A stretch of 61,146 nucleotides of DNA from Chloroflexota bacterium (GTDB lineage: Bacteria; Chloroflexota; Anaerolineae; UBA4142). The DNA is taken from assembly GCA_023381515.1 (NCBI GenBank), contig JAMCQI010000062.1, positions 1 to 61,146 of the forward strand. Direction: 5' to 3'. Positions 1-61,146 of this stretch are shown one piece after another. Within the stretch, counting starts at the first letter, position 1. Every line of letters starts with the position of its first letter. The position numbers and the translations under genes are program-made. A model generated the notes under the pieces. It saw only the letters and a list, made by a program, of their open reading frames with translations. It had not been told where the DNA came from and did not search any database.

Positions 1-2
1 TG

Positions 3-275
3 GGGCAGTGGAGCGTGGAGGGGTGGGACAGTCAGAGTGTGGTGAACAAGCCGTACTTGGCGGTGGGACCGGCGGGGCAGGTGGTGGTGAGCGACCCGGA
101 GGGAGCGCGGCTGATCGAGTTTTCGAGCGACGGGAAGCTGGAGGCGGTGTGGGGGCAGGCGGGGAGTGATCTATCGGGCCTGAACCTGCCGACGGGCGTG
201 GCGTTTGACGGGCAGGGCAATCTGTATGTGGCGGACTCGGGCAATAACCGCATCCTCGTCTATCAAAAACCGTAG
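3..275 (+). CDS. NHL-repeat protein, C-terminal fragment (5' end outside window)
   Basis: The reading frame is open from the window edge, so the start lies upstream and the GTG at 15 is only an internal codon. The 90 visible residues hold two NHL-type beta-propeller blades, with the signature pieces GPAGQVVVSD and GQGNLYVADSGNNRI; the latter is a near-perfect NHL motif. It ends in YQKP and a TAG stop. NHL propellers usually mediate protein or ligand binding, often extracellularly in Chloroflexota. The function of the whole protein cannot be read from this tail. Confidence 0.75.
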   Translation, partial: GQWSVEGWDSQSVVNKPYLAVGPAGQVVVSDPEGARLIEFSSDGKLEAVWGQAGSDLSGLNLPTGVAFDGQGNLYVADSGNNRILVYQKP

Positions 276-303
276 GATCTGATTCATACAAAAGGCGATT
301 AGA

Positions 304-326
304 GGACGAACGGATCGCGTTCGTCC
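304..326. terminator. Hairpin after the NHL gene
   Basis: A perfect 9-bp stem, GGACGAACG (304-312) with CGTTCGTCC (318-326) and a 5-nt loop, lies about 30 nt after the NHL stop codon. Only TT follows the stem, so it is a weak intrinsic terminator at best; it may also act as a 3' stabilising hairpin. Confidence 0.45.
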
Positions 327-354
327 TTCCTACTATTTCTATGGTTGCACAAGA

Positions 355-1371
355 TTGAACTATCGACGCGTAATCACCGTTGCCGTCAGTTTTGCTATCA
401 CGGCTGTCTTTCTCGCGCTCGCGCTCCACTCTGTCGATCTCACGAAACTCGCGAGCGCATTTGCATCCGCTGACTATCGCCTCGTTGCGATTGGCGCCGT
501 GTTCACTTGTGCCAGCTACGTGCTGCGAACGGTCCGGTGGCAGCGGTTCCTCGCGCCTAGCAAGCTAATCCCAGTCGGCCGCCTGTTCCCCGTTCTCATC
601 GTAGGATTTGCACTGAACAATCTCCTCCCGGGCCGGCCGGGCGAGTTTGCGCGCGCCTATGCAGTTGGCCAGCGTGAGATGTTAAGCAAGACGCTTGGAT
701 TCGCGACCATTGTGGTTGAGCGGGTCATGGACGGGTTTACACTGATCGCCTTCCTTCTCCTCGCTCTGGCGGCTTTTATCCCACTCCATCTCAACCTCCC
801 TGATTTTGCGGAAAGAATTGCAGTTGCAGCGACCCTCATTTTTGGAATTGCACTCGCCGGTATGTTCTTTCTTCTTCTGCGTGAGGAGGTGGCGCTCGCG
901 CTAGCCAGGATCGTCACGAGCCGTCTGCCTCACGGAGTTGCCGCACGGGTGGAGGGGATGCTGAGCTCGTTCGTCGTCGGCCTGCACTCGTTGCGCTCAG
1001 CCGGCGGACTCGCGTTCATCGTGCTGCTTTCCGTTGCGATCTGGGCGTGCGAGGCGTCCTCTTACCTGTTCGTTTTGACCGCTTTCGGGGCGCTCCCAAA
1101 CTTTGCGAGCCGGCTTGTCGCCGCCGCTTTCATGATGGTTCTCATAAATCTCGGAGTGATGATTCCCGCGGCGCCGGGTGGCGTCGGGCCTTTTGAGGCG
1201 GCGGGCATCTTTGCGCTCGGAGTCTTTGGATTGAGAGAGATTGGTGCCAGCGTTGCGCTCTCTGCCCACGCCGTTCAATACCTCTTGATCACAGCGCTCG
1301 GGCTCCTCTTCATTTGGCGCGAAGGCATCACTCTCGCTCAGACCACCTCGACCCCTGAAGCAGAGGAATGA
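355..1371 (+). CDS. Flippase-like / lysylphosphatidylglycerol synthase TM-region family membrane protein
   Basis: A 338-residue integral membrane protein of the UPF0104 (YbhN, lysylphosphatidylglycerol synthetase TM region) family. About eight hydrophobic segments run through the protein. Family-typical pieces are LNNLLPGRPGEFARAYAVG near residues 88-106 and IPAAPGGVGPFEAAG near 270-284. Members of this family without the C-terminal transferase domain are often annotated as flippase-like proteins next to glycan or lipid genes; the substrate is unknown here. The start is a TTG with no clear ribosome binding site, chosen because the first membrane helix begins at once. It stands alone between the NHL gene and sucC. 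Confidence 0.8.
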   Translation: MNYRRVITVAVSFAITAVFLALALHSVDLTKLASAFASADYRLVAIGAVFTCASYVLRTVRWQRFLAPSKLIPVGRLFPVLIVGFALNNLLPGRPGEFARAYAVGQREMLSKTLGFATIVVERVMDGFTLIAFLLLALAAFIPLHLNLPDFAERIAVAATLIFGIALAGMFFLLLREEVALALARIVTSRLPHGVAARVEGMLSSFVVGLHSLRSAGGLAFIVLLSVAIWACEASSYLFVLTAFGALPNFASRLVAAAFMMVLINLGVMIPAAPGGVGPFEAAGIFALGVFGLREIGASVALSAHAVQYLLITALGLLFIWREGITLAQTTSTPEAEE

Positions 1372-1381
1372 GCGGATACGT

Positions 1382-1409
1382 TTGAATTTTTAAGAAACGC
1401 GATTATAAT
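1382..1409 (+). promoter_or_regulatory. Predicted promoter of the sucC-lys cluster
   Basis: TTGAAT (1382-1387), 16-nt spacer, TATAAT (1404-1409). Transcription would start near 1416 and leave a leader of about 45 nt before sucC, which has a good ribosome binding site (GGAGGGG) ahead of its GTG. Confidence 0.65.
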
Positions 1410-1461
1410 GGTCTGCGTACAACTTTCATGGCATTAATCATCATACTCACCGGAGGGGCAC

Positions 1462-2601
1462 GTGAAGCTACACGAGTACCAGTCCAAAGCGATTTTCAAC
1501 AGGAACGGAATACCAATACCGGAAGGCAAAGTCGCTTCGAGTGCACAAGAAGCGCGTGAGGCCGCCGAACAGCTTGGCAGGAAGGTCGTGGTCAAGTCGC
1601 AGGTGCTTGTCGGCGGCCGTGGTAAAGCCGGCGGCATCAAACTCGCTTCCACCCCGGAGGAAGCCGAACAGGTTGCCGCTCAGATCCTTTCCATGCAGAT
1701 CAAAGGTTTACCCGTACGCAAGGTCCTTGTCGACGAAGCGATTGACATCGCCAGGGAGATATACCTCGGGATTGTCGTGGATCGCGCGTCGCGTCGTGCG
1801 ACAATGATGGCCTCGAGCGCAGGCGGGATGGAGATCGAAGAGGTGGCGCGCACGACTCCCGAAAAGATCATCCGCGTCCCTATCGATCCCGCCTACGGCC
1901 TCATGGATTATCAGGCGCGACAGTTGGCACTTGACGTCGGCGTCGACAAAAGCCTCGTTCGGGATTTTACAAAGATCGCCCAGGGCCTCTACCGTGCCTT
2001 TGTGGCGACAGATGCTTCGTTGGCCGAAATCAATCCACTTGTGGTGACTGGGGATAACAAGCTCATCGCCGCCGATGGCAAAATCGTCATCGACGACAAT
2101 GGTCTCTCACGGCACCCGGACCTCGAACAGTTGCGCGATATTGATGAAGAATCTCCTTCAGAGAGACAAGCGCGCAAGGCGGGCCTGTCCTACGTCAAGC
2201 TTGATGGCAACATCGGCTGCATGGTGAATGGCGCCGGTCTCGCGATGGCGACGATGGATGTGATCAAGTTCTACGGTGGCGAGCCGGCCAACTTCTTGGA
2301 CATCGGCGGCGGAGCCAAAGCCGATAAGGTCAAGGCAGCCCTCGAAATAATCCTCTCCGACCCGAACGTCAAGGCCATCCTCTTTAACATCTTTGGCGGA
2401 ATTACCCGTGGGGACGAAGTGGCTCGCGGCATTGCCGATGGCCTGAAAGAAATCCACACGCGTGTCCCCATGATCGCTCGCATCGTCGGTACCAATGCAG
2501 AAGAAGGACGCCGGATCCTCGCGGACGCAAACATGATTACGGCCGAGACCCTCGAAGAAGGCGCTCAGAAGGCCGTTGCCGCTGCCAAGGCGAGTTCCTA
2601 G
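1462..2601 (+). CDS. sucC: Succinyl-CoA synthetase (ADP-forming) subunit beta
   Basis: 379 residues, the usual length for SucC. It begins [12 protein letters not shown], the family N-terminus, with the ATP-grasp loop GGRGKAGG at 51-58, LAEINPLVV near 190 and [14 protein letters not shown] near 310. With SucD it forms the enzyme converting succinyl-CoA, ADP and phosphate to succinate, CoA and ATP in the TCA cycle. The GTG start is supported by GGAGGGG 4-10 nt upstream. The partner sucD is not adjacent but at 9229, with the LysW-pathway genes between them. Confidence 0.97.
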
Positions 2602-2638
2602 GACTGGTTCTGACGTCGCGCAACCTGTGGAAGACAAG

Positions 2639-3973
2639 ATGCCAGAGAATTGGATGGCCGTTCGCGAGCACACCACTCGTTATCTTCAAGATCTAGTTCG
2701 CATCAATACAACCAACCCGCCAGGGAACGAAGTGCGCGCGGCCGAATTCCTGGCCAGCATTCTGAGGAATGACGGGTTCGAGCCACAAGTGCTCGAGTCG
2801 GCGCCGGGCCGGGGCAACCTCGTCGCGCGGCTCCCGGGCGATGGACGAGGAGCCCCTTTGATGCTCATGGCGCATCTCGACGTCGTACCTGCCGAAGCGG
2901 ATCAATGGTCGCACGCGCCGTTCTCCGGTGAGCACGCGGGTGGCTTTATCTGGGGCCGGGGCACGCTCGATACCAAAGACCTCGTCGCCATGGAACTCAT
3001 GGTCATGCTCATGCTCAAGCGAGAGCGCCGCCGGCTCTCGCGGGACGTGATCTTTATGGCGAATGCGGATGAGGAAGCAGGCGGCAATCTTGGAGCAGGC
3101 TGGATGGTCCGGGAGCATCCCGATCTGATCCGTTCTGAATACGCGATCAACGAGGGCGGCGGCTTCGCTCTCGAAATCCTCGGTCATCGTTTCTTTACGT
3201 GCCAGACGGGTGAAAAGGGCACGGCGCGTTTCGCCATGCGCACACATGGACGGCCCGGGCACGCCTCACAGCCTCACAGCGACAACTGTGTTCTGAAGCT
3301 TGCGGAGGCAGTCCAGCGTATCGCCAAAGCCGAATTGCCCGTTCACCCTACTGAAATAGTGAGGACCTTCATTGAGGGGGTAGCCGCGGGTTCTGACAAT
3401 TCGTATCAATCAGACTTGCGCGCCTTGCTGGATCCCCAAAAGTACCATCTCGCCATGGAGCATTTGCCGTTAGAGCAAGGCTTGTGTTCCATGTTCCATG
3501 CCATGCTCCATAACACGGTTACTCCGACGATTTTGAGGGCGGGTTCCAAGATTAACGTGATTCCATCGGTTGCCGAAGCGCGTTGCGACGGACGTGTGCT
3601 TCCCGGGCAAACATCCAAAGACCTGCTCGGCGAAGTGCGTCGCGTCTTCGGGAACGAGATCGAAATTGAATTTCTCGACGACACTCCTGCTTTCGAAACA
3701 ACCTACAAAACTCCCCTCTTTGATGCAATACGGCGTACCATGCAGCGTTTCGATCGCGATGTCCCTGTTCTACCGTATCTAGTCGTGGGAGCAACCGATG
3801 CTCGGCACGTCCGTAAGCTTGGAACGAAGGTGTACGGCTTTACTCCCATGTCTGGGTCGACGAGCGAGCTGGACCGGGTGCACGGGCACGATGAGCGCAT
3901 CTCGATCGAGAACCTTGGGTTCGGGACGCACGTTCTTTATGATCTCGTCACCGATTTCTGTTCGGTCGCTTGA
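2639..3973 (+). CDS. M20 family metallopeptidase / carboxypeptidase
   Basis: 444 residues of the M20/M25/M40 fold. Zinc ligands and catalytic residues are visible: MAHLDVV (His79, Asp81), GRGTLDTKD (Asp111), ADEEAGG (catalytic Glu145 and ligand Glu146). The middle segment has the dimerisation-domain hallmark HGRPGHASQPH. These enzymes hydrolyse peptide or N-acyl amino-acid amide bonds. The reading frame is open further upstream, but the ATG at 2639 is just past the sucC stop and begins the conserved N-terminus. Its position before lysY suggests LysK, the M20 hydrolase that releases lysine from LysW. However, it is about 90 residues longer than usual LysK and matches the general M20 carboxypeptidase type better, so the substrate is open. 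Confidence 0.88.
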   Translation: MPENWMAVREHTTRYLQDLVRINTTNPPGNEVRAAEFLASILRNDGFEPQVLESAPGRGNLVARLPGDGRGAPLMLMAHLDVVPAEADQWSHAPFSGEHAGGFIWGRGTLDTKDLVAMELMVMLMLKRERRRLSRDVIFMANADEEAGGNLGAGWMVREHPDLIRSEYAINEGGGFALEILGHRFFTCQTGEKGTARFAMRTHGRPGHASQPHSDNCVLKLAEAVQRIAKAELPVHPTEIVRTFIEGVAAGSDNSYQSDLRALLDPQKYHLAMEHLPLEQGLCSMFHAMLHNTVTPTILRAGSKINVIPSVAEARCDGRVLPGQTSKDLLGEVRRVFGNEIEIEFLDDTPAFETTYKTPLFDAIRRTMQRFDRDVPVLPYLVVGATDARHVRKLGTKVYGFTPMSGSTSELDRVHGHDERISIENLGFGTHVLYDLVTDFCSVA

Positions 3974-4004
3974 GAGTAGCAGAATTCTTTTTGTTGGATG
4001 AGGA

Positions 4005-5039
4005 ATGATCAAGGTTTCAATTGTCGGTGGTTCCGGCTACGGAGGGGGCGAACTAGCCCGCATCCTCCTTTCACATCGCCAAGTGGAGATAGGTCAAGTC
4101 ACCTCCGAATCTCATGTCGGGCAGTATCTCTACAACGTCCATCCAAACTTGCGCGGACGGACGACACTCCAGTTTACGGCCCTGGACCAGCTTGGCTCTT
4201 GCGATGTTCTCTTTCTCGCTCTTCCTCACGGAGAGACTCAAAAGCAGATTGATCGCTTTGCCTCGCTCGCACCTCGAATTGTCGACCTGTCCGCCGACTT
4301 CCGCCTCCACGACTCGACGGCCTATGAACGTTGGTATGGCGAGGCTCATCGGGCGCCCGAATGGTTGCCCCGGTTTGTTTATGGCTTGCCCGAGCTCCAC
4401 CGCCAAGAAATGCGCGGGGCCAAGTACGTTAGCGGGGTCGGCTGCAATGCGACGTCCACGATTCTCGCGCTACTGCCGCTTGTCCGGGCAGATTTGATCG
4501 ACAAGCGCCGCCCGGTGATCGTGGATATCAAGGTCGGCTCGAGTGAGGGCGGCAATTCGCCTTCGCTTGCGTCTCATCACCCTGAAAGGAGCGGATCAGT
4601 TCGTTCTTTCGCTCCCGTCCGCCACCGTCACACGGCCGAGGTCGAGCAGGAACTGGGATTGAGCGATGTGCATCTCTCCATCACTTCCGTCGAGTTGGTG
4701 CGGGGTGTTCTCGCCACAGCGCATAGCTTTCTGCATCCAGGCTCGACCGAGAAAGACCTTTGGCGCGCATATCGCGGCGCCTACCGCGGTGAGCCGTTCG
4801 TGCGCATCGTCAAGGACAAGACAGGTATCTATCGCTATCCCGAGCCCAAAATCCTGGCCGGTTCGAATTACGCGGACGTGGGCTTTGAATACGACGAGGC
4901 CACGTGCCGCGCGGTCTCTCTTTGTGCAATCGACAATCTGATGAAAGGGGCTGCGGGGAGCGCCGTGCAGGCCATGAACCTCATGTGCGGATTTCCGGAA
5001 GAGGAGGGGCTGGAGTTCCCGGGACTACACCCCGTGTGA
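4005..5039 (+). CDS. lysY: [LysW]-L-2-aminoadipate/glutamate phosphate reductase (ArgC/LysY family)
   Basis: 344 residues, NADPH-dependent acyl-phosphate reductase. The nucleotide-binding motif GGSGYGGGEL is at 8-17 and the catalytic cysteine in SGVGCNATS is Cys147. The enzyme reduces a carrier-bound or N-acetylated gamma-acyl phosphate to the semialdehyde. The long substrate-contacting stretch rich in basic residues and the neighbours lysZ and lysJ point to the LysW carrier-protein pathway rather than free N-acetylglutamate. SD-like GGATGAGG precedes the ATG. Its TGA stop overlaps the left arm of an inverted repeat (see the cassette at 5038-5493). No lysW or lysX is visible in this window. 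Confidence 0.88.
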   Translation: MIKVSIVGGSGYGGGELARILLSHRQVEIGQVTSESHVGQYLYNVHPNLRGRTTLQFTALDQLGSCDVLFLALPHGETQKQIDRFASLAPRIVDLSADFRLHDSTAYERWYGEAHRAPEWLPRFVYGLPELHRQEMRGAKYVSGVGCNATSTILALLPLVRADLIDKRRPVIVDIKVGSSEGGNSPSLASHHPERSGSVRSFAPVRHRHTAEVEQELGLSDVHLSITSVELVRGVLATAHSFLHPGSTEKDLWRAYRGAYRGEPFVRIVKDKTGIYRYPEPKILAGSNYADVGFEYDEATCRAVSLCAIDNLMKGAAGSAVQAMNLMCGFPEEEGLEFPGLHPV

Positions 5040-5493
5040 TTGCAGATTGCAGACTTGAGATTGCAGATTGTTCCCGACCAGGAGGCAAAGGTGACTCCCG
5101 ACGAATTGAAACGGCGCACAAAACAGTTCGCGTTGCGTGTGCTGATACTGTGCGATTCCTTGCCTCGAACGACTTCGGGTCGTACTATCGCGAATCAGCT
5201 CGCTCGTTCAGCCACCTCAGTGGGCGCGAATTATAGAGCGGCGTGCCGCGCGAGGTCGAATGCCGATTTTGTGTCAAAGATCGGTTTGACGCTGGAGGAG
5301 GCAGACGAAAGCGTCTATTGGATGGAGTTGATCGTGGAAAGTGGTATGCAATCCGAGAAGAAAATGAAGGATCTTATCGATGAGGCCGGAGAGCTGGTGG
5401 CGATCTTTGTAGCTTCCGCCAACACCGCCCGCAAAAGTGAAAGGCCGCGCCCTATCAGACCTAATCTGCAATCTGCAATCTGAAATCTGCAAT
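5038..5493. mobile_element. Inverted-repeat cassette carrying a four-helix-bundle gene, filling the lysY-lysZ gap
   Basis: Left arm 5038-5070 and right arm 5463-5493 are imperfect inverted repeats of about 31-33 nt, each built from iterations of the heptamer GCAGATT or its complement. They enclose one small gene. The cassette exactly fills the gap: the lysY stop TGA (5037-5039) shares two bases with the left arm, and the lysZ start ATG (5492-5494) shares two with the right arm. Four-helix-bundle proteins of this family are known from intervening sequences inside 23S rRNA genes, which are bounded by complementary arms. The arrangement here resembles such an element placed inside a protein operon. 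Mobility itself is inference. Confidence 0.6.
5091..5483 (+). CDS. Four-helix-bundle protein (23S rRNA intervening-sequence protein family)
   Basis: 130 residues, almost entirely helical. Family-typical pieces are the first-helix start FALRVLILCDSLP, then SATSVGANYRAACRARS and the later FVSKIGLTLEEADESVYWMELI. This is the S23/IVP-type family, whose best-known members are encoded in insertions within 23S rRNA genes; related folds include the Avd accessory protein of diversity-generating retroelements. The frame is open back to 5040, but AGGAGG (5080-5085) sits 5 nt before the GTG at 5091, so that start is preferred. The last residues (NLQSAI) are encoded by the right inverted-repeat arm. The molecular function is not established for the family; nucleic-acid binding is usually suspected. 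Confidence 0.85.
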   Translation: MTPDELKRRTKQFALRVLILCDSLPRTTSGRTIANQLARSATSVGANYRAACRARSNADFVSKIGLTLEEADESVYWMELIVESGMQSEKKMKDLIDEAGELVAIFVASANTARKSERPRPIRPNLQSAI

Positions 5494-6304
5494 GGCAAAC
5501 ATACTGGTAATCAAGATCGGCGGTTCTCCCGGCATCAACCTCGAACTCGTAGCTGCAGACATTGCCGCTCTCAACCGAGAGGGCACGCAAATGGTCGTCA
5601 TGCACGGCGCGGGGAATGAGGCGAATTTACTCGGCGAGCAGTTGGGACGACCGGCACGGCACGTGACGTCCCCCCAAGGCTATACGTCGCGGTACACGGA
5701 TCGGGCGACGCTCGAAGTCTATATCATGGCCGCGTGCGGCAAAATCAACACACTCCTGGTCGAGAGTCTGCAAAAGTTGGGTGTGAACGCCTTGGGCCTG
5801 ACCGGGGCTGACGGCCGCCTGCTCGAAGGTGCGCGCAAGGACGCCATCCGCATCGTCGAGAATGGACGTCAGCGCATCTTGCGCGATGATTATACCGGGC
5901 GCGTTGAAAAAGTGAACGCCGACCTCCTTCGCTTGCTCTTGGAGCGCAGCTATCTCCCCGTGGTTGCTCCCCTCGCGATTAGTTATGGGGGTGACGCGAT
6001 GAATGTGGACGGGGATCGCGCCGCTGCGATGATGGCGGGTGCGCTCAACGCTGACCGGCTCATCATACTCACAAATGTTACCGGCCTTTTACGCAACTTT
6101 CCGGATGAGGCGAGTCTGATTTCTCACATTGACCGACATCGCGTAGAGCAATCAATAGAGTTTGCCGAAGGGCGCATGAAGAAAAAGGTGCTGGGCGCGA
6201 CGGAAGCGCTCGCACACGGGGTGCGCCAGGTGATTTTTGCCGATGGCAGGGTCCCTGAGCCCATCCATAGGGCGCTGGCAGGGAATGGCACGACAATTGA
6301 TTAG
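5492..6304 (+). CDS. lysZ: [LysW]-aminoadipate/[LysW]-glutamate kinase
   Basis: 270 residues of the amino-acid kinase family. The phosphate-binding VIKIGGSPG lies at 6-14, followed by VVMHGAGNEAN and the substrate-loop segment VTSPQGYTSRYTDR, which is typical of LysZ rather than classical ArgB. It phosphorylates the side-chain carboxyl of the amino acid bound to LysW, giving the substrate of LysY. The ATG start has no Shine-Dalgarno sequence because the preceding bases belong to the right repeat arm of the four-helix-bundle cassette; translation may depend on coupling or may be weakened by that structure. Confidence 0.9.
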   Translation: MANILVIKIGGSPGINLELVAADIAALNREGTQMVVMHGAGNEANLLGEQLGRPARHVTSPQGYTSRYTDRATLEVYIMAACGKINTLLVESLQKLGVNALGLTGADGRLLEGARKDAIRIVENGRQRILRDDYTGRVEKVNADLLRLLLERSYLPVVAPLAISYGGDAMNVDGDRAAAMMAGALNADRLIILTNVTGLLRNFPDEASLISHIDRHRVEQSIEFAEGRMKKKVLGATEALAHGVRQVIFADGRVPEPIHRALAGNGTTID

Positions 6305-6322
6305 GGTCCGAGGAGGACTGCT

Positions 6323-6754
6323 GTGAGCGTAACGGCCATTCTCTACGCGGTTGGCGCCGTAATTTGCCTGGCTTCCGCCGACTTTTTCTTAAAACTCTCA
6401 TCCACTCGCATCAGCAGCAGTCTGGGCACGCTCGTTTATGCGATCACAGCCGTTTTCCCAGCCTTGATTTGGGTGGTGTGGATGAGAGTCACGAATAATG
6501 CGTTGAGTATCACCCGCGAAGGAGTGTTGGCGTCGATCATGGTCGGCATCTCCTTCAGTCTTGTCGTCGCGTTTCTCTCGTTGACTTTTGCTGCGGGCGC
6601 CGATCTTTCAATCGCGAGCCCGACCATCCGTTCGGCGGGAATCGTCTTGGCTTCTTCATTGGGAATCCTTTTCCTGAGGGAAGAATTTAATCCGCGGTAT
6701 GCACTCGGCATCCTCTTGACCTTTGCCGGCATTTACTTTATTGTGACGCGCTGA
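6323..6754 (+). CDS. Half-size EamA/DMT-superfamily membrane protein
   Basis: 143 residues with one EamA unit of about five transmembrane helices (for example 4-21, 33-54, 69-90, 98-117, 123-141). Full DMT transporters have two such units, so this one presumably dimerises. The GTG start follows GAGGAGG. It lies between lysZ and lysJ with short gaps (18 and 9 nt), so it is probably co-transcribed; export or uptake of an amino acid or pathway intermediate is a fair guess, but nothing in the sequence fixes the substrate. Confidence 0.75.
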   Translation: MSVTAILYAVGAVICLASADFFLKLSSTRISSSLGTLVYAITAVFPALIWVVWMRVTNNALSITREGVLASIMVGISFSLVVAFLSLTFAAGADLSIASPTIRSAGIVLASSLGILFLREEFNPRYALGILLTFAGIYFIVTR

Positions 6755-6763
6755 GGAGTGGCG

Positions 6764-7927
6764 GTGAACATCATTGAGACGGAATCAGAACACACGTCGG
6801 GCGTCTATAGCAAGCGGCCTCTCGCCATTGTACGCGGGCAAGGAGCGCATGTATGGGACGAGTCCGGGCGCGAGTACATCGACTGCGTGGGCGGCCAGGG
6901 AAGCGCGAATGTCGGGCACGCCAATCCCATGGTTGCGGAGGCGATTGCGGAGCAGGCCCGCACCTTGGTCTCATGCACCGAGATCTTTTACAACGACAAG
7001 CGGGCAGCCCTGGAAGAAAAACTCGTCTCGATTTCGCCGAATCACGCCAACCGGGTCTACCTCTGCAACTCTGGAGCGGAGGCGATTGAAGCGGGAATCA
7101 AATTCGCCCGCTACAGCACGGGGCGCACGGGCATCATCGCGATGATGCGCGGTTTTCACGGCCGCACGATGGGGGCACTTAGCGCAACATGGGAGCCCAA
7201 ATATCGAGAGCCTTTTCTCCCTTTGGTGCCCGGCTTTTCGCATCTTCCTTTTGACAACCTCGAGAAAGCCAGCCAGGCCATCACCGCGGAGACGGCCGCT
7301 GTCATAGTCGAGGTTGTGCAAGGCGAAGGCGGGGTACGTCCGGCCTCACGCGAGTTCTTACAAGGTCTCCAGGCACTTTGCCGGGAGCGGGGAGCCCTTT
7401 TCATTGTCGACGAAGTGCAAACTGGCTTTGGTCGCACGGGCAAGATGTTTGCAAGCGAGCATTACGGGCTGGAAGCGGACCTGGTGTGCGTGGCCAAGTC
7501 GATCGCCGGCGGCCTGCCGATGGGCGCAGTCCTTATCGGCGAGCGTGTTAAAAAGATGGAGCCCCTGATTCACGGCACCACTTTTGGGGGTAATCCGCTC
7601 GCCTGTGCCGCCGCGCTCGCGTCGATTGATTACATCGTTGAAACACACCTTTCTGATCGTGCTGCCGAACTGGGCGCGTATACCATCGGGCGTCTCCAGC
7701 GTCTCGAATCGCCGATGATTCGCGAGGTTCGCGGCATGGGCTTGATGATCGGCGTGGAGCTGAAACAAAAGGTGACGCCGTACCTGCATGCTCTCATGGA
7801 CCGGGGGGTCCTTGCACTCCCTGCCGGGTTGAACGTGCTGCGCCTACTCCCGCCGCTCGTCATTGAGAAATCTGACCTTGACTTTGTCGTAGACCAGATC
7901 GAGTCAGTTCTCGAACAAGGCAAGTAG
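6764..7927 (+). CDS. lysJ: [LysW]-aminoadipate semialdehyde / [LysW]-ornithine aminotransferase
   Basis: 387 residues, class-III PLP aminotransferase of the ArgD/LysJ group. Visible are CNSGAEAIEAGIKFAR, GFHGRTMGALS, DEVQTGFGRTG (Asp216) and the PLP lysine in VAKSIAGGLP (Lys245). It converts the carrier-bound semialdehyde made by LysY to the amine using glutamate. A GTG at 6758 is also in frame, but GAGGAG (6753-6758) overlaps it and is well spaced for the GTG at 6764, which is preferred. With lysZ and lysY it supplies three consecutive steps; lysW, lysX and lysK must lie elsewhere. Confidence 0.9.
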   Translation: MNIIETESEHTSGVYSKRPLAIVRGQGAHVWDESGREYIDCVGGQGSANVGHANPMVAEAIAEQARTLVSCTEIFYNDKRAALEEKLVSISPNHANRVYLCNSGAEAIEAGIKFARYSTGRTGIIAMMRGFHGRTMGALSATWEPKYREPFLPLVPGFSHLPFDNLEKASQAITAETAAVIVEVVQGEGGVRPASREFLQGLQALCRERGALFIVDEVQTGFGRTGKMFASEHYGLEADLVCVAKSIAGGLPMGAVLIGERVKKMEPLIHGTTFGGNPLACAAALASIDYIVETHLSDRAAELGAYTIGRLQRLESPMIREVRGMGLMIGVELKQKVTPYLHALMDRGVLALPAGLNVLRLLPPLVIEKSDLDFVVDQIESVLEQGK

Positions 7928-8062
7928 CACGAGATTCATTCAAAGATTCAATTCGGAAAAAGAGTGAACGGAATTTCGGCGAGGAATGTGTCGTTGCGTT
8001 GGGAAAGGTTTAGAGGGATTTCCAAAGTGGCCGCGACCCTTGGATCGCCCGCCGGAGGCACT

Positions 8063-8521
8063 ATGGAACACGTCGATTTCAATTGCATCTTTTGTGCGAT
8101 TGCCGCCAAACGCGCGCCGGCGGCAATTGTGTACGAAAGCGGGGATGCGCTTGCCTTCCTGGACATCCATCCGATTATCGAAGGACATGTCCTTGTCGTC
8201 CCCAAAAAGCACTGCCGGAACCTTTTTGATTTTAGAGACGATTGTGCGCAAAGCGTGATGCAGGCTTCCGCTGTGGTCGCGCGTGCCCTGCGGGCCACCT
8301 ACCACGCGGACGGAATGAACATGTTCCAGTCCAGCGAACGCGCTGGGGGACAGGAGGTCTTTCACTTTCATTTTCACTTGCTGCCGCGTTTTCAGGGAGA
8401 CGGGTTGATGGCTCGGGAAGGGCACGACCGGATGATGCGATGGCGCGCGCGGGGCAACCCGACCCGGGAGGATCTGGACGGAATAGCCGAGAGAATACGC
8501 GCGAACATCACGGTCGGCTGA
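8063..8521 (+). CDS. HIT family protein
   Basis: 152 residues with the histidine-triad motif HFHFHLLPR (His101, 103, 105) and the N-terminal CIFCAI pair of cysteines seen in zinc-containing HIT proteins. HIT enzymes hydrolyse nucleoside phosphoramidates or dinucleotide polyphosphates such as Ap4A. The open frame begins at 7964, but GGAGG at 8054-8058 precedes the ATG at 8063 and the conserved domain starts there. It is followed after 1 nt by the next gene, indicating an operon. Confidence 0.92.
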   Translation: MEHVDFNCIFCAIAAKRAPAAIVYESGDALAFLDIHPIIEGHVLVVPKKHCRNLFDFRDDCAQSVMQASAVVARALRATYHADGMNMFQSSERAGGQEVFHFHFHLLPRFQGDGLMAREGHDRMMRWRARGNPTREDLDGIAERIRANITVG

Positions 8522-8522
8522 C

Positions 8523-9224
8523 ATGGACGAGGACGATGTGGTCCTTGTGGTCCTGGTCAACAGTCTCCGCGACTGGGACATCATTCAAGCGGAGCACTGG
8601 TACCGCATCCCGGTCAAGCGCGCGCCGGTCCAGCTGACGCACGCGAGCTATGTCGCGTTTTACCTGGCGCGGGCCTTTGGAGAGAACAAGTGGAGCATTC
8701 GCCACTATGCGCGGGTGCGGGGGCACGAGTTGGTCCGGCGGCGCGATCTTTTCCCGAATGAACCAGAGCACCCACGGGCGGAAGAAGCGTACTACAAGCT
8801 GCAACTGAGCCCGGTGCTCGAGCTCCCTCAGCCCATCTCGAGTAGTCGAGGCCGACGCCTCTTGTTCATTTGGACGAACGGGAGCAAGTTGTCCCGCGCG
8901 GTCGAACTCAACGATTTGTTCGGCAAGAGCGCGGGCGATGATGCTCTCTGGGAAGCGCTGAAAGAGGGAGGCATCGGCGCCGACCGACAAGTAATAGTGA
9001 GGGATGCGCGGGGCCGTTATCGTGTGGACTATATGATTTCTGCAAATTGCGGCCACCTCGCCATCGTTCTCACAGAGACCCGGCGCAGGTTACCCAAAGC
9101 AAAGAACTTGCAGACATTGGTATTTTCGGAGGAGGATGCACTCGTCCGGCGCCACGAGTGCATGACGCAAATAAACCGCGCGCTCCGCGAGTTGGGCGGA
9201 GCCAAATACGCTTGCACGGAGTGA
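8523..9224 (+). CDS. Unrecognised conserved-looking protein
   Basis: 233 residues, not recognised. It begins with an acidic MDEDD, then a beta-strand-like VVLVVLVNS and the motif WYRIPV near residue 26. The middle part ends in [10 protein letters not shown]; the C-terminal half carries [21 protein letters not shown] and a charged helix near the end. No signal peptide or membrane segment is visible. The ATG overlaps the preceding HIT stop region (1-nt gap), and sucD begins 5 nt after its stop, so it is firmly embedded in an operon of housekeeping genes. A nuclease-like or nucleic-acid-binding role is possible, given a VDY...C.H strand pattern, but I would not assign one. Confidence 0.7.
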
Positions 9225-9228
9225 CAAC

Positions 9229-10173
9229 GTGAGCATCCTAATCGACAAAAAAACCAAACTAGTCGTGCAGGGCATTACTGGACGCGAGGGGCAATTTCAC
9301 ACCCGACAGATGATTGACTATGGAACGTGCGTAGTGGCCGGAGTGACGCCGGGTCGCGGAGGCGAAAAGGTCCTGGGCGTTCCCGTTTTCGACACCATGA
9401 CAGAGGCAGTCCAGGCCACTGGCGCCAACACCTCGGTCATCTACGTACCCGCCGCCGGCGCAGCGGACTCTATCATAGAGGAAGCGGACGCGGGTGTAGG
9501 GCTGATCGTGTGCATCACCGAGGGAATTCCTGTTCAGGATATGATGCGGGCGACGCGCCGGCTGAATGAGACAGGCGCCAAATTGATCGGGCCGAATTGC
9601 CCCGGGCTGATTTCGCCCGGCAAATCCAAAGTCGGGATTATCCCCGGTAACATCTGCATGCCTGGGCCCATCGGACTGGTGTCCCGCAGCGGCACGCTGA
9701 CGTACGAGGTAATTCACGCGCTGACCCAGCGCAAACTTGGCCAGTCGACCTGCGTGGGGATCGGCGGCGACCCGGTACACGGGATTGGTTTCATCGACCT
9801 GCTTGAGCTTTTTGAGGCGGATCCGCAAACTCAGGCGGTCGTGCTGATCGGCGAAATCGGCGGCACGGACGAGGAAAAGGCCGCCGACTACATCAAAAAG
9901 AACATGAAGAAACCGGTGGTCGCGTTTGTGGCCGGCCAAACCGCGCCTCCCGGCAAGCGAATGGGGCACGCGGGCGCGATTATCGAGGGGGGCACGGGGA
10001 CTGCGGCCGAGAAAATCGAGGCATTTAAACGAGCTGGGGTGCCAGTAGCCCGCTTTCCGGGCGAGGTGGCCGAGTTGGTTGCGCAGGCGCTTGCCAAGAG
10101 CAAAGCCAAACGGCTCCTCTCGCGCAGCGTCAAAAAACCCGTCCGGCGACGCGCGACAGGCAAAAGGCGTTAG
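9229..10173 (+). CDS. sucD: Succinyl-CoA synthetase subunit alpha
   Basis: 314 residues. It begins [18 protein letters not shown], with [11 protein letters not shown] near 121-131, IGGDPVHG near 178 and the phosphorylated histidine in MGHAGAI (His247). The last 20 residues are a lysine/arginine-rich tail longer than in model SucD proteins. It forms the CoA-binding and phosphotransfer half of the enzyme with SucC (1462). Starts with GTG. Separation of sucC and sucD by 6.6 kb is unusual, since most bacteria keep them adjacent. Confidence 0.96.
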
Positions 10174-10237
10174 CCAGTCATTATTGAGACAACAAGGGGA
10201 GGGGGAAGTTGACCCCTTGTTTCTCTTTTTGGAACCG

Positions 10238-11713
10238 ATGAACATCCTGGAGCAAGTGACCAGTTATCTTACAGAGCGCGAGGCAGTGGCATACCTGGTG
10301 GGCGGCAGTGTGCGCGACCAACTGCTGGGCCGCGCTGTCATCCGCGATGTCGACATCTCAGTCGCCGAGAATGCTGCGAGCCTTGCGCGCGCCTTTGCGA
10401 ATACCCAAGGGGGCGCGTTCTACCTGATGGATGCCGAGCACGATGTCGCCCGGGTGATCCTCGAGGGCGCCTATGTCGATTTCGCGCGACTCCGCGGTGA
10501 CCTGCGCAGTGACCTCGCGACGCGTGACTTTACGATCAACGCGATGGCGCGTCCGTTGGGCCCGACGGCCGTCGAGTATGCTGGTGGAAGCGAGGTGTTG
10601 ACGAGCGGAATCGCCGATCCCTTCCACGGAATGGATGATCTAGCCGCGCGGCGCATTCGCGCTGTGGCCGATGCTGGTTTTGAGCAAGATCCTGTACGAA
10701 TCTTGCGTGCGATCCGCTTTGCGAATGAGCTTCAGTTTGCTATCGAGCCCCACACCGAAACGTTGCTTGTCCAGGGCGCGGGCCTGCTTTCCTCGGCGTC
10801 GCCGGAACGGGCGCGCGATGAATTCTTCAAGATACTTGCCTTGCCAGAGCCTGCACGGTGGCTGACCCGCATGGATGAGATTGGTCTGGTCAAGCCACTC
10901 TTGCCGGAGTTAGATGCGCTCAGGAAGCTCGCACAGCCCGAACCGCACCATTACGATGCTCTTGAGCACAGCCTCCGAACGCTGGGTGCATTGGAACGGA
11001 TCCAGAGCGCCGGCTACGGCGAACTGGCGAATGGCCAATTCCTTTCTGAATTGCAGGCGCATTTTGCCAAGCCGGTTTCCGCGGGCCGCACGCGTGCGAT
11101 GCTTCTGCGGTACGTTGCTCTGCTGCACGACGTTGGTAAAGCGGCGACCCGTTCGGCCGACGAAACCGGCCTCATTCACTTCTACGAACACGAAACCCGC
11201 GGTGCAGAGATGATTGAACAGATTTCGCTGCGCCTCCGCTTGAGCAACGAAGAGATCGCGCTGGCAAAGACCATTACTAGGAATCACCTTCGTCCTGCTC
11301 AGTTGGCGCGCGAACCGCACCTGTCCGATCGAGCCGTCTATCGGTTCTTTCGCGATACCGGCGATGCAGGCATTGATGTGTGTGCGCTTGCCCTCGCCGA
11401 TTTGCGAGGGAAATCCGTGTGTTCGGACGTCGCGGAGCAAGATGTGGTTCTGAGGTCGGCGCTGGCTTTATTGCTGGATCGGTTTTATCGAGCACGGGAT
11501 ACCGTCATCTCCCCGCCCCGCATCATTAATGGGCGCACGCTTATTCGAGAATTGGGGCTTGCCCCGGGGCCGGAAGTCGGCAAGACCCTGGAAGCGATCC
11601 GCGAGGCGCAGGCAGAGGGGAGCGTAAGGTCCCCCGAGGACGCGCTCGTCTACGCGCGCAAAATGATCTCGCGGGACCAGACGCATGGCGGCAGCGGGCC
11701 ACGTGCGTGCTAG
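10238..11713 (+). CDS. cca: CCA tRNA nucleotidyltransferase / poly(A)-polymerase-like protein with HD domain
   Basis: 491 residues. The N-terminal nucleotidyltransferase head has GGSVRDQLLG (22-31) and the catalytic aspartates in RDVDI (37, 39). Next come RDFTINAMA and the RNA-binding neck RRIRAV...DPVRILRAIRFANEL. An HD phosphohydrolase domain follows with LLHDVGK. The enzyme adds or repairs the 3' CCA of tRNAs; this fits the tRNA-Arg gene at 28661, which does not encode CCA. The frame is open 53 codons further upstream, overlapping sucD, but the ATG at 10238 starts the conserved domain. Confidence 0.9.
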   Translation: MNILEQVTSYLTEREAVAYLVGGSVRDQLLGRAVIRDVDISVAENAASLARAFANTQGGAFYLMDAEHDVARVILEGAYVDFARLRGDLRSDLATRDFTINAMARPLGPTAVEYAGGSEVLTSGIADPFHGMDDLAARRIRAVADAGFEQDPVRILRAIRFANELQFAIEPHTETLLVQGAGLLSSASPERARDEFFKILALPEPARWLTRMDEIGLVKPLLPELDALRKLAQPEPHHYDALEHSLRTLGALERIQSAGYGELANGQFLSELQAHFAKPVSAGRTRAMLLRYVALLHDVGKAATRSADETGLIHFYEHETRGAEMIEQISLRLRLSNEEIALAKTITRNHLRPAQLAREPHLSDRAVYRFFRDTGDAGIDVCALALADLRGKSVCSDVAEQDVVLRSALALLLDRFYRARDTVISPPRIINGRTLIRELGLAPGPEVGKTLEAIREAQAEGSVRSPEDALVYARKMISRDQTHGGSGPRAC

Positions 11714-11732
11714 TTGAAACGGCGTAGGAATT

Positions 11733-12458
11733 ATGGAGCTGGAAGCGGCAGGCGCCAAAGTCTCAAAATACGCAGTGCGCGAGTCGGGCGACACGCTGGA
11801 AATCGTCGAGCGGCCGCACGGCGGGCTGTCGTTCGTTCTCGTCGATGGGCAGCACACCGGCCATGGTGCCAAGACCGTCTCCAACATGGTTGCGCGCAAA
11901 GCGATTTCGATGCTCGCCGAGGGTGTGCGGGATGGCTCAGCAGCACGCGCGGCCCATGACTATCTCTACACGCATTACGAGGGCAGAGTCTCGGCAGAAC
12001 TGCACATTGTGTCTGTCGACCTGGTCACCAAGACCATTGTCATTTCACGAAACAGTCACTGCCCGGCAATCGTCGGGGACGCAGAGGGAATTCGGTTCCT
12101 GGATGAGCCTTCCGAGCCGATCGGGTTTCACCGCAGGATGAAGCCTGTTATTGCCGAGTTGCCCCTCCAGGTGCACGCCATCGTTATTGCCTTCACCGAC
12201 GGCATCCTGGATGCCGGGCTGCGGTATGGTCAACGGTTCGACGTGAGCAGCTTTGTGCGCTCTGAGCTATACGATTCCAGCGGAAAGCCGCACCTCGCAG
12301 CCACCGCGCGGGGGCTTGCCGACGCTGTCCTGGCCCGAGCGATCGAACTGGACCATGGGCGGCCGAACGATGATTCAAGCGTCCTCGTCGTCCGGGTCGT
12401 CCCGCGCGGAACTGAGGACCAGGCGCGGCGCGTGACGGTCCGCTTCCCCATCGAATAG
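11733..12458 (+). CDS. SpoIIE/PP2C-family serine phosphatase
   Basis: 241 residues. The metal-binding elements of the SpoIIE/RsbU-type PP2C fold are visible: FVLVDGQHTGHGA near residues 31-43, FTDGILDAG near 156 and a late PNDDSSVLVV near 215. It lacks an attached sensor domain, so it is a stand-alone phosphatase, likely acting on a phosphoserine anti-anti-sigma-type protein; no such partner is encoded nearby. It sits 19 nt after cca and 14 nt before the P-loop gene. Confidence 0.85.
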   Translation: MELEAAGAKVSKYAVRESGDTLEIVERPHGGLSFVLVDGQHTGHGAKTVSNMVARKAISMLAEGVRDGSAARAAHDYLYTHYEGRVSAELHIVSVDLVTKTIVISRNSHCPAIVGDAEGIRFLDEPSEPIGFHRRMKPVIAELPLQVHAIVIAFTDGILDAGLRYGQRFDVSSFVRSELYDSSGKPHLAATARGLADAVLARAIELDHGRPNDDSSVLVVRVVPRGTEDQARRVTVRFPIE

Positions 12459-12472
12459 CGTTTGGGAGACCC

Positions 12473-12811
12473 ATGCGAATCGGGATTGTCGGTCCTTGCG
12501 GCGCGGGCAAGAGCACGCTGGCAGAGCGCTTGCAAGCTCTCGGCTACGACGCGCATGACTGCGGCCAGGAGCATTCCCAGGTACAGACGATGTGGCGCCG
12601 CATCACGAATCCGGATTTTCTGATCTACCTGGATGCAGATGCGGCGACGATCCGTGAGCGCCTGCAGGTGGACTGGGAGCAGGCGTACGTGGACGAACTG
12701 AACCGGCGGCTTGCCGACGCCCGCGCTCACTCGGATTTTCGCCTGGTCACAGACGGTCTCTCGAAAGAGGAGGTGCTTGTCCGGATCTTGGAAATCCTCC
12801 CCTCACACTGA
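12473..12811 (+). CDS. Small P-loop NTPase, kinase-like
   Basis: 112 residues with Walker A GPCGAGKST at 7-15 and a kinase-like core, including NPDFLIYLDAD around residue 43. The protein is much shorter than adenylate-kinase-type enzymes and has no lid. GGGAG precedes the ATG. It is probably the last gene of the upstream run, because a strong promoter for secD begins 30 nt after its stop. The substrate is unknown. Confidence 0.75.
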   Translation: MRIGIVGPCGAGKSTLAERLQALGYDAHDCGQEHSQVQTMWRRITNPDFLIYLDADAATIRERLQVDWEQAYVDELNRRLADARAHSDFRLVTDGLSKEEVLVRILEILPSH

Positions 12812-12841
12812 CCGGGCGAGTGGCGCCCCCCCATTCGCAAC

Positions 12842-12870
12842 TTGCCTGTTTTCACAACTTGGTTTATAAT
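12842..12870 (+). promoter_or_regulatory. Predicted secD promoter
   Basis: TTGCCT (12842-12847), exactly 17 nt, then a perfect TATAAT (12865-12870), 40 nt before the secD ATG, which has GGAAAAGGG as ribosome binding site. Confidence 0.8.
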
Positions 12871-12910
12871 CGGTCGGGTTTGGCTCCGAAACTTTAGATT
12901 GGAAAAGGGT

Positions 12911-14428
12911 ATGCGCGAACGTAACTATGTTTTCTTGATCGGCATCATCTTTCTGGCGTTGATCACCGGGTGGGTTGACATGCCTACAAATCCGGGATTA
13001 CATGCGGGGCCGATTAACAAAGACATCAAGGTGCACGAAGGTCTCGACCTTCAAGGCGGCCTTCAGGTTTTGCTTCAGGCAGATGTGCCTGATTGTCAGA
13101 CTGTCTCGAACGAGTCGATGGACGCAGCTAAGGCCATCGTCGAGAACCGCATCAACGGGCTGGGAGTTACCGAGCCGTTGATTCAGAGGCAGGGGCAGTG
13201 CCGTATCGTCGTCGAACTTCCCGGTATCAGCAACCCGGATGAGGCCATCAAGACTTTCGGCGGTACCGGCTTGCTTGAGTTCGTGGACGCGGGCGACACG
13301 CCGCTGACCGAAGGCGAGAGCGTTCAGACCACCGGCCCCTCGACGGTGGTTGTTCCCGGACAGCCCACTCCGACACTGGCGCCTGCTACCCCGACCTCGG
13401 AACCAACCGCAGCGCCGACGGTAGCCGCAACCTCGACCGTCACGACGACCGGTGCGGTCACGTCGACCAATCCTATCACATCCTCGACGCCGACCACCGC
13501 CACGATCTACCGGACGGTGATGACGGGCAAGGATCTGCAGACCGCGAGCGTGGCATTCCAGCAGACGACGAATCAGCCGTACATTCAGTTCAGTCTCACG
13601 TCGGACGGCGCCAAGATTTTCTCGGACTATACGAGCAATAACGTCGGCAAGTATTTGGCGATCGTGCTTGACAAGCGGGTCATCTCCTCTCCCGTCATCA
13701 AGAGCGCGATTACCGGCGGCAGCGGGCAGATCGAGGGGCAGTTTACGCTCCAGGAAGCACAGAACCTCGTTGTCCAACTCAAGTACGGCGCTCTGCCCAT
13801 TCCGCTCAAGGTTGTCGAGTCCAATTCGATCGGGCCGACGCTCGGCCGGGAGTCGGTTGACAAGAGCTTGCTTGCGGGAAGCATCGGGCTCATTATCGTC
13901 GTACTCTTCATGCTCTTGTACTATCGCTTGCCAGGGTTGCTGGCGGACCTGGCTCTCACGATCTACGCCTTGTTTGTGTTTGCCATCTACAAGTTCGGAA
14001 TTCCTGGCGTGTTTCCCTACGTCACGTTGACTTTGCCGGGGATAGCGGGCTTTATTTTGTCCGTTGGAATGGCCGTCGATGCCAACATACTTATCTTTGA
14101 GCGAATGAAAGAAGAGTTGCGCTCCGGGCGCACTCTGGTGCTCGCGATTGAATCCGGGTTCCAGCGAGCCTGGCCGTCGATCCGTGACTCGAACTTTTCG
14201 ACGCTCATTACGTGTGCCATTCTTCTCTGGTTCGGTGCGAGTTTCGGTGCGAGTGTTGTTGCCGGGTTCGCATTGACACTCGGGATCGGCGTCCTTGTGA
14301 GCCTCTTTACCGCTATCACCGTTACGCGGACTTTTCTGCGACTAATCATCGACATGAACGTTACCACCAACCCTTGGTGGTATGGAATACAACAGAAACC
14401 CGGGCAACCCGAGATCGCAAGAACTTGA
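12911..14428 (+). CDS. secD: Protein translocase subunit SecD
   Basis: 505 residues. One N-terminal membrane helix (6-22) is followed by the periplasmic P1 region with EGLDLQGGLQVLL. A Thr/Pro/Ala/Ser-rich low-complexity insert of about 65 residues (around 140-200) lies in the middle of the external domain. The P1 C-terminal part contains LTSDGAKIF, and five C-terminal helices include the conserved AVDANILIFERMKEE. SecD with SecF uses the proton gradient to drive late steps of Sec export. The Thr/Pro insert resembles linkers of the lipoproteins in this window. An upstream in-frame ATG at 12842 lies inside the promoter and is rejected. Confidence 0.95.
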   Translation: MRERNYVFLIGIIFLALITGWVDMPTNPGLHAGPINKDIKVHEGLDLQGGLQVLLQADVPDCQTVSNESMDAAKAIVENRINGLGVTEPLIQRQGQCRIVVELPGISNPDEAIKTFGGTGLLEFVDAGDTPLTEGESVQTTGPSTVVVPGQPTPTLAPATPTSEPTAAPTVAATSTVTTTGAVTSTNPITSSTPTTATIYRTVMTGKDLQTASVAFQQTTNQPYIQFSLTSDGAKIFSDYTSNNVGKYLAIVLDKRVISSPVIKSAITGGSGQIEGQFTLQEAQNLVVQLKYGALPIPLKVVESNSIGPTLGRESVDKSLLAGSIGLIIVVLFMLLYYRLPGLLADLALTIYALFVFAIYKFGIPGVFPYVTLTLPGIAGFILSVGMAVDANILIFERMKEELRSGRTLVLAIESGFQRAWPSIRDSNFSTLITCAILLWFGASFGASVVAGFALTLGIGVLVSLFTAITVTRTFLRLIIDMNVTTNPWWYGIQQKPGQPEIART

Positions 14429-14471
14429 TCCTTGGGTAAGCGCCAGAGCCACGTTCGTCCAAAACGCAAAG

Positions 14472-14500
14472 ACCCCTCCCCGCAGTCCGGGGAGGGGTTT
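14472..14500 (+). terminator. Intrinsic terminator of secD
   Basis: Perfect 10-bp stem, ACCCCTCCCC (14472-14481) with GGGGAGGGGT (14489-14498) and a 7-nt loop, followed by TTT. Nearly the same stem recurs after secF. Confidence 0.85.
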
Positions 14501-14588
14501 CAAATGTGCCTAATAGTCCCCTCGTCTCGTCGGGAGTTCATCGCGCTCCCAACGGGGCGAGGATAGCGTGAGAGATCTGCTCTTGGCC

Positions 14589-16364
14589 CTAGTCCTGTCT
14601 TGTCGACAACCGGCGGCGTAAGGGTGAAATCGCTCCGGTCACGCTCTCAACTGTGCCCTCCAACCATGCTTTGGCAATCGGTAGAGGATTAAAGTGATTG
14701 CGCCGCACCGGCAAGGCCAGTTCGCGTTTTTCACAGACGGTCGACTCGTTCACCTTGTCGATCTCAGGTTTCAAAGCACTGAGCTCTCGTTCGACGACAT
14801 CCGGTCCTTGCGCGACTAGAGAATCGATGACGCGTATCAGCTCAACCGCCCGCAGGATGCGCTTTTCAGTGCGCGCGGCTAGGTCGGTGGAGACCAGACC
14901 ATGCGCTGCTTTGAGGGCGTTGAGCCGCCGCCCGGCTTCATAAGTCGATGCCACAATCTCGTCCCGGCTCATCCAGCGCGTTTCATAGTTGAGAACATAT
15001 TTCCAGGACGGAGCAACCAGGTTTCGCCGGTGTTCTTCGAGCGTCCGCGCGAATAGATGGTAACCATGCGCGGCATCCTCAAAGGCCAGGCTCCCCGGGT
15101 CTACAAAAGGGGCCAGAGGCGAGATAAAGGGAAGGACGCGGCCGTCCCCGTTAAATTTCGCGAGCAATTGGGAGGTATAGTCAATGGTGCCCATAACAGA
15201 GTCGAGAGTCTGCCGCGGCAGCCCAGTCATAAAGAAAACATCCAGTCGCTTGCAGCCGACTTGGAGTGCGTACTCCATGGTCCGTTCCATGTCCGCGTTG
15301 GCATAGTGCTTGTTAAAGGCGGAGCGCACCTCCGGATCGTGCGATTCGAGCGAGACTTCGAGGACGAAATTTGGGATAGCCGCGGCGATCTCTTGGAGAA
15401 ACTCGCGGGGTGCCGGGGAGAATAACTCGATGATGACCTGCTCGCGCGTCCCCGCGATCGAATGCAGAAAGCGGCGAGCATAATCCATCCCGTTCTGCCG
15501 GATATCGCCGAGAACAAAGACGGGGCCATTGGAAAAGTGTTGGATGGCCCGAACATCGTTCGCGAGGCGCTCGGGGGATCGGAAGGCGGGCTGATTGCGG
15601 CCAAGCACGTTCTTAAAGGCGTCCGCGGAACCCCCGCAAGTCGTGCAGTGGTGCCGGCAACCCCGACAGGAGAGTCCCGCCATGATGGGATAGTCCAACC
15701 ATGAGGCAAAAGGCAAATAGTCAGAGAGGTCCCGATCACGCATAACCGAGCGAATCACGCGCCGATAGTCCAGCGAGAGTTGATCGAGCGAATCGGGTAC
15801 ATAGGTGATGGGATTGGCCGTCGCCGCCCCCGTTCGCTCGTCCCGGTACGTCAAGTTCGGGATCTCGGCGAGACGCGGCGCCCGCTTGTCTCCCCGCAAA
15901 TGCGCCATGAGCATTCGAAGAGGCTCTTCAGTCGAGTCGCCGCGGACCACATAATCCACCTCAGGCCTAGAGATCAAATCGAGGTGATAGTAGGAGGATG
16001 AGAAACCGCCAAAGATTACCGGAGTGCCAGGGTGATGCTTCTTCACCAGCCGGGCAATCTCGATAGATCCGTGAGCATGGGGAAGCCAGTGCAGATCAAT
16101 CGCAAAGGCGCCGGGGTTCAGCGACTGTATCATCTTCTCCGCATCAAATGCGGGGTCATGCAGCATCCGGACCGCCAAATTTACGATCCGCGTGCTGAAA
16201 CCGTGCCTTTCCAAATAGTCGCTCAGAGTCGTAAAACCGATCGGATACATCTCATAGACGGGCGTCGACGGCACCAGATCGCTGATAGGCCCATAGAGGA
16301 TCGTCTTTTCCCTAAAATCGTACACGCTTGGCGCATGCAGAAACACGATGTCGTGGTTTGACAT
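14589..16364 (-). CDS. B12-binding-domain radical SAM protein
   Basis: 591 residues. The N-terminal part has the B12-binding-like fold with PIGFTTLSDYLERHG near 41 and VIFGGFSSS near 116. The radical SAM cluster motif CxxxCxxC is met by Cys236, Cys240 and Cys243, with an extra Cys233 just before it. The layout (two domains, about 590 residues) resembles the uncharacterised TIGR04190-type family rather than methylthiotransferases or BchE; the substrate is unknown. The start ATG follows a GGGAACCAGG leader. It is transcribed opposite to, and lies between, secD and secF. Its leader contains an attenuator-like hairpin. Confidence 0.85.
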   Translation of the reverse strand: MSNHDIVFLHAPSVYDFREKTILYGPISDLVPSTPVYEMYPIGFTTLSDYLERHGFSTRIVNLAVRMLHDPAFDAEKMIQSLNPGAFAIDLHWLPHAHGSIEIARLVKKHHPGTPVIFGGFSSSYYHLDLISRPEVDYVVRGDSTEEPLRMLMAHLRGDKRAPRLAEIPNLTYRDERTGAATANPITYVPDSLDQLSLDYRRVIRSVMRDRDLSDYLPFASWLDYPIMAGLSCRGCRHHCTTCGGSADAFKNVLGRNQPAFRSPERLANDVRAIQHFSNGPVFVLGDIRQNGMDYARRFLHSIAGTREQVIIELFSPAPREFLQEIAAAIPNFVLEVSLESHDPEVRSAFNKHYANADMERTMEYALQVGCKRLDVFFMTGLPRQTLDSVMGTIDYTSQLLAKFNGDGRVLPFISPLAPFVDPGSLAFEDAAHGYHLFARTLEEHRRNLVAPSWKYVLNYETRWMSRDEIVASTYEAGRRLNALKAAHGLVSTDLAARTEKRILRAVELIRVIDSLVAQGPDVVERELSALKPEIDKVNESTVCEKRELALPVRRNHFNPLPIAKAWLEGTVESVTGAISPLRRRLSTRQD

Positions 16365-16402
16365 ATCTACCTGGTTCCCGGAAAATGTATTTCAGTGCGG
16401 AG

Positions 16403-16464
16403 GATGCAAAAAAACGTCCTCGCCGAGCCAGCCGGATCACGACTGCCTGCGACGAGGACGTTTT
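16403..16464 (-). promoter_or_regulatory. Attenuator-like hairpin in the radical SAM gene leader
   Basis: AAAACGTCCTCG (16411-16422) and CGAGGACGTTTT (16453-16464) form a 12-bp stem. Read on the minus strand it is followed by a run of seven T (with the stem), the form of an intrinsic terminator, about 40 nt before the radical SAM start codon and downstream of a predicted promoter. It could stop transcription before the gene unless refolded. Confidence 0.5.
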
Positions 16465-16519
16465 AGGAAGGAGGGAGGAGCACAATGGGCCGCACCGCCC
16501 GCTTGACTCCGTGAATAAG

Positions 16520-16548
16520 ATAACAAGTGCAAGTCCAAGTGGGGTCAA
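16520..16548 (-). promoter_or_regulatory. Predicted promoter of the radical SAM gene
   Basis: On the minus strand: TTGACC (16548-16543), 17 nt, TGTTAT (16525-16520). This would give a leader of about 150 nt containing the attenuator-like hairpin. Confidence 0.45.
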
Positions 16549-16611
16549 AACCAAGTCAAATTAAAGTCGCAATTTTCTTTTCGCACCCGCGCGGTGCTCG
16601 TCTTACTTTCT

Positions 16612-16640
16612 TTGCAAAATCGTGGCACTTTTGGTATAAT
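16612..16640 (+). promoter_or_regulatory. Predicted secF promoter
   Basis: TTGCAA (16612-16617), 17-nt spacer, perfect TATAAT (16635-16640). The leader to the secF GTG is about 70 nt and ends with GGGGAGGA. Confidence 0.8.
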
Positions 16641-16718
16641 GGCCGTGTTGTTCAGTGAAAGTGGAATCATAATCATCCGTCGATATTTCGCGGACTTTAG
16701 AACTCGGGGAGGACGCGC

Positions 16719-17672
16719 GTGCTCGATATCGTTGGGAAGCGTTACTGGTATTTCGTTCTTTCTCTTCTTGTGATTGTTCCCGGCCTCATTGCCATGGGCG
16801 TGCACTGGACGCAGTTCGGCACGCCGTTCCGCCTGGCGATCGATTTTACCGGGGGCACTTTGATGGAACTCAAGTTTGACAAGCCGCAGACATTCCCCAC
16901 GGACCAGGTGGCGGCGATTTTTGGGCAGTACGGCATTAGCGCAAATGATGTTAGCGTGCAGCCCTCCGGGAATGACACGCTCATCATCCGCACTCGCGAA
17001 CTCTCGTCGGCTGAGAAGGCGGGAATTGAGGCAGCGCTGAAAGAGCGCTTTGGCAATTTCACCGAGCAGCAATACGAAACGGTAGGTCCTGCTATCGGGA
17101 GTGAGGTTACCCAGCGTGCGGGCGTGGCCGTGGGGCTTGCGGCCATCGGCATTCTTCTGTACATCACCTGGGCATTTCGCAAAGTCCCCCAGCCCTTTCG
17201 CTATGGCGTCTGCGCCATCATTGCCATGGTCCACGACGTTCTCGTCGTCCTCGGAACGGCTTCGATTTTTGGCCTTCTATTCGGTTGGGAAGTGGACTCG
17301 TTGTTTCTTACGGCTCTGCTGACGGTCATTGGTTTCTCCGTCCACGACACGATCGTCGTTTTTGACCGAATTCGGGAGAATATGGGCCGCATGAGGGGTG
17401 TGCGCTTTGAAGATGTGGTGAACCACAGCATCCTGCAAACCCTCGACCGCTCCATCAACACCCAATTGACGGTTCTCTTTACCCTCGCCGCCCTCGCTCT
17501 CTTTGGCGGCATCACGATCCAGCACTTTGTGGTGACGCTCTTTATCGGTATTTTAAGTGGTTCATATTCGTCCATTTTTAATGCTTCGCCGCTTCTGGTC
17601 GTCTGGGAAAACGACGAAATCGGTTCGTTCTTCCGGCGGCTGTTTGGGCGTCAGCGCCAAGTTACTGCTTGA
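16719..17672 (+). CDS. secF: Protein translocase subunit SecF
   Basis: 317 residues. A first membrane helix at about 10-28 is followed by the conserved IDFTGGT (41-47), the external domain, then five helices including SVHDTIVVFDRIRENMG. It partners with SecD in the SecDF accessory complex. Starts with GTG after a good ribosome binding site. In most bacteria secD and secF are adjacent or fused; here they are 2.3 kb apart with a reverse gene between them and separate promoters and terminators. Confidence 0.95.
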   Translation: MLDIVGKRYWYFVLSLLVIVPGLIAMGVHWTQFGTPFRLAIDFTGGTLMELKFDKPQTFPTDQVAAIFGQYGISANDVSVQPSGNDTLIIRTRELSSAEKAGIEAALKERFGNFTEQQYETVGPAIGSEVTQRAGVAVGLAAIGILLYITWAFRKVPQPFRYGVCAIIAMVHDVLVVLGTASIFGLLFGWEVDSLFLTALLTVIGFSVHDTIVVFDRIRENMGRMRGVRFEDVVNHSILQTLDRSINTQLTVLFTLAALALFGGITIQHFVVTLFIGILSGSYSSIFNASPLLVVWENDEIGSFFRRLFGRQRQVTA

Positions 17673-17704
17673 TCTCGGCTCAATCGGCCCGTCAACAACC
17701 TCTG

Positions 17705-17737
17705 CCCCTTCCCGCTAGACGGGGAGGGGTGTTTATT
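17705..17737 (+). terminator. Intrinsic terminator of secF
   Basis: CCCCTTCCCG (17705-17714) with CGGGGAGGGG (17720-17729), ten pairs including one G-T, 5-nt loop, followed by a T-rich tail. Confidence 0.85.
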
Positions 17738-17772
17738 TAGGTCGTTTCACAACCGATTTGCATCCAGCCATT

Positions 17773-17801
17773 TTGACGCGACTCGACGGATGTGGTAACA
17801 T
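17773..17801 (+). promoter_or_regulatory. Promoter directly abutting the GNAT gene start
   Basis: TTGACG (17773-17778), 17-nt spacer, TAACAT (17796-17801). The GTG start codon at 17808 lies where transcription should begin, so the mRNA is probably leaderless. Confidence 0.75.
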
Positions 17802-17807
17802 GTGGGT

Positions 17808-18659
17808 GTGAGTCAGCGAGTGCTAGTCCGTCCCGCGCGGGCGGAAGACAAAGACGCCATTGTAGATTTCTGTCAGAACACTTTTGAATGGGGCGATTAC
17901 ATCCCCCGTGTTTGGGATAGCTGGCTTGCCGATCAGAAGAACAAGCTCCTGGTTGGCGTGGTGAATGGCCGGCCGGTTGGGCTTTTGCACGTGCTCTTTC
18001 TCGAAACTGGACAGGCCTGGCTGGAAGGAATGCGTGTGCATCCCGACTTTCGCCGCCTGGGGGTCGGGACTGCTATGGATATCGACGCACGCGAGCAGGC
18101 GGCCAAGCTTGGCTATCACATCGCCAGGCTCGTCACCAGCGTCGATAATCTCCCGGCCCAAAGGACTCTCCCTACCCAGGGGTATCACTTTTTGGCCCGG
18201 TTCAATAACTGGAAGGCTCCGCCGGCCGAGCTTGAATCGACCCCATTCCCGGTCGCGGTCCCTGGCGATCTGCCGGTTATCCTCATGATGTGGAACCATT
18301 CCCGCGCCAGGGAGGCGGGCTCGGGACTTTTGGCGCATTTGGACTGGAAATGGACGGAGCTGACCGAGCACCGATTGCTCACCCATATAGATGCGGGTGA
18401 GGTCCGCATGGCCCCACGCGGGTTTGCGATCCTTCATCCATTCGAAGAGGAGGACGAGAGGGGCATCGAAATCCTCGCCCTGTGTGGCGACGAAGAAACC
18501 TCCAACCGGCTGGCGCTTGGCGCGCGCGCGGAAACGCATTATCGCGGCTATTCGCAAGTAGAAGCTATTCTCGCGGAGGATGATCAGCTCGCCACGGCTC
18601 TCTCGAATGCAGGCTATATGCGAGAAGGCGGCGAGTTGGTGTACGAGCAAACACTCTAG
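17808..18659 (+). CDS. GNAT-family N-acetyltransferase
   Basis: 283 residues. The N-terminal half is a GNAT domain, with the acetyl-CoA loop in FRRLGVGTAM near residue 85 preceded by LEGMRVHPD. The C-terminal half is a second, weaker GNAT-like unit, so the protein may be a tandem GNAT. The acceptor is unknown. A GTG at 17802 is also in frame but would lie at the edge of the -10 element; the GTG at 17808 matches the expected transcription start, with no Shine-Dalgarno sequence, which suggests leaderless translation. Confidence 0.85.
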   Translation: MSQRVLVRPARAEDKDAIVDFCQNTFEWGDYIPRVWDSWLADQKNKLLVGVVNGRPVGLLHVLFLETGQAWLEGMRVHPDFRRLGVGTAMDIDAREQAAKLGYHIARLVTSVDNLPAQRTLPTQGYHFLARFNNWKAPPAELESTPFPVAVPGDLPVILMMWNHSRAREAGSGLLAHLDWKWTELTEHRLLTHIDAGEVRMAPRGFAILHPFEEEDERGIEILALCGDEETSNRLALGARAETHYRGYSQVEAILAEDDQLATALSNAGYMREGGELVYEQTL

Positions 18660-18674
18660 ACTGAAGACTGGGTC

Positions 18675-20012
18675 GTGCCGAACAAGCCGATTGGGTTTTG
18701 CCTTTCAATCATTCTGCTAGCCACTATTTCCAGTTGTGCCCGAATGCCTGTTCCCACGGCAGACTCGCAGTCCGCTTCGCCAGCGCCTCTGATTGGCGCT
18801 CCGAACTCCGCTGCGTTTGCGGCAGTGCCGGCTGGCCGCGCCACAATCTCGGCGGTAGCCGTCGGCGGAGTGGTCGGCGGTACGGCGACACCCGCGGTCA
18901 GCCCGACGCCGAACCTGTCATCCGGTGGAACGCCGGTTGCCTACGATCGGAATCCGAACGCAATTCTGATTGAGGCGGATGTGTCAGGCGGGCCAAAATC
19001 GGCTCCCCTAGTTCAGCACGTCCCTCTATTCCGCCTTTATGCCGATGGGCTCGTGCTCTTCGCCATGGGGAGCGCCCCGCTATCGACAGGGATGGATTCC
19101 GTCATCGGTGTAGGACACCTGTCCGACGAACAGATACAGGACTGTCTCCGTGTTCTGAATGATGCCGGTTTCTATTCCCTGAATGCGCTATACGAGCCGC
19201 ACCCCAGGCCGCAAGACATGGAGACGGCGCACATTAGCGTCTACTTGAACCGGGCAAAGACAGTTGAGGTCTACGGCCCCGAAGCGGGTATGGCGCCACC
19301 GGCCTTTGCTCAAGCATTCGACCGGATCACCCACACGGTCCCCGCCGATGCAAGCCGTTTTGTGCCGGCCGAGGCTCGTCTGCAGGCCGTCCCCGTCGGC
19401 TCGGCGAGCGACTATCCGGCGGCGGTCGAGATCGAACCCTGGCCGAGTGACATCGGGGTGCGTCTCTCGGATGCAGTCGATGGGGTTGCCCTATCCGGCC
19501 GCGTTTACTCCGCCGCGGCCGACTTGGTGGCCCGGACGCTGCCCACCGAGATTTACCGTGAGGGTGAGCAGGTCTATCGAGTCCGGTTCGCGCCGACGCT
19601 CCCGCGCTCCGTCGAACTGACTAACTGGGTCAGCGCTATAGCGCAAGCTCCGCGCGAGTTTGACGGCCGGGTTTTCGACATTACGGGTTATTATCGAGGA
19701 GCGAACCTTTACGGCGAAGTAAGAGGCAACCCGACCTCCTCCCGCGACTGGGTCATCAAAGATGAAACTGGCGCGATGTACGTTAGCGGCGGCATCCCGC
19801 GCGGGCTCGATCCATCTTCTCGAGCCGATGCATGGACCGTCATCCATCTTCGCGCGGTCGTGGTCTATGTTCGATTGGGAGTCAGTCATCTCGAGGCGCG
19901 GCAAATCCAGTCTCTTTCGGGCGAGTCTCTGATGCTCGCCACACGGCCTGCTGTGCCCGCCAGCACCTATGAGCCGACGCCCGCCTTGACACCACAATTC
20001 TTGACCCCTTGA
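18675..20012 (+). CDS. Secreted lipoprotein of unknown function
   Basis: 445 residues. The signal peptide (5-20) ends in a lipobox ISSC, so the mature protein should be lipid-anchored at Cys21. A Thr/Pro/Ser-rich linker follows (about 65-85), then two globular parts, one containing PLFRLYADGLVLF and one ending with WVIKDETGAMYVSGG. No known domain is recognised. GTG start, chosen because the signal peptide begins immediately. It lies just before two CAP-domain genes on the same strand. Confidence 0.75.
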   Translation: MPNKPIGFCLSIILLATISSCARMPVPTADSQSASPAPLIGAPNSAAFAAVPAGRATISAVAVGGVVGGTATPAVSPTPNLSSGGTPVAYDRNPNAILIEADVSGGPKSAPLVQHVPLFRLYADGLVLFAMGSAPLSTGMDSVIGVGHLSDEQIQDCLRVLNDAGFYSLNALYEPHPRPQDMETAHISVYLNRAKTVEVYGPEAGMAPPAFAQAFDRITHTVPADASRFVPAEARLQAVPVGSASDYPAAVEIEPWPSDIGVRLSDAVDGVALSGRVYSAAADLVARTLPTEIYREGEQVYRVRFAPTLPRSVELTNWVSAIAQAPREFDGRVFDITGYYRGANLYGEVRGNPTSSRDWVIKDETGAMYVSGGIPRGLDPSSRADAWTVIHLRAVVVYVRLGVSHLEARQIQSLSGESLMLATRPAVPASTYEPTPALTPQFLTP

Positions 20013-20098
20013 GTTAGGTTTCGTCTTGATAGGCAAGTGATTTTGGGACCGACGATTCAATAGCACAAGAAAACTCACTGCTCGTCCGGACACAGCCT

Positions 20099-21520
20099 TT
20101 GACCCGCTTCATCGGCGTTCTTCTCTTCATTCTCATCTTGCTCGCGTCATTCACTACAGCGGCTGCCAGTTCACCAGACCAGGCTGCGGACCTGCTCGCG
20201 CGGATCAATCACGAGCGGACGACACGTGGGCTTGCTCCCTACATGCTGAATTCCAAATTGAGCGCGGCGGCCCAAGGCCAAGCGACCGATATGGCTGCGC
20301 GTGGCAAGTTCAGCCACACCGGATCGGACGGTTCGACCCCCGCACAACGGGTCGCACGCAAAGGGTACGGCAAATACAGCTGGGGGCTTCGCGTCGGAGA
20401 GAATTGGGCGTGGTATCGTGAGCCTGCCAGCGCAATGAATATGTGGATGAATAGTGCTCCTCATCGGGAGAACATTCTTCATCCCCTGTATCGTGAAATT
20501 GGGATCGGGGTGGCCGCTGCTCCGATGGGCGGGTTCGTCTATGTCGCAGACTTTGGAGCCCAGCCGAATGTCCTCCCCATATTTGTAAATGATGGCGCCG
20601 GAATCACCAATTCTCCTCAAGTTGTCCTTACCCTCACCAATGAGGATGCCGATTCGAGCGGCGATGGCCCCAGCGTGGTCGGACACGCGAATCAAGTGCT
20701 CATCTCGAACGATCCGAATTTCTCCGGTGCGCAGTGGCAACCGTTCGCGCCGCACATTCCGTGGACGCTCCCGGCTGGCGGCGGGCTCAAGACCGTCTAT
20801 GTGAAATACCGGGACTCGCGGGGCAGGACTGCGACGGCGAGCGATGCTATCACCGTGGCAGCCTCTACTCTGCCGAGCCCCATCGCGACACAGACCTACA
20901 CGCCAACTCCCAAGAAAATCGCGACACGCGAGCCTTCGCCGACATCGACCAGCACCCCCACGCGCAAGCCGTCGCCGACGTCGACCAAAACCCCCACGCG
21001 CAAGCCATCCCCCACGAGAACCAGGGCGCGACCGCAACCTTCGCCGACCCTCACAGCTAAAGCGACCGTTGCCCCAAACGCCATGGCGATCGCCTGGGGC
21101 GGCAAGGATAACGCCCCGTCGCCCACATTAGAAGACGTGGGAGGTCTGGGGAACCCTGTCGCCGCGGTCGCAGTTGCGGTCGCTCCGAGCGCAACGGCGG
21201 TTTCGACCACTCCCACAGTCTCCCAAACGGCGTCCCCCGTTCCCATCGAGGTGGTAGCTTTTACCACTCTTCAGACGCCCTTGCCCGAAATGCTGGCTCC
21301 AGGATCGGCCGCCGAGACAACGCAGAACTCGGCCGCGGGCGCCGCTGCGTCGCGCGAAATGGATTTTCTCGTTCTGGGCTCTTCCGCGTTTGGACTACTG
21401 GCCGGCGTACTGACTGTCTTTCGTTACACCGCTTGGCGGCGAAAGAGGGCGGCTCGGTGGGCGGAAAGGATGCGCGACGCTTATGAAGCCAAGGGACCGC
21501 CCCCAGAACGGTTGGCTTGA
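20099..21520 (+). CDS. CAP/SCP-domain surface protein with Thr/Pro-repeat stalk and C-terminal anchor
   Basis: 473 residues. A signal sequence (3-22) is followed by a CAP (SCP/PR1) domain with LLARINHERTTRGLAPY, FSHTGSDGS, GENWAW and NSAPHRENIL. Next come an Ig-like segment, a stalk with repeats of PSPTSTSTPTRK (DNA units near 20930-21015), an Ala/Val/Thr-rich region and a membrane helix near 425-443 with a basic cytoplasmic tail. Bacterial CAP proteins are secreted; their activity is mostly unknown. TTG start with weak support, chosen because the signal peptide begins there. Confidence 0.85.
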   Translation: MTRFIGVLLFILILLASFTTAAASSPDQAADLLARINHERTTRGLAPYMLNSKLSAAAQGQATDMAARGKFSHTGSDGSTPAQRVARKGYGKYSWGLRVGENWAWYREPASAMNMWMNSAPHRENILHPLYREIGIGVAAAPMGGFVYVADFGAQPNVLPIFVNDGAGITNSPQVVLTLTNEDADSSGDGPSVVGHANQVLISNDPNFSGAQWQPFAPHIPWTLPAGGGLKTVYVKYRDSRGRTATASDAITVAASTLPSPIATQTYTPTPKKIATREPSPTSTSTPTRKPSPTSTKTPTRKPSPTRTRARPQPSPTLTAKATVAPNAMAIAWGGKDNAPSPTLEDVGGLGNPVAAVAVAVAPSATAVSTTPTVSQTASPVPIEVVAFTTLQTPLPEMLAPGSAAETTQNSAAGAAASREMDFLVLGSSAFGLLAGVLTVFRYTAWRRKRAARWAERMRDAYEAKGPPPERLA

Positions 21521-21588
21521 TGGTCAAGTCGAAGGTTAAAGGCTTGGTTTGGTCGTCAAATCGGTGTTGGTCGCGATATTAGACCGTA

Positions 21589-22266
21589 ATGGTTCCTGGG
21601 CCAAAGCACCTCATCTCCGCCGCATCACCTGAACGAACACGGCACCGGGTCACTCGCGTGTCATTGTTTTCTGTCCTCTCCTTTACATTCCTTTTGCTGG
21701 CCTGCGCGACGGGACAGGGGTCGGCACCCCCGGCCGCTACGGCGCAGACGCCGGTTGCGCTCGCCTCGCCCGGAGCGGCGTCACTTAGTGCTCCGTCTCT
21801 CTTTCCGGAAGTCAATCTTGAGCAAACGGCTGTCTTGATTGTGGACGGCGTCAACAGGGCTCGATCTCAAAGCCGGCTCCCCCCGCTCCAAGCGGACCCA
21901 GCCTTGACCCGCCTGGCGCAAGAGCGGAGCGCCGACATGATCGCTCGGGACTATTTCAGCCATGACGATCCGCGGACGGGCGAGGAACTGCTCATCATCT
22001 ATCTCAAGCGTGCAAATATCTCTTACCGATACGCAGGGGAGAACATCGCCGAGATCAAGAACGATATAGGATGGGTGCCGCCTCCGCTGACAGTGAGTTC
22101 GCGCTACAATGCTCAAGAACTCGCGAACGAGCTGGAGAGCGGATGGCTGAACAGCCCGGAGCATCGCGCCAACATCATGAACTCTCACTACCACCGGACC
22201 GGCGTCGGTCTCACGGCTGCGAGCGATGGACGCCGCATCGTCGCCACTCAGGTCTTTGCCGATTGA
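21589..22266 (+). CDS. CAP-domain lipoprotein
   Basis: 225 residues. The N-terminal hydrophobic stretch ends in a lipobox LLAC near residue 39. The CAP domain carries VNRARSQSRLPPL, DYFSHDDP, AGENIAEI and NSPEHRANIMN, the standard motifs with the His and Glu of the CAP cavity. It is the second CAP protein in a row; the two share motif order but not length or anchoring. Gap of 24 nt to the histidine kinase gene. Confidence 0.87.
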   Translation: MVPGPKHLISAASPERTRHRVTRVSLFSVLSFTFLLLACATGQGSAPPAATAQTPVALASPGAASLSAPSLFPEVNLEQTAVLIVDGVNRARSQSRLPPLQADPALTRLAQERSADMIARDYFSHDDPRTGEELLIIYLKRANISYRYAGENIAEIKNDIGWVPPPLTVSSRYNAQELANELESGWLNSPEHRANIMNSHYHRTGVGLTAASDGRRIVATQVFAD

Positions 22267-22290
22267 GCACGGACGACTAGGAGGGAAATC

Positions 22291-23898
22291 TTGGCCGCTC
22301 AGGATACGCTCACCAACCGCGCGTTGGATCAGGCAATCGAACTGACCGAGGATCATCAACAGGTGTTGGCCGACCTGGCCGCACGGGTTGAGCCGTTTGC
22401 CGCCGAGCTGGCAGAAACGTGGGGAAAGGTGTATCGCGAAATCAAAGTCCGCGAGCCTCTCCCTCCTGAAACGGTGATCAAGAGTATTCAGGTGGAAGCC
22501 GTGCGCCTGTTCTTTTCCGGATTTAAACAGGGCAATTTGCGGGAGTTTTTTGCTTCATTCGGGCTGTGGGGACGCGAGCTTGCCAGCTCGGGGATGTGCT
22601 ACGACCAGGTTCTGATAATCTTGCGCGAGTACCGTCGCGCCGGCACGCCCTTCCTGCTGCGGGTGTATCGTCCGGGCGCCGATCTGCAGCTTGTCCTCGC
22701 CGCGCTCGACGATCTCTATGCGGCATTGGTCATCACCGTGGGGGCCTCTTACATCCAGGCTGCACAGGAACAACTTGTCGAGGGCGCGCGACTGCGCACG
22801 GTGGGCCAACTAGCTGGGGGTGCTTCACATTCTCTCAACAATTTCCTCACCTCGATCGTCGGGCGCGCTCAGCTGCTCCACGAGCACGCGCGCGACGCCG
22901 AGTCACAGCGGGAATCGGAGGAAATCCTGCAAACCGCGGCCGCGGCCGCCCAGGTCGTGCGGCGCCTCCAGGATTTCATGGGGCCGACGCGAGAGGAAAA
23001 GGACACCGAGACCGACCTTAACACACTCTTACGAGAGGCCGCCGAGGTCACCCGCTTCATTTGGCGTGACCAGGCCGAGGCGCGCGGTATTGTCATCGAC
23101 GTCGTCAAGGACCTCTCCGACATTCCGCCGGTCTATGTCAAGCCGAGTGAGATGCGCGAGGTATTCGTCGCCCTTGTCTTGAACGCCATCGAAGCCATGC
23201 CGCGCGGCGGCCTCATCACTCTCCGCTCAGAGCGTCGCGGCGACCAGGCGCTCGCTTCAGTCATCGACACCGGCGAAGGTATGTCCGAAGCGACCCGTCT
23301 GCGTGTTTTTGACCCGTTTTTCACCACGAAGGGGCCGATCCAGTCCGGCCTGGGTCTGAGTCGCGCAAGTGCAATTGTCGAGGAGCACGGAGGGGTGGTG
23401 GCTGTCCGAAGCGAGGCCGGAAGGGGCACTACCTTTACGATTGCCTTGCCGTTTTTCGCCAAGGCGACGGCATCCAAGCGGGAACCGGCCCCCGCGGAAG
23501 CGTTAGAGGCATCCGAAACCAAACCGGGTCCGCAGATACTCGTCATCGACGATGAAGCGCCCGTGCGCGATGTCGCCGTCAAATTTCTGACATTCCGCGG
23601 TTACTCCGTCGCGGTCGCGGACAGCGGATCCGAAGGGTTAGCCGCTTTCAAAAAGCACCCGTTCGATCTCGTCATCACCGACCTTGGCATGCCGGGCATG
23701 CCGGGGTGGCAGGTCGCACGCGAGATCAAAAAACTAAACCCAAAGACCTTGGTTGTCTTGATGACGGGCTGGGCAACGGACCTCGACGCACAGAAAGTCA
23801 AAGAGAGCGGCGTGGACCGCGTGGTCCACAAGCCCTTTGACGTGGACGAAGTGCTTGCCCTCATTAAAGAAGCCAACGGAGTCCGGGAAAAGATGTAG
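22291..23898 (+). CDS. Soluble hybrid histidine kinase with receiver domain
   Basis: 535 residues. The N-terminal all-helical region (about 1-165) resembles a globin-like or RsbR-N-type sensor. The H-box GGASHSLNNF gives phospho-acceptor His180; Asn298 is in the N-box LNAIEAMPRGG, with DTGEGMS (326-332) and GLGLS (353-357). The C-terminal receiver (from 415) has IDDEAP and phospho-acceptor Asp464 in ITDLGMPGM. No membrane helix is present, so it is cytoplasmic. TTG start after AGGAGGG. Its output partner is not obvious; the response regulator at 33284 is 9 kb away. Confidence 0.9.
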   Translation: MAAQDTLTNRALDQAIELTEDHQQVLADLAARVEPFAAELAETWGKVYREIKVREPLPPETVIKSIQVEAVRLFFSGFKQGNLREFFASFGLWGRELASSGMCYDQVLIILREYRRAGTPFLLRVYRPGADLQLVLAALDDLYAALVITVGASYIQAAQEQLVEGARLRTVGQLAGGASHSLNNFLTSIVGRAQLLHEHARDAESQRESEEILQTAAAAAQVVRRLQDFMGPTREEKDTETDLNTLLREAAEVTRFIWRDQAEARGIVIDVVKDLSDIPPVYVKPSEMREVFVALVLNAIEAMPRGGLITLRSERRGDQALASVIDTGEGMSEATRLRVFDPFFTTKGPIQSGLGLSRASAIVEEHGGVVAVRSEAGRGTTFTIALPFFAKATASKREPAPAEALEASETKPGPQILVIDDEAPVRDVAVKFLTFRGYSVAVADSGSEGLAAFKKHPFDLVITDLGMPGMPGWQVAREIKKLNPKTLVVLMTGWATDLDAQKVKESGVDRVVHKPFDVDEVLALIKEANGVREKM

Positions 23899-23930
23899 CG
23901 CGGGCAAGGCCTATCTCCCGCTTCCCCGTT

Positions 23931-25496
23931 TTACCCGTGAGGATTGGCAAGCAACTCCCTACTCTCGATCAGCTGCACGGCACGCTCGATATCGCCCGTG
24001 AGAATTCGATCATGATCGAGAAACGGGATATCGCGGCGAATTCGGTCGTGAAGCAGACGGGTCCCGCTGCCGAGAAGGTCTGGTCCGCGCCCCAAGTTCT
24101 TGAGCCGTAAGTCAACCCCTTGCGTCCCCGCAATCAGCTCAATCCCGACGATCCGAGTCGTGTTCCACACGATTTCGCGCGCATGCCGCGCCGCATTCAT
24201 CGACATCGAGACATGGTCCTCTTGGTCCGCGCTCGTCGGAATCGAGTCCACGCTGTCCGGATGTGCAAGCGTCTTGTTCTCTGAGACGAGTGCCGCCGCG
24301 GTCACCTGCGCCATCATGAGCCCACTGTTCGTCCCGCCTCCCTCTACAAGCATCATAGGCAGGCCGTCGCTCAAGTGGGCGCTGCACAATCTAAAGACGC
24401 GTCGTTCGGAAATGTTCCCTACAGCGGCAACCGCCATGCTCAGCAATTGCACTGCGAGCGCGACTGATTCGCCGTGAAAGTTCCCACCGGACCGTGCCTT
24501 GTTGGCCCCCTCTGCGTCGACAAAAATGAGCGGATTGTCAGTGGCCGCATTGATCTCTTCCTCGAGTACTCGCCGGGCGTGGCCGAGCGCATCGCGCGCC
24601 GCGCCGATGACCTGGGGTGCACAGCGGAACGAGTAGGCATCCTGCACGCGCGGGCTGGAATCCACGAGCCCGCTCGCCTCGATCCATGCGCGTACGTGCG
24701 CAGCGCATTCGATCTGCCCGGCGTGGCCCGCGGCCAGGTGCAATCTCTCGTCAAAGGCGCCCGAGAGCCCGCGAATCGCTTCGAGGCTCAGCGCGAGCGC
24801 CGCTTCGGAGTGATCGACGAGGTTCTCCGCATCTGCGACGGCGAGCGCCGAGATCGCGGCCGAGACCGTGGTGCCATTGTTGAGCGCGAGCCCCTCTTTG
24901 GCTTGCAGCTCGACTCGCGGAATCTGGGCCAACTCCATCGCACGCTTGCCGCTCATCCGCTCGCCCTTGAACCAGGTTAGGCCGCTTTCCTCCTCGGCAT
25001 CCGTCTCACCCCGGCTCATCACGAGGACCAAATGCGACAGTGGCGCCAGGTCGCCGCTTGCGCCCACCGAGCCCTTTGAGGGAACGATGGGGTGAACACC
25101 GCGATTGAGCATTTCAATCAGTGTGTCGACGACGATCTCGCGGACACCGGACAAGCCTTTGGCGAGCGTATTGGCGCGGATCAGCATCGCCGCCCGAACG
25201 GTGTCCTGGTCGAGTTCGGGTCCGACACCGGCGCTGTGGCTCAGAATCAAATTGCGCATCAAGCGCGCCGACTGCGCCGCCCGGACGGGCACATTTGCAA
25301 AGACGCCAAAACCGGTGTTGATGCCATAGACTGTGGGTGTTCCGCGCTCCAGGACCTCTTCCACCCAGGCGCGACTCCTCTGGATGCGCGGGCGCGCGAG
25401 GGGAGACAACGCAACATGGCGCCCCTGACGTGCGATGGCAACCACATCCCCGATGGTGAGGTGTTCACCATCCACTTGAACGGGTTCTTGTTTCAT
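23931..25496 (-). CDS. hutH: Histidine ammonia-lyase
   Basis: 521 residues of the aromatic amino-acid lyase family. The MIO-forming tripeptide Ala146-Ser147-Gly148 sits in GSVGASGDLAPLSHL; YGINTGFG lies at 57-64. It converts histidine to urocanate and ammonia, the first step of histidine use. No hutU, hutI or hutF is nearby. The ATG lies 8 nt after a TATAAT, so the transcript is probably leaderless. It converges with the histidine kinase gene (32-nt gap). Confidence 0.93.
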   Translation of the reverse strand: MKQEPVQVDGEHLTIGDVVAIARQGRHVALSPLARPRIQRSRAWVEEVLERGTPTVYGINTGFGVFANVPVRAAQSARLMRNLILSHSAGVGPELDQDTVRAAMLIRANTLAKGLSGVREIVVDTLIEMLNRGVHPIVPSKGSVGASGDLAPLSHLVLVMSRGETDAEEESGLTWFKGERMSGKRAMELAQIPRVELQAKEGLALNNGTTVSAAISALAVADAENLVDHSEAALALSLEAIRGLSGAFDERLHLAAGHAGQIECAAHVRAWIEASGLVDSSPRVQDAYSFRCAPQVIGAARDALGHARRVLEEEINAATDNPLIFVDAEGANKARSGGNFHGESVALAVQLLSMAVAAVGNISERRVFRLCSAHLSDGLPMMLVEGGGTNSGLMMAQVTAAALVSENKTLAHPDSVDSIPTSADQEDHVSMSMNAARHAREIVWNTTRIVGIELIAGTQGVDLRLKNLGRGPDLLGSGTRLLHDRIRRDIPFLDHDRILTGDIERAVQLIESRELLANPHG

Positions 25497-25504
25497 GAGA
25501 GTCC

Positions 25505-25534
25505 ATTATACAGAACAATGCGCCGTAAAGCCAA
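25505..25534 (-). promoter_or_regulatory. hutH promoter abutting its start codon
   Basis: On the minus strand: TTGGCT (25534-25529), 18 nt, TATAAT (25510-25505), then 8 nt and the hutH ATG. No room for a Shine-Dalgarno leader. Confidence 0.7.
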
Positions 25535-25619
25535 AAAGCCAATATCGCAGGCCAAAGTTCATCGTTCCACCGTCAAGGCCCAGAGTTCTGGAATGGGGCC
25601 TTAAACCTGAACCCTTTTT

Positions 25620-26135
25620 TTAGCCGTGTGGGGCGATGCCTTGGAGGAGCAAGGTGCGCACCAACATGTTCGGCGCCCGGATCTCTGTCATCTGCGCGCC
25701 CGACGTTAAGCAAGTTATGCGCGCGTTCTGAACGAGGAACGAGAGAACGTCTCCCAAGATCTCAAGATTCTTGTCCGGACTCATCACGATCCCGCGGATA
25801 AGGTAAGGTCCGACATACACGTCCGCCGGCACCGGGTGGGGAGCTTTATTGTTCTTGAGCGCATGCGCCGTGCTTGGCTCGTCCAGTGGGATGACTCCGA
25901 CAAAGGCGTCGTTGAAAGACGTGATCCATTTCGCAACCGGCGTGATCGGCATGGCCAGATTGCCGGTAGGTTGGAGGAGGGCAGAGGTGAGTTGCAGCGA
26001 TGCCACCGGGACATTGCTCCCCGTTTGCATGCTGAAAAAGGAAAGGCCGACTACATCCTTGCTGTCAAAATTCCCGTCGATTAAATAGTCGGGAGTCAGA
26101 ACCTGGACCGACCAAAGGGATTGTTCAGCGCACAT
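25620..26135 (-). CDS. Unrecognised small protein
   Basis: 171 residues, not recognised. It contains the predicted strand-rich segment YLIDGNFDSKDVVGLSFF near 18, a PTGNLAMPITPVA stretch, and ADVYVGPYLIRGIVMS near 103. No signal peptide or membrane segment. GAGGAGGA precedes the ATG. It lies about 18 nt after the amidohydrolase on the same strand, so the two are probably co-transcribed. The lack of long charged helices and the many beta-branched residues suggest a small beta-barrel or PilZ-like fold, but this is a guess. Confidence 0.65.
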   Translation of the reverse strand: MCAEQSLWSVQVLTPDYLIDGNFDSKDVVGLSFFSMQTGSNVPVASLQLTSALLQPTGNLAMPITPVAKWITSFNDAFVGVIPLDEPSTAHALKNNKAPHPVPADVYVGPYLIRGIVMSPDKNLEILGDVLSFLVQNARITCLTSGAQMTEIRAPNMLVRTLLLQGIAPHG

Positions 26136-26153
26136 CTTTTCCTCCTCGCGAAT

Positions 26154-27011
26154 CTAGTGCTGGATCAATTCGACGAAATTCCCGGACAGGACACATTCCT
26201 TATCTGCGTCGGAGAGAGGGAGACTGAAGATGCGTTCGACCATCCGAGCGTGGTCCGCGTGGACATAGGGGCCGTCCGTGCCGAAGAGGCACTTGTGCGG
26301 GCCGAGTGCCTGAAGGACGAGGCGCAAGACGTGGGCATCCACATACGCCGGCGCGGAGAGGTCGACAAACACGCCCTCCTTGGCGCGGGCGTAATCCCAC
26401 AGTTCTTGAAAGTATGGAATGCCGGCATGGGCGTAGAGGACCTTGAGGCCCGGGTGGCGCTCTGGGAGGAATCGGAAATCGCCGCGATCATCCTGGCCAC
26501 CAAGGTGGATTAGCAAGGGGAGAGACTTTTCTCGGCAAAAAGCCGCCACATCGTCAAGCATAGAAACCGGGTAGCGGTGCATGCATGGGTGCGCCTTGAC
26601 GCCGATCCAGCCGGGCGGTCCGACGTATTTCGCCAGTTCGGTGAGCGGGTCCGCGGTGCTTGGGTTGACAAAAATCCAGCCGTAAAAGCGATCAGGATGG
26701 GCCTGCAGGGCTCGCGCAACGGGCTGGTTGTCCGGCACCGGATAGATTTCGTAAAGCTTGCCGAGGACGTTGAACTGGCCGTCCGCGGTGACCATCTCGT
26801 TGTAGAACTTGAAGCCAAAGCTTTTTCCGGGGCCTGTGAGCAGACGGGGGAGAAGCGCGCTAGCTACGTTCGCCAGCCCTTCAACATAAAAGGGATCACA
26901 ACAAGTCGCAATCAGTGCCACGCGGTCGACCTGGCTCTGGCCCATCGCGGCAAGCAGTTGGTCGACCGTCTCCATGCGTTCTTCAAGGTGACGATGAGCA
27001 TCGACAATCAT
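26154..27011 (-). CDS. Amidohydrolase (metal-dependent TIM-barrel hydrolase)
   Basis: 285 residues. It begins MIVDAHRHL, the first metal-binding strand of amidohydrolases with His6 and His8. GVKAHPCMHRYP, LLIHLGGQDD and VLYAHAG supply later histidines, and LFGTDGPYV the conserved aspartate. This is the amidohydrolase-2 type, whose members are decarboxylases or hydrolases of small aromatic or cyclic compounds. The open frame runs 48 codons further upstream, but AGGAGG precedes the ATG at 27011. Confidence 0.85.
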   Translation of the reverse strand: MIVDAHRHLEERMETVDQLLAAMGQSQVDRVALIATCCDPFYVEGLANVASALLPRLLTGPGKSFGFKFYNEMVTADGQFNVLGKLYEIYPVPDNQPVARALQAHPDRFYGWIFVNPSTADPLTELAKYVGPPGWIGVKAHPCMHRYPVSMLDDVAAFCREKSLPLLIHLGGQDDRGDFRFLPERHPGLKVLYAHAGIPYFQELWDYARAKEGVFVDLSAPAYVDAHVLRLVLQALGPHKCLFGTDGPYVHADHARMVERIFSLPLSDADKECVLSGNFVELIQH

Positions 27012-27234
27012 GGAAACCTCCTGAGGAGAGACCGCGGCATGCTGCTGGCGTTCACGGACGGACAAGCCAAGCGTACCTTGGCTCAACCGAAAAAGCAATG
27101 GTTCTTTTGGTGGAGGAGGCGTGGCGAATATTACCCATGTCGATAATAATCCCAAGCACCCTCCAGGTCAAAACAGACGACTGGCATAATAGGCTTCTTC
27201 GCGTTGGCGACGATCGCTAATCCCCCTTTCTATC

Positions 27235-27263
27235 TTGACAGACTGCTACAAGCGCGATACATT
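27235..27263 (+). promoter_or_regulatory. Predicted promoter of the recombinase gene
   Basis: TTGACA (27235-27240), 17-nt spacer, TACATT (27258-27263). Confidence 0.7.
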
Positions 27264-27269
27264 ATCTAT

Positions 27270-27285
27270 TAGAATGTTGATTCTA
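27270..27285. promoter_or_regulatory. Dyad, candidate operator
   Basis: TAGAAT (27270-27275), 4 nt, ATTCTA (27280-27285), followed by TTCTAGAA overlapping the right half. It covers the expected transcription start of the recombinase gene, where a repressor would block it. Confidence 0.4.
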
Positions 27286-27310
27286 GAAGACAATTCAGGA
27301 GCCGCACAAA

Positions 27311-28351
27311 ATGAAGAAGCTGAAGGCGATGCCACGGAGCCGGTTGATTTCGCAGAATGCGGCCAGGGTTTTGGCTGAGGCAGCAGCAAGTGGTTTACTG
27401 CTGGCGGACCAAGGGCCGTCGGAACAGAACTCGGCGGCGCTCTATCTGGCGAGCCTGGCTCCAGGATCGCGGCGTACCATGCAGGACGCGCTAAGCGAGA
27501 TCGCGGGTTTGCTGAGCAACGGCCAAGCGAACGCGTTCAGCTTGGATTGGGGCCGCTTGCGCTTTCAACACTCTGCCGCGATAAGAACAAAACTCGCCGA
27601 GAACCAGAGCGCGGCGACGGTGAACAAAAAGCTTTCTGCATTGCGGGGGGTGCTGAACGCGGCGTTTCGCCTGGGGCACATGAATGCGGAGGATTACACA
27701 AGCGCGCATGACGTCAAGTCGGTCAAGGGTCAGAAGCGGATGGCCGGGCGAGTCCTTGGACCTGGTGAGATAGAGGCCTTGTTGAGAGCGTGCAGAAATG
27801 ACAACAGTGCCGGCGGGGCCCGTGACGGTGCGATCATCGCGCTTGGGGCCGCCGCGGGCCTGCGGCGGGCGGAGCTTTGCGCGCTTGATTTGAAGGATTA
27901 CGACCGATCGACGGGGATGCTTCTGGTGTGCGGCCAAGGCGACTGGGAGCGAATGACCCGCGTGAAAGACGGCGCGGCTCATTGGCTGGAGGATTGGCAA
28001 AGGGCACGCGGCAACAGGCCGGGCGCTCTATTTGTGCCCATTAACAAAGGTGGGCGCATTCTCACAGACCGACGACTTGTGCCGCAGACCGTTCTCGATA
28101 TCGTCGGGAAGCGGGCCGAGCAAGCGGGCGTAAAGGATATCAGTCCCCAGGATTTTCGACGCACCTTCATCAGTGGGCTTTTTGACGCCGGTGTAGACAT
28201 TGCGACCGTGCAGAAAGTCGCGGGGCATGCGAACATAGCAACAACCGCCCGGTATGATCGACGGGATGAAAAAGCGGACAAGGGTGCAACGGATTGTTTG
28301 CATGTGCCATATTGGAAAAAGCGCGCCCGGGCGAGTGCTTGTTCTGAATAG
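27311..28351 (+). CDS. Tyrosine recombinase / integrase
   Basis: 346 residues. A SAM-like N-terminal DNA-binding domain (about 35-140) and the catalytic domain are present. Catalytic residues: Arg185 in GLRRAEL, Arg283 in FRRTFISG, His306 in AGHANIATT and nucleophile Tyr315 in ARYDRR. The usual box II histidine (HDLRRT) is replaced by Gln280 (QDFRRT). It lies 310 nt from tRNA-Arg(TCT), a typical integration target, but no other element genes or flanking direct repeats were found, so it may be a stand-alone or remnant integrase. Confidence 0.88.
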   Translation: MKKLKAMPRSRLISQNAARVLAEAAASGLLLADQGPSEQNSAALYLASLAPGSRRTMQDALSEIAGLLSNGQANAFSLDWGRLRFQHSAAIRTKLAENQSAATVNKKLSALRGVLNAAFRLGHMNAEDYTSAHDVKSVKGQKRMAGRVLGPGEIEALLRACRNDNSAGGARDGAIIALGAAAGLRRAELCALDLKDYDRSTGMLLVCGQGDWERMTRVKDGAAHWLEDWQRARGNRPGALFVPINKGGRILTDRRLVPQTVLDIVGKRAEQAGVKDISPQDFRRTFISGLFDAGVDIATVQKVAGHANIATTARYDRRDEKADKGATDCLHVPYWKKRARASACSE

Positions 28352-28660
28352 TTTTCATGCCTCACTTGCTTTCATTTTGCAGATACGCGGGATACTATTG
28401 AGTAGGACGTTCGAACTAGCCCCCAACTGGCGCTTTAGCGGAGTTTCGGCCCAAGCGCTGGAGGATGAGCGCGCATGATTGCGAATGAGGCGCGATCTAA
28501 CCCATTCGCACCGCATATCTCTATAGTACCTGTCGCTTTATGCGTCTGGACGCATCGCCGGCAGGCTTTTCACTCTTGGCAAGTGGCTTTTTGTGAAGAG
28601 AGGAATATCCGCTGAGCGGTAGAGGAAGAAAAGGTCCTGCACAACCAGGAGGACACCAGG
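28352..28660. other. Spacer between recombinase and tRNA-Arg
   Basis: No gene is supported in this 309-nt stretch. It holds a 7-bp dyad ATGCGTC/GACGCAT with a 2-nt loop near 28536-28552 and the tRNA terminator hairpin at its right end. Confidence 0.5.
28634..28654 (-). terminator. Possible terminator after tRNA-Arg
   Basis: On the minus strand GTCCT (28654-28650) and AGGAC (28638-28634) form a short stem followed by CTTTTC, 7 nt after the tRNA 3' end. Confidence 0.45.
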
Positions 28661-28734
28661 CGCCCCTGGCGGGACTCGAACCCACAACCAACTGCTTAGA
28701 AGGCAGGTGCTCTGTCCGATTGAGCTACAGGGGC
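28661..28734 (-). tRNA. tRNA-Arg (anticodon TCT)
   Basis: A 74-nt cloverleaf on the minus strand. The acceptor stem GCCCCTG/CAGGGGC is perfect, with discriminator G. D arm GCTC/GAGC; anticodon loop CTTCTAA with TCT at 28698-28700; T arm GTGGG-TTCGAGT-CCCGC. The first anticodon-stem pair is a C-T mismatch. The 3' CCA is not encoded, matching the CCA-adding enzyme at 10238. Confidence 0.95.
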
Positions 28735-28744
28735 TCACTTGTTT

Positions 28745-28773
28745 ATTCTACTACGAATCCAAGCTGTGGTCAA
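28745..28773 (-). promoter_or_regulatory. tRNA-Arg promoter
   Basis: On the minus strand TTGACC (28773-28768), 17 nt, TAGAAT (28750-28745), 10 nt before the mature tRNA 5' end. Confidence 0.7.
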
Positions 28774-28788
28774 AGGGAAATGTCCTGA

Positions 28789-28817
28789 TTGTGCGTCTCC
28801 GCCCTTCGTGATATACT
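28789..28817 (+). promoter_or_regulatory. Promoter of the small membrane protein gene
   Basis: TTGTGC (28789-28794), 17 nt, TATACT (28812-28817), divergent from the tRNA promoter. Confidence 0.6.
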
Positions 28818-28880
28818 GAATGTGCACGGCTAGGCCTTGCCCCCTTGCTCGGTTCTCTCCAAGAGAGACGGAGGTGAGAA

Positions 28881-29285
28881 ATGTTGGTCGCTTTACTCGC
28901 GGTCACGTTCGTTATCGCGTTCCTGGTCTCGACCGTGGTCGTGTTCGTCTTTGGCAAGCCAATCGACGCGATCCTGCGACGGATCCTTTCGGAGGACATC
29001 AGTCAGGCGTGGACCAGGTACCTCAAGTTCGCGATCTACGTCATGGGCATCGGCGGGGGCGTCCGTGTATGGGATTATGAAAAATACTTGACGCCCATTC
29101 AACCGTACAACGCGGTCTTGCCACTCACGTCCGACCGCTGGGCGCTTGAAATCTATCAGACGATCATTAGTACTCTCCAGGCGACAGTCACCATCCTCCT
29201 CGTCTTTTTCGTGTTCGCGCTTATCGCCATGGTCGTCGTGCGCGCAGTCGAAGCCCGAACGCCTAGGGTCGAGCCGCAACGGTAA
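28881..29285 (+). CDS. Small membrane protein of unknown function
   Basis: 134 residues. Two clear membrane helices, at 2-25 and about 98-122, are separated by an amphipathic, probably external part with YLKFAIYVMGIGGGVRVWDYEKYL. The ATG follows GGAGGTG. No family is recognised. It stands alone between the tRNA and a reverse HAD gene. Confidence 0.75.
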   Translation: MLVALLAVTFVIAFLVSTVVVFVFGKPIDAILRRILSEDISQAWTRYLKFAIYVMGIGGGVRVWDYEKYLTPIQPYNAVLPLTSDRWALEIYQTIISTLQATVTILLVFFVFALIAMVVVRAVEARTPRVEPQR

Positions 29286-29502
29286 CACAAGATCGCTGCG
29301 GTGGCAATCGGTAGGCGATGCGCAACGCGTGGAGACCGCTCTACCTCTGCTTCGTGTCCTCTTCGGGGCCCTCCATGGTGGGGGAAAAGTAGGTTGGGGT
29401 GGGGCCTGTGGAGCGGCAGGAGCCAAGCTGCCGCCTCCTCAGGTGCCTCTTTTCCGTTTCCTCCGCTAACGCGTAGGAGAGGGGAGGGTGACGGGGACTT
29501 GC

Positions 29503-30108
29503 TTATCGAGACAACACACCCTCGATGTCGCGAATCGCCTGCTTTGTACTTACAAATTGTAATCCGATCATCCCAATCGCTCTAGCCGCTTGCACATTCT
29601 CCGGCATGTCGTCAAGAAAGATAGCTTCCTCAGGCTGCACCCCCAGCTTGTCGAGCGCGATGCGGTAAATTCTTTCCTGCGGCTTGGCACACCCAACCTC
29701 CGCGGAGATGATGATCCAATCGACCGCATTCCCCAGCCCCAGGGTCTCTGAGATCGTCTTGCGCGCGGCCGGCCACGCGTTGCTGAGAATCGCCGTCTTG
29801 TATTTTGGGCGCAGGCTCGCGAGGAAACTCGCTAGCTCGGTGTCCAACCTATCGCCCCGGAAAAAGTCCCGGGCGAGCTGACCAGCATCCGCCTCACTCA
29901 GCTTGAAATGCTCGCCCACATTCTTCCAGACGTCGGCATCTTTGAGTTCGCCGATGGACGCGCGATAGGAAACGTCCGATCCAAAGACCGCGTCGGACAG
30001 GCCTCCCTGCCTCAGTCCCAGCCGCTGCTCCCACTCCCGGCGGCCGCTCTGGTCTTCTGTCCGCAAAAGCACACCGCCCATGTCAAATATCACTGCACGT
30101 ACGGCCAT
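29503..30108 (-). CDS. HAD-superfamily hydrolase (subfamily IA)
   Basis: 201 residues. Motif I FDMGGVL (nucleophile Asp9; the usual second Asp is Gly, as in many IA members), motif II LSNAWP, motif III lysine in GCAKPQERIY and motif IV FLDDMPENV. A phosphatase or dehalogenase of a small metabolite. It starts 18 nt after the stop of the propeller lipoprotein and is probably co-transcribed with it. GAGGAG lies before the ATG. Confidence 0.88.
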   Translation of the reverse strand: MAVRAVIFDMGGVLLRTEDQSGRREWEQRLGLRQGGLSDAVFGSDVSYRASIGELKDADVWKNVGEHFKLSEADAGQLARDFFRGDRLDTELASFLASLRPKYKTAILSNAWPAARKTISETLGLGNAVDWIIISAEVGCAKPQERIYRIALDKLGVQPEEAIFLDDMPENVQAARAIGMIGLQFVSTKQAIRDIEGVLSR

Positions 30109-30126
30109 TCAATACTCCTCGCTCCT

Positions 30127-32763
30127 CTATTCCCAATGACCATCATTATACATGATGATGACGGGCGTCGACTTCGCGCCCGTCATGACCACGCCGCGCT
30201 CGAACAATTGGAGCGGCGCATCATACAGCCCGACCTCATCTCCGGTCGCCGCGCCGATTTTGGTCCTCACTCCCTCTTGCGCACACCAGACCTTGCCAAA
30301 GCCGCGCGTCGGCTTGGCAAGCCCGGGCGGAACGAAAATGCCGGGACACGAGTCCGCGGGTTGCGAGTCTTCCCACGTATCGTTAAAGGCGAGCCAGGTC
30401 TTGTCGCCAAACAAAATAAGGATGCTCTTCGCGTCTGCCCGGTAATACATCGTCCCACGCTCAAACGGGCGCATGGCGAAATTGGCGTGTGATTCGGGAG
30501 CCAACGGGCAGCCGAGATGGCTGGCCAGGACTCGGTTCCAGCGACTGCTCACTGCCGGTCCTACAGGGAACCGGCATGTCACCTGCGGGCTGAGAGTCGG
30601 TGTTCCAGTCGGGCGTGACGTCGGCGTGAGGATAGGGAAGGTGGCGGTGTATATCCCGGGGGGCATCGTCGGCCAGGGAGTAGGCGTCAGAGTCGGCGTT
30701 GGGGACGGAGGTGTCCGGACTACTAGATCTTGTATGAGGGACACCACACCGTCCTCCCGGCCGACAACGTAGATTGTGTTTCCCAATCGCGTCATTTGCC
30801 CCGGGAACGGCACTCTTAGCCGCCCGACCTCGCCGAAAAAAGTGCCATCCAGAACCTGGATCATGTCGTCCGCAGGAACTGGAGTCGGGCCGTATCCGCG
30901 CGCATAGCTCGTGGCGTGCGACAGGAAAAGGTGATGCGTCTGCGGATTGTAGACCATCCCAATCGTCCGCGCGGGCAAGGCCAGAGAGAGCACCCTGGCA
31001 TCGGTCGCGTCGAAGACGTCCAGCTCGTCGGTGTGGGCGAGCGGGTGGGTAGCGGCGTTAAACTCGCGATTCGCTTCCGGGTCGATCTCCATTGCCGTGG
31101 TGTTCCCGGATTGCGCCAAGCCGCTCCTCTGCTTGAGTGTTGCCCCATCCACACTATATGTCTGATAACGCGAGTTGGACCCCGGCACGCCGTTTGACGC
31201 CATAACATATAGTCGGTCGATATTCGGGTTGATCCGGACCATTAGAGGTGGATTGCCCGAATTCAGCGTCATTCCTTGCAGGACGAGCGACCCGAGCGGC
31301 TTGAGGTCGTTCAGACCGAGGATGACGCCTCCCGCGAATAGGCGCGCGTGGACAGGGTCTACGGCGACGGTCGTGAGCGGCTGCGTGATCGGCGCCGTCG
31401 TTGTGACGTTGAAATTGGTCTCGTCGATGACCGAGACGGTGCCGTCGGCGGCATTCGCCACGAAAAGCCGGTTTGACCGGTCGTCACGTGCCAGGTCGCG
31501 GGGATGGTGGCCGACAGGGATCTCTTTGACGAGGCGCGCCCCCTCGAGGACATAGACCGAGTCGGTCGAAGCATTGGCCACGTAGACCCGTCCGCTGGCC
31601 GGGTTTGCCACAATCGCGGTCGGCATCATCGCAAGCGGGATTACTGCCTGAACCTCGTTCAAATCGGTGCCAACTACGGTAATGTTGTCGCTGTCAGAGT
31701 TCCCGACGTACAGACGGTGCGCCTTTTCGTCAAGTGCGAGCGCCCGAGGGGCCATATCGATCCGTATTGTTCTGATGACGGTCATCTCGCGCGGGTCGAT
31801 AATTGTCACATCGTTGCTGTAGGAATTCGCGACGTACGCGCGGCTCCCGTCCGAGTTCACGACCACCCCCGCCGGGTCTTGGCCAATCTTGGCTCGGCTC
31901 CGAATTGCGCCGGTCTTCGGGTCAATGGCCGTCAGGTATTGGACTGAGGACGCTGACTCGTACGTCGACGTCAAAATCGCATCCGAGGCCGGATCGGCCG
32001 CGAGGGTGTAATAGCCTCCCGTGACGGGCAAGAGTGCAGTCAGATGCAGATCTTGAGAGTCTATGACCGCCGTCCGGTCATACAAGTTGGCATAGAGCCG
32101 GTGATGGACGATGTCCCCTGCGAGATTGATGATCGAAAACGCGTTTGGAAGGTGGATCGTTGAACCGGTCTCCAGGTTCATGGGGTCGAGGACGAGGATG
32201 GTTCCCTTTGAGTCAAGCCCGACGAACAAGCGGCCGTCAAAAAAGAGGAGCGAACGGATCGCCTCACCGACGTTCCGGGTACGGACCACGTGATCGTTGG
32301 TAATGATGCTGATGCTCCCGGTGTCGTTGCTCGCTACGTACAGCAGGTTCGATGTCGGGTCCGCGGCGAGCGCGACGGGCTGTTTGCCGACCGGAATATA
32401 GCCCGCTACCTTGTCGTTATCCACGATGGCGATATTGTTCGTCTCCGTGTTCAACACATACAGCCCGCTTCCCATCAGCTCCATCGCATACGGATGGCGT
32501 CCCCTTTCAGGCAGATTCCATAAAGCGATCCGGTCGGTCACCACCGGGAGACTCACACTCGGAAGAGTGGACGTGGGCGCTGCGGACGAGAGCGCCCGCG
32601 GGGAATTTGTACGGGTGGAAGCAGGAGGCTGACCGGGTGAAAGGGATTGGGCAGCCTGAGGAGTGACCCCTTTCGGGACCGCAGGGACAACGGGCTTGGT
32701 CGCGGGACTGCAACCGGCTACCAGCCAACAGGCGACGATGATGACGACCATTCTGCAATTCAT
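30127..32763 (-). CDS. YVTN-type beta-propeller lipoprotein
   Basis: 878 residues. The signal peptide MNCRMVVIIVACWLVAGC carries a lipobox (VAGC). The body is a run of YncE/YVTN-type blades, for example GYIPVGKQPVALA, LYVASNDTGSI, AYVANSYSNDVTIID and VYVANASTDSVYV. A Thr/Pro-rich linker leads to a C-terminal domain with two LGFP-like units (SHLGCPLAPES and FERGTMYY). Cell-surface binding is likely; no enzymatic motif is seen. The frame extends 25 codons upstream, but the promoter at 32783-32811 and GAGGAAA fix the ATG at 32763. Confidence 0.88.
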   Translation of the reverse strand: MNCRMVVIIVACWLVAGCSPATKPVVPAVPKGVTPQAAQSLSPGQPPASTRTNSPRALSSAAPTSTLPSVSLPVVTDRIALWNLPERGRHPYAMELMGSGLYVLNTETNNIAIVDNDKVAGYIPVGKQPVALAADPTSNLLYVASNDTGSISIITNDHVVRTRNVGEAIRSLLFFDGRLFVGLDSKGTILVLDPMNLETGSTIHLPNAFSIINLAGDIVHHRLYANLYDRTAVIDSQDLHLTALLPVTGGYYTLAADPASDAILTSTYESASSVQYLTAIDPKTGAIRSRAKIGQDPAGVVVNSDGSRAYVANSYSNDVTIIDPREMTVIRTIRIDMAPRALALDEKAHRLYVGNSDSDNITVVGTDLNEVQAVIPLAMMPTAIVANPASGRVYVANASTDSVYVLEGARLVKEIPVGHHPRDLARDDRSNRLFVANAADGTVSVIDETNFNVTTTAPITQPLTTVAVDPVHARLFAGGVILGLNDLKPLGSLVLQGMTLNSGNPPLMVRINPNIDRLYVMASNGVPGSNSRYQTYSVDGATLKQRSGLAQSGNTTAMEIDPEANREFNAATHPLAHTDELDVFDATDARVLSLALPARTIGMVYNPQTHHLFLSHATSYARGYGPTPVPADDMIQVLDGTFFGEVGRLRVPFPGQMTRLGNTIYVVGREDGVVSLIQDLVVRTPPSPTPTLTPTPWPTMPPGIYTATFPILTPTSRPTGTPTLSPQVTCRFPVGPAVSSRWNRVLASHLGCPLAPESHANFAMRPFERGTMYYRADAKSILILFGDKTWLAFNDTWEDSQPADSCPGIFVPPGLAKPTRGFGKVWCAQEGVRTKIGAATGDEVGLYDAPLQLFERGVVMTGAKSTPVIIMYNDGHWE

Positions 32764-32782
32764 GGCTTTCCTCGGCAGCCCC

Positions 32783-32811
32783 ATTCTAGCCAAACAGCCC
32801 GTTACAGTCAA
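32783..32811 (-). promoter_or_regulatory. Promoter of the propeller lipoprotein operon
   Basis: On the minus strand TTGACT (32811-32806), 17 nt, TAGAAT (32788-32783). It overlaps an upstream in-frame ATG at 32784, which excludes that codon as the start. Confidence 0.75.
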
Positions 32812-33154
32812 AGACAAGGTTTCGGGTTCAAGGCCCAAGGTTCAAGGTTCTCGGTTCCCATATCTCATCAGACTTACGGCCCCGAACTCGAAACTCTGCG
32901 GTTTTGGTACCGTCAAGCTCCATCTCGGTTCATTGGGTCATTGTCCTGCACTACTAAAGGTGGTACGCGCGCCCGGTGTCCGCGCCCTAGCCATTGGGGG
33001 TCTGCGAGTGCCCTTCCTCGAGTGGCATGATTTCAAGATTTAAGGTTTGCGAACCACGCCCGAGTCCTAGGGCTTTGTCAAGTGCGTGTCTACAAGGGGC
33101 GGAATTCGGGCGCTCCATTCAAGACCTCCAAATCAGTTCGTTTGCTTTCCCTGA

Positions 33155-33183
33155 TTGACAGCGTGGCTCGCATATCGTATTCT
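33155..33183 (+). promoter_or_regulatory. Promoter of the response regulator gene
   Basis: Consensus TTGACA (33155-33160), 17 nt, TATTCT (33178-33183); leader of about 95 nt. Confidence 0.75.
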
Positions 33184-33283
33184 AGCGATAGTTATTTGCA
33201 CTCGTCACGACGCAAGCATTTGCAGGGTTCCCCGATTTATCCAAACCTCGCTTTGACCGGCAGAACGTGCAAGGAGGGTGACC

Positions 33284-33700
33284 GTGATTCGTGTCCTGGT
33301 TGCCGACGATGATCGCCGCGTTCGTCAAACGTACCGCCTTCTCCTAAAGAGGCAAACCGATATAGAGATCATAGGCGAGGTGGAGAATGGACGGGAGGCG
33401 ATCGACCTTGCGCGGAAACTCGATCCCGACGTAATTCTGATGGATATTCGCATGCCCGTCATGGACGGCCTCCAAGCGACACGCGTGCTCAGTGCGGGGA
33501 ACCGGTTTCGTGTTCTAATCGCCAGCGCTCTGCTGGAAGAAACGGCGGTGGGCACGGCCATGGCGAACGGTGCCCGTGGCTATCTGCTCAAAGGCGAGGG
33601 CTTTAAAGAGCTTGCATCTGCCATTCGGATCGTTTACGCCGGCAAAACCTTCATCAGCCCCTCGATTGAACGTCTCTTATTGTATTCTCTGTCGGCATAA
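33284..33700 (+). CDS. Single-domain response regulator
   Basis: 138 residues, only a receiver domain. The acidic pocket is Asp8-Asp10, phospho-acceptor Asp54 in ILMDIRMPVMDG, conserved Ser81 in IASA and Lys103 in YLLKGEGF. The sequence is of the NarL/FixJ receiver type, ending where a LuxR-type HTH domain would begin; the HTH is absent. AAGGAGG (33271-33277) makes the GTG at 33284 a better start than the GTG at 33278. A strong promoter and terminator make it a monocistronic unit. Confidence 0.9.
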   Translation: MIRVLVADDDRRVRQTYRLLLKRQTDIEIIGEVENGREAIDLARKLDPDVILMDIRMPVMDGLQATRVLSAGNRFRVLIASALLEETAVGTAMANGARGYLLKGEGFKELASAIRIVYAGKTFISPSIERLLLYSLSA

Positions 33701-33811
33701 CCGGGCAATCCCTCTCGTCTGATTTTCGAGAGGATGTCGGTGTGCTTTTCATCGATCGTGGATGCCGCGGCCAAAGAACGGGAAATGAGGTGCATGGCCC
33801 GGTGGGGAAAG

Positions 33812-33846
33812 AGACCTGACAGGACGGAGACCGGTCAGGTCTTTTT
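33812..33846 (+). terminator. Terminator of the response regulator gene
   Basis: AGACCTGAC (33812-33820) with GTCAGGTCT (33834-33842), 9 bp, followed by TTTT. Confidence 0.9.
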
Positions 33847-33856
33847 CTGTTTCGAT

Positions 33857-33884
33857 TTGCATTCGCCCTTTTTTGTGGTATCAT
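33857..33884 (+). promoter_or_regulatory. Promoter abutting the start of the membrane protein gene
   Basis: TTGCAT (33857-33862), 16 nt, TATCAT (33879-33884), 7 nt, then the ATG at 33892: a leaderless arrangement. Confidence 0.7.
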
Positions 33885-33891
33885 ACGCGTT

Positions 33892-34779
33892 ATGGAAGAA
33901 TCGTTGCGAACGCGGCCTCTGTTTGGCCGTTGGATCGCGCTTGACCTCCGTTCGACTCGGCCCCTGACTTTTATCGGGCCAGCCTGGGCGGCGCTCTGCG
34001 GCGCGATTGCTTCGGGCGGCTTGGCGTTCCGAGGCCAAAACATCCTCTTCCTGGTTCTATCCCTCTTGCTCTGCGACGCCGTTCTGGGCGGGTGGCGCGT
34101 GTTATGGGCCGAGTCAGAATGGCGGCGTCTCTTGCACCGTCGCGCGGCCGCAGAACAAGAAGTGTTCGATTGGGTTTCAGACCCATCCGATCCCAGGCTG
34201 GTTAACATCGCGCACTGGATCCTGAGGCAAATCGTACGCGGCGGGGCCCTCATCCGGCTGTTTGTCAACTCCGATTTCGTCCCCATCGCCACGGCCGGCA
34301 TCCTGGCCTTGAGCATTGCGGCCGTCCTTGGTTCGGTCACGATGGCTCTCGTCGTCGCCGCCATGATCCTGGCGCTCGTAGAAAGGGAGCTACGTCTGGA
34401 CTGGGCGGCTTGGCTCCGTGCCTTCGGCGAGATAACCCTTTCTTGGTTTATTGCCCAGTCCGCGCTCGGAGTCTTTTCCTGGCCGTCCCTTGTCATTGCG
34501 CTACTTTTTACTCTCGTCTACCGTGCTCTTCTGAGTCTGGTCACCGGGCGCAACGGGCGGTGGATCCTTGTGAGCAATCTGGCCCAAGTCGCGGTGGTCC
34601 TATTCCTTATCGCCGGCGACACAGCCTTGGGAGCGGGGATTGCCCTCCTCGGGCTGCTCGCTCAAATCCTTTGGCAAGCCCGCTATCATCAAGACCACGA
34701 CGGCGCTTTCTACGCCCGGCAGGTCCAATCTTACGTGCTTGTCGTCATGGCGGTTTCCGCGCTTGCTCTGTGGTTCTGA
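33892..34779 (+). CDS. Polytopic membrane protein of unknown function
   Basis: 295 residues with about eight hydrophobic helices (27-46, 50-66, 130-165, 182-200, 225-245, 245-262, 275-293) and a charged internal segment near 70-110 (WAESEWRRLLHRRAAAEQE). No family is recognised. No Shine-Dalgarno sequence; the ATG lies 7 nt after a -10 element. Confidence 0.75.
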   Translation: MEESLRTRPLFGRWIALDLRSTRPLTFIGPAWAALCGAIASGGLAFRGQNILFLVLSLLLCDAVLGGWRVLWAESEWRRLLHRRAAAEQEVFDWVSDPSDPRLVNIAHWILRQIVRGGALIRLFVNSDFVPIATAGILALSIAAVLGSVTMALVVAAMILALVERELRLDWAAWLRAFGEITLSWFIAQSALGVFSWPSLVIALLFTLVYRALLSLVTGRNGRWILVSNLAQVAVVLFLIAGDTALGAGIALLGLLAQILWQARYHQDHDGAFYARQVQSYVLVVMAVSALALWF

Positions 34780-34865
34780 TGTTATGTCCAATTCATGAGG
34801 GACGATGGACAGATGATGGGTTTGCGCTCGTTTAGGCTTTCACGGTCATTTTCCTTGGGGGGTTC

Positions 34866-35819
34866 ATGAAAGATTTTGTCGCCATCCGCGATCTCTCTTC
34901 CGCTCAGCTTGACGACTTGCTTTACACCGCCCAGAAGCTCAAGAACAAGTGGCGCAAAGGCGGAAACAAGCCTATGCTGGCGGGTAAGACGTTAGGAATG
35001 GTATTTCAAAAGCCCTCCCTCCGAACACGTGTCTCTTTCGACATGGCGATGCTCCAGCTTGGGGGGCATGCTCTTTATCTCTCGCCGAACGAAATTGGCC
35101 TGGGACAGCGTGAGAGCATAGCCGATGTGGCCCGCGTCCTCTCGCGCTACGTCGATGGCATCATGGCCCGCGTATTTGCTCATGCTCATGTCGTCGAGCT
35201 GGCGCAGTACTCGCGCGTGCCGGTCATCAACGGCCTGTCCGATTGGGAACATCCGTGCCAGGCTTTGTCGGATGCCCTCACTATCGTCGAAAAGTGTGGC
35301 GGACTGGAAGGAGTGCGTGTGGCCTTCTTGGGAGATGGCAACAATGTGGCTCGCTCCCTAATGTTTGCCTGTGCGCTCGGTGGGGCTCGCTTTGTCTGCG
35401 CCTCGCCCCAGGGCTATCAGTTGGATGCCGAATCGGTGGAGCAAGCGCGTCAGATGACCCGTGATTCCGGTGGCGACGTTCGAATGACCGACGATCCGCA
35501 GGAAGCGGCAAAGGGGGCGGACGTTCTCTACACCGACGTATGGGCAAGCATGGGGCAGGAGCAAGAAGCCACCGAGCGGGCCAAGGTGTTTCAGTCCTAT
35601 CAGGTAAATGCTACGCTCGTCGGCCTGGCCAACCAGGATGCGATTGTGATGCACTGCCTTCCCGCTCATCGCGGGGCCGAAATTACGGACGACGTGATTG
35701 ACGGACCACATTCGGTCGTTTTTGACCAAGCCGAAAACCGGATGCACGCTCAAAAAGCCGTCCTGGCCACTCTGATGGCGGACAATAAAACAAAAAAGAG
35801 CGCCAAGAGGAAGCGATAG
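34866..35819 (+). CDS. argF: Ornithine carbamoyltransferase
   Basis: 317 residues. The carbamoyl-phosphate motif SLRTRVSF (51-58; SxRTR), [11 protein letters not shown] and the late [11 protein letters not shown] mark an anabolic ornithine carbamoyltransferase. It makes citrulline from ornithine and carbamoyl phosphate in arginine synthesis. If the lys genes at 4-8 kb also serve arginine synthesis, this is the next step, but it is encoded apart from them. GGGGGG precedes the ATG; Lys/Arg-rich C-terminal tail. Confidence 0.96.
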
Positions 35820-35908
35820 TCGGAAGGTCGAATTCCTCAACGATCGCACAGCTGACGGCCAGATAACAAGATCACCCATTCATCTATTTACCTAATCACC
35901 TATTTGAC

Positions 35909-38122
35909 ATGCCTGGCAACCGATCGATCTACAAGGAAGCGATCAAAAAAGGACACAACTTTGCCTGGGATGGGCAGTGGGCCAAAGCCATTGCCGAATA
36001 CCGCCGCGCGCTCGCCGAATTCCAGGACGACATGGACGCGCATCTGAGTCTGGCGCACGCGCTTGATGGCGCGGGCCAGTATGAAAGCGCGCTGCACGAG
36101 TGCCGCGTTGCCTACAAGCTCGAGCCGCTCGATCCGGTATCGCTGACTCTCGCGGCCGCGCTTCAGGAAAAACTGCACCGGACGAGAGAGGCGACCAACT
36201 GTTATCTCTCGCTGGCCGAACTCTATACGAACCAAAGAGCCCCGGGCAAAGCCGTTGAAGCATGGCAGAAGGCAGCTGCGCTAGAGCCGGACCGAATTGA
36301 CGTCCATCAGAAACTTGCTGCCGTGTTTGAGCAAGGCGAACAGCATGCGCTGGCAGCTAAGGAATTTGTGAGCCTTGCCCAGATATATATAAAGGGGAGC
36401 GACCGGCCCAAGGCGCGCGAGATGGTTCATCGGGCTCTGGCCTTCGATCCGCAAAACACAACCGCCCAGTCCCTCTTGAGCGAGCTTGACCGCGGCCAGG
36501 CCGCGACGCAGGAGGTCGTGCCGGGGCCCGTGGACCAAGCCCAACAAGACGCTCTTTCGCGTCTCGCAGAGACTTTGCTCGAGGAACGTCCGAATTGGGT
36601 GAGGCCAGGGTCGCCGGATGTGAACACACCGGAGAGTTCGTTTAGCCTCAGTCAATCCGATATCGATAGGCTGATCGCACGCGCCGTCGATGCCCAGACG
36701 CAGCATCACCTCTCCGACGCCATCGAGTGTTACCGGCAAGTGCTCGATGCCGGAGTAGGACGACCTGAGGTCAAGCTCAATCTCGGGCTCTTGTACCTGG
36801 AGACCATGCACTATGAGGACGCGATCAAGCTTCTGAACGAGACGGCGAATGACCCCAATTACCAGATGGCCAGCCACTTTGCCCTTGGACAATGTTATCG
36901 TGCGCAGGGGAACCTCGACGCCGCCATGGAGCAGTTTATACAGGTGACCAAGATCGTGGATCTTGGAAGCGTACGGCGCGACCAGGCGGACGAGCTGATC
37001 TCGGTGTACGAGGGACTAACGGAGAGCTACGCGGCGAAAGGAGACCGAGAGCAGGCGGAGGCGTTCAGCCGTTCCCTCGAAGAGTTACTCACGAGCAAAG
37101 GTTGGGAAGACAAGGTGCGCCAAGTGAGGCGCCATCTTGAAGAATTGCGCGAGGAGGAAGGTCAGGTCAGCCTGGCCGAAATCATCCAGGTACCAGAGTC
37201 GGACAAGGTGCTAGAGGCGCTCGCTCTTTCCAGGGAGTATGTCCGCCGCGGCAAGAACTTGGCGGCCGCAGAAGAATGCTTTCGTGCGATCGAGTTTGCT
37301 CCCGGGTATTTTCCGCCGCACGTTCGACTTGCCGAGATCCTCATCAAAGAGAAACGTATTGAAGAAGCGAAAGCCAAGTACGAGACATTGGCCGAACTCG
37401 CGATCGCACGCGGCGAACTAGCGCGCGGCGAGCGGTTTTACCGGCGCCTGCTCAAGATCGCTGCCGACGACGTCGAAAACCGTATCAAACTGATCGACGT
37501 TCTGGTGCGTCAGGACCGCACTGAGGCAGCGCTGGCAGAGTACCTTGAATTGGGGGACGCGTACGCCCGCAGCGGTCAGAATGACAAGGCGGCAGAGAAA
37601 TTTGGGGAGGGCTTGCGCCTCGCAGATCGCGCGGCATTGACCAATTCTGCCGCACTCAAACTGCGCTATCGCCTCGCGGAGACTCGTGCGGCCAACGGAG
37701 ATTTGAAAGGTGCCTTGGTCGCCTATCAAGAGATTGCACAGCATTCGCCGGAGGACGAAGAGGCCCGCCTTCGCCTCGTCGAGTTAGAGTATCGGCTGGG
37801 GCAGACCGCGGCGGCGGTTCGCGACTTGGGCGAGATGCTCGAGCGCTATCGTGCCCGCAAGGAGCTGGTCAAGGCAATTCCGGTTCTCGAGGGGCTCGTC
37901 TCCGAACATCCGAACGACTTGGCGCTGAGATCGCATCTCGCTCAGTGCTATAATGAGGTGAATGAAACAGGGAAGGCACTTGCAGCCCTTGATGCCCTCG
38001 GCGAGATGCAATTGACCGCAGGGCAAAAGAGAGAGGCGGCGGCTACGATCCGCCAGATCATTTCTCTCAACCCACCTCGTGTGGAGGATTATAGAAAGCT
38101 GCTCAAGCAGATTGGCGAGTAG
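35909..38122 (+). CDS. Large tetratricopeptide-repeat protein
   Basis: 737 residues, helical throughout, with TPR units from residue 14 (WAKAIAEYRRALAEF) to about 700. A charged, less regular segment lies at about 195-245. No signal peptide or membrane segment, so it is cytoplasmic. It starts an apparent operon with cdaA (TTG 9 nt after its stop). TPR proteins act as scaffolds; a link to c-di-AMP signalling or cell-envelope work is suggested only by context. No clear ribosome binding site before the ATG. Confidence 0.85.
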   Translation: MPGNRSIYKEAIKKGHNFAWDGQWAKAIAEYRRALAEFQDDMDAHLSLAHALDGAGQYESALHECRVAYKLEPLDPVSLTLAAALQEKLHRTREATNCYLSLAELYTNQRAPGKAVEAWQKAAALEPDRIDVHQKLAAVFEQGEQHALAAKEFVSLAQIYIKGSDRPKAREMVHRALAFDPQNTTAQSLLSELDRGQAATQEVVPGPVDQAQQDALSRLAETLLEERPNWVRPGSPDVNTPESSFSLSQSDIDRLIARAVDAQTQHHLSDAIECYRQVLDAGVGRPEVKLNLGLLYLETMHYEDAIKLLNETANDPNYQMASHFALGQCYRAQGNLDAAMEQFIQVTKIVDLGSVRRDQADELISVYEGLTESYAAKGDREQAEAFSRSLEELLTSKGWEDKVRQVRRHLEELREEEGQVSLAEIIQVPESDKVLEALALSREYVRRGKNLAAAEECFRAIEFAPGYFPPHVRLAEILIKEKRIEEAKAKYETLAELAIARGELARGERFYRRLLKIAADDVENRIKLIDVLVRQDRTEAALAEYLELGDAYARSGQNDKAAEKFGEGLRLADRAALTNSAALKLRYRLAETRAANGDLKGALVAYQEIAQHSPEDEEARLRLVELEYRLGQTAAAVRDLGEMLERYRARKELVKAIPVLEGLVSEHPNDLALRSHLAQCYNEVNETGKALAALDALGEMQLTAGQKREAAATIRQIISLNPPRVEDYRKLLKQIGE

Positions 38123-38131
38123 AGGGGCGCC

Positions 38132-38944
38132 TTGAGTACGTTGTCTGATCTGATCTCTCGTCTGACGATTCTGAGTGTCGTGGACATTCTGCTCGTCGCC
38201 CTTGTTATCTATGGGCTTTTCTACCTTATCCAAGGCACTCGGGCCATTCCTTTGCTCCGTGGTTTTCTTTTCGTCGTTATTCTGGCGCTCCTCGTGAGCA
38301 GTGTTCTCCCACTACCCGCTTTTAGTTGGCTGATTCGCACCTCGATCCCCGCCCTCTTGGTCGCGATTCCCGTTATCTTTCAACCCGAACTCCGCCGCGC
38401 ACTCGAACGGGTGGGCCGGCCGGGCACCATTATCGCTCGCAAGAGCAGCACAACTTCACAGGTCGTTAACGCGGTGTCACGCAGTGCAGCAGAGCTGGCC
38501 CATCGCCAATTCGGCGCCCTCATCGTCCTCGAAGGGAGGACCGGCCTGCAGGATTTCGTCGAGACGGGAGTTGTAATCGACGCACGCCTGTCCACCGGCT
38601 TGCTCCTTTCCATTTTCTTCAAGAATGCAGCTCTGCACGACGGCGCTGTGATCGTGCGCGAGGACCGCGTCGCCGCTGCCGCTTGCATGCTGCCCCTCTC
38701 CGAAAACCCGAGCTTGGACCGCGACCTGGGGACGCGACATCGTGCGGCGATTGGGGTGACCGAGGGCACAGACGCGATCGCCGTCATCGTTTCGGAGGAG
38801 AACGGCTGCATTTCTGTCGCGTACAATGGTCGGCTCGTCCGGCGTCTGGACGAAGGGGAATTGAACCGCTTGCTGCACCGCTTGTATCGCCCACCTCTCG
38901 GGGGCGAGCATTGGTGGAGCCGCAACGGCAGTGAGAAAAGTTAA
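38132..38944 (+). CDS. cdaA: Diadenylate cyclase
   Basis: 270 residues, CdaA type: three N-terminal membrane helices (about 17-33, 41-57, 63-82), then the DAC domain with DGA (170-172) and RHR (202-204), the ATP-binding hallmarks. It makes c-di-AMP from two ATP. TTG start with GAGGGG ahead. Its stop TAA abuts the ATG of the YbbR gene (TAAATG), the classical cdaA-cdaR pair. Lacks glmM downstream, unlike Firmicutes, although glmS lies 7 kb further along the strand. Confidence 0.96.
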   Translation: MSTLSDLISRLTILSVVDILLVALVIYGLFYLIQGTRAIPLLRGFLFVVILALLVSSVLPLPAFSWLIRTSIPALLVAIPVIFQPELRRALERVGRPGTIIARKSSTTSQVVNAVSRSAAELAHRQFGALIVLEGRTGLQDFVETGVVIDARLSTGLLLSIFFKNAALHDGAVIVREDRVAAAACMLPLSENPSLDRDLGTRHRAAIGVTEGTDAIAVIVSEENGCISVAYNGRLVRRLDEGELNRLLHRLYRPPLGGEHWWSRNGSEKS

Positions 38945-40300
38945 ATGCTCCGCTCTATCTTGAGTCAGCTCAGTTCCATGGCGATGGCCCTCATCATTGC
39001 CGTCATCGTGTGGTCGTATGTGACGAGCGAACAGAATCCGACTCGCGAGAGTCTCTATCCATACGCGCTTCCGGTCGCGATGATCAATATACCAGAGGGC
39101 ATGATCGTCTATAAGCAGTCTCCGACCACCGTGCGCATCCAGGTCAGGGCGCCGCAGGCGACTTGGGACCAATTGTCCAGTAGTTCGTTTCGAGCGGTTG
39201 CCGACCTCAAGGGCTTGAGTGCGGATATGCACCAGGTTCCCGTGAAGGTGGAGGTCATCGACCCTGGGGTCGTGGTCACGAACGTCGATCCGCCCACGGT
39301 CGGGGTCCAGCTCGAGCCACTCAAATCCCGTTCCTTTGAAGTGCGTAGCGATGTCCTTGACACGGCCCCCCTCGGCTTTGTCGCCAAGTCGCCGGTAACC
39401 ACGCCCCCCCAGGTGACCGTGAGCGGCCCGCGCGTCCTTGTGGACCAGGTATCGGAAGTAATCGCCGACGTATTTCTGCGCGGCGCCAAGTCGCCCATCG
39501 AACGCGAAATCGCACCGGTCGCGACAGATGCTCAAGGCAATGTGGTCGACGGCGTCACAATTACGCCGGCAACGGTCAAGGTTCAAGTTCAGATCGACCA
39601 ACAAGTGGGCTATAAGGATATATCGGTCAAGGCCGTCCTCAAAGGGGCGCCTGCCCGTGGATATTGGGTGAGCAACATCGTCGTCACCCCATCGACGGCG
39701 ACGATCGTCGGCAGCGCGGATGCCTTGGCGCGCGTTCAGGGCTTGGTGGAGACTTCTCCGATCGATATTGCCAGCGCGACGGCCGATATCACCCGGACGG
39801 CAGCTCTCGTCCTGCCCCCAGGAGTCTCCGTTCTGAGCAATCAGGGCTTTACAGTCCAGGTATCGGTGACTCCCATTGTGGGCGGTCAGACTTTTCCGGG
39901 CAAAGTCACCGTCATCGGGCAGACGAGCACTCAGATTGTCACCATCTCTCCGGCCTCGGTCGATGTCATCCTCAGCGGCCCTTTGCCAGCCTTGGAAAGC
40001 CTCGGCCCCAACAATGTTCAGGTCAGCGTAGACGTTTCAGGACTCGACTCGGGTACTTACCAAGTCAAACCTCAGGTGCTCGGTCTTCCTGATACCCTGC
40101 ATATTCAAAACATCGCCCCTGACACCGTCCAGGTCACCATCACCGAACCCACGCCAACGCCAACCGCGGCCCCTCGGCGAACGCCGATTCGGCCTGCGGC
40201 GACGGTTCCGATCCCTGGCAGCCCCGCTGCTCCAAGGCCCACGGCCACCGCGACCATTCCAGATTCCCCAAGAATTAGCACGCAGACACCGAACCCGTGA
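38945..40300 (+). CDS. cdaR: YbbR-domain protein (CdaR-like regulator of diadenylate cyclase)
   Basis: 451 residues. An N-terminal membrane anchor (9-25) is followed by four YbbR-type beta domains (for example VRIQVRAPQATW and VTVSGPRVLVDQV) and a Thr/Pro-rich tail (from about 395). CdaR proteins sit outside the membrane and modulate CdaA. It overlaps the next gene by 4 nt (GTGA). Confidence 0.92.
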   Translation: MLRSILSQLSSMAMALIIAVIVWSYVTSEQNPTRESLYPYALPVAMINIPEGMIVYKQSPTTVRIQVRAPQATWDQLSSSSFRAVADLKGLSADMHQVPVKVEVIDPGVVVTNVDPPTVGVQLEPLKSRSFEVRSDVLDTAPLGFVAKSPVTTPPQVTVSGPRVLVDQVSEVIADVFLRGAKSPIEREIAPVATDAQGNVVDGVTITPATVKVQVQIDQQVGYKDISVKAVLKGAPARGYWVSNIVVTPSTATIVGSADALARVQGLVETSPIDIASATADITRTAALVLPPGVSVLSNQGFTVQVSVTPIVGGQTFPGKVTVIGQTSTQIVTISPASVDVILSGPLPALESLGPNNVQVSVDVSGLDSGTYQVKPQVLGLPDTLHIQNIAPDTVQVTITEPTPTPTAAPRRTPIRPAATVPIPGSPAAPRPTATATIPDSPRISTQTPNP

Positions 40301-43119
40301 ACAAACCTTCCTTCTTGCCTTCGAGAAAGGGAATTGAGCGAAACAAGTACGATTTGCTAGCCCTCATCTTCCTGGCCGGCTGGCCGTTTGTCTTTTTCTG
40401 GCAAGCCGCGTTGCGCCTCGCCGTTTTTTCCTTCGGCGATATTCTCCTTTTCTTTTTCCCAACTCATCTCGCTTATGCGAATGCTCTCCGGGCCGGCCGC
40501 TTGCCACTCTGGGAACCTACCATGATGGCGGGCTTTCCCCTCTTCGCCGAAGGCCAGATCGGTGCTCTCTACCCGCTGCACCCTCTTCTTTACGGTCTTT
40601 TGCCGGTCGATCTCGCAACCAACTATGATATTCTCTTTCACCTCGCGTGGGTAGGCGTGGGGACCTATCTCTTCGCTCGGATCATCGGCTTGAGCCGCCC
40701 TGCCGCGTTGCTTACCGCGTTCACTTTTGGCGCGGGTGGCTTTTTCTACGCGCGCCTCCAGCATATGAGCGTGCTCGCGACGGCGTCCTGGCTCCCTTGG
40801 CTCTTGTGGGTCTGGGAAAAACACGAAAGGGAGCCCGTTGCTCACCGCCGCTGGCGCTGGCTCGCGCTCTTTGCACTCTTCAGTGGTATTCAGCTGCTTG
40901 GCGGACATCCGCAATTCGCTTTTTCCAGTGCTCTCATCATCGTCATGTACTTTCTGGTGAGGTGGCCGCGTTCCATAGGTCTCGCGGAGGAAAGCAACCG
41001 AGTGGAGACGCGCTTGCCTCGAGTCCTCCGGTTTCTGCTCGAGTATTTCGACCCTCTTCGCCTCGTTCCTCTCGGGTTCGCATACCTCGTCGGCATTGCG
41101 CTCGCTGCCGTCCAGCTGGTGCCCACCTTTGAACTCGCGGGGCTCACCAGTCGGGCAGGGGGTCTGGATGCGCGGTTCTTCAACGCGTTCTCACTTCGCC
41201 CGGTGCATTTCCTTATGCTTTTTGATCCGTTTGTCCTCGGAAATCCGATGCCGCTTGTTTCGGTCGAGGTCATTGGCTACATCGGGCTCCTCGCCCTTCT
41301 GCTCGCGATCGGGGCCATTCTGGTAAGGCGCGACCGGCGAGTCGTTTTTTTTGTGTTCATTTCGCTCCTGGCTCTCTTCCTGGGAGTTGGCGACCAGAAT
41401 ATCGTATACCGCGCGATGAGGTATCTTCCGCTCTTTAACTATTTTCGCGTTCCATCCCGTTTCCTTTACTGGCACAGCTTCGCCGCGGCGGTTCTGGCCG
41501 GCATCACTTTTGACTATTTGCTCTCCCGCGCATCCGAGGCGCCGCGCTTGACCCGCCGCGTCAGAGCACTCCTTCTCCTCATGACCCTCCTCGCCGCAAC
41601 CATCGTGGGTCTCGTGCCGGTGACGCCTGTCGACTTCTGGCTCTCCCTGTGGGTCTGGCTTCCTTTGGTCTTTAGTGTCGTCTCCATTACCGTCATCGTC
41701 GGTGCGCGCCGCCGCCTTTTTTCACGTACTGCGCTCGCCGTCGTCGTGCTCGGGGTCGCGGTTCTCGATCTCGCGCTCTTTGCCACGGTCTATGCCAAGA
41801 CCTATGACTCGACGACATCCGTAGCCGACTTTTACCGGCCGCCGGATTCTATCTCTGCCCTCAAAGACATGTCTCCTGGGAATGGGCGGGTCTTGACGAG
41901 TTTGTGGGCCTATCCCTGGCAATCTGCCATGCGTGAGAGCCTGTACCCGAATACCTATATGATCTACGGAATCGCAAGTGGTATTGGGTATACTCCTCTG
42001 ATCTTGGAGCGCGTCAGTGAGTATTTGGAGCAGATCACGCCGCAGATGGCAAATCTTCTCAACGTGCGCTATTATCTTCTCCCTCAGCTACTCCCCGTCG
42101 ACCCCAAGACCGAAGGGGATGACGTAAACAACATGTTCAATTTATCACCCGTCAATCGCGAGGTGGACATTCCGCCAACCCCGGCGACGCGACTGCGGGT
42201 AATCTCCTCCAGCGCACAGTCGACCGCATGGCAGCGCGGTAAGGTCATCGCGCAGATTTATCTTTCTACGGAGACAGGCGCAATTCTCCAACTGCCGCTG
42301 CGAGCAGGCATCGACACCGCCGAATGGGCTTTCGAGCGCAGCGATGTTCGCAAGGTTCTCCCCTATCCTATGCCGACCGTTGCGACCACTTTCCCGGCTC
42401 GCTCCGCGTTTCCGACCGAGTCGCACAACGGCCATACCTATTTGGCCGAAATGAGTCTGACCTCGGGTGGCCCACCCCCCACGATTACAGGCATTTACGT
42501 TTATCCCGAGGTCCCTGAGGGGCTCATCCACATCGACCAAATGGCTCTCGTTACTCCTGAGGGTCAATCCGTCTCGGTGGCGCATCTCGTCGGCCGCGAC
42601 GATCAGGTTCTGGTTTATCGTTCGAATCAAGTGGCAGTTTTTGAGAACCCGGATGCGCTCCCCCGAGCGTTTCTCGTCCATTCTGCGCATGTCGCCGATG
42701 ACCAAACGGCCGAAAACGAGATGTTTCGGAGCGACTTTGATCCGCGGGCCAACCTGATTTTAGATCAAGGGCAAGCGCTGAAGCAAGGGGGCGCTCAACA
42801 GCCGGGGGAGCAGGTCCGCATTTCGGAGTATCAACCCGAGCATGTATCTATTTCCGTCCACGCCAGCAGTGATGCGTACCTCCTACTTGCCGACACCTGG
42901 TATCCCGGCTGGAACGCTCGCCTAGACGGCAAAGCGGTGCCAATCGCGCGGGGCGATCTCATCTTTCGTGCGGTTCGCGTGCCGCCGGGCGATCACACGA
43001 TCGAGTTTGATTACCGCCCCATGTCGCTCTACCTCGGCGCGGCCGCGAGTCTCATGGGTTGGTTGGTCCTGATTGGAATTTTGGCCGCGAGTCGACGTGC
43101 CTCCCGTGTTGTTATATAA
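40297..43119 (+). CDS. YfhO-like polytopic membrane protein
   Basis: 940 residues. About twelve helices fill the first 500 residues, with FFFPTHLAYANALRAGRLPLW near 52 and GGHPQFAF near 204, both typical of YfhO/GT-C-type membrane proteins. The C-terminal 400 residues are a large external region with LADTWYPGWNARLDGK, then a final helix near 915-932. YfhO is implicated in glycosylation of lipoteichoic acid in Bacillus; the substrate here is unknown. Translationally coupled to cdaR by a 4-nt overlap. Confidence 0.85.
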   Translation: MNKPSFLPSRKGIERNKYDLLALIFLAGWPFVFFWQAALRLAVFSFGDILLFFFPTHLAYANALRAGRLPLWEPTMMAGFPLFAEGQIGALYPLHPLLYGLLPVDLATNYDILFHLAWVGVGTYLFARIIGLSRPAALLTAFTFGAGGFFYARLQHMSVLATASWLPWLLWVWEKHEREPVAHRRWRWLALFALFSGIQLLGGHPQFAFSSALIIVMYFLVRWPRSIGLAEESNRVETRLPRVLRFLLEYFDPLRLVPLGFAYLVGIALAAVQLVPTFELAGLTSRAGGLDARFFNAFSLRPVHFLMLFDPFVLGNPMPLVSVEVIGYIGLLALLLAIGAILVRRDRRVVFFVFISLLALFLGVGDQNIVYRAMRYLPLFNYFRVPSRFLYWHSFAAAVLAGITFDYLLSRASEAPRLTRRVRALLLLMTLLAATIVGLVPVTPVDFWLSLWVWLPLVFSVVSITVIVGARRRLFSRTALAVVVLGVAVLDLALFATVYAKTYDSTTSVADFYRPPDSISALKDMSPGNGRVLTSLWAYPWQSAMRESLYPNTYMIYGIASGIGYTPLILERVSEYLEQITPQMANLLNVRYYLLPQLLPVDPKTEGDDVNNMFNLSPVNREVDIPPTPATRLRVISSSAQSTAWQRGKVIAQIYLSTETGAILQLPLRAGIDTAEWAFERSDVRKVLPYPMPTVATTFPARSAFPTESHNGHTYLAEMSLTSGGPPPTITGIYVYPEVPEGLIHIDQMALVTPEGQSVSVAHLVGRDDQVLVYRSNQVAVFENPDALPRAFLVHSAHVADDQTAENEMFRSDFDPRANLILDQGQALKQGGAQQPGEQVRISEYQPEHVSISVHASSDAYLLLADTWYPGWNARLDGKAVPIARGDLIFRAVRVPPGDHTIEFDYRPMSLYLGAAASLMGWLVLIGILAASRRASRVVI

Positions 43120-43137
43120 TTGGATGTGGGGAAAGCA

Positions 43138-43848
43138 ATGTCAGAGACATCAGAATCGCTTGTGGAAGGCCAACCCGCCGTGCCGTCCGAGACTCCACCG
43201 ATACCGCAGATGGCGGTGCCAGCGGAGGAGCAGCCGGCAGGGGCGGTAGAAACACCTTCTGCGATGCAGGCGCCCGCCGCGAATCTAAAAACGCTGCTCG
43301 AAAGTCTGCTTTTCGTGGCCGAAGCTCCTGTGTCCATAGAAGCACTCGCGCGCGCACTTGAAATTGAAGAGTTGCAGGTTGAGCAAGTGCTCGAAGAGTT
43401 GAAGCAGGACTATGAAAACCGTGGGATGCGTCTGCAACGGATCAAGGACCGGGTACAGCTCGTGAGCGCACCTGAAAGTGCTACTGCCATTCAGAGTTTC
43501 TTGGGTTTGAGTGGTTCAGGCCATCTCTCTGCCGCTTCACTGGAAACACTTGCAGTCATCGCCTACCGTCAGCCCGTCACTCGACCGGCAATTGAAGCCG
43601 TCCGAGGCGTTAATTGCGACGCCGTCCTCCATTCGCTGCTTGCCCGCGGGCTCATTCAGGAAGCTGGCCGCCTCGAGACAGCCGGTCGCCCAATCCTGTA
43701 CGAGACGACCTTTGATTTTCTTCAGCAATTCGGCCTGAAAAGTGTCCAAGACTTGCCTGCTCTGGAAGAGGCGATCGAAAACGCGCTCGCGACGGCGGTG
43801 GAACAGGCTGAGCAGACGGCCGATGAAATCGCAGGGCGAATCAAATAG
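43138..43848 (+). CDS. scpB: Segregation and condensation protein B
   Basis: 236 residues. A variable Pro/Glu-rich N-terminus (about 50 residues) precedes the winged-helix pair with LLESLLFVAEAPVS, LSAASLETLAVIAYRQPVTRPAIE and the C-terminal GRPILYETT. ScpB binds ScpA in the SMC complex. A TATAAT at 43115-43120 lies just upstream; the in-frame GTG at 43126 would then be almost leaderless and is an alternative start. scpA is 10 kb away (53363) on the other strand. Gap to rluB is 1 nt. Confidence 0.92.
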   Translation: MSETSESLVEGQPAVPSETPPIPQMAVPAEEQPAGAVETPSAMQAPAANLKTLLESLLFVAEAPVSIEALARALEIEELQVEQVLEELKQDYENRGMRLQRIKDRVQLVSAPESATAIQSFLGLSGSGHLSAASLETLAVIAYRQPVTRPAIEAVRGVNCDAVLHSLLARGLIQEAGRLETAGRPILYETTFDFLQQFGLKSVQDLPALEEAIENALATAVEQAEQTADEIAGRIK

Positions 43849-43849
43849 C

Positions 43850-44659
43850 ATGGAACGGTTGCATAAAGTCTTGGCGCACGCAGGAGTTGCTTCACGGCGG
43901 CAGGCTGAGCAAATCATCCTGGAGCGCCGCGTGAAGGTAAATGGGCAAATTGTCTCCGAGCTTGGCACGCTTGTCGATCCCAGCCGCGACCGTATACAAG
44001 TGGATGGCGAGACGATCCGCGCCGAGAACAAGGCATATATCATACTGCACAAACCGCGCGGCTATTTGAGCGATCGCGACGAGGGCCACGGCAAGCCGAC
44101 GGCGCTCGACTTGGTCGCCTCCGGGGAGCGCCTCTATGCGGCCGGCCGCCTCGACGCGAACAGCGAAGGCCTCTTGCTGCTGACAAATGACGGCGAGTTG
44201 GCACACCGGCTTACTCATCCGCGATACGAGCATGAGAAAGAATATCTCGCGCTTGTGGAAGGCAAGCCGGATGAACGAGCCCTGCGCAGCATGACGAGGG
44301 GTGTCATGTACGAGGGCGAGCGCCTGCGCGCGGATTCGGTGCGTATAGTGCCACACCTCGGCGGCATCGCCCGTCGCCAGCACTGGCCGGAAGCGGGGCG
44401 GAACGAGACATGGTTGTCGATCATTCTGCATGAAGGGAAAAAGCGCGAGATCAGACACATGGGCGGGATTATGGGCTATCCCGTCAAGCGCCTGATCCGC
44501 GTGCGAATAGGTCCTCTCCAGTTGGACGGCCTTCCGATCGGAGGATGGCGTGAACTGCGCGAAGATGAGGTGCGGCAACTGCAAGGCAAGCCCAACGCGC
44601 GCGACCCACAAAGACCATTGAGGACAAGGCAAATTGACTCCATCCATCATCGCCATTGA
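43850..44659 (+). CDS. rluB: Pseudouridine synthase (RluB/RsuA family)
   Basis: 269 residues. An N-terminal S4 domain (1-47, MERLHKVLAHAGVASRRQAE) is followed by the catalytic domain with Asp102 in GRLDANSEGLLLLTND. It isomerises a uridine in 23S (RluB) or 16S (RsuA) rRNA; the length and context with scpB and cmk favour RluB. The frame is open earlier inside scpB, but the ATG 1 nt after the scpB stop starts the S4 domain. Its end overlaps cmk by 26 nt. Confidence 0.93.
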   Translation: MERLHKVLAHAGVASRRQAEQIILERRVKVNGQIVSELGTLVDPSRDRIQVDGETIRAENKAYIILHKPRGYLSDRDEGHGKPTALDLVASGERLYAAGRLDANSEGLLLLTNDGELAHRLTHPRYEHEKEYLALVEGKPDERALRSMTRGVMYEGERLRADSVRIVPHLGGIARRQHWPEAGRNETWLSIILHEGKKREIRHMGGIMGYPVKRLIRVRIGPLQLDGLPIGGWRELREDEVRQLQGKPNARDPQRPLRTRQIDSIHHRH

Positions 44660-45323
44660 CGGCCCGGCCGCATCCGGCAAAAGCACCATCGGCGCGCTCC
44701 TTGCGGAAAAGCTCGGTTATCTCTTTTTTGACACTGGAATCATGTACCGCGCGGTGACGGCGGTTGCACTCGCGCGTGGCACCCCCATCTCGGATGAAAA
44801 GGCAATCACGCGGCTCGCGGAGGAAATCCAGATTGATGTTCTTCCGCCGGATGCCCAAGATGGGCGTCAATTCACAGTCCGCGCGGACGACCGCGACATT
44901 ACCTGGGAGATCCGGGAGCGCGCGGTCGACGTGAACGTTTCGCCCGTTTCTGCCTACATCGGCGTCCGCCATGCCATGTCGGCTCAACAGCGCCGCGTCG
45001 GCTGGAATGGCAAGGTGGTTATGGTCGGACGGGATATCGGTACAGTCGTCTTGCCTGAGGCGGACATCAAGATCTATCTGGACGCGACGGAAGACGAGCG
45101 GGCGCGCCGGCGTTACCGTGAGCGTCTGCAGCGCGGTGAGCCCGCCGATTACGCCACCGTCCTCAAGGAAATCCAGCGGCGTGACGAGATTGATTCCAAG
45201 CGGTCCTTCGCCCCTTTGAAAAAAGCGGATGATGCAATCTATGTTGACTCGACGCATATGTCCATCCCCGAGGTTTTGGCACGCGTGATGCGCATTATCG
45301 AGCAAAAGCCGCGGAACTGCTAG
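44634..45323 (+). CDS. cmk: Cytidylate kinase
   Basis: 229 residues. Walker A GPAASGKST (10-18), FFDTGIMYRA (substrate base region) and GRDIGTVVLPEAD near 133. It phosphorylates CMP and dCMP. TTG start overlapping the rluB end, chosen because the P-loop begins 9 residues later. The order scpB-rluB-cmk-plsC is a widespread cluster. Confidence 0.95.
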   Translation: MTPSIIAIDGPAASGKSTIGALLAEKLGYLFFDTGIMYRAVTAVALARGTPISDEKAITRLAEEIQIDVLPPDAQDGRQFTVRADDRDITWEIRERAVDVNVSPVSAYIGVRHAMSAQQRRVGWNGKVVMVGRDIGTVVLPEADIKIYLDATEDERARRRYRERLQRGEPADYATVLKEIQRRDEIDSKRSFAPLKKADDAIYVDSTHMSIPEVLARVMRIIEQKPRNC

Positions 45324-45342
45324 AGGATAGGGGCGAGTGACG

Positions 45343-46074
45343 ATGGGAACACGGCCGGCGTTTTATTATTTTGGGAATGCGTTCCTCCGCGCAGCATTCA
45401 AAATCTTGTTGCGCGTTGATGTCCGGGGCCTGGAAAATGTCCCGCGCGACGGGCCGCTGATCGTCGCGATCACCCACAGCAGTTTTCTCGATCCGCTCCT
45501 CGCCGGAGCGTACACCCCGAGGGAAGTCATTCCGATGGCGAAAGCCGAAGTCTTTAGTTGGCCCGTCATCGGTCTCATCGTCCGCTCGTATGGGGCCTTT
45601 CCCGTCCGGCGCGGAGAGGTGGACGTCAGTGCATTCAAGTCCGCTCTGCGCATTCTCGAAGGCGGCTATGCACTCGTGATCGCCCCCGAGGGCCATCGAA
45701 GTGAATCGGGCACCTTGCAACGTGGGCGCGAAGGCGCTATAATGCTCTCGCTTCGCACGGGCGCGCCGATTTTACCCGTTGCCGTCTGGGGTGGAAAAGG
45801 CTTTTGGGAGAATCTATCTCATCTTCGCCGCACGCCCATGCGCTTTTATGTCGGTGAGCCGGTCATTCCGGAGTTGCTAGGGGCCAAACCGACCCGCGAG
45901 CGGATGGCGCAGATGTCCGATGAGCTCATGATCCGAGCCGCCGAGATGATGCCGCCTGAAATGCGCGGCTATTATGCGGAGAGAATGCAAGCCAACACAG
46001 GTTATCTGAGGACATTTCGTCCGAGCGACGGACAGGTCCTCGAGAAATCAAAGGAGGTGATGCGAGCGGGCTGA
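45343..46074 (+). CDS. plsC: 1-acyl-sn-glycerol-3-phosphate acyltransferase family protein
   Basis: 243 residues. The acyltransferase signature HSSFLD (HX4D) is followed by the PEGHRS glycerophosphate-binding motif and PVAVWGG. It makes phosphatidic acid from lysophosphatidate. A GTG at 45337 is an alternative start; the ATG at 45343 is better spaced from the GGGG upstream. The stop codon lies only 24 nt before the predicted glmS ribozyme cleavage site. Confidence 0.92.
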   Translation: MGTRPAFYYFGNAFLRAAFKILLRVDVRGLENVPRDGPLIVAITHSSFLDPLLAGAYTPREVIPMAKAEVFSWPVIGLIVRSYGAFPVRRGEVDVSAFKSALRILEGGYALVIAPEGHRSESGTLQRGREGAIMLSLRTGAPILPVAVWGGKGFWENLSHLRRTPMRFYVGEPVIPELLGAKPTRERMAQMSDELMIRAAEMMPPEMRGYYAERMQANTGYLRTFRPSDGQVLEKSKEVMRAG

Positions 46075-46095
46075 TTTCGTAAAGCGTGGGGAAGT

Positions 46096-46262
46096 ACAGC
46101 GCCAGGACGGCGATTGCCGTTGACGAGGATGGAGGTTTCCCACTTCACGGTGGGATTAACTCTGCAATCCGGTTGAACCCGAACCCCGGGTTTGCCCGGT
46201 CCTCTCGCAGAGGAAAATCGACAGATCGGCGGATGCCTCCAAGAACGACCACGTTCTTCATC
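46096..46262 (+). ncRNA. glmS self-cleaving ribozyme (glucosamine-6-phosphate riboswitch) with an extra internal domain
   Basis: Conserved core pieces occur in the right order. A|GCGCC is at 46098-46103, with cleavage expected between A46098 and G46099. P1 hairpin ACGGC-GATT-GCCGT spans 46107-46120, then TTGACGAGG (46120-46128) and TGGAGGTTT (46130-46138). ATCGA lies at 46217-46221, ATCGGCGGATG at 46225-46235, and CCTCCA (46236-46241) pairs with TGGAGG (46130-46135). P4-like hairpin AAGAACG-ACCA-CGTTCTT is at 46241-46258. Between GGTTT and ATCGA, contiguous in the model ribozymes, lies about 78 nt with three hairpins. It precedes glmS, the known target: GlcN6P binding triggers cleavage and lowers expression. 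Confidence 0.9.
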
Positions 46263-46376
46263 TTCCCCTCCAGGATGTGACAATGTCGCGTCCAAAGACG
46301 CCGGGCAACCGGCGGGACAAGCGCGCGGCAGGTGGTGACGAAATCGAATATCCTTACTCTACCGGAGGGACCCTCA

Positions 46377-48215
46377 ATGTGCGGCATTGTTGGATACGTG
46401 GGCGCGCGCGATGTCAGTCCTGTTCTGCTGGACGGCTTGCGCCGCCTCGAATATCGCGGCTACGATTCCGCTGGGATCGCCGTCCTCAACCAGGACGGCC
46501 GCATTGACATCCGCAAAAGCGAAGGCAAGCTCTCGAAGCTGGTGGACACGCTCAACGGCGCGGCCCCTCGCGGCCGACTCGGCCTGGGGCATACCCGCTG
46601 GGCAACGCACGGCGCACCCAACGACACGAACGCGCATCCGCATACGGACTGCTCTGGCCGCCTCGCCGTCGTTCACAACGGCATCATCGAGAACTATGCC
46701 GAATTGCGCGACGACTTGCGCGCTCGAGACCACAAGTTCATCACAGAAACCGATACCGAAGTCCTGGCTCACCTGATCGAGGAGGAACTGAGGGGCACGC
46801 AAGACGACATTCCAACGCTTATTGGAGCCATACAACGTGCCTTGAAGCAGGTGCGCGGCACTTTTGGCATCGGCGTAATGGATGTTCGGCACCCCGACGT
46901 CTTGGTTGGCGCGCGGCACTTTTCTCCCCTCGTCGTTGGATTGGGCCAAGGGGAAAATCTGATCGCATCGGATATCCCCGCGCTCTTGCCCTATACGCAA
47001 CGCATCCTGTTGATGGAAGACGGCGAGATTGCGGCATTGACTTCCGACTCGGTGCACCTCTATACGCTTGACGGCGATCCCGTCGAACGAGAACCGATTC
47101 AAGTGACGTGGAGCGTGCAGTCCGCCGAAAAAGGCGGCTATCCCCATTTCTTTCTCAAGGAGATTAACGAGCAACCCGCCGCTCTTGCGAATGCGCTGCG
47201 CGGACGAGTGGACGCGCACGGCGTCAGGGTTGCCGAGCTCGAGGCGCTTGATCTGGACCGCGTCGAGCGAATCAAGTTGCTCGCGTGCGGCTCTTCCTAT
47301 CACGCGGCCCTTGTCGGCAAACGGACGCTGGAGGAATGGGTACACCTGCCCGCCGAAGCCAGTATCGCTTCCGAGTTCCGTTATGCCTCGCCCTTTATCG
47401 ATGACCGCACGCTCGCGATTCTAATCACACAATCCGGGGAGACGGCCGATACGATGGCCTGCATGCGCCTCGCGAAAGCGGCGGGTGCCCAGACGCTTGC
47501 GCTCACGAATACCGTCGGCAGCTCCATCACACGCGGCGCGACCACCACGGTCAATCTTCAGGTGGGTCCCGAGATTGGGGTCGTCGCGTCCAAGACGTTC
47601 AGCGCCCAAGTCCTTTTGCTTGAACTGATTGCTCTCGATTGGGCGCGTCGCGTGGGCAGCATGCATCCGGAACGGCTTGCGACACTCACCCGCTCGCTCG
47701 CGCTTCTGCCGGACTGGGTCAAAGGGGCGCTCGGCTCTGATCAGCAAATGAAGCGTCTCGCCTCCGTCATATCCGGTCGCAAGAGCTGTTTCTTCTTGGG
47801 CCGTGGCTATGGCTATCCGACCGCATTGGAAGGCGCGCTCAAGTTGAAAGAGGTGAGCTACCTTCACGCGGAGGGCTATCCGGCGGGCGAGCTGAAGCAT
47901 GGCCCGATTGCAATGCTTGATCCTGAGATCCCGGTGATTGCCATCGCGCCGCGTAGCGCCACGCTCGAAAAAATGGTAAGCAACATCCAGGAGGTACGCG
48001 CTCGCAAGGCTCCCGTCATCGCTCTGGCCACCGAAGGCGATGCGGCGACGGCTGCCCACGCCGACGAAGTTGTGTATCTACCGGGCACGATCGAAGAACT
48101 GGCGCCGATGGTGGCCACCGTGCCTCTCCAGCTACTGGCCTACTATGTCGCCGTCGAACGGGGCTGCGATGTGGATCAGCCCCGCAACCTCGCCAAGAGC
48201 GTCACAGTGGAATAA
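46377..48215 (+). CDS. glmS: Glutamine-fructose-6-phosphate aminotransferase (isomerising)
   Basis: 612 residues. Mature N-terminus CGIVGYVG with catalytic Cys2, glutaminase motif GLGHTRWATHG near 75, then two SIS domains (LLACGSSYHAAL and FFLGRGYGYPTALEGALKLKE) and the C-terminal DVDQPRNLAKSVTVE. It makes glucosamine-6-phosphate for cell-wall and glycan synthesis. The frame opens at 46332, but GGAGGG and the obligatory Cys2 fix the ATG at 46377. Regulated by the ribozyme 115 nt upstream. Confidence 0.97.
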   Translation: MCGIVGYVGARDVSPVLLDGLRRLEYRGYDSAGIAVLNQDGRIDIRKSEGKLSKLVDTLNGAAPRGRLGLGHTRWATHGAPNDTNAHPHTDCSGRLAVVHNGIIENYAELRDDLRARDHKFITETDTEVLAHLIEEELRGTQDDIPTLIGAIQRALKQVRGTFGIGVMDVRHPDVLVGARHFSPLVVGLGQGENLIASDIPALLPYTQRILLMEDGEIAALTSDSVHLYTLDGDPVEREPIQVTWSVQSAEKGGYPHFFLKEINEQPAALANALRGRVDAHGVRVAELEALDLDRVERIKLLACGSSYHAALVGKRTLEEWVHLPAEASIASEFRYASPFIDDRTLAILITQSGETADTMACMRLAKAAGAQTLALTNTVGSSITRGATTTVNLQVGPEIGVVASKTFSAQVLLLELIALDWARRVGSMHPERLATLTRSLALLPDWVKGALGSDQQMKRLASVISGRKSCFFLGRGYGYPTALEGALKLKEVSYLHAEGYPAGELKHGPIAMLDPEIPVIAIAPRSATLEKMVSNIQEVRARKAPVIALATEGDAATAAHADEVVYLPGTIEELAPMVATVPLQLLAYYVAVERGCDVDQPRNLAKSVTVE

Positions 48216-48248
48216 GGCAGTGGACATTCTCATCAGAGGAGATGTGTC

Positions 48249-48686
48249 ATGAAATGGATAACCCGTTCGCATGTGCACGTAGATCGGGTCGCGTGTCCAT
48301 GGCTCATCAAGCGTTTCGTCGATAATCAGGCCGAGTTCTTGTTTGTCCCCAAGAATCGCGTGAACGAGGTTGCGAGTGTTGCGGAAGCAATACCGTTTGA
48401 TGCCCCGGGAGTTGAGCTTGGTCATAAGGAGGGGCGCTGCTCGTTCGAGTCAATCCTGCTCAAGTACGGTCTTCAAGACCCGGCGCTCGAGCGCCTCGCC
48501 AAGATTGTGCACGCCGCCGATGTGGCCGAGGACGCCGACAGTGACCCGCTTGCGCGAGGACTGGAAGCGATTGCTACCGGGTTTGGCTTGCGGTATCCTG
48601 ACGACGAGGAGAACCTGCGGCACCAATTTCAAGTCTATGATTCTCTGTACGCTTGGTGCCGCGTCCAGGTGGCCAAGGGCCGATAA
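48249..48686 (+). CDS. ChrB C-terminal-domain protein (chromate resistance-associated)
   Basis: 145 residues. It begins MKWITRSHVHVDRVACPWLIKRF, the hallmark of the ChrB C-terminal domain, with CPWL and the C-terminal YDSLYAWCR. In chromate operons this domain is fused to a regulator; here it stands alone without chrA. Good ribosome binding site AGAGGAGA. Its role outside chromate resistance is not known. Confidence 0.88.
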   Translation: MKWITRSHVHVDRVACPWLIKRFVDNQAEFLFVPKNRVNEVASVAEAIPFDAPGVELGHKEGRCSFESILLKYGLQDPALERLAKIVHAADVAEDADSDPLARGLEAIATGFGLRYPDDEENLRHQFQVYDSLYAWCRVQVAKGR

Positions 48687-48691
48687 TCCCA

Positions 48692-48913
48692 CTACATCAT
48701 CCGTGCGCTGGCGATCTCCTTCCGGTCCACAGGACGTACCTGTGTGGGACCGGCCGCGACGATGGCGACCGTGTCTCCGGTCAGTGCTTTGAACTCCACC
48801 TCATAGCCGCGCCCACCGCGGTCGGCGAAGATGACAGTGCCGACGTCGCCGCGTTTGAGGCCGTGTTCAGGAAGGTCTTCGGTCAGAACGACGGTGTCGA
48901 GCTCGTTAAGCAT
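48692..48913 (-). CDS. DUF4926-domain protein
   Basis: 73 residues: LNELDTVVLTEDLPEHGLKRGDVGTVI and YEVEF match the DUF4926 family of small beta-barrel proteins, often found near toxin-antitoxin or accessory genes. GGGAGAA precedes the ATG and a CGCGAGA/TCTCGCG hairpin lies at 48917-48933. No toxin partner is visible beside it. Confidence 0.8.
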   Translation of the reverse strand: MLNELDTVVLTEDLPEHGLKRGDVGTVIFADRGGRGYEVEFKALTGDTVAIVAAGPTQVRPVDRKEIASARMM

Positions 48914-49018
48914 TGGGTTCTCCCGCGAGATGCTCTCGCGTATTGCGAACGGGAAAACTGCTTTTCCGTTACTATGTGATCAGTCTATCGCACATTCGAA
49001 AGTGGCTGCAAAAACGTC

Positions 49019-49046
49019 AAGGGCAGTGCAACTCTGCACTGCCCTT
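49019..49046 (-). terminator. Terminator after the S9 peptidase gene
   Basis: Perfect 12-bp stem AAGGGCAGTGCA (49019-49030) with TGCACTGCCCTT (49035-49046), 4-nt loop; on the minus strand it is followed by GACGTTTTT. Confidence 0.75.
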
Positions 49047-49066
49047 GCCTGTCTCCTGGTGCGCGA

Positions 49067-51070
49067 TCAAGAGAGGTGTCGGTCCAGCCATTCGGTTATC
49101 CTCTGAAGGCGGTCGAGGCGCAGATCAATGGGACCGCCGCGCGAAAGCCCGTGGGAGGACTCGCGTGGATAGCGAACAAAGACCACTTGTTGTTTGAGCC
49201 AATAGAGCGCCGTGAACCATTCTTCCGCCTGCGAAACCGGGCAGCGCAAGTCTCCCTCGCTATGTATGATCAACAGCGGCGTCTTGACTTGATCGACGTA
49301 CTTGAGCGGCGAAGTCTCCCAGCCTATTCGAAAATCGTCACCCCATGGGTTCCCCGGCCAGTATGAATTCGGAGGCGGCGGCTCATCACTTGTCCCTACC
49401 ATGCTGACAAAATTGCTCAAGGAGCGGTCCGTCACCGCGCACTTGAACCGGTCCGTGTGCCCGACGACCCAGTTCGTCATGTAACCGCCGTAGCTGCCTC
49501 CCGCGATCGCCCTTCGGTTCTTGTCTACCTCTCGCAGCCCATCGGCATAGTCCGCGACGGCCATCACGTCCTGATAATCCAGGTCTCCCCAGTTGCGGTG
49601 AATGCACGCGCCAAACTCTTCCTCGCGCCCATTGCTCCCGCGCGGATTGGAATACACCACCACGTATCCGCGCGCGGCGTGGACCTGCAGCTCGTGAAAG
49701 AAGGTATTGCCGTACTGCGCATGAGGTCCGCCATGCACGTAAAGGAGCAGCGGGTGCTTGCTCCCTCGCCGCATGGTCGGCGGACGCATTACCCACCCTT
49801 GAACGCGTGTGCCATCCGGTTGTGTCAACCAGAATTCATCCGGACAGCTCAGTTGGACGCCTTGCAGCCACTTTACGTTCTGATTCGACAGCGGCGAGAC
49901 TTGAAGCCTGTTCCTTAGCAGTCGCCCGACGAATACCTCGGTCGGCTGTGTTGCCGTGCTGAGGAGGAGTGCAAATGTCTTGCCATCCGCGGCCAGGCTC
50001 ACGCCCGCGAGATCAATCGCACCCCGGGTCAAGCGCTGCATTCTCGCCGTTTGCACGTCCACGCTGTATAGATCGACGCTCCCCGAATCGCTCAAGGGGA
50101 AAAAGAGCTGCTTGCCGTCGGGCGACCACAGAGGCATGATGGGCGCCACTTCGCGGGTATCACCCAGAGTAACGTTCCCCACACTTCGGTCCAAGCCTGC
50201 GCTCAGGCATCGTGCGTCTCCTCCATGTCTCGAGACCACCCAAAGGCGATCGTTCTGAGGCCTCCACGGGTCCTTTCCAGCCTGCGCGCCGAAATAGGCA
50301 ATTCGTTCCCCATCGGGGCTCCATGCGAGCGTACTCTTTTCACCCGCGGGAGTCTTGACCCTGCTAATCTTGCCCCCGTTTGATGGGACCAACCAGAGAT
50401 CCATCCTGTAGAGCAAGCGGTGCGGGTCTTCGCTCCGGTTTGAGACAAAGGCTATAGTCTTGCCATCCGGAGCCCAGGCCGGAAAAGCATCGTCATAGTC
50501 ACCTTTTGTGATCTGCTTTGTCTCGCCTGTGGCGGCGTCACATACCCAGATATGTTGTCGCTCATCTTGGAACCCTGAGCCGTCGAGACGATAGCGCGGG
50601 TGCGTGATGACTCGCGGCGGACTAGACTTGCCATTGTCGCCGCGCTTCTTGGCCGCCTCCTCCGTCCAATCAGGATGCGTCTGCCGAAAGCTAAAGGCAA
50701 TGCGCTTGCCGTCGGGCGACCAGGCGAGGTCGGCCCAGTTCCCTTCGGGCAGTTGGGTCAGGGCATGACCCTCACCTCCATCCGCCCTCAAGAGCCAAAT
50801 TTGAGTCTGTTTTTCCTGCGTCCGGAGAAACGCGATCCTACTGCTATCGGGAGACCACCGTGGAAAATTGTCTCTCACCTGCCCAAAGGTGAACTGCTCT
50901 TCGGTCCCGATCTTTGTTCCACTCAGCCAAAGATGACTATAGTACTTGTTCTTCTCAAGATCGGTCACTTGGACCGTGTAGATTACTCGCTTGCCATCCG
51001 GCGCGATTTGCGGGTCGCCGACGATTTTTATCTTGGCCAAGTCCTCAATGGAAATCAATCTTTTATCCAC
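49067..51070 (-). CDS. S9-family prolyl oligopeptidase / acylaminoacyl peptidase
   Basis: 667 residues. The N-terminal beta-propeller has WD40-like TolB blades (FPRWSPDSSRIAFL, WADLAWSPDGKRIAFSF). The C-terminal alpha/beta hydrolase carries the nucleophile Ser in AGGSYGGYM, with LIIHSEGDLRCPVSQAE (Asp) and SSHGLSRGG (His). No signal peptide, so it is cytoplasmic; it degrades peptides or removes N-acylated residues. GTG start after GGAGAA. Confidence 0.93.
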   Translation of the reverse strand: MDKRLISIEDLAKIKIVGDPQIAPDGKRVIYTVQVTDLEKNKYYSHLWLSGTKIGTEEQFTFGQVRDNFPRWSPDSSRIAFLRTQEKQTQIWLLRADGGEGHALTQLPEGNWADLAWSPDGKRIAFSFRQTHPDWTEEAAKKRGDNGKSSPPRVITHPRYRLDGSGFQDERQHIWVCDAATGETKQITKGDYDDAFPAWAPDGKTIAFVSNRSEDPHRLLYRMDLWLVPSNGGKISRVKTPAGEKSTLAWSPDGERIAYFGAQAGKDPWRPQNDRLWVVSRHGGDARCLSAGLDRSVGNVTLGDTREVAPIMPLWSPDGKQLFFPLSDSGSVDLYSVDVQTARMQRLTRGAIDLAGVSLAADGKTFALLLSTATQPTEVFVGRLLRNRLQVSPLSNQNVKWLQGVQLSCPDEFWLTQPDGTRVQGWVMRPPTMRRGSKHPLLLYVHGGPHAQYGNTFFHELQVHAARGYVVVYSNPRGSNGREEEFGACIHRNWGDLDYQDVMAVADYADGLREVDKNRRAIAGGSYGGYMTNWVVGHTDRFKCAVTDRSLSNFVSMVGTSDEPPPPNSYWPGNPWGDDFRIGWETSPLKYVDQVKTPLLIIHSEGDLRCPVSQAEEWFTALYWLKQQVVFVRYPRESSHGLSRGGPIDLRLDRLQRITEWLDRHLS

Positions 51071-51097
51071 TTTATTCTCCGATCAGCTTAAAGCAAT

Positions 51098-51556
51098 TTA
51101 TCGGCCGATGGTGACAGTCACCGTTTGCTTGTTTTCCCGCGGCATTGTAAACGGTCTGCTCTCACCGAGCACCTGCCCGGTCGCACCATAGACTGCCCAG
51201 CGGAATGGCCCTGCTCCGAACAAAGGTTCGCCCACCCACCAGGTTTTTGAAGAAACCCCGTTCTCGGTTTGATCGAATTGTCCGCGCCAGCTTTCGACGT
51301 CATGCCAAGCGCCTATGCCATCCCGCCACTGGACGATCTCGGTTAGAGCATCCGGATTCTTGACTTGAATTCGTATCCATCCACCGCGCAGCGCGGGAAC
51401 GCGGGTGGGTTCGACAGAAGGAGGAAGACTTGGACGAGGAGGTAGATCGAGAGGTGAGGCCGCAGCCGGCGAAGATAAAAGCGCGAGCGCGAGGAATAGC
51501 GCAACGCTTCCGAAGATTCCGAAGGAGAGCGTGATTCCGTGTACTGTGTTGTGCAT
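51098..51556 (-). CDS. Small secreted protein of unknown function
   Basis: 152 residues. The signal peptide ends near ASPAAA; a Pro-rich segment (PPRPSLPPSVEPTR) follows, then a beta-rich domain with WIRIQVKNPDA, WQDGI-like WRDGIGAWHD and WWVGEPLFGAGPFRWAVY. It resembles the carbohydrate- or peptide-binding C-terminal domains of Chloroflexota envelope proteins, unassigned. A consensus promoter lies about 190 nt upstream, leaving a long leader. Confidence 0.75.
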   Translation of the reverse strand: MHNTVHGITLSFGIFGSVALFLALALLSSPAAASPLDLPPRPSLPPSVEPTRVPALRGGWIRIQVKNPDALTEIVQWRDGIGAWHDVESWRGQFDQTENGVSSKTWWVGEPLFGAGPFRWAVYGATGQVLGESRPFTMPRENKQTVTVTIGR

Positions 51557-51752
51557 TATCGCCTCTCAGGGTCATTCGGGGATGAAAATGTACCTGCCCC
51601 TCACGCGCTCTTTGCAGGCCCGAGAACAGGTGCCACGGTTTGGCATGCGGACGACGGGTCACAGGCTTGGGCTCCCTGCGCTTTTCCAGGCGCTGTATGC
51701 AGTTGCCACGACCCGGCACTGTTAACATCGCTCGATATAACAGTACACTATC

Positions 51753-51781
51753 ATTATAAAATCGGACAATAGCCGTGTCAA
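51753..51781 (-). promoter_or_regulatory. Perfect consensus promoter of the small secreted protein
   Basis: On the minus strand TTGACA (51781-51776), 17 nt, TATAAT (51758-51753). The leader to the start at 51556 is about 190 nt. Confidence 0.8.
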
Positions 51782-51890
51782 ATTGGTTTCGCCTTGGATG
51801 AAAAATCGGGCGATCAGGGCGCGCCCGCGGCGAGCAGCACGACCGAGAGGTGATCAGACAGAGTTGCAGCCAGGTCTCTGGACAATGCTT

Positions 51891-52155
51891 GTCGTAACTG
51901 CGAGGAGGTCGCAGACACCGCGGGTCGCTAGCCCTCGCAAACCTGGCGGGGTGTCGGCGGGGCGGGCTTTGCCGACGTCCCGTAGAGTCCCATCCCGCAG
52001 ACCCCGCGGGATCCGAGATCCCGCGATCTCCCGCGGGATCCGAGATCCCGCGATCTCCCGCGGGACCATAGCGGCGCGGGCGCAGTCTGCAACGTGTCGG
52101 TGAGATTGCTTCGAGTTCGCTGACCAAGTCCCTGTAGGGGAACTCTCGCAATGAC
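51891..52155. repeat. Interspersed element A with GTCATTGCGAG-type ends
   Basis: The left end GTAACTGCGAGG (from 51894) and right end CTCGCAATGAC (52145-52155) are near inverted repeats. Inside are two copies of a 27-bp GC-rich unit starting CGCGGGATCCGAGATCCC (about 52011-52064), then CGGGACCATAGCG and GTGTCGGTGAGATTGCTTCG. The same parts recur at 60596-60779. No protein is encoded. Confidence 0.65.
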
Positions 52156-52202
52156 ACACAAAGGCGACTTTGCAAGGGTCATGTCAGAAGGGGGGCATTG
52201 AC

Positions 52203-52364
52203 ATGCGCGGCTGTTCTGTTATACTAACCGTGCTGCTTGACTGCGCAATAACCAGTCTACCGCCCGGCATTGTCGCCGGTCATCAAATCAATTGGCACGT
52301 GATAGTACTGAGCACCGACGGCGGAACGGGCTCAACGGAGACTCAGCGCTTGACGATCCAGTAA
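52203..52364 (+). pseudogene. Short secreted-peptide gene, probably the truncated start of a Chloroflexota repeat-type surface protein
   Basis: 53 residues from an ATG preceded by AAGGGGGG. A signal-like stretch is followed by INWHVIVLSTDGGTGS and RLTIQ, after which a stop occurs. The pattern INWHVIxxGGG...TIGQ begins a family of secreted proteins common in Chloroflexota; here it ends right at the TIQ position, suggesting truncation. Could also be a short functional peptide. Confidence 0.4.
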
Positions 52365-52424
52365 TAATCAGCTGGGGTGACAACTCGCCACAAGTTTCGT
52401 TTTAATATGCAGAAGGAGATGGCC

Positions 52425-52529
52425 ATGTCGACAATTTATGTGGCCGCCGCGCTGGCTTTTGCGCTCTGGGTGCAAAGCCGCAAGAAGCGCAGCCAACGAT
52501 TGGCGCCAATACGCATAAAAGCACGGTAA
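52425..52529 (+). CDS. 34-residue membrane peptide
   Basis: MSTIYVAAALAFALWV followed by a basic tail (QSRKKRSQR...IRIKAR): one membrane helix with a positive cytoplasmic end. AGAAGGAG at 52411-52418 is well placed for the ATG at 52425 (ATG at 52419 is in frame but too close). The stop is followed within 3 nt by a strong terminator, giving a compact, independent unit. Too short for automatic gene callers. Confidence 0.6.
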   Translation: MSTIYVAAALAFALWVQSRKKRSQRLAPIRIKAR

Positions 52530-52531
52530 TG

Positions 52532-52569
52532 GAGAAGCGGGGGACGAACTAGTCCCTCGCTTCTCTTTT
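52532..52569 (+). terminator. Terminator of the 34-residue peptide gene
   Basis: GAGAAGCGGGGGAC pairs with GTCCCTCGCTTCTC (one G-T pair), 6-nt loop, followed by TTTT. Confidence 0.9.
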
Positions 52570-52648
52570 ACGACTCCTCACCTCTCCCGGGGCATCTAGA
52601 AAAGGAGGCGCATGAGGTTCCGCGCCACCCACAAGATCGAGCGATCGC

Positions 52649-52909
52649 CTAGACTCTAGCAGGATGAGACACTGCTCGGAGGATCGCGATCAGAATTATC
52701 GCCCCGATGATGGCGACGATGATACTCACGATATTGAGGCCGCTCACGGCGTTGTAGCCAAGAACAGCCGATGTCAAGAATCCGCCGATGAGCGCTCCGA
52801 TTATGCCGATAATGATGTCGCCGACGACGCCGTACCCGCTGCCTTTCATGACGTATCCCGCTGCCCAGCCGGCGATCAAACCGACGATGATCCAAACAAT
52901 AATATCCAT
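52649..52909 (-). CDS. GlsB/YeaQ/YmgE-family stress membrane protein
   Basis: 86 residues, three Gly-rich helices with the family signature IIVGLIAGWAAGYVMKGSGYGVVGDIIIGIIGALIGGF. Small transglycosylase-associated membrane proteins, generally stress-inducible. AAGGGGAGA precedes the ATG. Confidence 0.92.
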   Translation of the reverse strand: MDIIVWIIVGLIAGWAAGYVMKGSGYGVVGDIIIGIIGALIGGFLTSAVLGYNAVSGLNIVSIIVAIIGAIILIAILRAVSHPARV

Positions 52910-53114
52910 CGATTCTCTCCCCTTTTTGAAGAATGGGCGGTCGAGGCTAGCGCTGCGCCTCTTTTTTTTGGATACTCCAGCACATTTCCCGCCGCCACTT
53001 TCCTGCTATCTTCCATAACGACTTGACAAGAAAAGGGTTACTCAGCGCTCTTGAATACAAGGTTCTTTCCGTCATGGCTAGGCGACACCACCCCTTAACT
53101 CGGGTTCTGTTGTA

Positions 53115-53303
53115 AGTCTAGACCATGTACCGCATCCAGCAGGCACTCGAAGATCTGATGCGGGGCCGCACCTTTTTTCATTGCGCATTGGCTGAGCACG
53201 ATACGGAACGCGGGCCAGGTGCCCCGTCGTCGACGCCGGCCGAATCGTCGAGCGGGGCAAGCATGGCGAGCTGCTCAACACGCATGAATACTATTACAAC
53301 TAG
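53115..53303 (+). pseudogene. Decayed C-terminus of an ABC-type exporter ATPase
   Basis: Three frames in a row give the end of an ABC exporter. SLD (53115) and YRIQQALEDLMRGRT come first. After a shift in a run of T comes IAHWLSTIRNAGQ, the H-loop region (usually AHRLSTIRNAD). After a second shift comes VVDAGRIVERGKHGELLNTHEYYYN and a stop at 53301-53303. No Walker A or signature motif is left upstream, so this is a fragment with two frameshifts, not a gene. Confidence 0.8.
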
Positions 53304-53362
53304 TCGACAAGCGAAAAATCCCACGGGTCGTTGCGCCTCAAGGTCCAGAATCTTCCCCTTGG

Positions 53363-54127
53363 TTATGTGGTATAATCAAAATCGGCTTCCGCCTCACCGG
53401 GCTCTGGCGGCGTGGGTGCGTCCTCTCTCCGCGACAGCACGATCTCGCCAAACAGCCCCTCCTGGTGGGCGCGTATCTGCCGCCGCTTGATCAATTCCAG
53501 CACGGCGAGGAACGTCACAATCACTTCGACCCGCGTCGTCGCCTGTTCGAGTAGGTGGGTGAAACTTACATGGCGGACGCGGGTCGTCAAATCAATAATG
53601 GTTCGTATCTGCTGCTCGATCGACACGGAAAGAGGCACGCGCAGCGTGCCTTGCGGCAAAGCTGGCCTGATATTCAAGGCGCGCTGGACAGCTTGTGCCA
53701 GGTCACCGAGCGAGATTCCCGTGACCTTCCACTGGGTTGGCTGTGGTTTTGGCGGAGGCGCAAGACGCGCGTACGTGTGGTAACCCTTTTGCTCCCGTTC
53801 GCGCAAAAAGGCCGCCGCCCGCTTGAACATGCGGTACTCGCGCAGTTGCCGGGCCAGAGCGTCGCCGACGTCCTCTTCTTCTTCGCCCCCGCCCGTATCG
53901 GGTTGAGGCAAGAGCAACCTGGACTTGATCAAGATCAGTTTGGCGGCAATGACGAGGTAATCGGCCAATTGACTCAATTCGATGGTGCCTGGTTTGCTGA
54001 TGAATTCCAGATACTGATCAGCCACCGTGCCGAGCGACACCTTCGTAATGTCCAGTTCGCGGCGTTCGATCAATTGGAGCAACAGGTCGAGCGGACCTTC
54101 AAACTCGGGCAACCGAAATTCTAACAT
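53363..54127 (-). CDS. scpA: Segregation and condensation protein A
   Basis: 254 residues. It begins MLEFRLPEFEGPLDLLLQLIERRELDI, the ScpA N-terminus, with QLADYLVIAAKLILIKSRLLLP and a C-terminal winged helix containing VTFLAVLELIKRRQI. It bridges SMC heads with ScpB. The frame is open 34 codons further, but a promoter places the ATG at 54127 only 7 nt after TATAAT, so the transcript is probably leaderless. Confidence 0.93.
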   Translation of the reverse strand: MLEFRLPEFEGPLDLLLQLIERRELDITKVSLGTVADQYLEFISKPGTIELSQLADYLVIAAKLILIKSRLLLPQPDTGGGEEEEDVGDALARQLREYRMFKRAAAFLREREQKGYHTYARLAPPPKPQPTQWKVTGISLGDLAQAVQRALNIRPALPQGTLRVPLSVSIEQQIRTIIDLTTRVRHVSFTHLLEQATTRVEVIVTFLAVLELIKRRQIRAHQEGLFGEIVLSRREDAPTPPEPGEAEADFDYTT

Positions 54128-54134
54128 ACGCACG

Positions 54135-54163
54135 ATTATAGCGGATTTAAGGTGCGATGCCAA
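54135..54163 (-). promoter_or_regulatory. scpA promoter abutting its start codon
   Basis: On the minus strand TTGGCA (54163-54158), 17 nt, TATAAT (54140-54135), 7 nt, ATG. The -35 hexamer overlaps the start codon of the divergent ABC ATPase gene (54157). Confidence 0.8.
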
Positions 54164-54831
54164 ACGCTCTGATTCGCCTCGAAAATGTGACCCGCGTCTA
54201 TGCCGTTGGCAAACGACAGCTTTACGCATTGCGCGATGTTTCCCTCGAAATCTGTTCCGGCGAATTCGTCGCCATTACGGGCCCATCTGGCAGCGGCAAA
54301 TCGACTTTGCTCAGCCTCATCGGCGGAATCGACAAGCCGGATATGGGCCGGGTGTGGGTAGGAGATCACCGGATTGACCTTCTGGATGAGAACACGCTGG
54401 CCAAATGGCGAGGCGGCAGCATCGGCATCGTGTTCCAATTCTTTCAACTCCTGCCCACTCTTACGGCGCTCGAAAACGTCATGCTTCCGATGGAGTTGCG
54501 CAACACATTTGCGAATCATCGCCGCCAGCGAGCGATCGAGTCTCTCACCCTGGTTGGTCTCGCCGACCGCACTACTCAGCTCCCCTCCGAGCTCTCCGGC
54601 GGCGAGCAGCAGCGCGTCGCGCTCGCGCGTGCCCTCGCCAACGATCCGCCCATCCTCCTTGCCGACGAGCCCACCGGCAACTTGGACAGCGACACGGGCC
54701 GACGTATAATTGACTTGCTGCTGAAGCTGAACCATTCCGGCAAGACGATCGTCCTGGTGACGCACGAAGAAGAACTGGCCTGTGCCGCCCGCCGTGTCGT
54801 CCGTGTCCGCGATGGCCACATCGTCACGTGA
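54157..54831 (+). CDS. ABC transporter ATP-binding protein (LolD/MacB type)
   Basis: 224 residues. Walker [10 protein letters not shown] (42-50), [20 protein letters not shown] (Q-loop), [15 protein letters not shown] signature and [11 protein letters not shown]alker B, H-loop in VTHEEE. This subgroup serves MacB- or LolCDE-type permeases, but no permease gene follows; the next gene is a DUF922 protein. Its start codon lies within the scpA promoter. Confidence 0.92.
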
Positions 54832-55771
54832 CCCACCTTCAGTCATCGGGAGCTTTCGGAGCCATGATTTGAATCAATCCAACGGGCGCGTTGTCCTAGT
54901 TATTGGCGTTCTTCTCGCCGCGTGTTGCTGTCTGTCTGCCGCTGGGTTCCTCCTTGTCCTCCGCTCGTTCCCCGAGGCGTCTTCCCTCTCGAGCGCCTTG
55001 GTGGACAAGACGATCATCGCGACTCTCGTCTCTCAAGATGCGGCCAACCCGTCGGAGACGCCTGTCTCCATTTTGAACACGACGCCAAGCGCGAGCGATT
55101 CGCGAACTCCGTCGACCCAACCACCGGTCCTCCCGCCGAGTGATACCGTTCCTTCTGCTACTCCCAGCCAGTCGTCCGCCGGTTCTCCGCGCGATCCATA
55201 TGTGGTGATCGTTCCGACCCCTACGGCGCCGAATCTCCGTTATCCGATTGGTTTCGATTCCAGTCTAAAGATCGTGACCTATCCCGTTTCGGGGGTGACC
55301 GAACGGGAGCTGAGTAACTCGCTCAGCGCGAATGCTTTGCCGGACCCTCATGAGCAAAACAATAGGTATTATGCGCGCACCGATTGGTACCTGTCCGCGC
55401 ATTGGAACTGGATGCCCAGCTCGAAGGGTTGCGAGGTCTCCAGTGGGGACGTCTCCCTCGCGATGACAATGACCTTGCCCGCTCTCGCGACTCCCAATTC
55501 AGTCTCGCCTAGCGTCCTCGACCGGTGGGACACCTTTGTCGACAATACGGTCCTTCACGAATCTGGTCACGTGAAACTCGACCTCGCGGGGGCGCGACGC
55601 TATCAACAGGAATTGGGAACCTTTTCGCCCGCCGCAGACTGTAACAGTCTCAAGGGGGAATTGAGGGCGCTCTTTGACGACAACTACTCGGCGATCGACA
55701 AGGCGAATGTCGATTATGATGCCCAGACTCAGCACGGCATGGACCAGGGCGCCGTGTATCCACCAAGATGA
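54812..55771 (+). CDS. DUF922-family putative secreted zinc protease
   Basis: 319 residues. Membrane segment at about 25-48, Thr/Ser/Pro-rich linker (about 70-130), then the DUF922 domain with WNWMPS and the metal-binding LHESGHVKL (HExxH). The frame starts inside the ABC gene; the ATG at 54812 gives a 20-nt overlap. The domain is thought to be a zinc metalloprotease on sequence grounds only. Confidence 0.82.
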
Positions 55772-55781
55772 GGTTTAGCGA

Positions 55782-56474
55782 ATGCTCTTTGCCGGATTTG
55801 GATTTGAGATTGTCTATTTGATTATTGCGCTCTTGGTCGCGCTTACCATTCATGAGGCCAGTCACGCCTTGGTCGCCTACCTGCTGGGCGACCCAACCCC
55901 GAAAAACATGGGCCGCCTTTCGCTGAACCCTTTCGCCCATCTCGACCCGTTGGGCGCCCTCATGATTCTTGTGATCGGTCTCGGATGGGGCAAACCCGTT
56001 CAGATCAATGCCGAGAAACTAAAGCCAGGACCCAAGGTCGGTATGGCGCTTGTGGCCATGGCAGGACCCGTCTCGAATGTCCTCCTCGCCGCCGTCGTCG
56101 GCCTACCGCTTCGCTTTCACCTGGTTTCGCTTCTTCCTCAACGGATCGCTCAATTTGATTTCCTGCCGTCTGGCTATCACGTTCTCTATTTCTCCTTCGG
56201 CCTCTTGCTCGTGTTCACCGTCTACCTCAGCCTTGCTCTCGCCGTCTTTAACCTGATTCCGATCAGCCCGCTTGACGGATCTCGGCTCTGGCAAATCATC
56301 CTGCCGAACAGTTGGTACTATCGATTTGCACGCTTTGAGATCCTCGGGCTTGGCTTGGTGATCGCCCTCGTCCTTTCAGACCGCTACCTGAACACGAACA
56401 TACTCACGAGCGTCCTGATTCCACCGGTTGGTTTTCTATGGCGCCTGCTCATCGGCATGACTCCGCCTTTCTAG
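55782..56474 (+). CDS. M50-type site-2 protease family protein
   Basis: 230 residues, six helices. The zinc motif HEASH is at 24-28 and the second ligand in PLDGSRLW. The C-terminal PDZ domain of RseP-type proteases is absent, so it is of the SREBP-like short type found widely in Chloroflexota. It cleaves membrane-bound regulators; the substrate is unknown. It starts 10 nt after the DUF922 gene. Confidence 0.9.
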   Translation: MLFAGFGFEIVYLIIALLVALTIHEASHALVAYLLGDPTPKNMGRLSLNPFAHLDPLGALMILVIGLGWGKPVQINAEKLKPGPKVGMALVAMAGPVSNVLLAAVVGLPLRFHLVSLLPQRIAQFDFLPSGYHVLYFSFGLLLVFTVYLSLALAVFNLIPISPLDGSRLWQIILPNSWYYRFARFEILGLGLVIALVLSDRYLNTNILTSVLIPPVGFLWRLLIGMTPPF

Positions 56475-56525
56475 ACTCCGTTTCCGTCATCATTCCTTTC
56501 ATTTCACAGGGCTGAGTCTTCGTGC

Positions 56526-56531
56526 TATAAT
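56526..56531 (+). promoter_or_regulatory. aspS -10 element
   Basis: Perfect TATAAT with only a weak -35 match (TTTCAC, 18 nt upstream); AAAGGA lies 8-13 nt before the ATG. Confidence 0.5.
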
Positions 56532-56561
56532 CAATCATCATTTGCAAAAGGAATCATTTCC

Positions 56562-58334
56562 ATGCTCAAATCTGTTACCTGCGGCGAACTCCGCAAAGAG
56601 AACGTCGGTGGGGCCGTGACTCTCGCGGGTTGGGTTCACCGCCGCCGCGACCACGGCGGCCTCATTTTTATTGACCTGCGGGACCACTTTGGCATCACGC
56701 AGGTCGTTTTCAATCCTGCCATCTCGCTCCAGGCGCATGAGCTTGCTTCCTCCTTTCGTCCGGAATTCGTCGTACGCGTCAGGGGCAAAGTCGAGCTGCG
56801 CCCCGAAGGTCAAGAGAACCCGAATCTACCGACGGGCGCGATCGAAATCGTCGCCGAGCAAGCGGAGCTGCTAAACGAAGCGAAGCAGACCCCTTTTCTC
56901 ATCAATGTCGAGGAAAATGTAGATGAGGCTCTTCGTCTCCGCTATCGCTATCTCGACCTGCGTCACGAGCGCCTGCAGCGCAACCTTATGCTTCGCCATC
57001 GGGTCATCAAATTCATTCGCGACTTTCTTGATGCCCGCGGTTTCATCGAAATAGAGACGCCAATCCTGATCAAGAGCACCCCCGAAGGCGCGCGTGATTA
57101 TGTCGTTCCAAGCCGGGTTCGACCGGGTGAATTCTATGCCCTTCCACAGTCTCCACAGCAGCTAAAACAGCTGCTCATGGTCGCGGGCTTTGACCGCTAT
57201 TACCAGATCGCACGCTGCTTCCGGGACGAGGACCTTCGCGCCGACCGCCAGCCAGAATTCACGCAGCTGGACATTGAAATGGCTTTTGTCGAGCAGGAGG
57301 ATATCCTCAATCTGGTCGAAGGCTGCTTTACGCAACTCGTCCAAACGGTCACGCCGTGGAAGCATGTGGTCTCGCCGTTTCCTCGCATGACGTATGCGGA
57401 AGCCATGGCGCGCTATGGCAGCGACAAGCCCGATCTGCGCTTTGGACTTGAGCTTGTGGATGTGAGTGAAATCGTGGCTCACAGCAATTTCAACGTGTTC
57501 AATTCGGCGGTCGAATCCGGCGGCCAAGTAAAGGGGATTCGGGTCCCCGGCTGTGCTCAGTATACTCGCAAGCAGTTGGACGAGGTAGCCGACATAGCCA
57601 AGGCCAAAGGGGCGCACGGTCTTGCGACCATCGCGCTGACGGCCCAAGGCATCAAATCTCCCCTGACCAAGTTCCTTTCCGACGGCGAGATGCAGGCGAT
57701 CGTGGAGCGCCTGCAAGCTCAGGAAGGAGATCTGCTTCTCCTCGTGGCGGATGCAGCCAATGTCGTCGCCGCCGCGCTGGGTGCGCTCCGACTGGAAATG
57801 GGGCATCGGTTGAATCTAGCCGAAAAGGACCTCCTGGCCTTTGCCTGGGTGGTCGATTTTCCCCTTGTCGAATGGAACCCGGACCTGAAGCGTTGGGACG
57901 CGGCTCATCACCTGTTCACTTCTCCCAAAACGGAAGACATTCCACTTCTCGAGACCAACCCCGGCCGGGTCCGCGCCAATTCGTACGATCTGGTGTGCAA
58001 TGGTTTCGAGTTGGCGAGCGGCAGCATCCGTATCCACCGGCGCGAGGTACAGGAAAAGATCCTCGAGCTGCTGAACTACTCCCGCGAGGATGCCCAAGCC
58101 CGTTTCGGTCATATGCTGACGGCGTTTGAATACGGTGCGCCCCCGCACGGCGGCATTGCTCCCGGCATCGACCGCCTGGTGGCCATCCTCTGTGACGAGA
58201 CGAGCATCCGCGAGGTGGTTGCGTTCCCCAAGACCGCGCAGGCAACTGATCTGATGACGAGTGCTCCGTCAGAGATCACTCCGGAGCAGCTTGACGAACT
58301 CCATCTATCCATCCGGTCGGATAAGAACTCGTGA
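56562..58334 (+). CDS. aspS: Aspartate-tRNA ligase
   Basis: 590 residues, bacterial type. N-terminal OB fold ([24 protein letters not shown]), motif 2 [22 protein letters not shown] insertion (about 285-420) and motif 3 [11 protein letters not shown]. It charges tRNA-Asp, or both tRNA-Asp and tRNA-Asn if the genome lacks AsnRS. The asparaginase downstream is not its partner in any obvious way. Confidence 0.97.
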
Positions 58335-58345
58335 CACGCGGTGAC

Positions 58346-58374
58346 TTGACAAGGCTATGCGATGGTGATAACAT
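58346..58374 (+). promoter_or_regulatory. Strong promoter with no downstream gene
   Basis: Consensus TTGACA (58346-58351), 17 nt, TAACAT (58369-58374). No reading frame follows; see the RNA at 58381. Confidence 0.8.
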
Positions 58375-58380
58375 TTTAGT

Positions 58381-58617
58381 TGCAGCCCTGCGGTGTGCGT
58401 GATGCGGTTCTGGAGTTTGAGCCAACGTTTACAAAGAGGGAGCTGATTTCTGCTGAGAGCGCGTCCACTCGTTTAGAGACCGGGCCACTCGAAGAGTAGG
58501 CAACCCACCTGCGTCAGCAGGTTCACAACCCTGGTCGCACACGGCACGGTGGGGATTGCGTGCGAAACAGAAAAGCGGGCCGCGAATGTATTCGCGGCCC
58601 GCTTTTCTGTTTCATTA
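58381..58617 (+). ncRNA. Candidate structured small RNA, about 235 nt
   Basis: It runs from the expected start of the strong promoter at 58346 to the T tail of the 24-bp hairpin terminator. There is no supported reading frame. The body (58381-58560) can fold on itself: GGTGTGCG (58392-58399) pairs with CGCACAC near 58535, extending outward with mismatches to about 12 pairs between the two ends. Internal hairpins include ACCTGC-GTCA-GCAGGT (58505-58520) and ACTC-GAA-GAGT. It is not recognised as tmRNA, RNase P RNA or SRP RNA; size and closed ends are like 6S RNA, but I cannot confirm it. Confidence 0.6.
58564..58613. terminator. Perfect 24-bp hairpin terminator
   Basis: GAAACAGAAAAGCGGGCCGCG (58564 onward) mirrors exactly to 58613, with only GT in the centre; the A and T runs at each end make it able to act in both directions. 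Confidence 0.93.
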
Positions 58618-58655
58618 GAATTTACCTTCAGTTGATTAGAAATTTCAATGGGGGC

Positions 58656-58684
58656 TTGACACTCTGTTTTCATTGTGCTATTCT
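58656..58684 (+). promoter_or_regulatory. Promoter of the MBL-asparaginase pair
   Basis: Consensus TTGACA (58656-58661), 17 nt, TATTCT (58679-58684); leader about 60 nt. Confidence 0.75.
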
Positions 58685-58753
58685 TGTCGCCGCTAGTTTG
58701 TCGATAGATTCACAACTATCCTGTGAACGAGCCCCCACTGAGGTGAATGCGCG

Positions 58754-59599
58754 ATGCGCAAGGAACGCGTGACGGAGAACGTGTACGTTTTTACGAGTGA
58801 AGCGTACGCTCAGGTCAATGCCGGTGCCGTGGTTACCCGGGAAGGTGTGGTCGTGATCGACACGTTGCCTTTTCCGCGCGAGACCAAGGAGATGATCGAT
58901 TTCCTGCGCGGCGAGTCTGACCGAGGGATCCGTTACGTTATCAACACTCATCATCACGCCGACCACGTCTATGGCAATTTTCTTTTCGAAGACGCGGATA
59001 TCATTTCGGGCGAGCGCTGTCGAGAGATCATGCGCAAGTCCGGGGAGAAGAACCTCGCCGAGGCCAAGGCCCAAACGCCCGAACTGGCCGAGGTGCGTCT
59101 TCGTCTTCCAAATCTTGCTTTTCCGGACAAAATGTCCCTCTTTTTGGGAGAGCGGGTGATGCGTTTGATGGCGTTGCCCGGACACACAGCCGATGGAATT
59201 GGCGTCTATCTCGAAGGAGACAAGATCCTCTTCTCCGGTGACGCCGTAATGCCGATTCCCTACATCTTCTGGGGAGACCGGCAGATGGCCGTAGACAGTT
59301 TGCACCAGATCCAGGAAATGAATATCGAGGATATCGTGCAGGGCCACGGGGATGTGCTTCTGAAAGGGGAGATTGACGAAACCCTCGAATCCTCGGTTGC
59401 CTATCTCGACTGCATCTATGAAAAGGTCAAAAGCAAGCTCGCCGTGCGCACTTCCAAAGAGCGCATGGTGAACGAGATTACGCTCGAGTCCTGCGGTTTT
59501 TCCCCGATTGCCCTCGACGGTCTGGTCAAGCAGTTGCACAGAAGCAATATCCTTCGGGTTTATCAGAACCTCACGGCCAAGAGCCGCCAGACGGCTTGA
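58754..59599 (+). CDS. MBL-fold metallo-hydrolase
   Basis: 281 residues. HHHADHVYGN (66-74; HxHxDH) gives the metal site, with LPGHTADG and GHGDVLLKG for later ligands. A general metallo-beta-lactamase-fold hydrolase of the SoxH/flavorubredoxin-like type; the substrate is unknown. Its TGA overlaps the ATG of the asparaginase gene (ATGA), so the two are translationally coupled. Confidence 0.9.
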   Translation: MRKERVTENVYVFTSEAYAQVNAGAVVTREGVVVIDTLPFPRETKEMIDFLRGESDRGIRYVINTHHHADHVYGNFLFEDADIISGERCREIMRKSGEKNLAEAKAQTPELAEVRLRLPNLAFPDKMSLFLGERVMRLMALPGHTADGIGVYLEGDKILFSGDAVMPIPYIFWGDRQMAVDSLHQIQEMNIEDIVQGHGDVLLKGEIDETLESSVAYLDCIYEKVKSKLAVRTSKERMVNEITLESCGFSPIALDGLVKQLHRSNILRVYQNLTAKSRQTA

Positions 59600-60558
59600 T
59601 GAAGCGCATCGTCATCCTCACAACCGGGGGCACGATCGCGATGCGCGCTTTTCCCGAAGCGGGCGGTGCGATCCCAGCTCTCGGCGGCGCCGATTTCACG
59701 TCGGCTCTCCCTCAAACGTTGGCCGAACTCCGGACCGAGGAATTCTCCAATCTTCCTAGTGCCCATTTTGGGATCGACCAGCTCTGGGAGCTTTCTCGCC
59801 GTTTGAACGCGCTCGTGGCGGATGATCAGGTGGACGGAGTGGTGGTGACGCACGGAACCGATACTTTGGAGGAATCCGCCTATCTGTCCGATCTCACAAT
59901 CGATTCTCCCAAGCCGGTCGTGTTTACGGGCGCGATGCGCACTGCTTCTGACCTTGGATATGAGGGCTTGGCGAACCTCTCGGCCTCGGTCCGTGTCGCC
60001 GCAAGCGACGCCGCGCGCGATCTCGGCACGCTGGTCGTGTTCAACGACGAGATTTACAGCGCACGGGATGTGACCAAGGGGCACCCGACCGCGCTGGAGA
60101 CTTTTCGCTCGACCGAGTTCGGCCCGCTTGGGCGGGTCGATTATGCCGGTGTCCTCATCGCGTACAAGCCGCTCTTGCGCGAATTCATCCCTGCCAGGCA
60201 CCTCGACCCGAACGTTCACCTCCTGAAAGCCGTCGCCGGCGGCGGGACCCAACTCTTGGACTATTTGGTAGAGCTTCCCGCGCACGGAATCGTGCTAGAG
60301 GCACTAGGTGGAGGCCGAGTGCCGCCCGCCTGGCTGCCGTGCATCGATCGAGCCGTGACGAGTAGGATCGCCGTCGTGATCACATCCCGCGCGGGCTCGG
60401 GGCGGACGGTTGACCGCTACGGTTATGAAGGGTCGCACCATGACCTCGTCCGCCTCGGCTGCTGGTTTGCGAACGGGCTCGATGGAATCAAAGCCCGCAT
60501 CAAGTTGATGGCGGCGCTCGGAACATCCGACCCGGCCGGTTACTTTGCGCACGCATAG
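59599..60558 (+). CDS. ansA: L-asparaginase family protein
   Basis: 319 residues. The first catalytic motif TTGGTIAM (Thr12 nucleophile) and the second THGTDTLEESAY are intact; VFTGAMR and the C-terminal region fit type I/II asparaginases. It hydrolyses asparagine, and perhaps glutamine, to the acid and ammonia. No signal peptide, so it is the cytoplasmic type. A TTG at 59596 is also in frame; the ATG overlapping the upstream stop is preferred. Confidence 0.92.
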   Translation: MKRIVILTTGGTIAMRAFPEAGGAIPALGGADFTSALPQTLAELRTEEFSNLPSAHFGIDQLWELSRRLNALVADDQVDGVVVTHGTDTLEESAYLSDLTIDSPKPVVFTGAMRTASDLGYEGLANLSASVRVAASDAARDLGTLVVFNDEIYSARDVTKGHPTALETFRSTEFGPLGRVDYAGVLIAYKPLLREFIPARHLDPNVHLLKAVAGGGTQLLDYLVELPAHGIVLEALGGGRVPPAWLPCIDRAVTSRIAVVITSRAGSGRTVDRYGYEGSHHDLVRLGCWFANGLDGIKARIKLMAALGTSDPAGYFAHA

Positions 60559-60595
60559 ATCGGTTCTCGAACAACAGGACCAAGCCCCTCGGCAT

Positions 60596-60779
60596 GTCAC
60601 TGCGAGGAGCGTCCGCGCCACCTTCGGTGGCGATGCGACGTCCCGTGGGATCGATGATCCCGCGATCTCCCGCGGGATCGATGATCCTGGAGACCCCCTC
60701 GGGACCATAGCGCGGCGGGCGCAATCCCCACGTGTGTCGGTGAGATTGCTTCGCCGCCCTCTGGGCGGCTCGCAATGAC
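60596..60779. repeat. Interspersed element B with GTCATTGCGAG-type ends
   Basis: Left end GTCACTGCGAGG (60596-60607), right end CTCGCAATGAC (60769-60779). It contains two 27-bp units related to those of element A (about 60644-60697, with GATCGATGATCC in place of GATCCGAGATCC), then CGGGACCATAGCG and GTGTCGGTGAGATTGCTTCG. Confidence 0.7.
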
Positions 60780-60843
60780 TAATGGAAGGACTCGCGTTCC
60801 CCCCGTCACACTTGCCCTTGCGCTCTATGCAAGGGTTGCGAGG
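60721..60843 (+). repeat. About 122-bp direct repeat, copy 1
   Basis: It begins GCAATCCCCACGTGTG and recurs at 61023-61146 with about two differences (one extra C and one G/C change). It includes the right part of element B plus about 60 nt outside its end. Confidence 0.85.
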
Positions 60844-60865
60844 CTTCGCCCCCTCGGCGCCCATG

Positions 60866-61081
60866 GTCATTGCGAGGCTTCGTCCTTTGCGTTTTAATGG
60901 ACGAAGCCGAAGCTATCTCCCTTTCCGTGGACGAAGCCGTACCCGTGAACTTTACGGGCGCAATCTTCACGCGGACGGACGAAGCAGTACCCGTGGGCTA
61001 TACGGGTGCAATCCCCACGCGCGCAATCCCCACGTGTGTCGGTGAGATTGCTTCGCCGCCCTCTGGGCGGCTCGCAATGAC
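60866..61081. repeat. Interspersed element C with GTCATTGCGAG ends
   Basis: Left end GTCATTGCGAGG (60866-60877), right end CTCGCAATGAC (61071-61081). The inside has degenerate repeats starting GGACGAAGC (at about 60899, 60931, 60978), some followed by TACCCGTG and a TACGGG(C/T)GCAATC segment, then the same right part as element B. Confidence 0.65.
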
Positions 61082-61146
61082 TAATGGAAGGACTCGCGTT
61101 CCCCCCCGTCACACTTGCCCTTGCGCTCTATCCAAGGGTTGCGAGG
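61023..61146 (+). repeat. About 122-bp direct repeat, copy 2 (reaches the window edge)
   Basis: Second copy of the segment at 60721-60843; the window ends inside or at its end, so its true right boundary is unknown. Confidence 0.85.

Follow-up and report, generated by a model that had tools for sequence, protein, structure and literature searches.

The glmS gene in this Chloroflexota genome is preceded by an RNA that is, on sequence comparison, a new structural variant of the glmS ribozyme, combining a conserved two-hairpin module with an extra helix formed by the leader. By the features tested, the RNA encoded in the window (the whole stretch of DNA analysed here, 61,146 nucleotides) is a member of the glmS ribozyme family whose cleavage is putative. 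The explanation that best accounts for the data, with a probability of about 0.62, is that of a cleaving glmS ribozyme built around a two-hairpin scaffold, with a leader helix (P0) and a Shine-Dalgarno sequence that closes after the cut; the same estimate, made jointly with this whole explanation, covers the view that the window ribozyme represents a structural subclass prevailing among the sampled Anaerolineae ribozymes. The features of the ribozyme and its setting are as follows, A1 being an alignment of 74 sequences that is described further below.

45337–46074, plus strand: plsC-like acyltransferase gene, upstream (NCBIfam TIGR00530, 86.3 bits, under the curated cut-off)
46087–46340, plus strand: glmS ribozyme, whole covariance-model match (RF00234, 44.5 bits, E 3.9e-7; cmscan, full window)
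46098–46099, plus strand: predicted cleavage site A|G, from its place in the RF00234 alignment
46099–46103, plus strand: GCGCC, which we take to be the 5′ strand of the helix named P2.2 (RF00234 alignment, letters confirmed)
46107–46120, plus strand: P1 hairpin ACGGC/GCCGT (RF00234 alignment, letters)
46122–46128, plus strand: GACGAGG, catalytic strand and 5′ side of P2.1 (RF00234 alignment, A1)
46131–46135, plus strand: P2 5′ strand GGAGG, partner 46236–46240 (99.7% of cells paired in 74 sequences)
46217–46221, plus strand: AUCGA, P2.1 3′ strand on the cofactor-binding side (RF00234 alignment, A1; role according to PMC7125110)
46228–46235, plus strand: GGCGGATG, including the 3′ strand of P2.2 (RF00234 alignment)
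46236–46240, plus strand: P2 3′ strand CCTCC (RF00234 alignment, A1 pair counts)
46241–46258, plus strand: P3 hairpin AAGAACG/CGTTCTT with loop ACCA (sequence)
46299–46314, plus strand: apical part of P4 with GNRA loop GCAA at 46305–46308 (sequence)
46333–46336, plus strand: TGGT, candidate 3′ strand of the P3.1 pseudoknot, partner ACCA at 46248–46251, 4 bp (sequence only)
46364–46369, plus strand: glmS Shine-Dalgarno sequence GGAGGG (sequence)
46377–48215, plus strand: glmS gene (NCBIfam TIGR01135, 783.6 bits, above cut-off)

The score of the RF00234 match exceeds the gathering score of 37 and bears out an earlier note on this DNA, which had recognised a glmS ribozyme ahead of glmS; the span given there (46096–46262) ends short of P4 and has to be extended, as the match runs to 46340. 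All core strands (A|GCGCC, GACGAGG, AUCGA and GGCGGAUG) are present together with P1 and P2, and P4 reads CGCCGG-GCAA-CCGGCG followed by GGACAAG, i.e. a GNRA loop and a purine internal loop. Gene order and the TIGR01135 match make the ribozyme the leader of glmS, with which it is presumably co-transcribed. The upstream ORF ends at 46074 and the predicted cut A46098|G46099 lies 24 nt past it, the distance that had been noted; a read-through plsC–glmS transcript is plausible, and a plsC-like gene lies upstream in all nine close relatives (L001–L009). In P2.2 of many relatives, position 5 (C or A, AGCGCC/AGCGCA) seems by eye to track the G or A in TC[GA]GCGG.

The closest GlmS relatives are from Chloroflexota, with four of the first nine labelled Anaerolineae or Anaerolineales; L001–L009 carry an insert at the same place, based on above-cut-off RF00234 matches in L001 and L009 and on sequence for the rest. 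A search with RF00234 at E 0.001 of 298 sampled genomes from the class of G001 found matches in 140, of which 88 are above the cut-off. Parsing succeeded for 127 of the 139 locus entries (12 were unparsed) and yielded 104 two-hairpin, 11 insert-free, 6 intermediate and 6 other loci, a tally in which L110 and L117 (the latter among the insert-free loci) are misparsed and in which L006 and L201 are one place counted twice. The intermediates comprise five one-hairpin loci and L102 with an insert in the P2a loop. By eye, the insert or extension in the P2a loop of L092, L102 and L124 occupies a different site from the window insert and was set aside.

A covariance model built from the two-hairpin core (R1) matches 82 of 400 Chloroflexota genomes; 68 of these have matches of at least 79 nt, 13 have only matches below 50 nt, and one combines a 78-nt with a short match. 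R1 also matches 91 of 199 Bacillota genomes, where the matches listed span 42 to 45 nt and are insert-free; the model thus detects canonical cores, without the insert, in this group. None of 99 Armatimonadota genomes matched, in a search run without a positive control. In these large searches the stricter filters miss weak matches, and the counts are lower bounds; the labels Anaerolineae, Chloroflexota, Bacillota and Armatimonadota follow the reference loci L001, L023 and L063. Overall, the comparisons indicate conservation of the two-hairpin module among Chloroflexota that carry the label Anaerolineae.

In the RF00234 alignment of the window, the strand that joins P2 to P2.1 holds a large unmodelled insert. 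The letters confirm that GGTTT (46134–46138) and ATCGA (46217–46221) are separated by 78 nt (46139–46216), as the earlier note had it. The architecture of the family is P2-UU-HP1-YYAA-HP2-GAAAAUCGA, and by homology the insert of the window consists of HP1, UUAA, HP2 and then GAAA:

46136–46137, plus strand: linker UU, P2 to HP1 (T in 72 and 74 of 74 rows)
46138–46155, plus strand: HP1 hairpin UCCCAC/GUGGGA (homology; pair probability ~0.99 in every window fold)
46156–46159, plus strand: linker UUAA (YYAA in the family, mostly CUAA)
46160–46212, plus strand: HP2 hairpin, base CUCUGC/GCAGAG plus inner stems (homology, A1)
46213–46216, plus strand: linker GAAA (71 to 73 of 74 rows per column)

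Alignment A1 was drawn from the two-hairpin class by removing cores longer than 125 letters and near-copies (77 left), leaving out L099, L148, L207 and L211, and adding the window, to give 74 rows. Both stems of the insert covary: all seven family pairs of HP1 and all five of the HP2 base include changes on both sides, with 93.5% and 92.1% of cells paired, respectively. For the whole named structure, 94.3% of cells pair compared with 72.9% in shuffled and at most 49.6% in slid controls, double changes fill 312 cells compared with 84.7 after shuffling, and the covariation score is 0.606 compared with 0.191 for shuffled (reached in 0 of 500) and at most 0.177 for slid alignments. The number of pairs with any double change (15 vs 13.6 shuffled, reached by 38 of 500) is hardly telling alone. 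P2.1 pairs in 90.5% of cells, with 17 of its 21 misses concentrated in a single column pair that adjoins a gap in GACGAG. In addition, the predicted fold of 91 nt around the insert is more stable than that of 199 out of 200 shuffled versions (z −3.29). The earlier proposal of a natural structured expansion beside the cofactor-binding strand is thereby upheld, and the aligned relatives argue against a random disruption of the core.

In the YYAA linker of A1 the last A is found in 74, the preceding A in 70 and the second-place U in 60 of the 74 rows. Because a loose linker pattern served to select the two-hairpin class initially, conserved linkers are favoured in it; a count over the 110 loci with a core of at least 58 nt is less biased, and here YYAA separates the hairpins in 99 and GAAA precedes AUCG in 98. 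A UAA/GAN-type motif was considered as a candidate reading of the linkers. HP1 is 18 nt long in 75 of 100 parsed inserts (out of 104 two-hairpin loci), while HP2 ranges from 10 to 128 nt in the same set; L153 has the shortest of these inserts. A GNRA loop caps HP1 in 41 of 74 rows, and the window HP1 has none; no docking partner was found. By eye, long repeat-like hairpins occupy the HP2 tips of L006 and L008 and the P1 tips of L002–L009, L223 and L228; the HP2 and P1 tips that carry them may point outwards.

By alignment, we take the UCG of AUCGA to be equivalent to residues 43–45 of a published construct. In the report on that construct (PMC7125110), these residues form the P2.1 second strand and belong to the cofactor pocket; the end of the insert would therefore directly adjoin the cofactor-binding strand. 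The same report states that point insertions in the core are tolerated better than deletions or base changes, long insertions lying outside the scope of that test.

Three hairpins had originally been described in the insert of the window. Two of them stand: CCCAC/GTGGG is HP1, and AACCCG/CGGGTT lies within HP2 as its inner stem. The third, CCTCT/AGAGG, and the HP2 base CTCTGC/GCAGAG are competing structures. In A1, relatives pair the letters directly 3′ of YYAA with those directly 5′ of GAAA, so that homology favours the HP2 base. Folding of the insert alone agrees (0.97 for the HP2 base, 0.03 for the third hairpin), whereas larger nested folds of the window give 0.07–0.19 and 0.78–0.89, respectively, and the lowest-energy window fold also contains CCTCT/AGAGG. 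In a nested fold the core pseudoknots are missing and their strands may pair wrongly; when these strands are blocked, the values for the window become 0.70 for the HP2 base and 0.28 for the third hairpin. On homology the third hairpin is thus less likely than the HP2 base, although the nested window folds favour it and weaken the choice between two and three; we regard the family structure as having two hairpins, and the third as a possible alternative fold of the window.

The second distinguishing element lies outside the catalytic core. The leader, i.e. the 16 nt 5′ of the cleavage site, is complementary to the joint 3′ of P3, and a segment of the same joint matches the glmS Shine-Dalgarno sequence:

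46088–46094, plus strand: P0 5′ strand GGGGAAG (complementary to 46262–46268; own-vs-swapped tests)
46262–46268, plus strand: P0 3′ strand CTTCCCC in the P3–P4 joint (complementarity; own-vs-swapped tests)
46266–46271, plus strand: CCCTCC, possible anti-Shine-Dalgarno, overlapping P0 by 3 nt (complementary to 46364–46369)

Elsewhere the P0 strands read GGGAAAGC/GCTTTCCC (L002), CCATGACG/CGTCATGG (L115), GGTCTTGACG/CGTCAAGACT (L202) and GGGACAATT/AATTGTCCC (L206). The pairing was assessed by comparing each leader with its own joint and with swapped partners, using 109 or 106 nonredundant loci of 131 entries. Across 106 loci, own partners score 18.73 compared with 15.64 for swapped ones (z 12.4, reached in 0 of 300), and controls in this test give z values of 0.7, 0.8 and 1.8; with 109 loci z is 12.5, and a score of at least 18 is attained by 74 of the 109 own pairs compared with 28.6% of swapped pairs. 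The 24 loci without GGG in the leader score 18.54 with their own and 13.20 with swapped partners. These comparisons show that, to judge from complementarity, the leader directly 5′ of the cut pairs with the P3–P4 joint in most two-hairpin loci. The insert-free relatives L085, L086, L090 and L098 also show P0; some loci (L139, L176 and L192) have a weak P0 or none, and outside the class the best scores are 10 to 16, the level of swapped pairs (L011, L012, L014, L018 and L213–L215, with L011 and L215 being one place). In the window, the pair probability of P0 is 0.93 without the Shine-Dalgarno region, 0.08 with it, and 0.99 when the core is blocked.

According to the explanation we prefer, the RNA would still cut at A46098|G46099 upon binding of GlcN6P. 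HP1, with its fixed length, and the conserved linkers would build a junction that stabilises the core by packing against it, and HP2 would extend outwards. P0 would dock the leader and keep the pyrimidine run of the joint off the glmS Shine-Dalgarno sequence; after the 5′ piece has been cut away and lost, this run would be free to pair with it. Closure of the ribosome site by cleavage would then reduce GlmS synthesis, in addition to whatever decay the cut mRNA undergoes. A point against this is that P0 duplexes might retain the cut leader rather than release it.

Such a switch has to be weighed against repression through decay of the cut mRNA alone, with P0 as a folding clamp on the leader that is unrelated to the Shine-Dalgarno sequence. 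This alternative, which we regard as unlikely, agrees with PMC6154101, which states that cleavage of the glmS ribozyme leads to mRNA degradation. Evidence on the switch comes from 94 of 131 entries in which a start was found, of which 85 or 84 are nonredundant and 79 entered the folding. The match of the joint to the Shine-Dalgarno sequence scores 17.55 compared with 15.96 for swapped joints (n 84, z 5.7, reached in 0 of 300), and the parallel control is itself raised (z 3.0, 0 of 300), which attributes part of this signal to composition; P0, at z 12.4, is the better supported of the two pairings. Several joints, moreover, hold no good anti-Shine-Dalgarno, such as CGTCATGG in L115 and CGTCAAGACT in L202. 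What speaks against decay alone is that in several loci the match extends past GGAGG, reaching 10 bp in L106, L113, L121 and L172. The best match has 6 bp or more, and shares 3 nt or more with the P0 strand, in 48 of 85 loci.

Folding of the 79 loci provides a further line of evidence. Without restraint, the free fraction of the Shine-Dalgarno sequence is 0.282 with the leader, 0.188 without it and 0.233 with shuffled leaders, removal of the leader lowering it in 39 loci and raising it in 7. With the core blocked, the corresponding values are 0.311, 0.175 and 0.224, with decreases in 47 and increases in 8 loci; real leaders keep the Shine-Dalgarno sequence more open than shuffled ones (P 6e-6), which counts against decay alone. 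So does its predicted pairing with the joint, which under the same restraint is 0.160 with the leader, 0.447 without it and 0.383 with shuffled leaders: it rises on leader removal in 36 of the 79 loci and falls in 5, and exceeds 0.5 in 12 loci when the leader is present and in 37 when it is absent. It is these core-blocked results that make the Shine-Dalgarno part of the explanation stronger. For the window itself, the switch is predicted once the core is taken as folded: pairing of joint and Shine-Dalgarno sequence rises from 0.003–0.005 in the uncleaved RNA to 0.983–0.997 after leader removal, and the free Shine-Dalgarno fraction falls from 0.204 to 0.001, so that the site is mostly paired already before cleavage (free 0.20). 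Unblocked folding of the window shows no switch, the Shine-Dalgarno sequence being closed before and after cleavage (0.02 to 0.00), as decay alone would have it.

Relatives of the ribozyme are also found in front of genes other than glmS. Two insert-length copies occur in 19 of the 82 R1-positive Chloroflexota genomes, and the copies that do not precede glmS were read in 18 of these 19 (G601 was left out). Nineteen loci from 19 genomes are of a glnA type and start with AGCG[GA]CUG as opposed to AGCGCC or AGCGCA. The RNA lies directly ahead of a glnA-like gene in seven of them, L216 (1012–1220), L218, L225, L227, L231, L232 and L243, and ahead of an ada-like gene in the other 12; wherever the flank suffices (L223, L229, L234 and L235, four of four), a glnA-like gene follows beyond the ada-like gene, with a predicted transporter gene between the two in L223. 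Type I glutamine synthetase is identified above the NCBIfam cut-off in L216, L225, L223, L231, L232, L236 and L243, where L216 and L236 are one place. Two of seven scanned glnA-type loci reach the RF00234 cut-off (L216 with 42.9 and L218 with 47.7 bits); L223, L225, L229, L231 and L232 are below it, the last with both its glnA and its glmS copy. 6S RNA genes adjoin the glnA-type RNA in L225 (759–934) and L229 (4301–4477, minus strand).

In the glnA set P0 is weak (own 14.2 vs swapped 13.5, reached by 16 of 500). The joint contains CCCTTCC in 14 of the 19 loci (L223, L228, L229, L231, L233, L234, L235 and L241–L247), close kin rather than 14 independent cases, and in all 14 GGAAGGG follows 141 to 189 nt downstream; in 12 of the 14 it is succeeded by a U run (at least four U within 20 nt). 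The remaining five loci have neither motif. This downstream GGAAGGG may belong to a terminator or output stage.

Further contexts are represented by single loci or pairs. In L221 (~4081, minus strand; one place with L257), a two-hairpin ribozyme precedes a gene with glutamate synthase domains (PF01645 and PF04898), for which PF01645 is above and NCBIfam below the cut-off. Ribozymes in L110 (1501–1765) and L251 (1510–1762) lie ahead of a DegT/DnrJ/EryC1 sugar aminotransferase gene (PF01041 for L110), and one in L250 (1418–1649, minus strand) ahead of a GlcD-like FAD-linked oxidase gene. In L099 (1501–1716) the downstream gene, cut by the end of the locus, encodes a YvcK-like protein fused to a phosphohexomutase domain (PF01933 and PF02878; NCBIfam models under their cut-offs), a context that fits the GlcN6P pathway. 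glmS is downstream in 26 of the 29 loci L084–L112 and in 14 of the 17 loci L248–L260 and L262–L265. Taken further, and as a tentative idea that we would sooner doubt than adopt, the RNA could be a general Anaerolineae regulator, in which a two-hairpin module is combined with a P0 anti-sequestor that is lost on self-cleavage, leaving the joint to bind the Shine-Dalgarno sequence; in many glnA-type leaders its target would instead be a GGAAGGG further downstream, in most cases with a U-rich run behind it. Such a regulator would serve glmS, glnA, glutamate synthase-domain, YvcK-like/phosphohexomutase and sugar aminotransferase genes, and the AGCG[GA]CUG class ahead of glnA may answer to another cofactor.

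Copies ahead of nitrogen and amino-sugar genes could call for a second input, and the linkers are conserved though they lie outside the canonical core; both points would suit an insert that acts as a second sensing domain, with HP1, HP2 and the linkers gating the ribozyme in response to the binding of a second molecule or of a protein. We consider this improbable. No conserved loop or bulge is seen in A1 outside the linkers, HP2 varies over its full range of 10 to 128 nt and bears long extra hairpins in L006 and L008, and five loci make do with one hairpin. The earlier note had offered a second signal and a folding aid as roles for the insert; the former finds no support in these data, and the folding aid, a predicted role, is the better half of that suggestion. 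That the insert is chance or mobile sequence in a decaying ribozyme, as the modest RF00234 score of 44.5 bits and the repeat-like hairpins noticed by eye in P1 and HP2 of some relatives might suggest, is rejected on the covariation in A1, next to linkers conserved in 74 sequences and catalytic and binding strands that have been kept.

The explanation favoured here, a cleaving ribozyme with a two-hairpin scaffold and P0, can be set beside known systems. The window RNA shares with canonical glmS ribozymes of Bacillota (RF00234) the cleavage site, P1, P2, the P2.1 and P2.2 strands, P3, P4 with its GNRA loop, and the place ahead of glmS; the canonical alignment contains neither two hairpins between P2 and AUCGA nor P0, both of which the window has, and the Bacillota matches have a short core of 42 to 45 nt, unlike the window. 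McCown, Roth and Breaker reportedly described in 2011 Deinococcus-Thermus versions of the glmS ribozyme whose catalytic core contains additional stems and whose supporting structures are altered. These would resemble the window RNA in having extra core stems; if they share the module, the insert is less novel, and P0 and the glnA copies are unaffected. The control genome of Deinobacterium chartae gave a reported match. A survey of GlmS matches in plasmids tallied 18 Deinococcus records, with none among the 60 matches listed, and a second such survey had no Deinococcus among the 60 of 310 matches listed. Among the open-licence titles and abstract beginnings listed, none dealt with the insert, with P0 or with glmS ribozymes preceding glnA.

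Riboswitches that control translation by hiding the Shine-Dalgarno sequence do so with a segment whose alternative partner is an upstream strand. The window RNA has in common with them a segment with these alternative partners; the difference is that self-cleavage would remove the upstream strand in the window RNA, where riboswitches displace it by refolding. Should P0 and the pairing with the Shine-Dalgarno sequence operate as suggested, self-cleavage would become a mechanical translation switch. The glmS ribozyme is a textbook RNA catalyst with a metabolite cofactor, and its two-hairpin, one-hairpin and insert-free forms constitute a natural series in which to study how an active core accommodates and exploits additional domains. 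To our knowledge, this ribozyme occurs almost exclusively with glmS; a place ahead of glnA and of further genes for nitrogen or amino-sugar metabolism would broaden its use beyond that gene. Two further RNA genes were identified in the window, a 6S RNA (58382–58559, plus strand, 63.6 bits) and a tRNA gene (28661–28734, minus strand, 69.2 bits).
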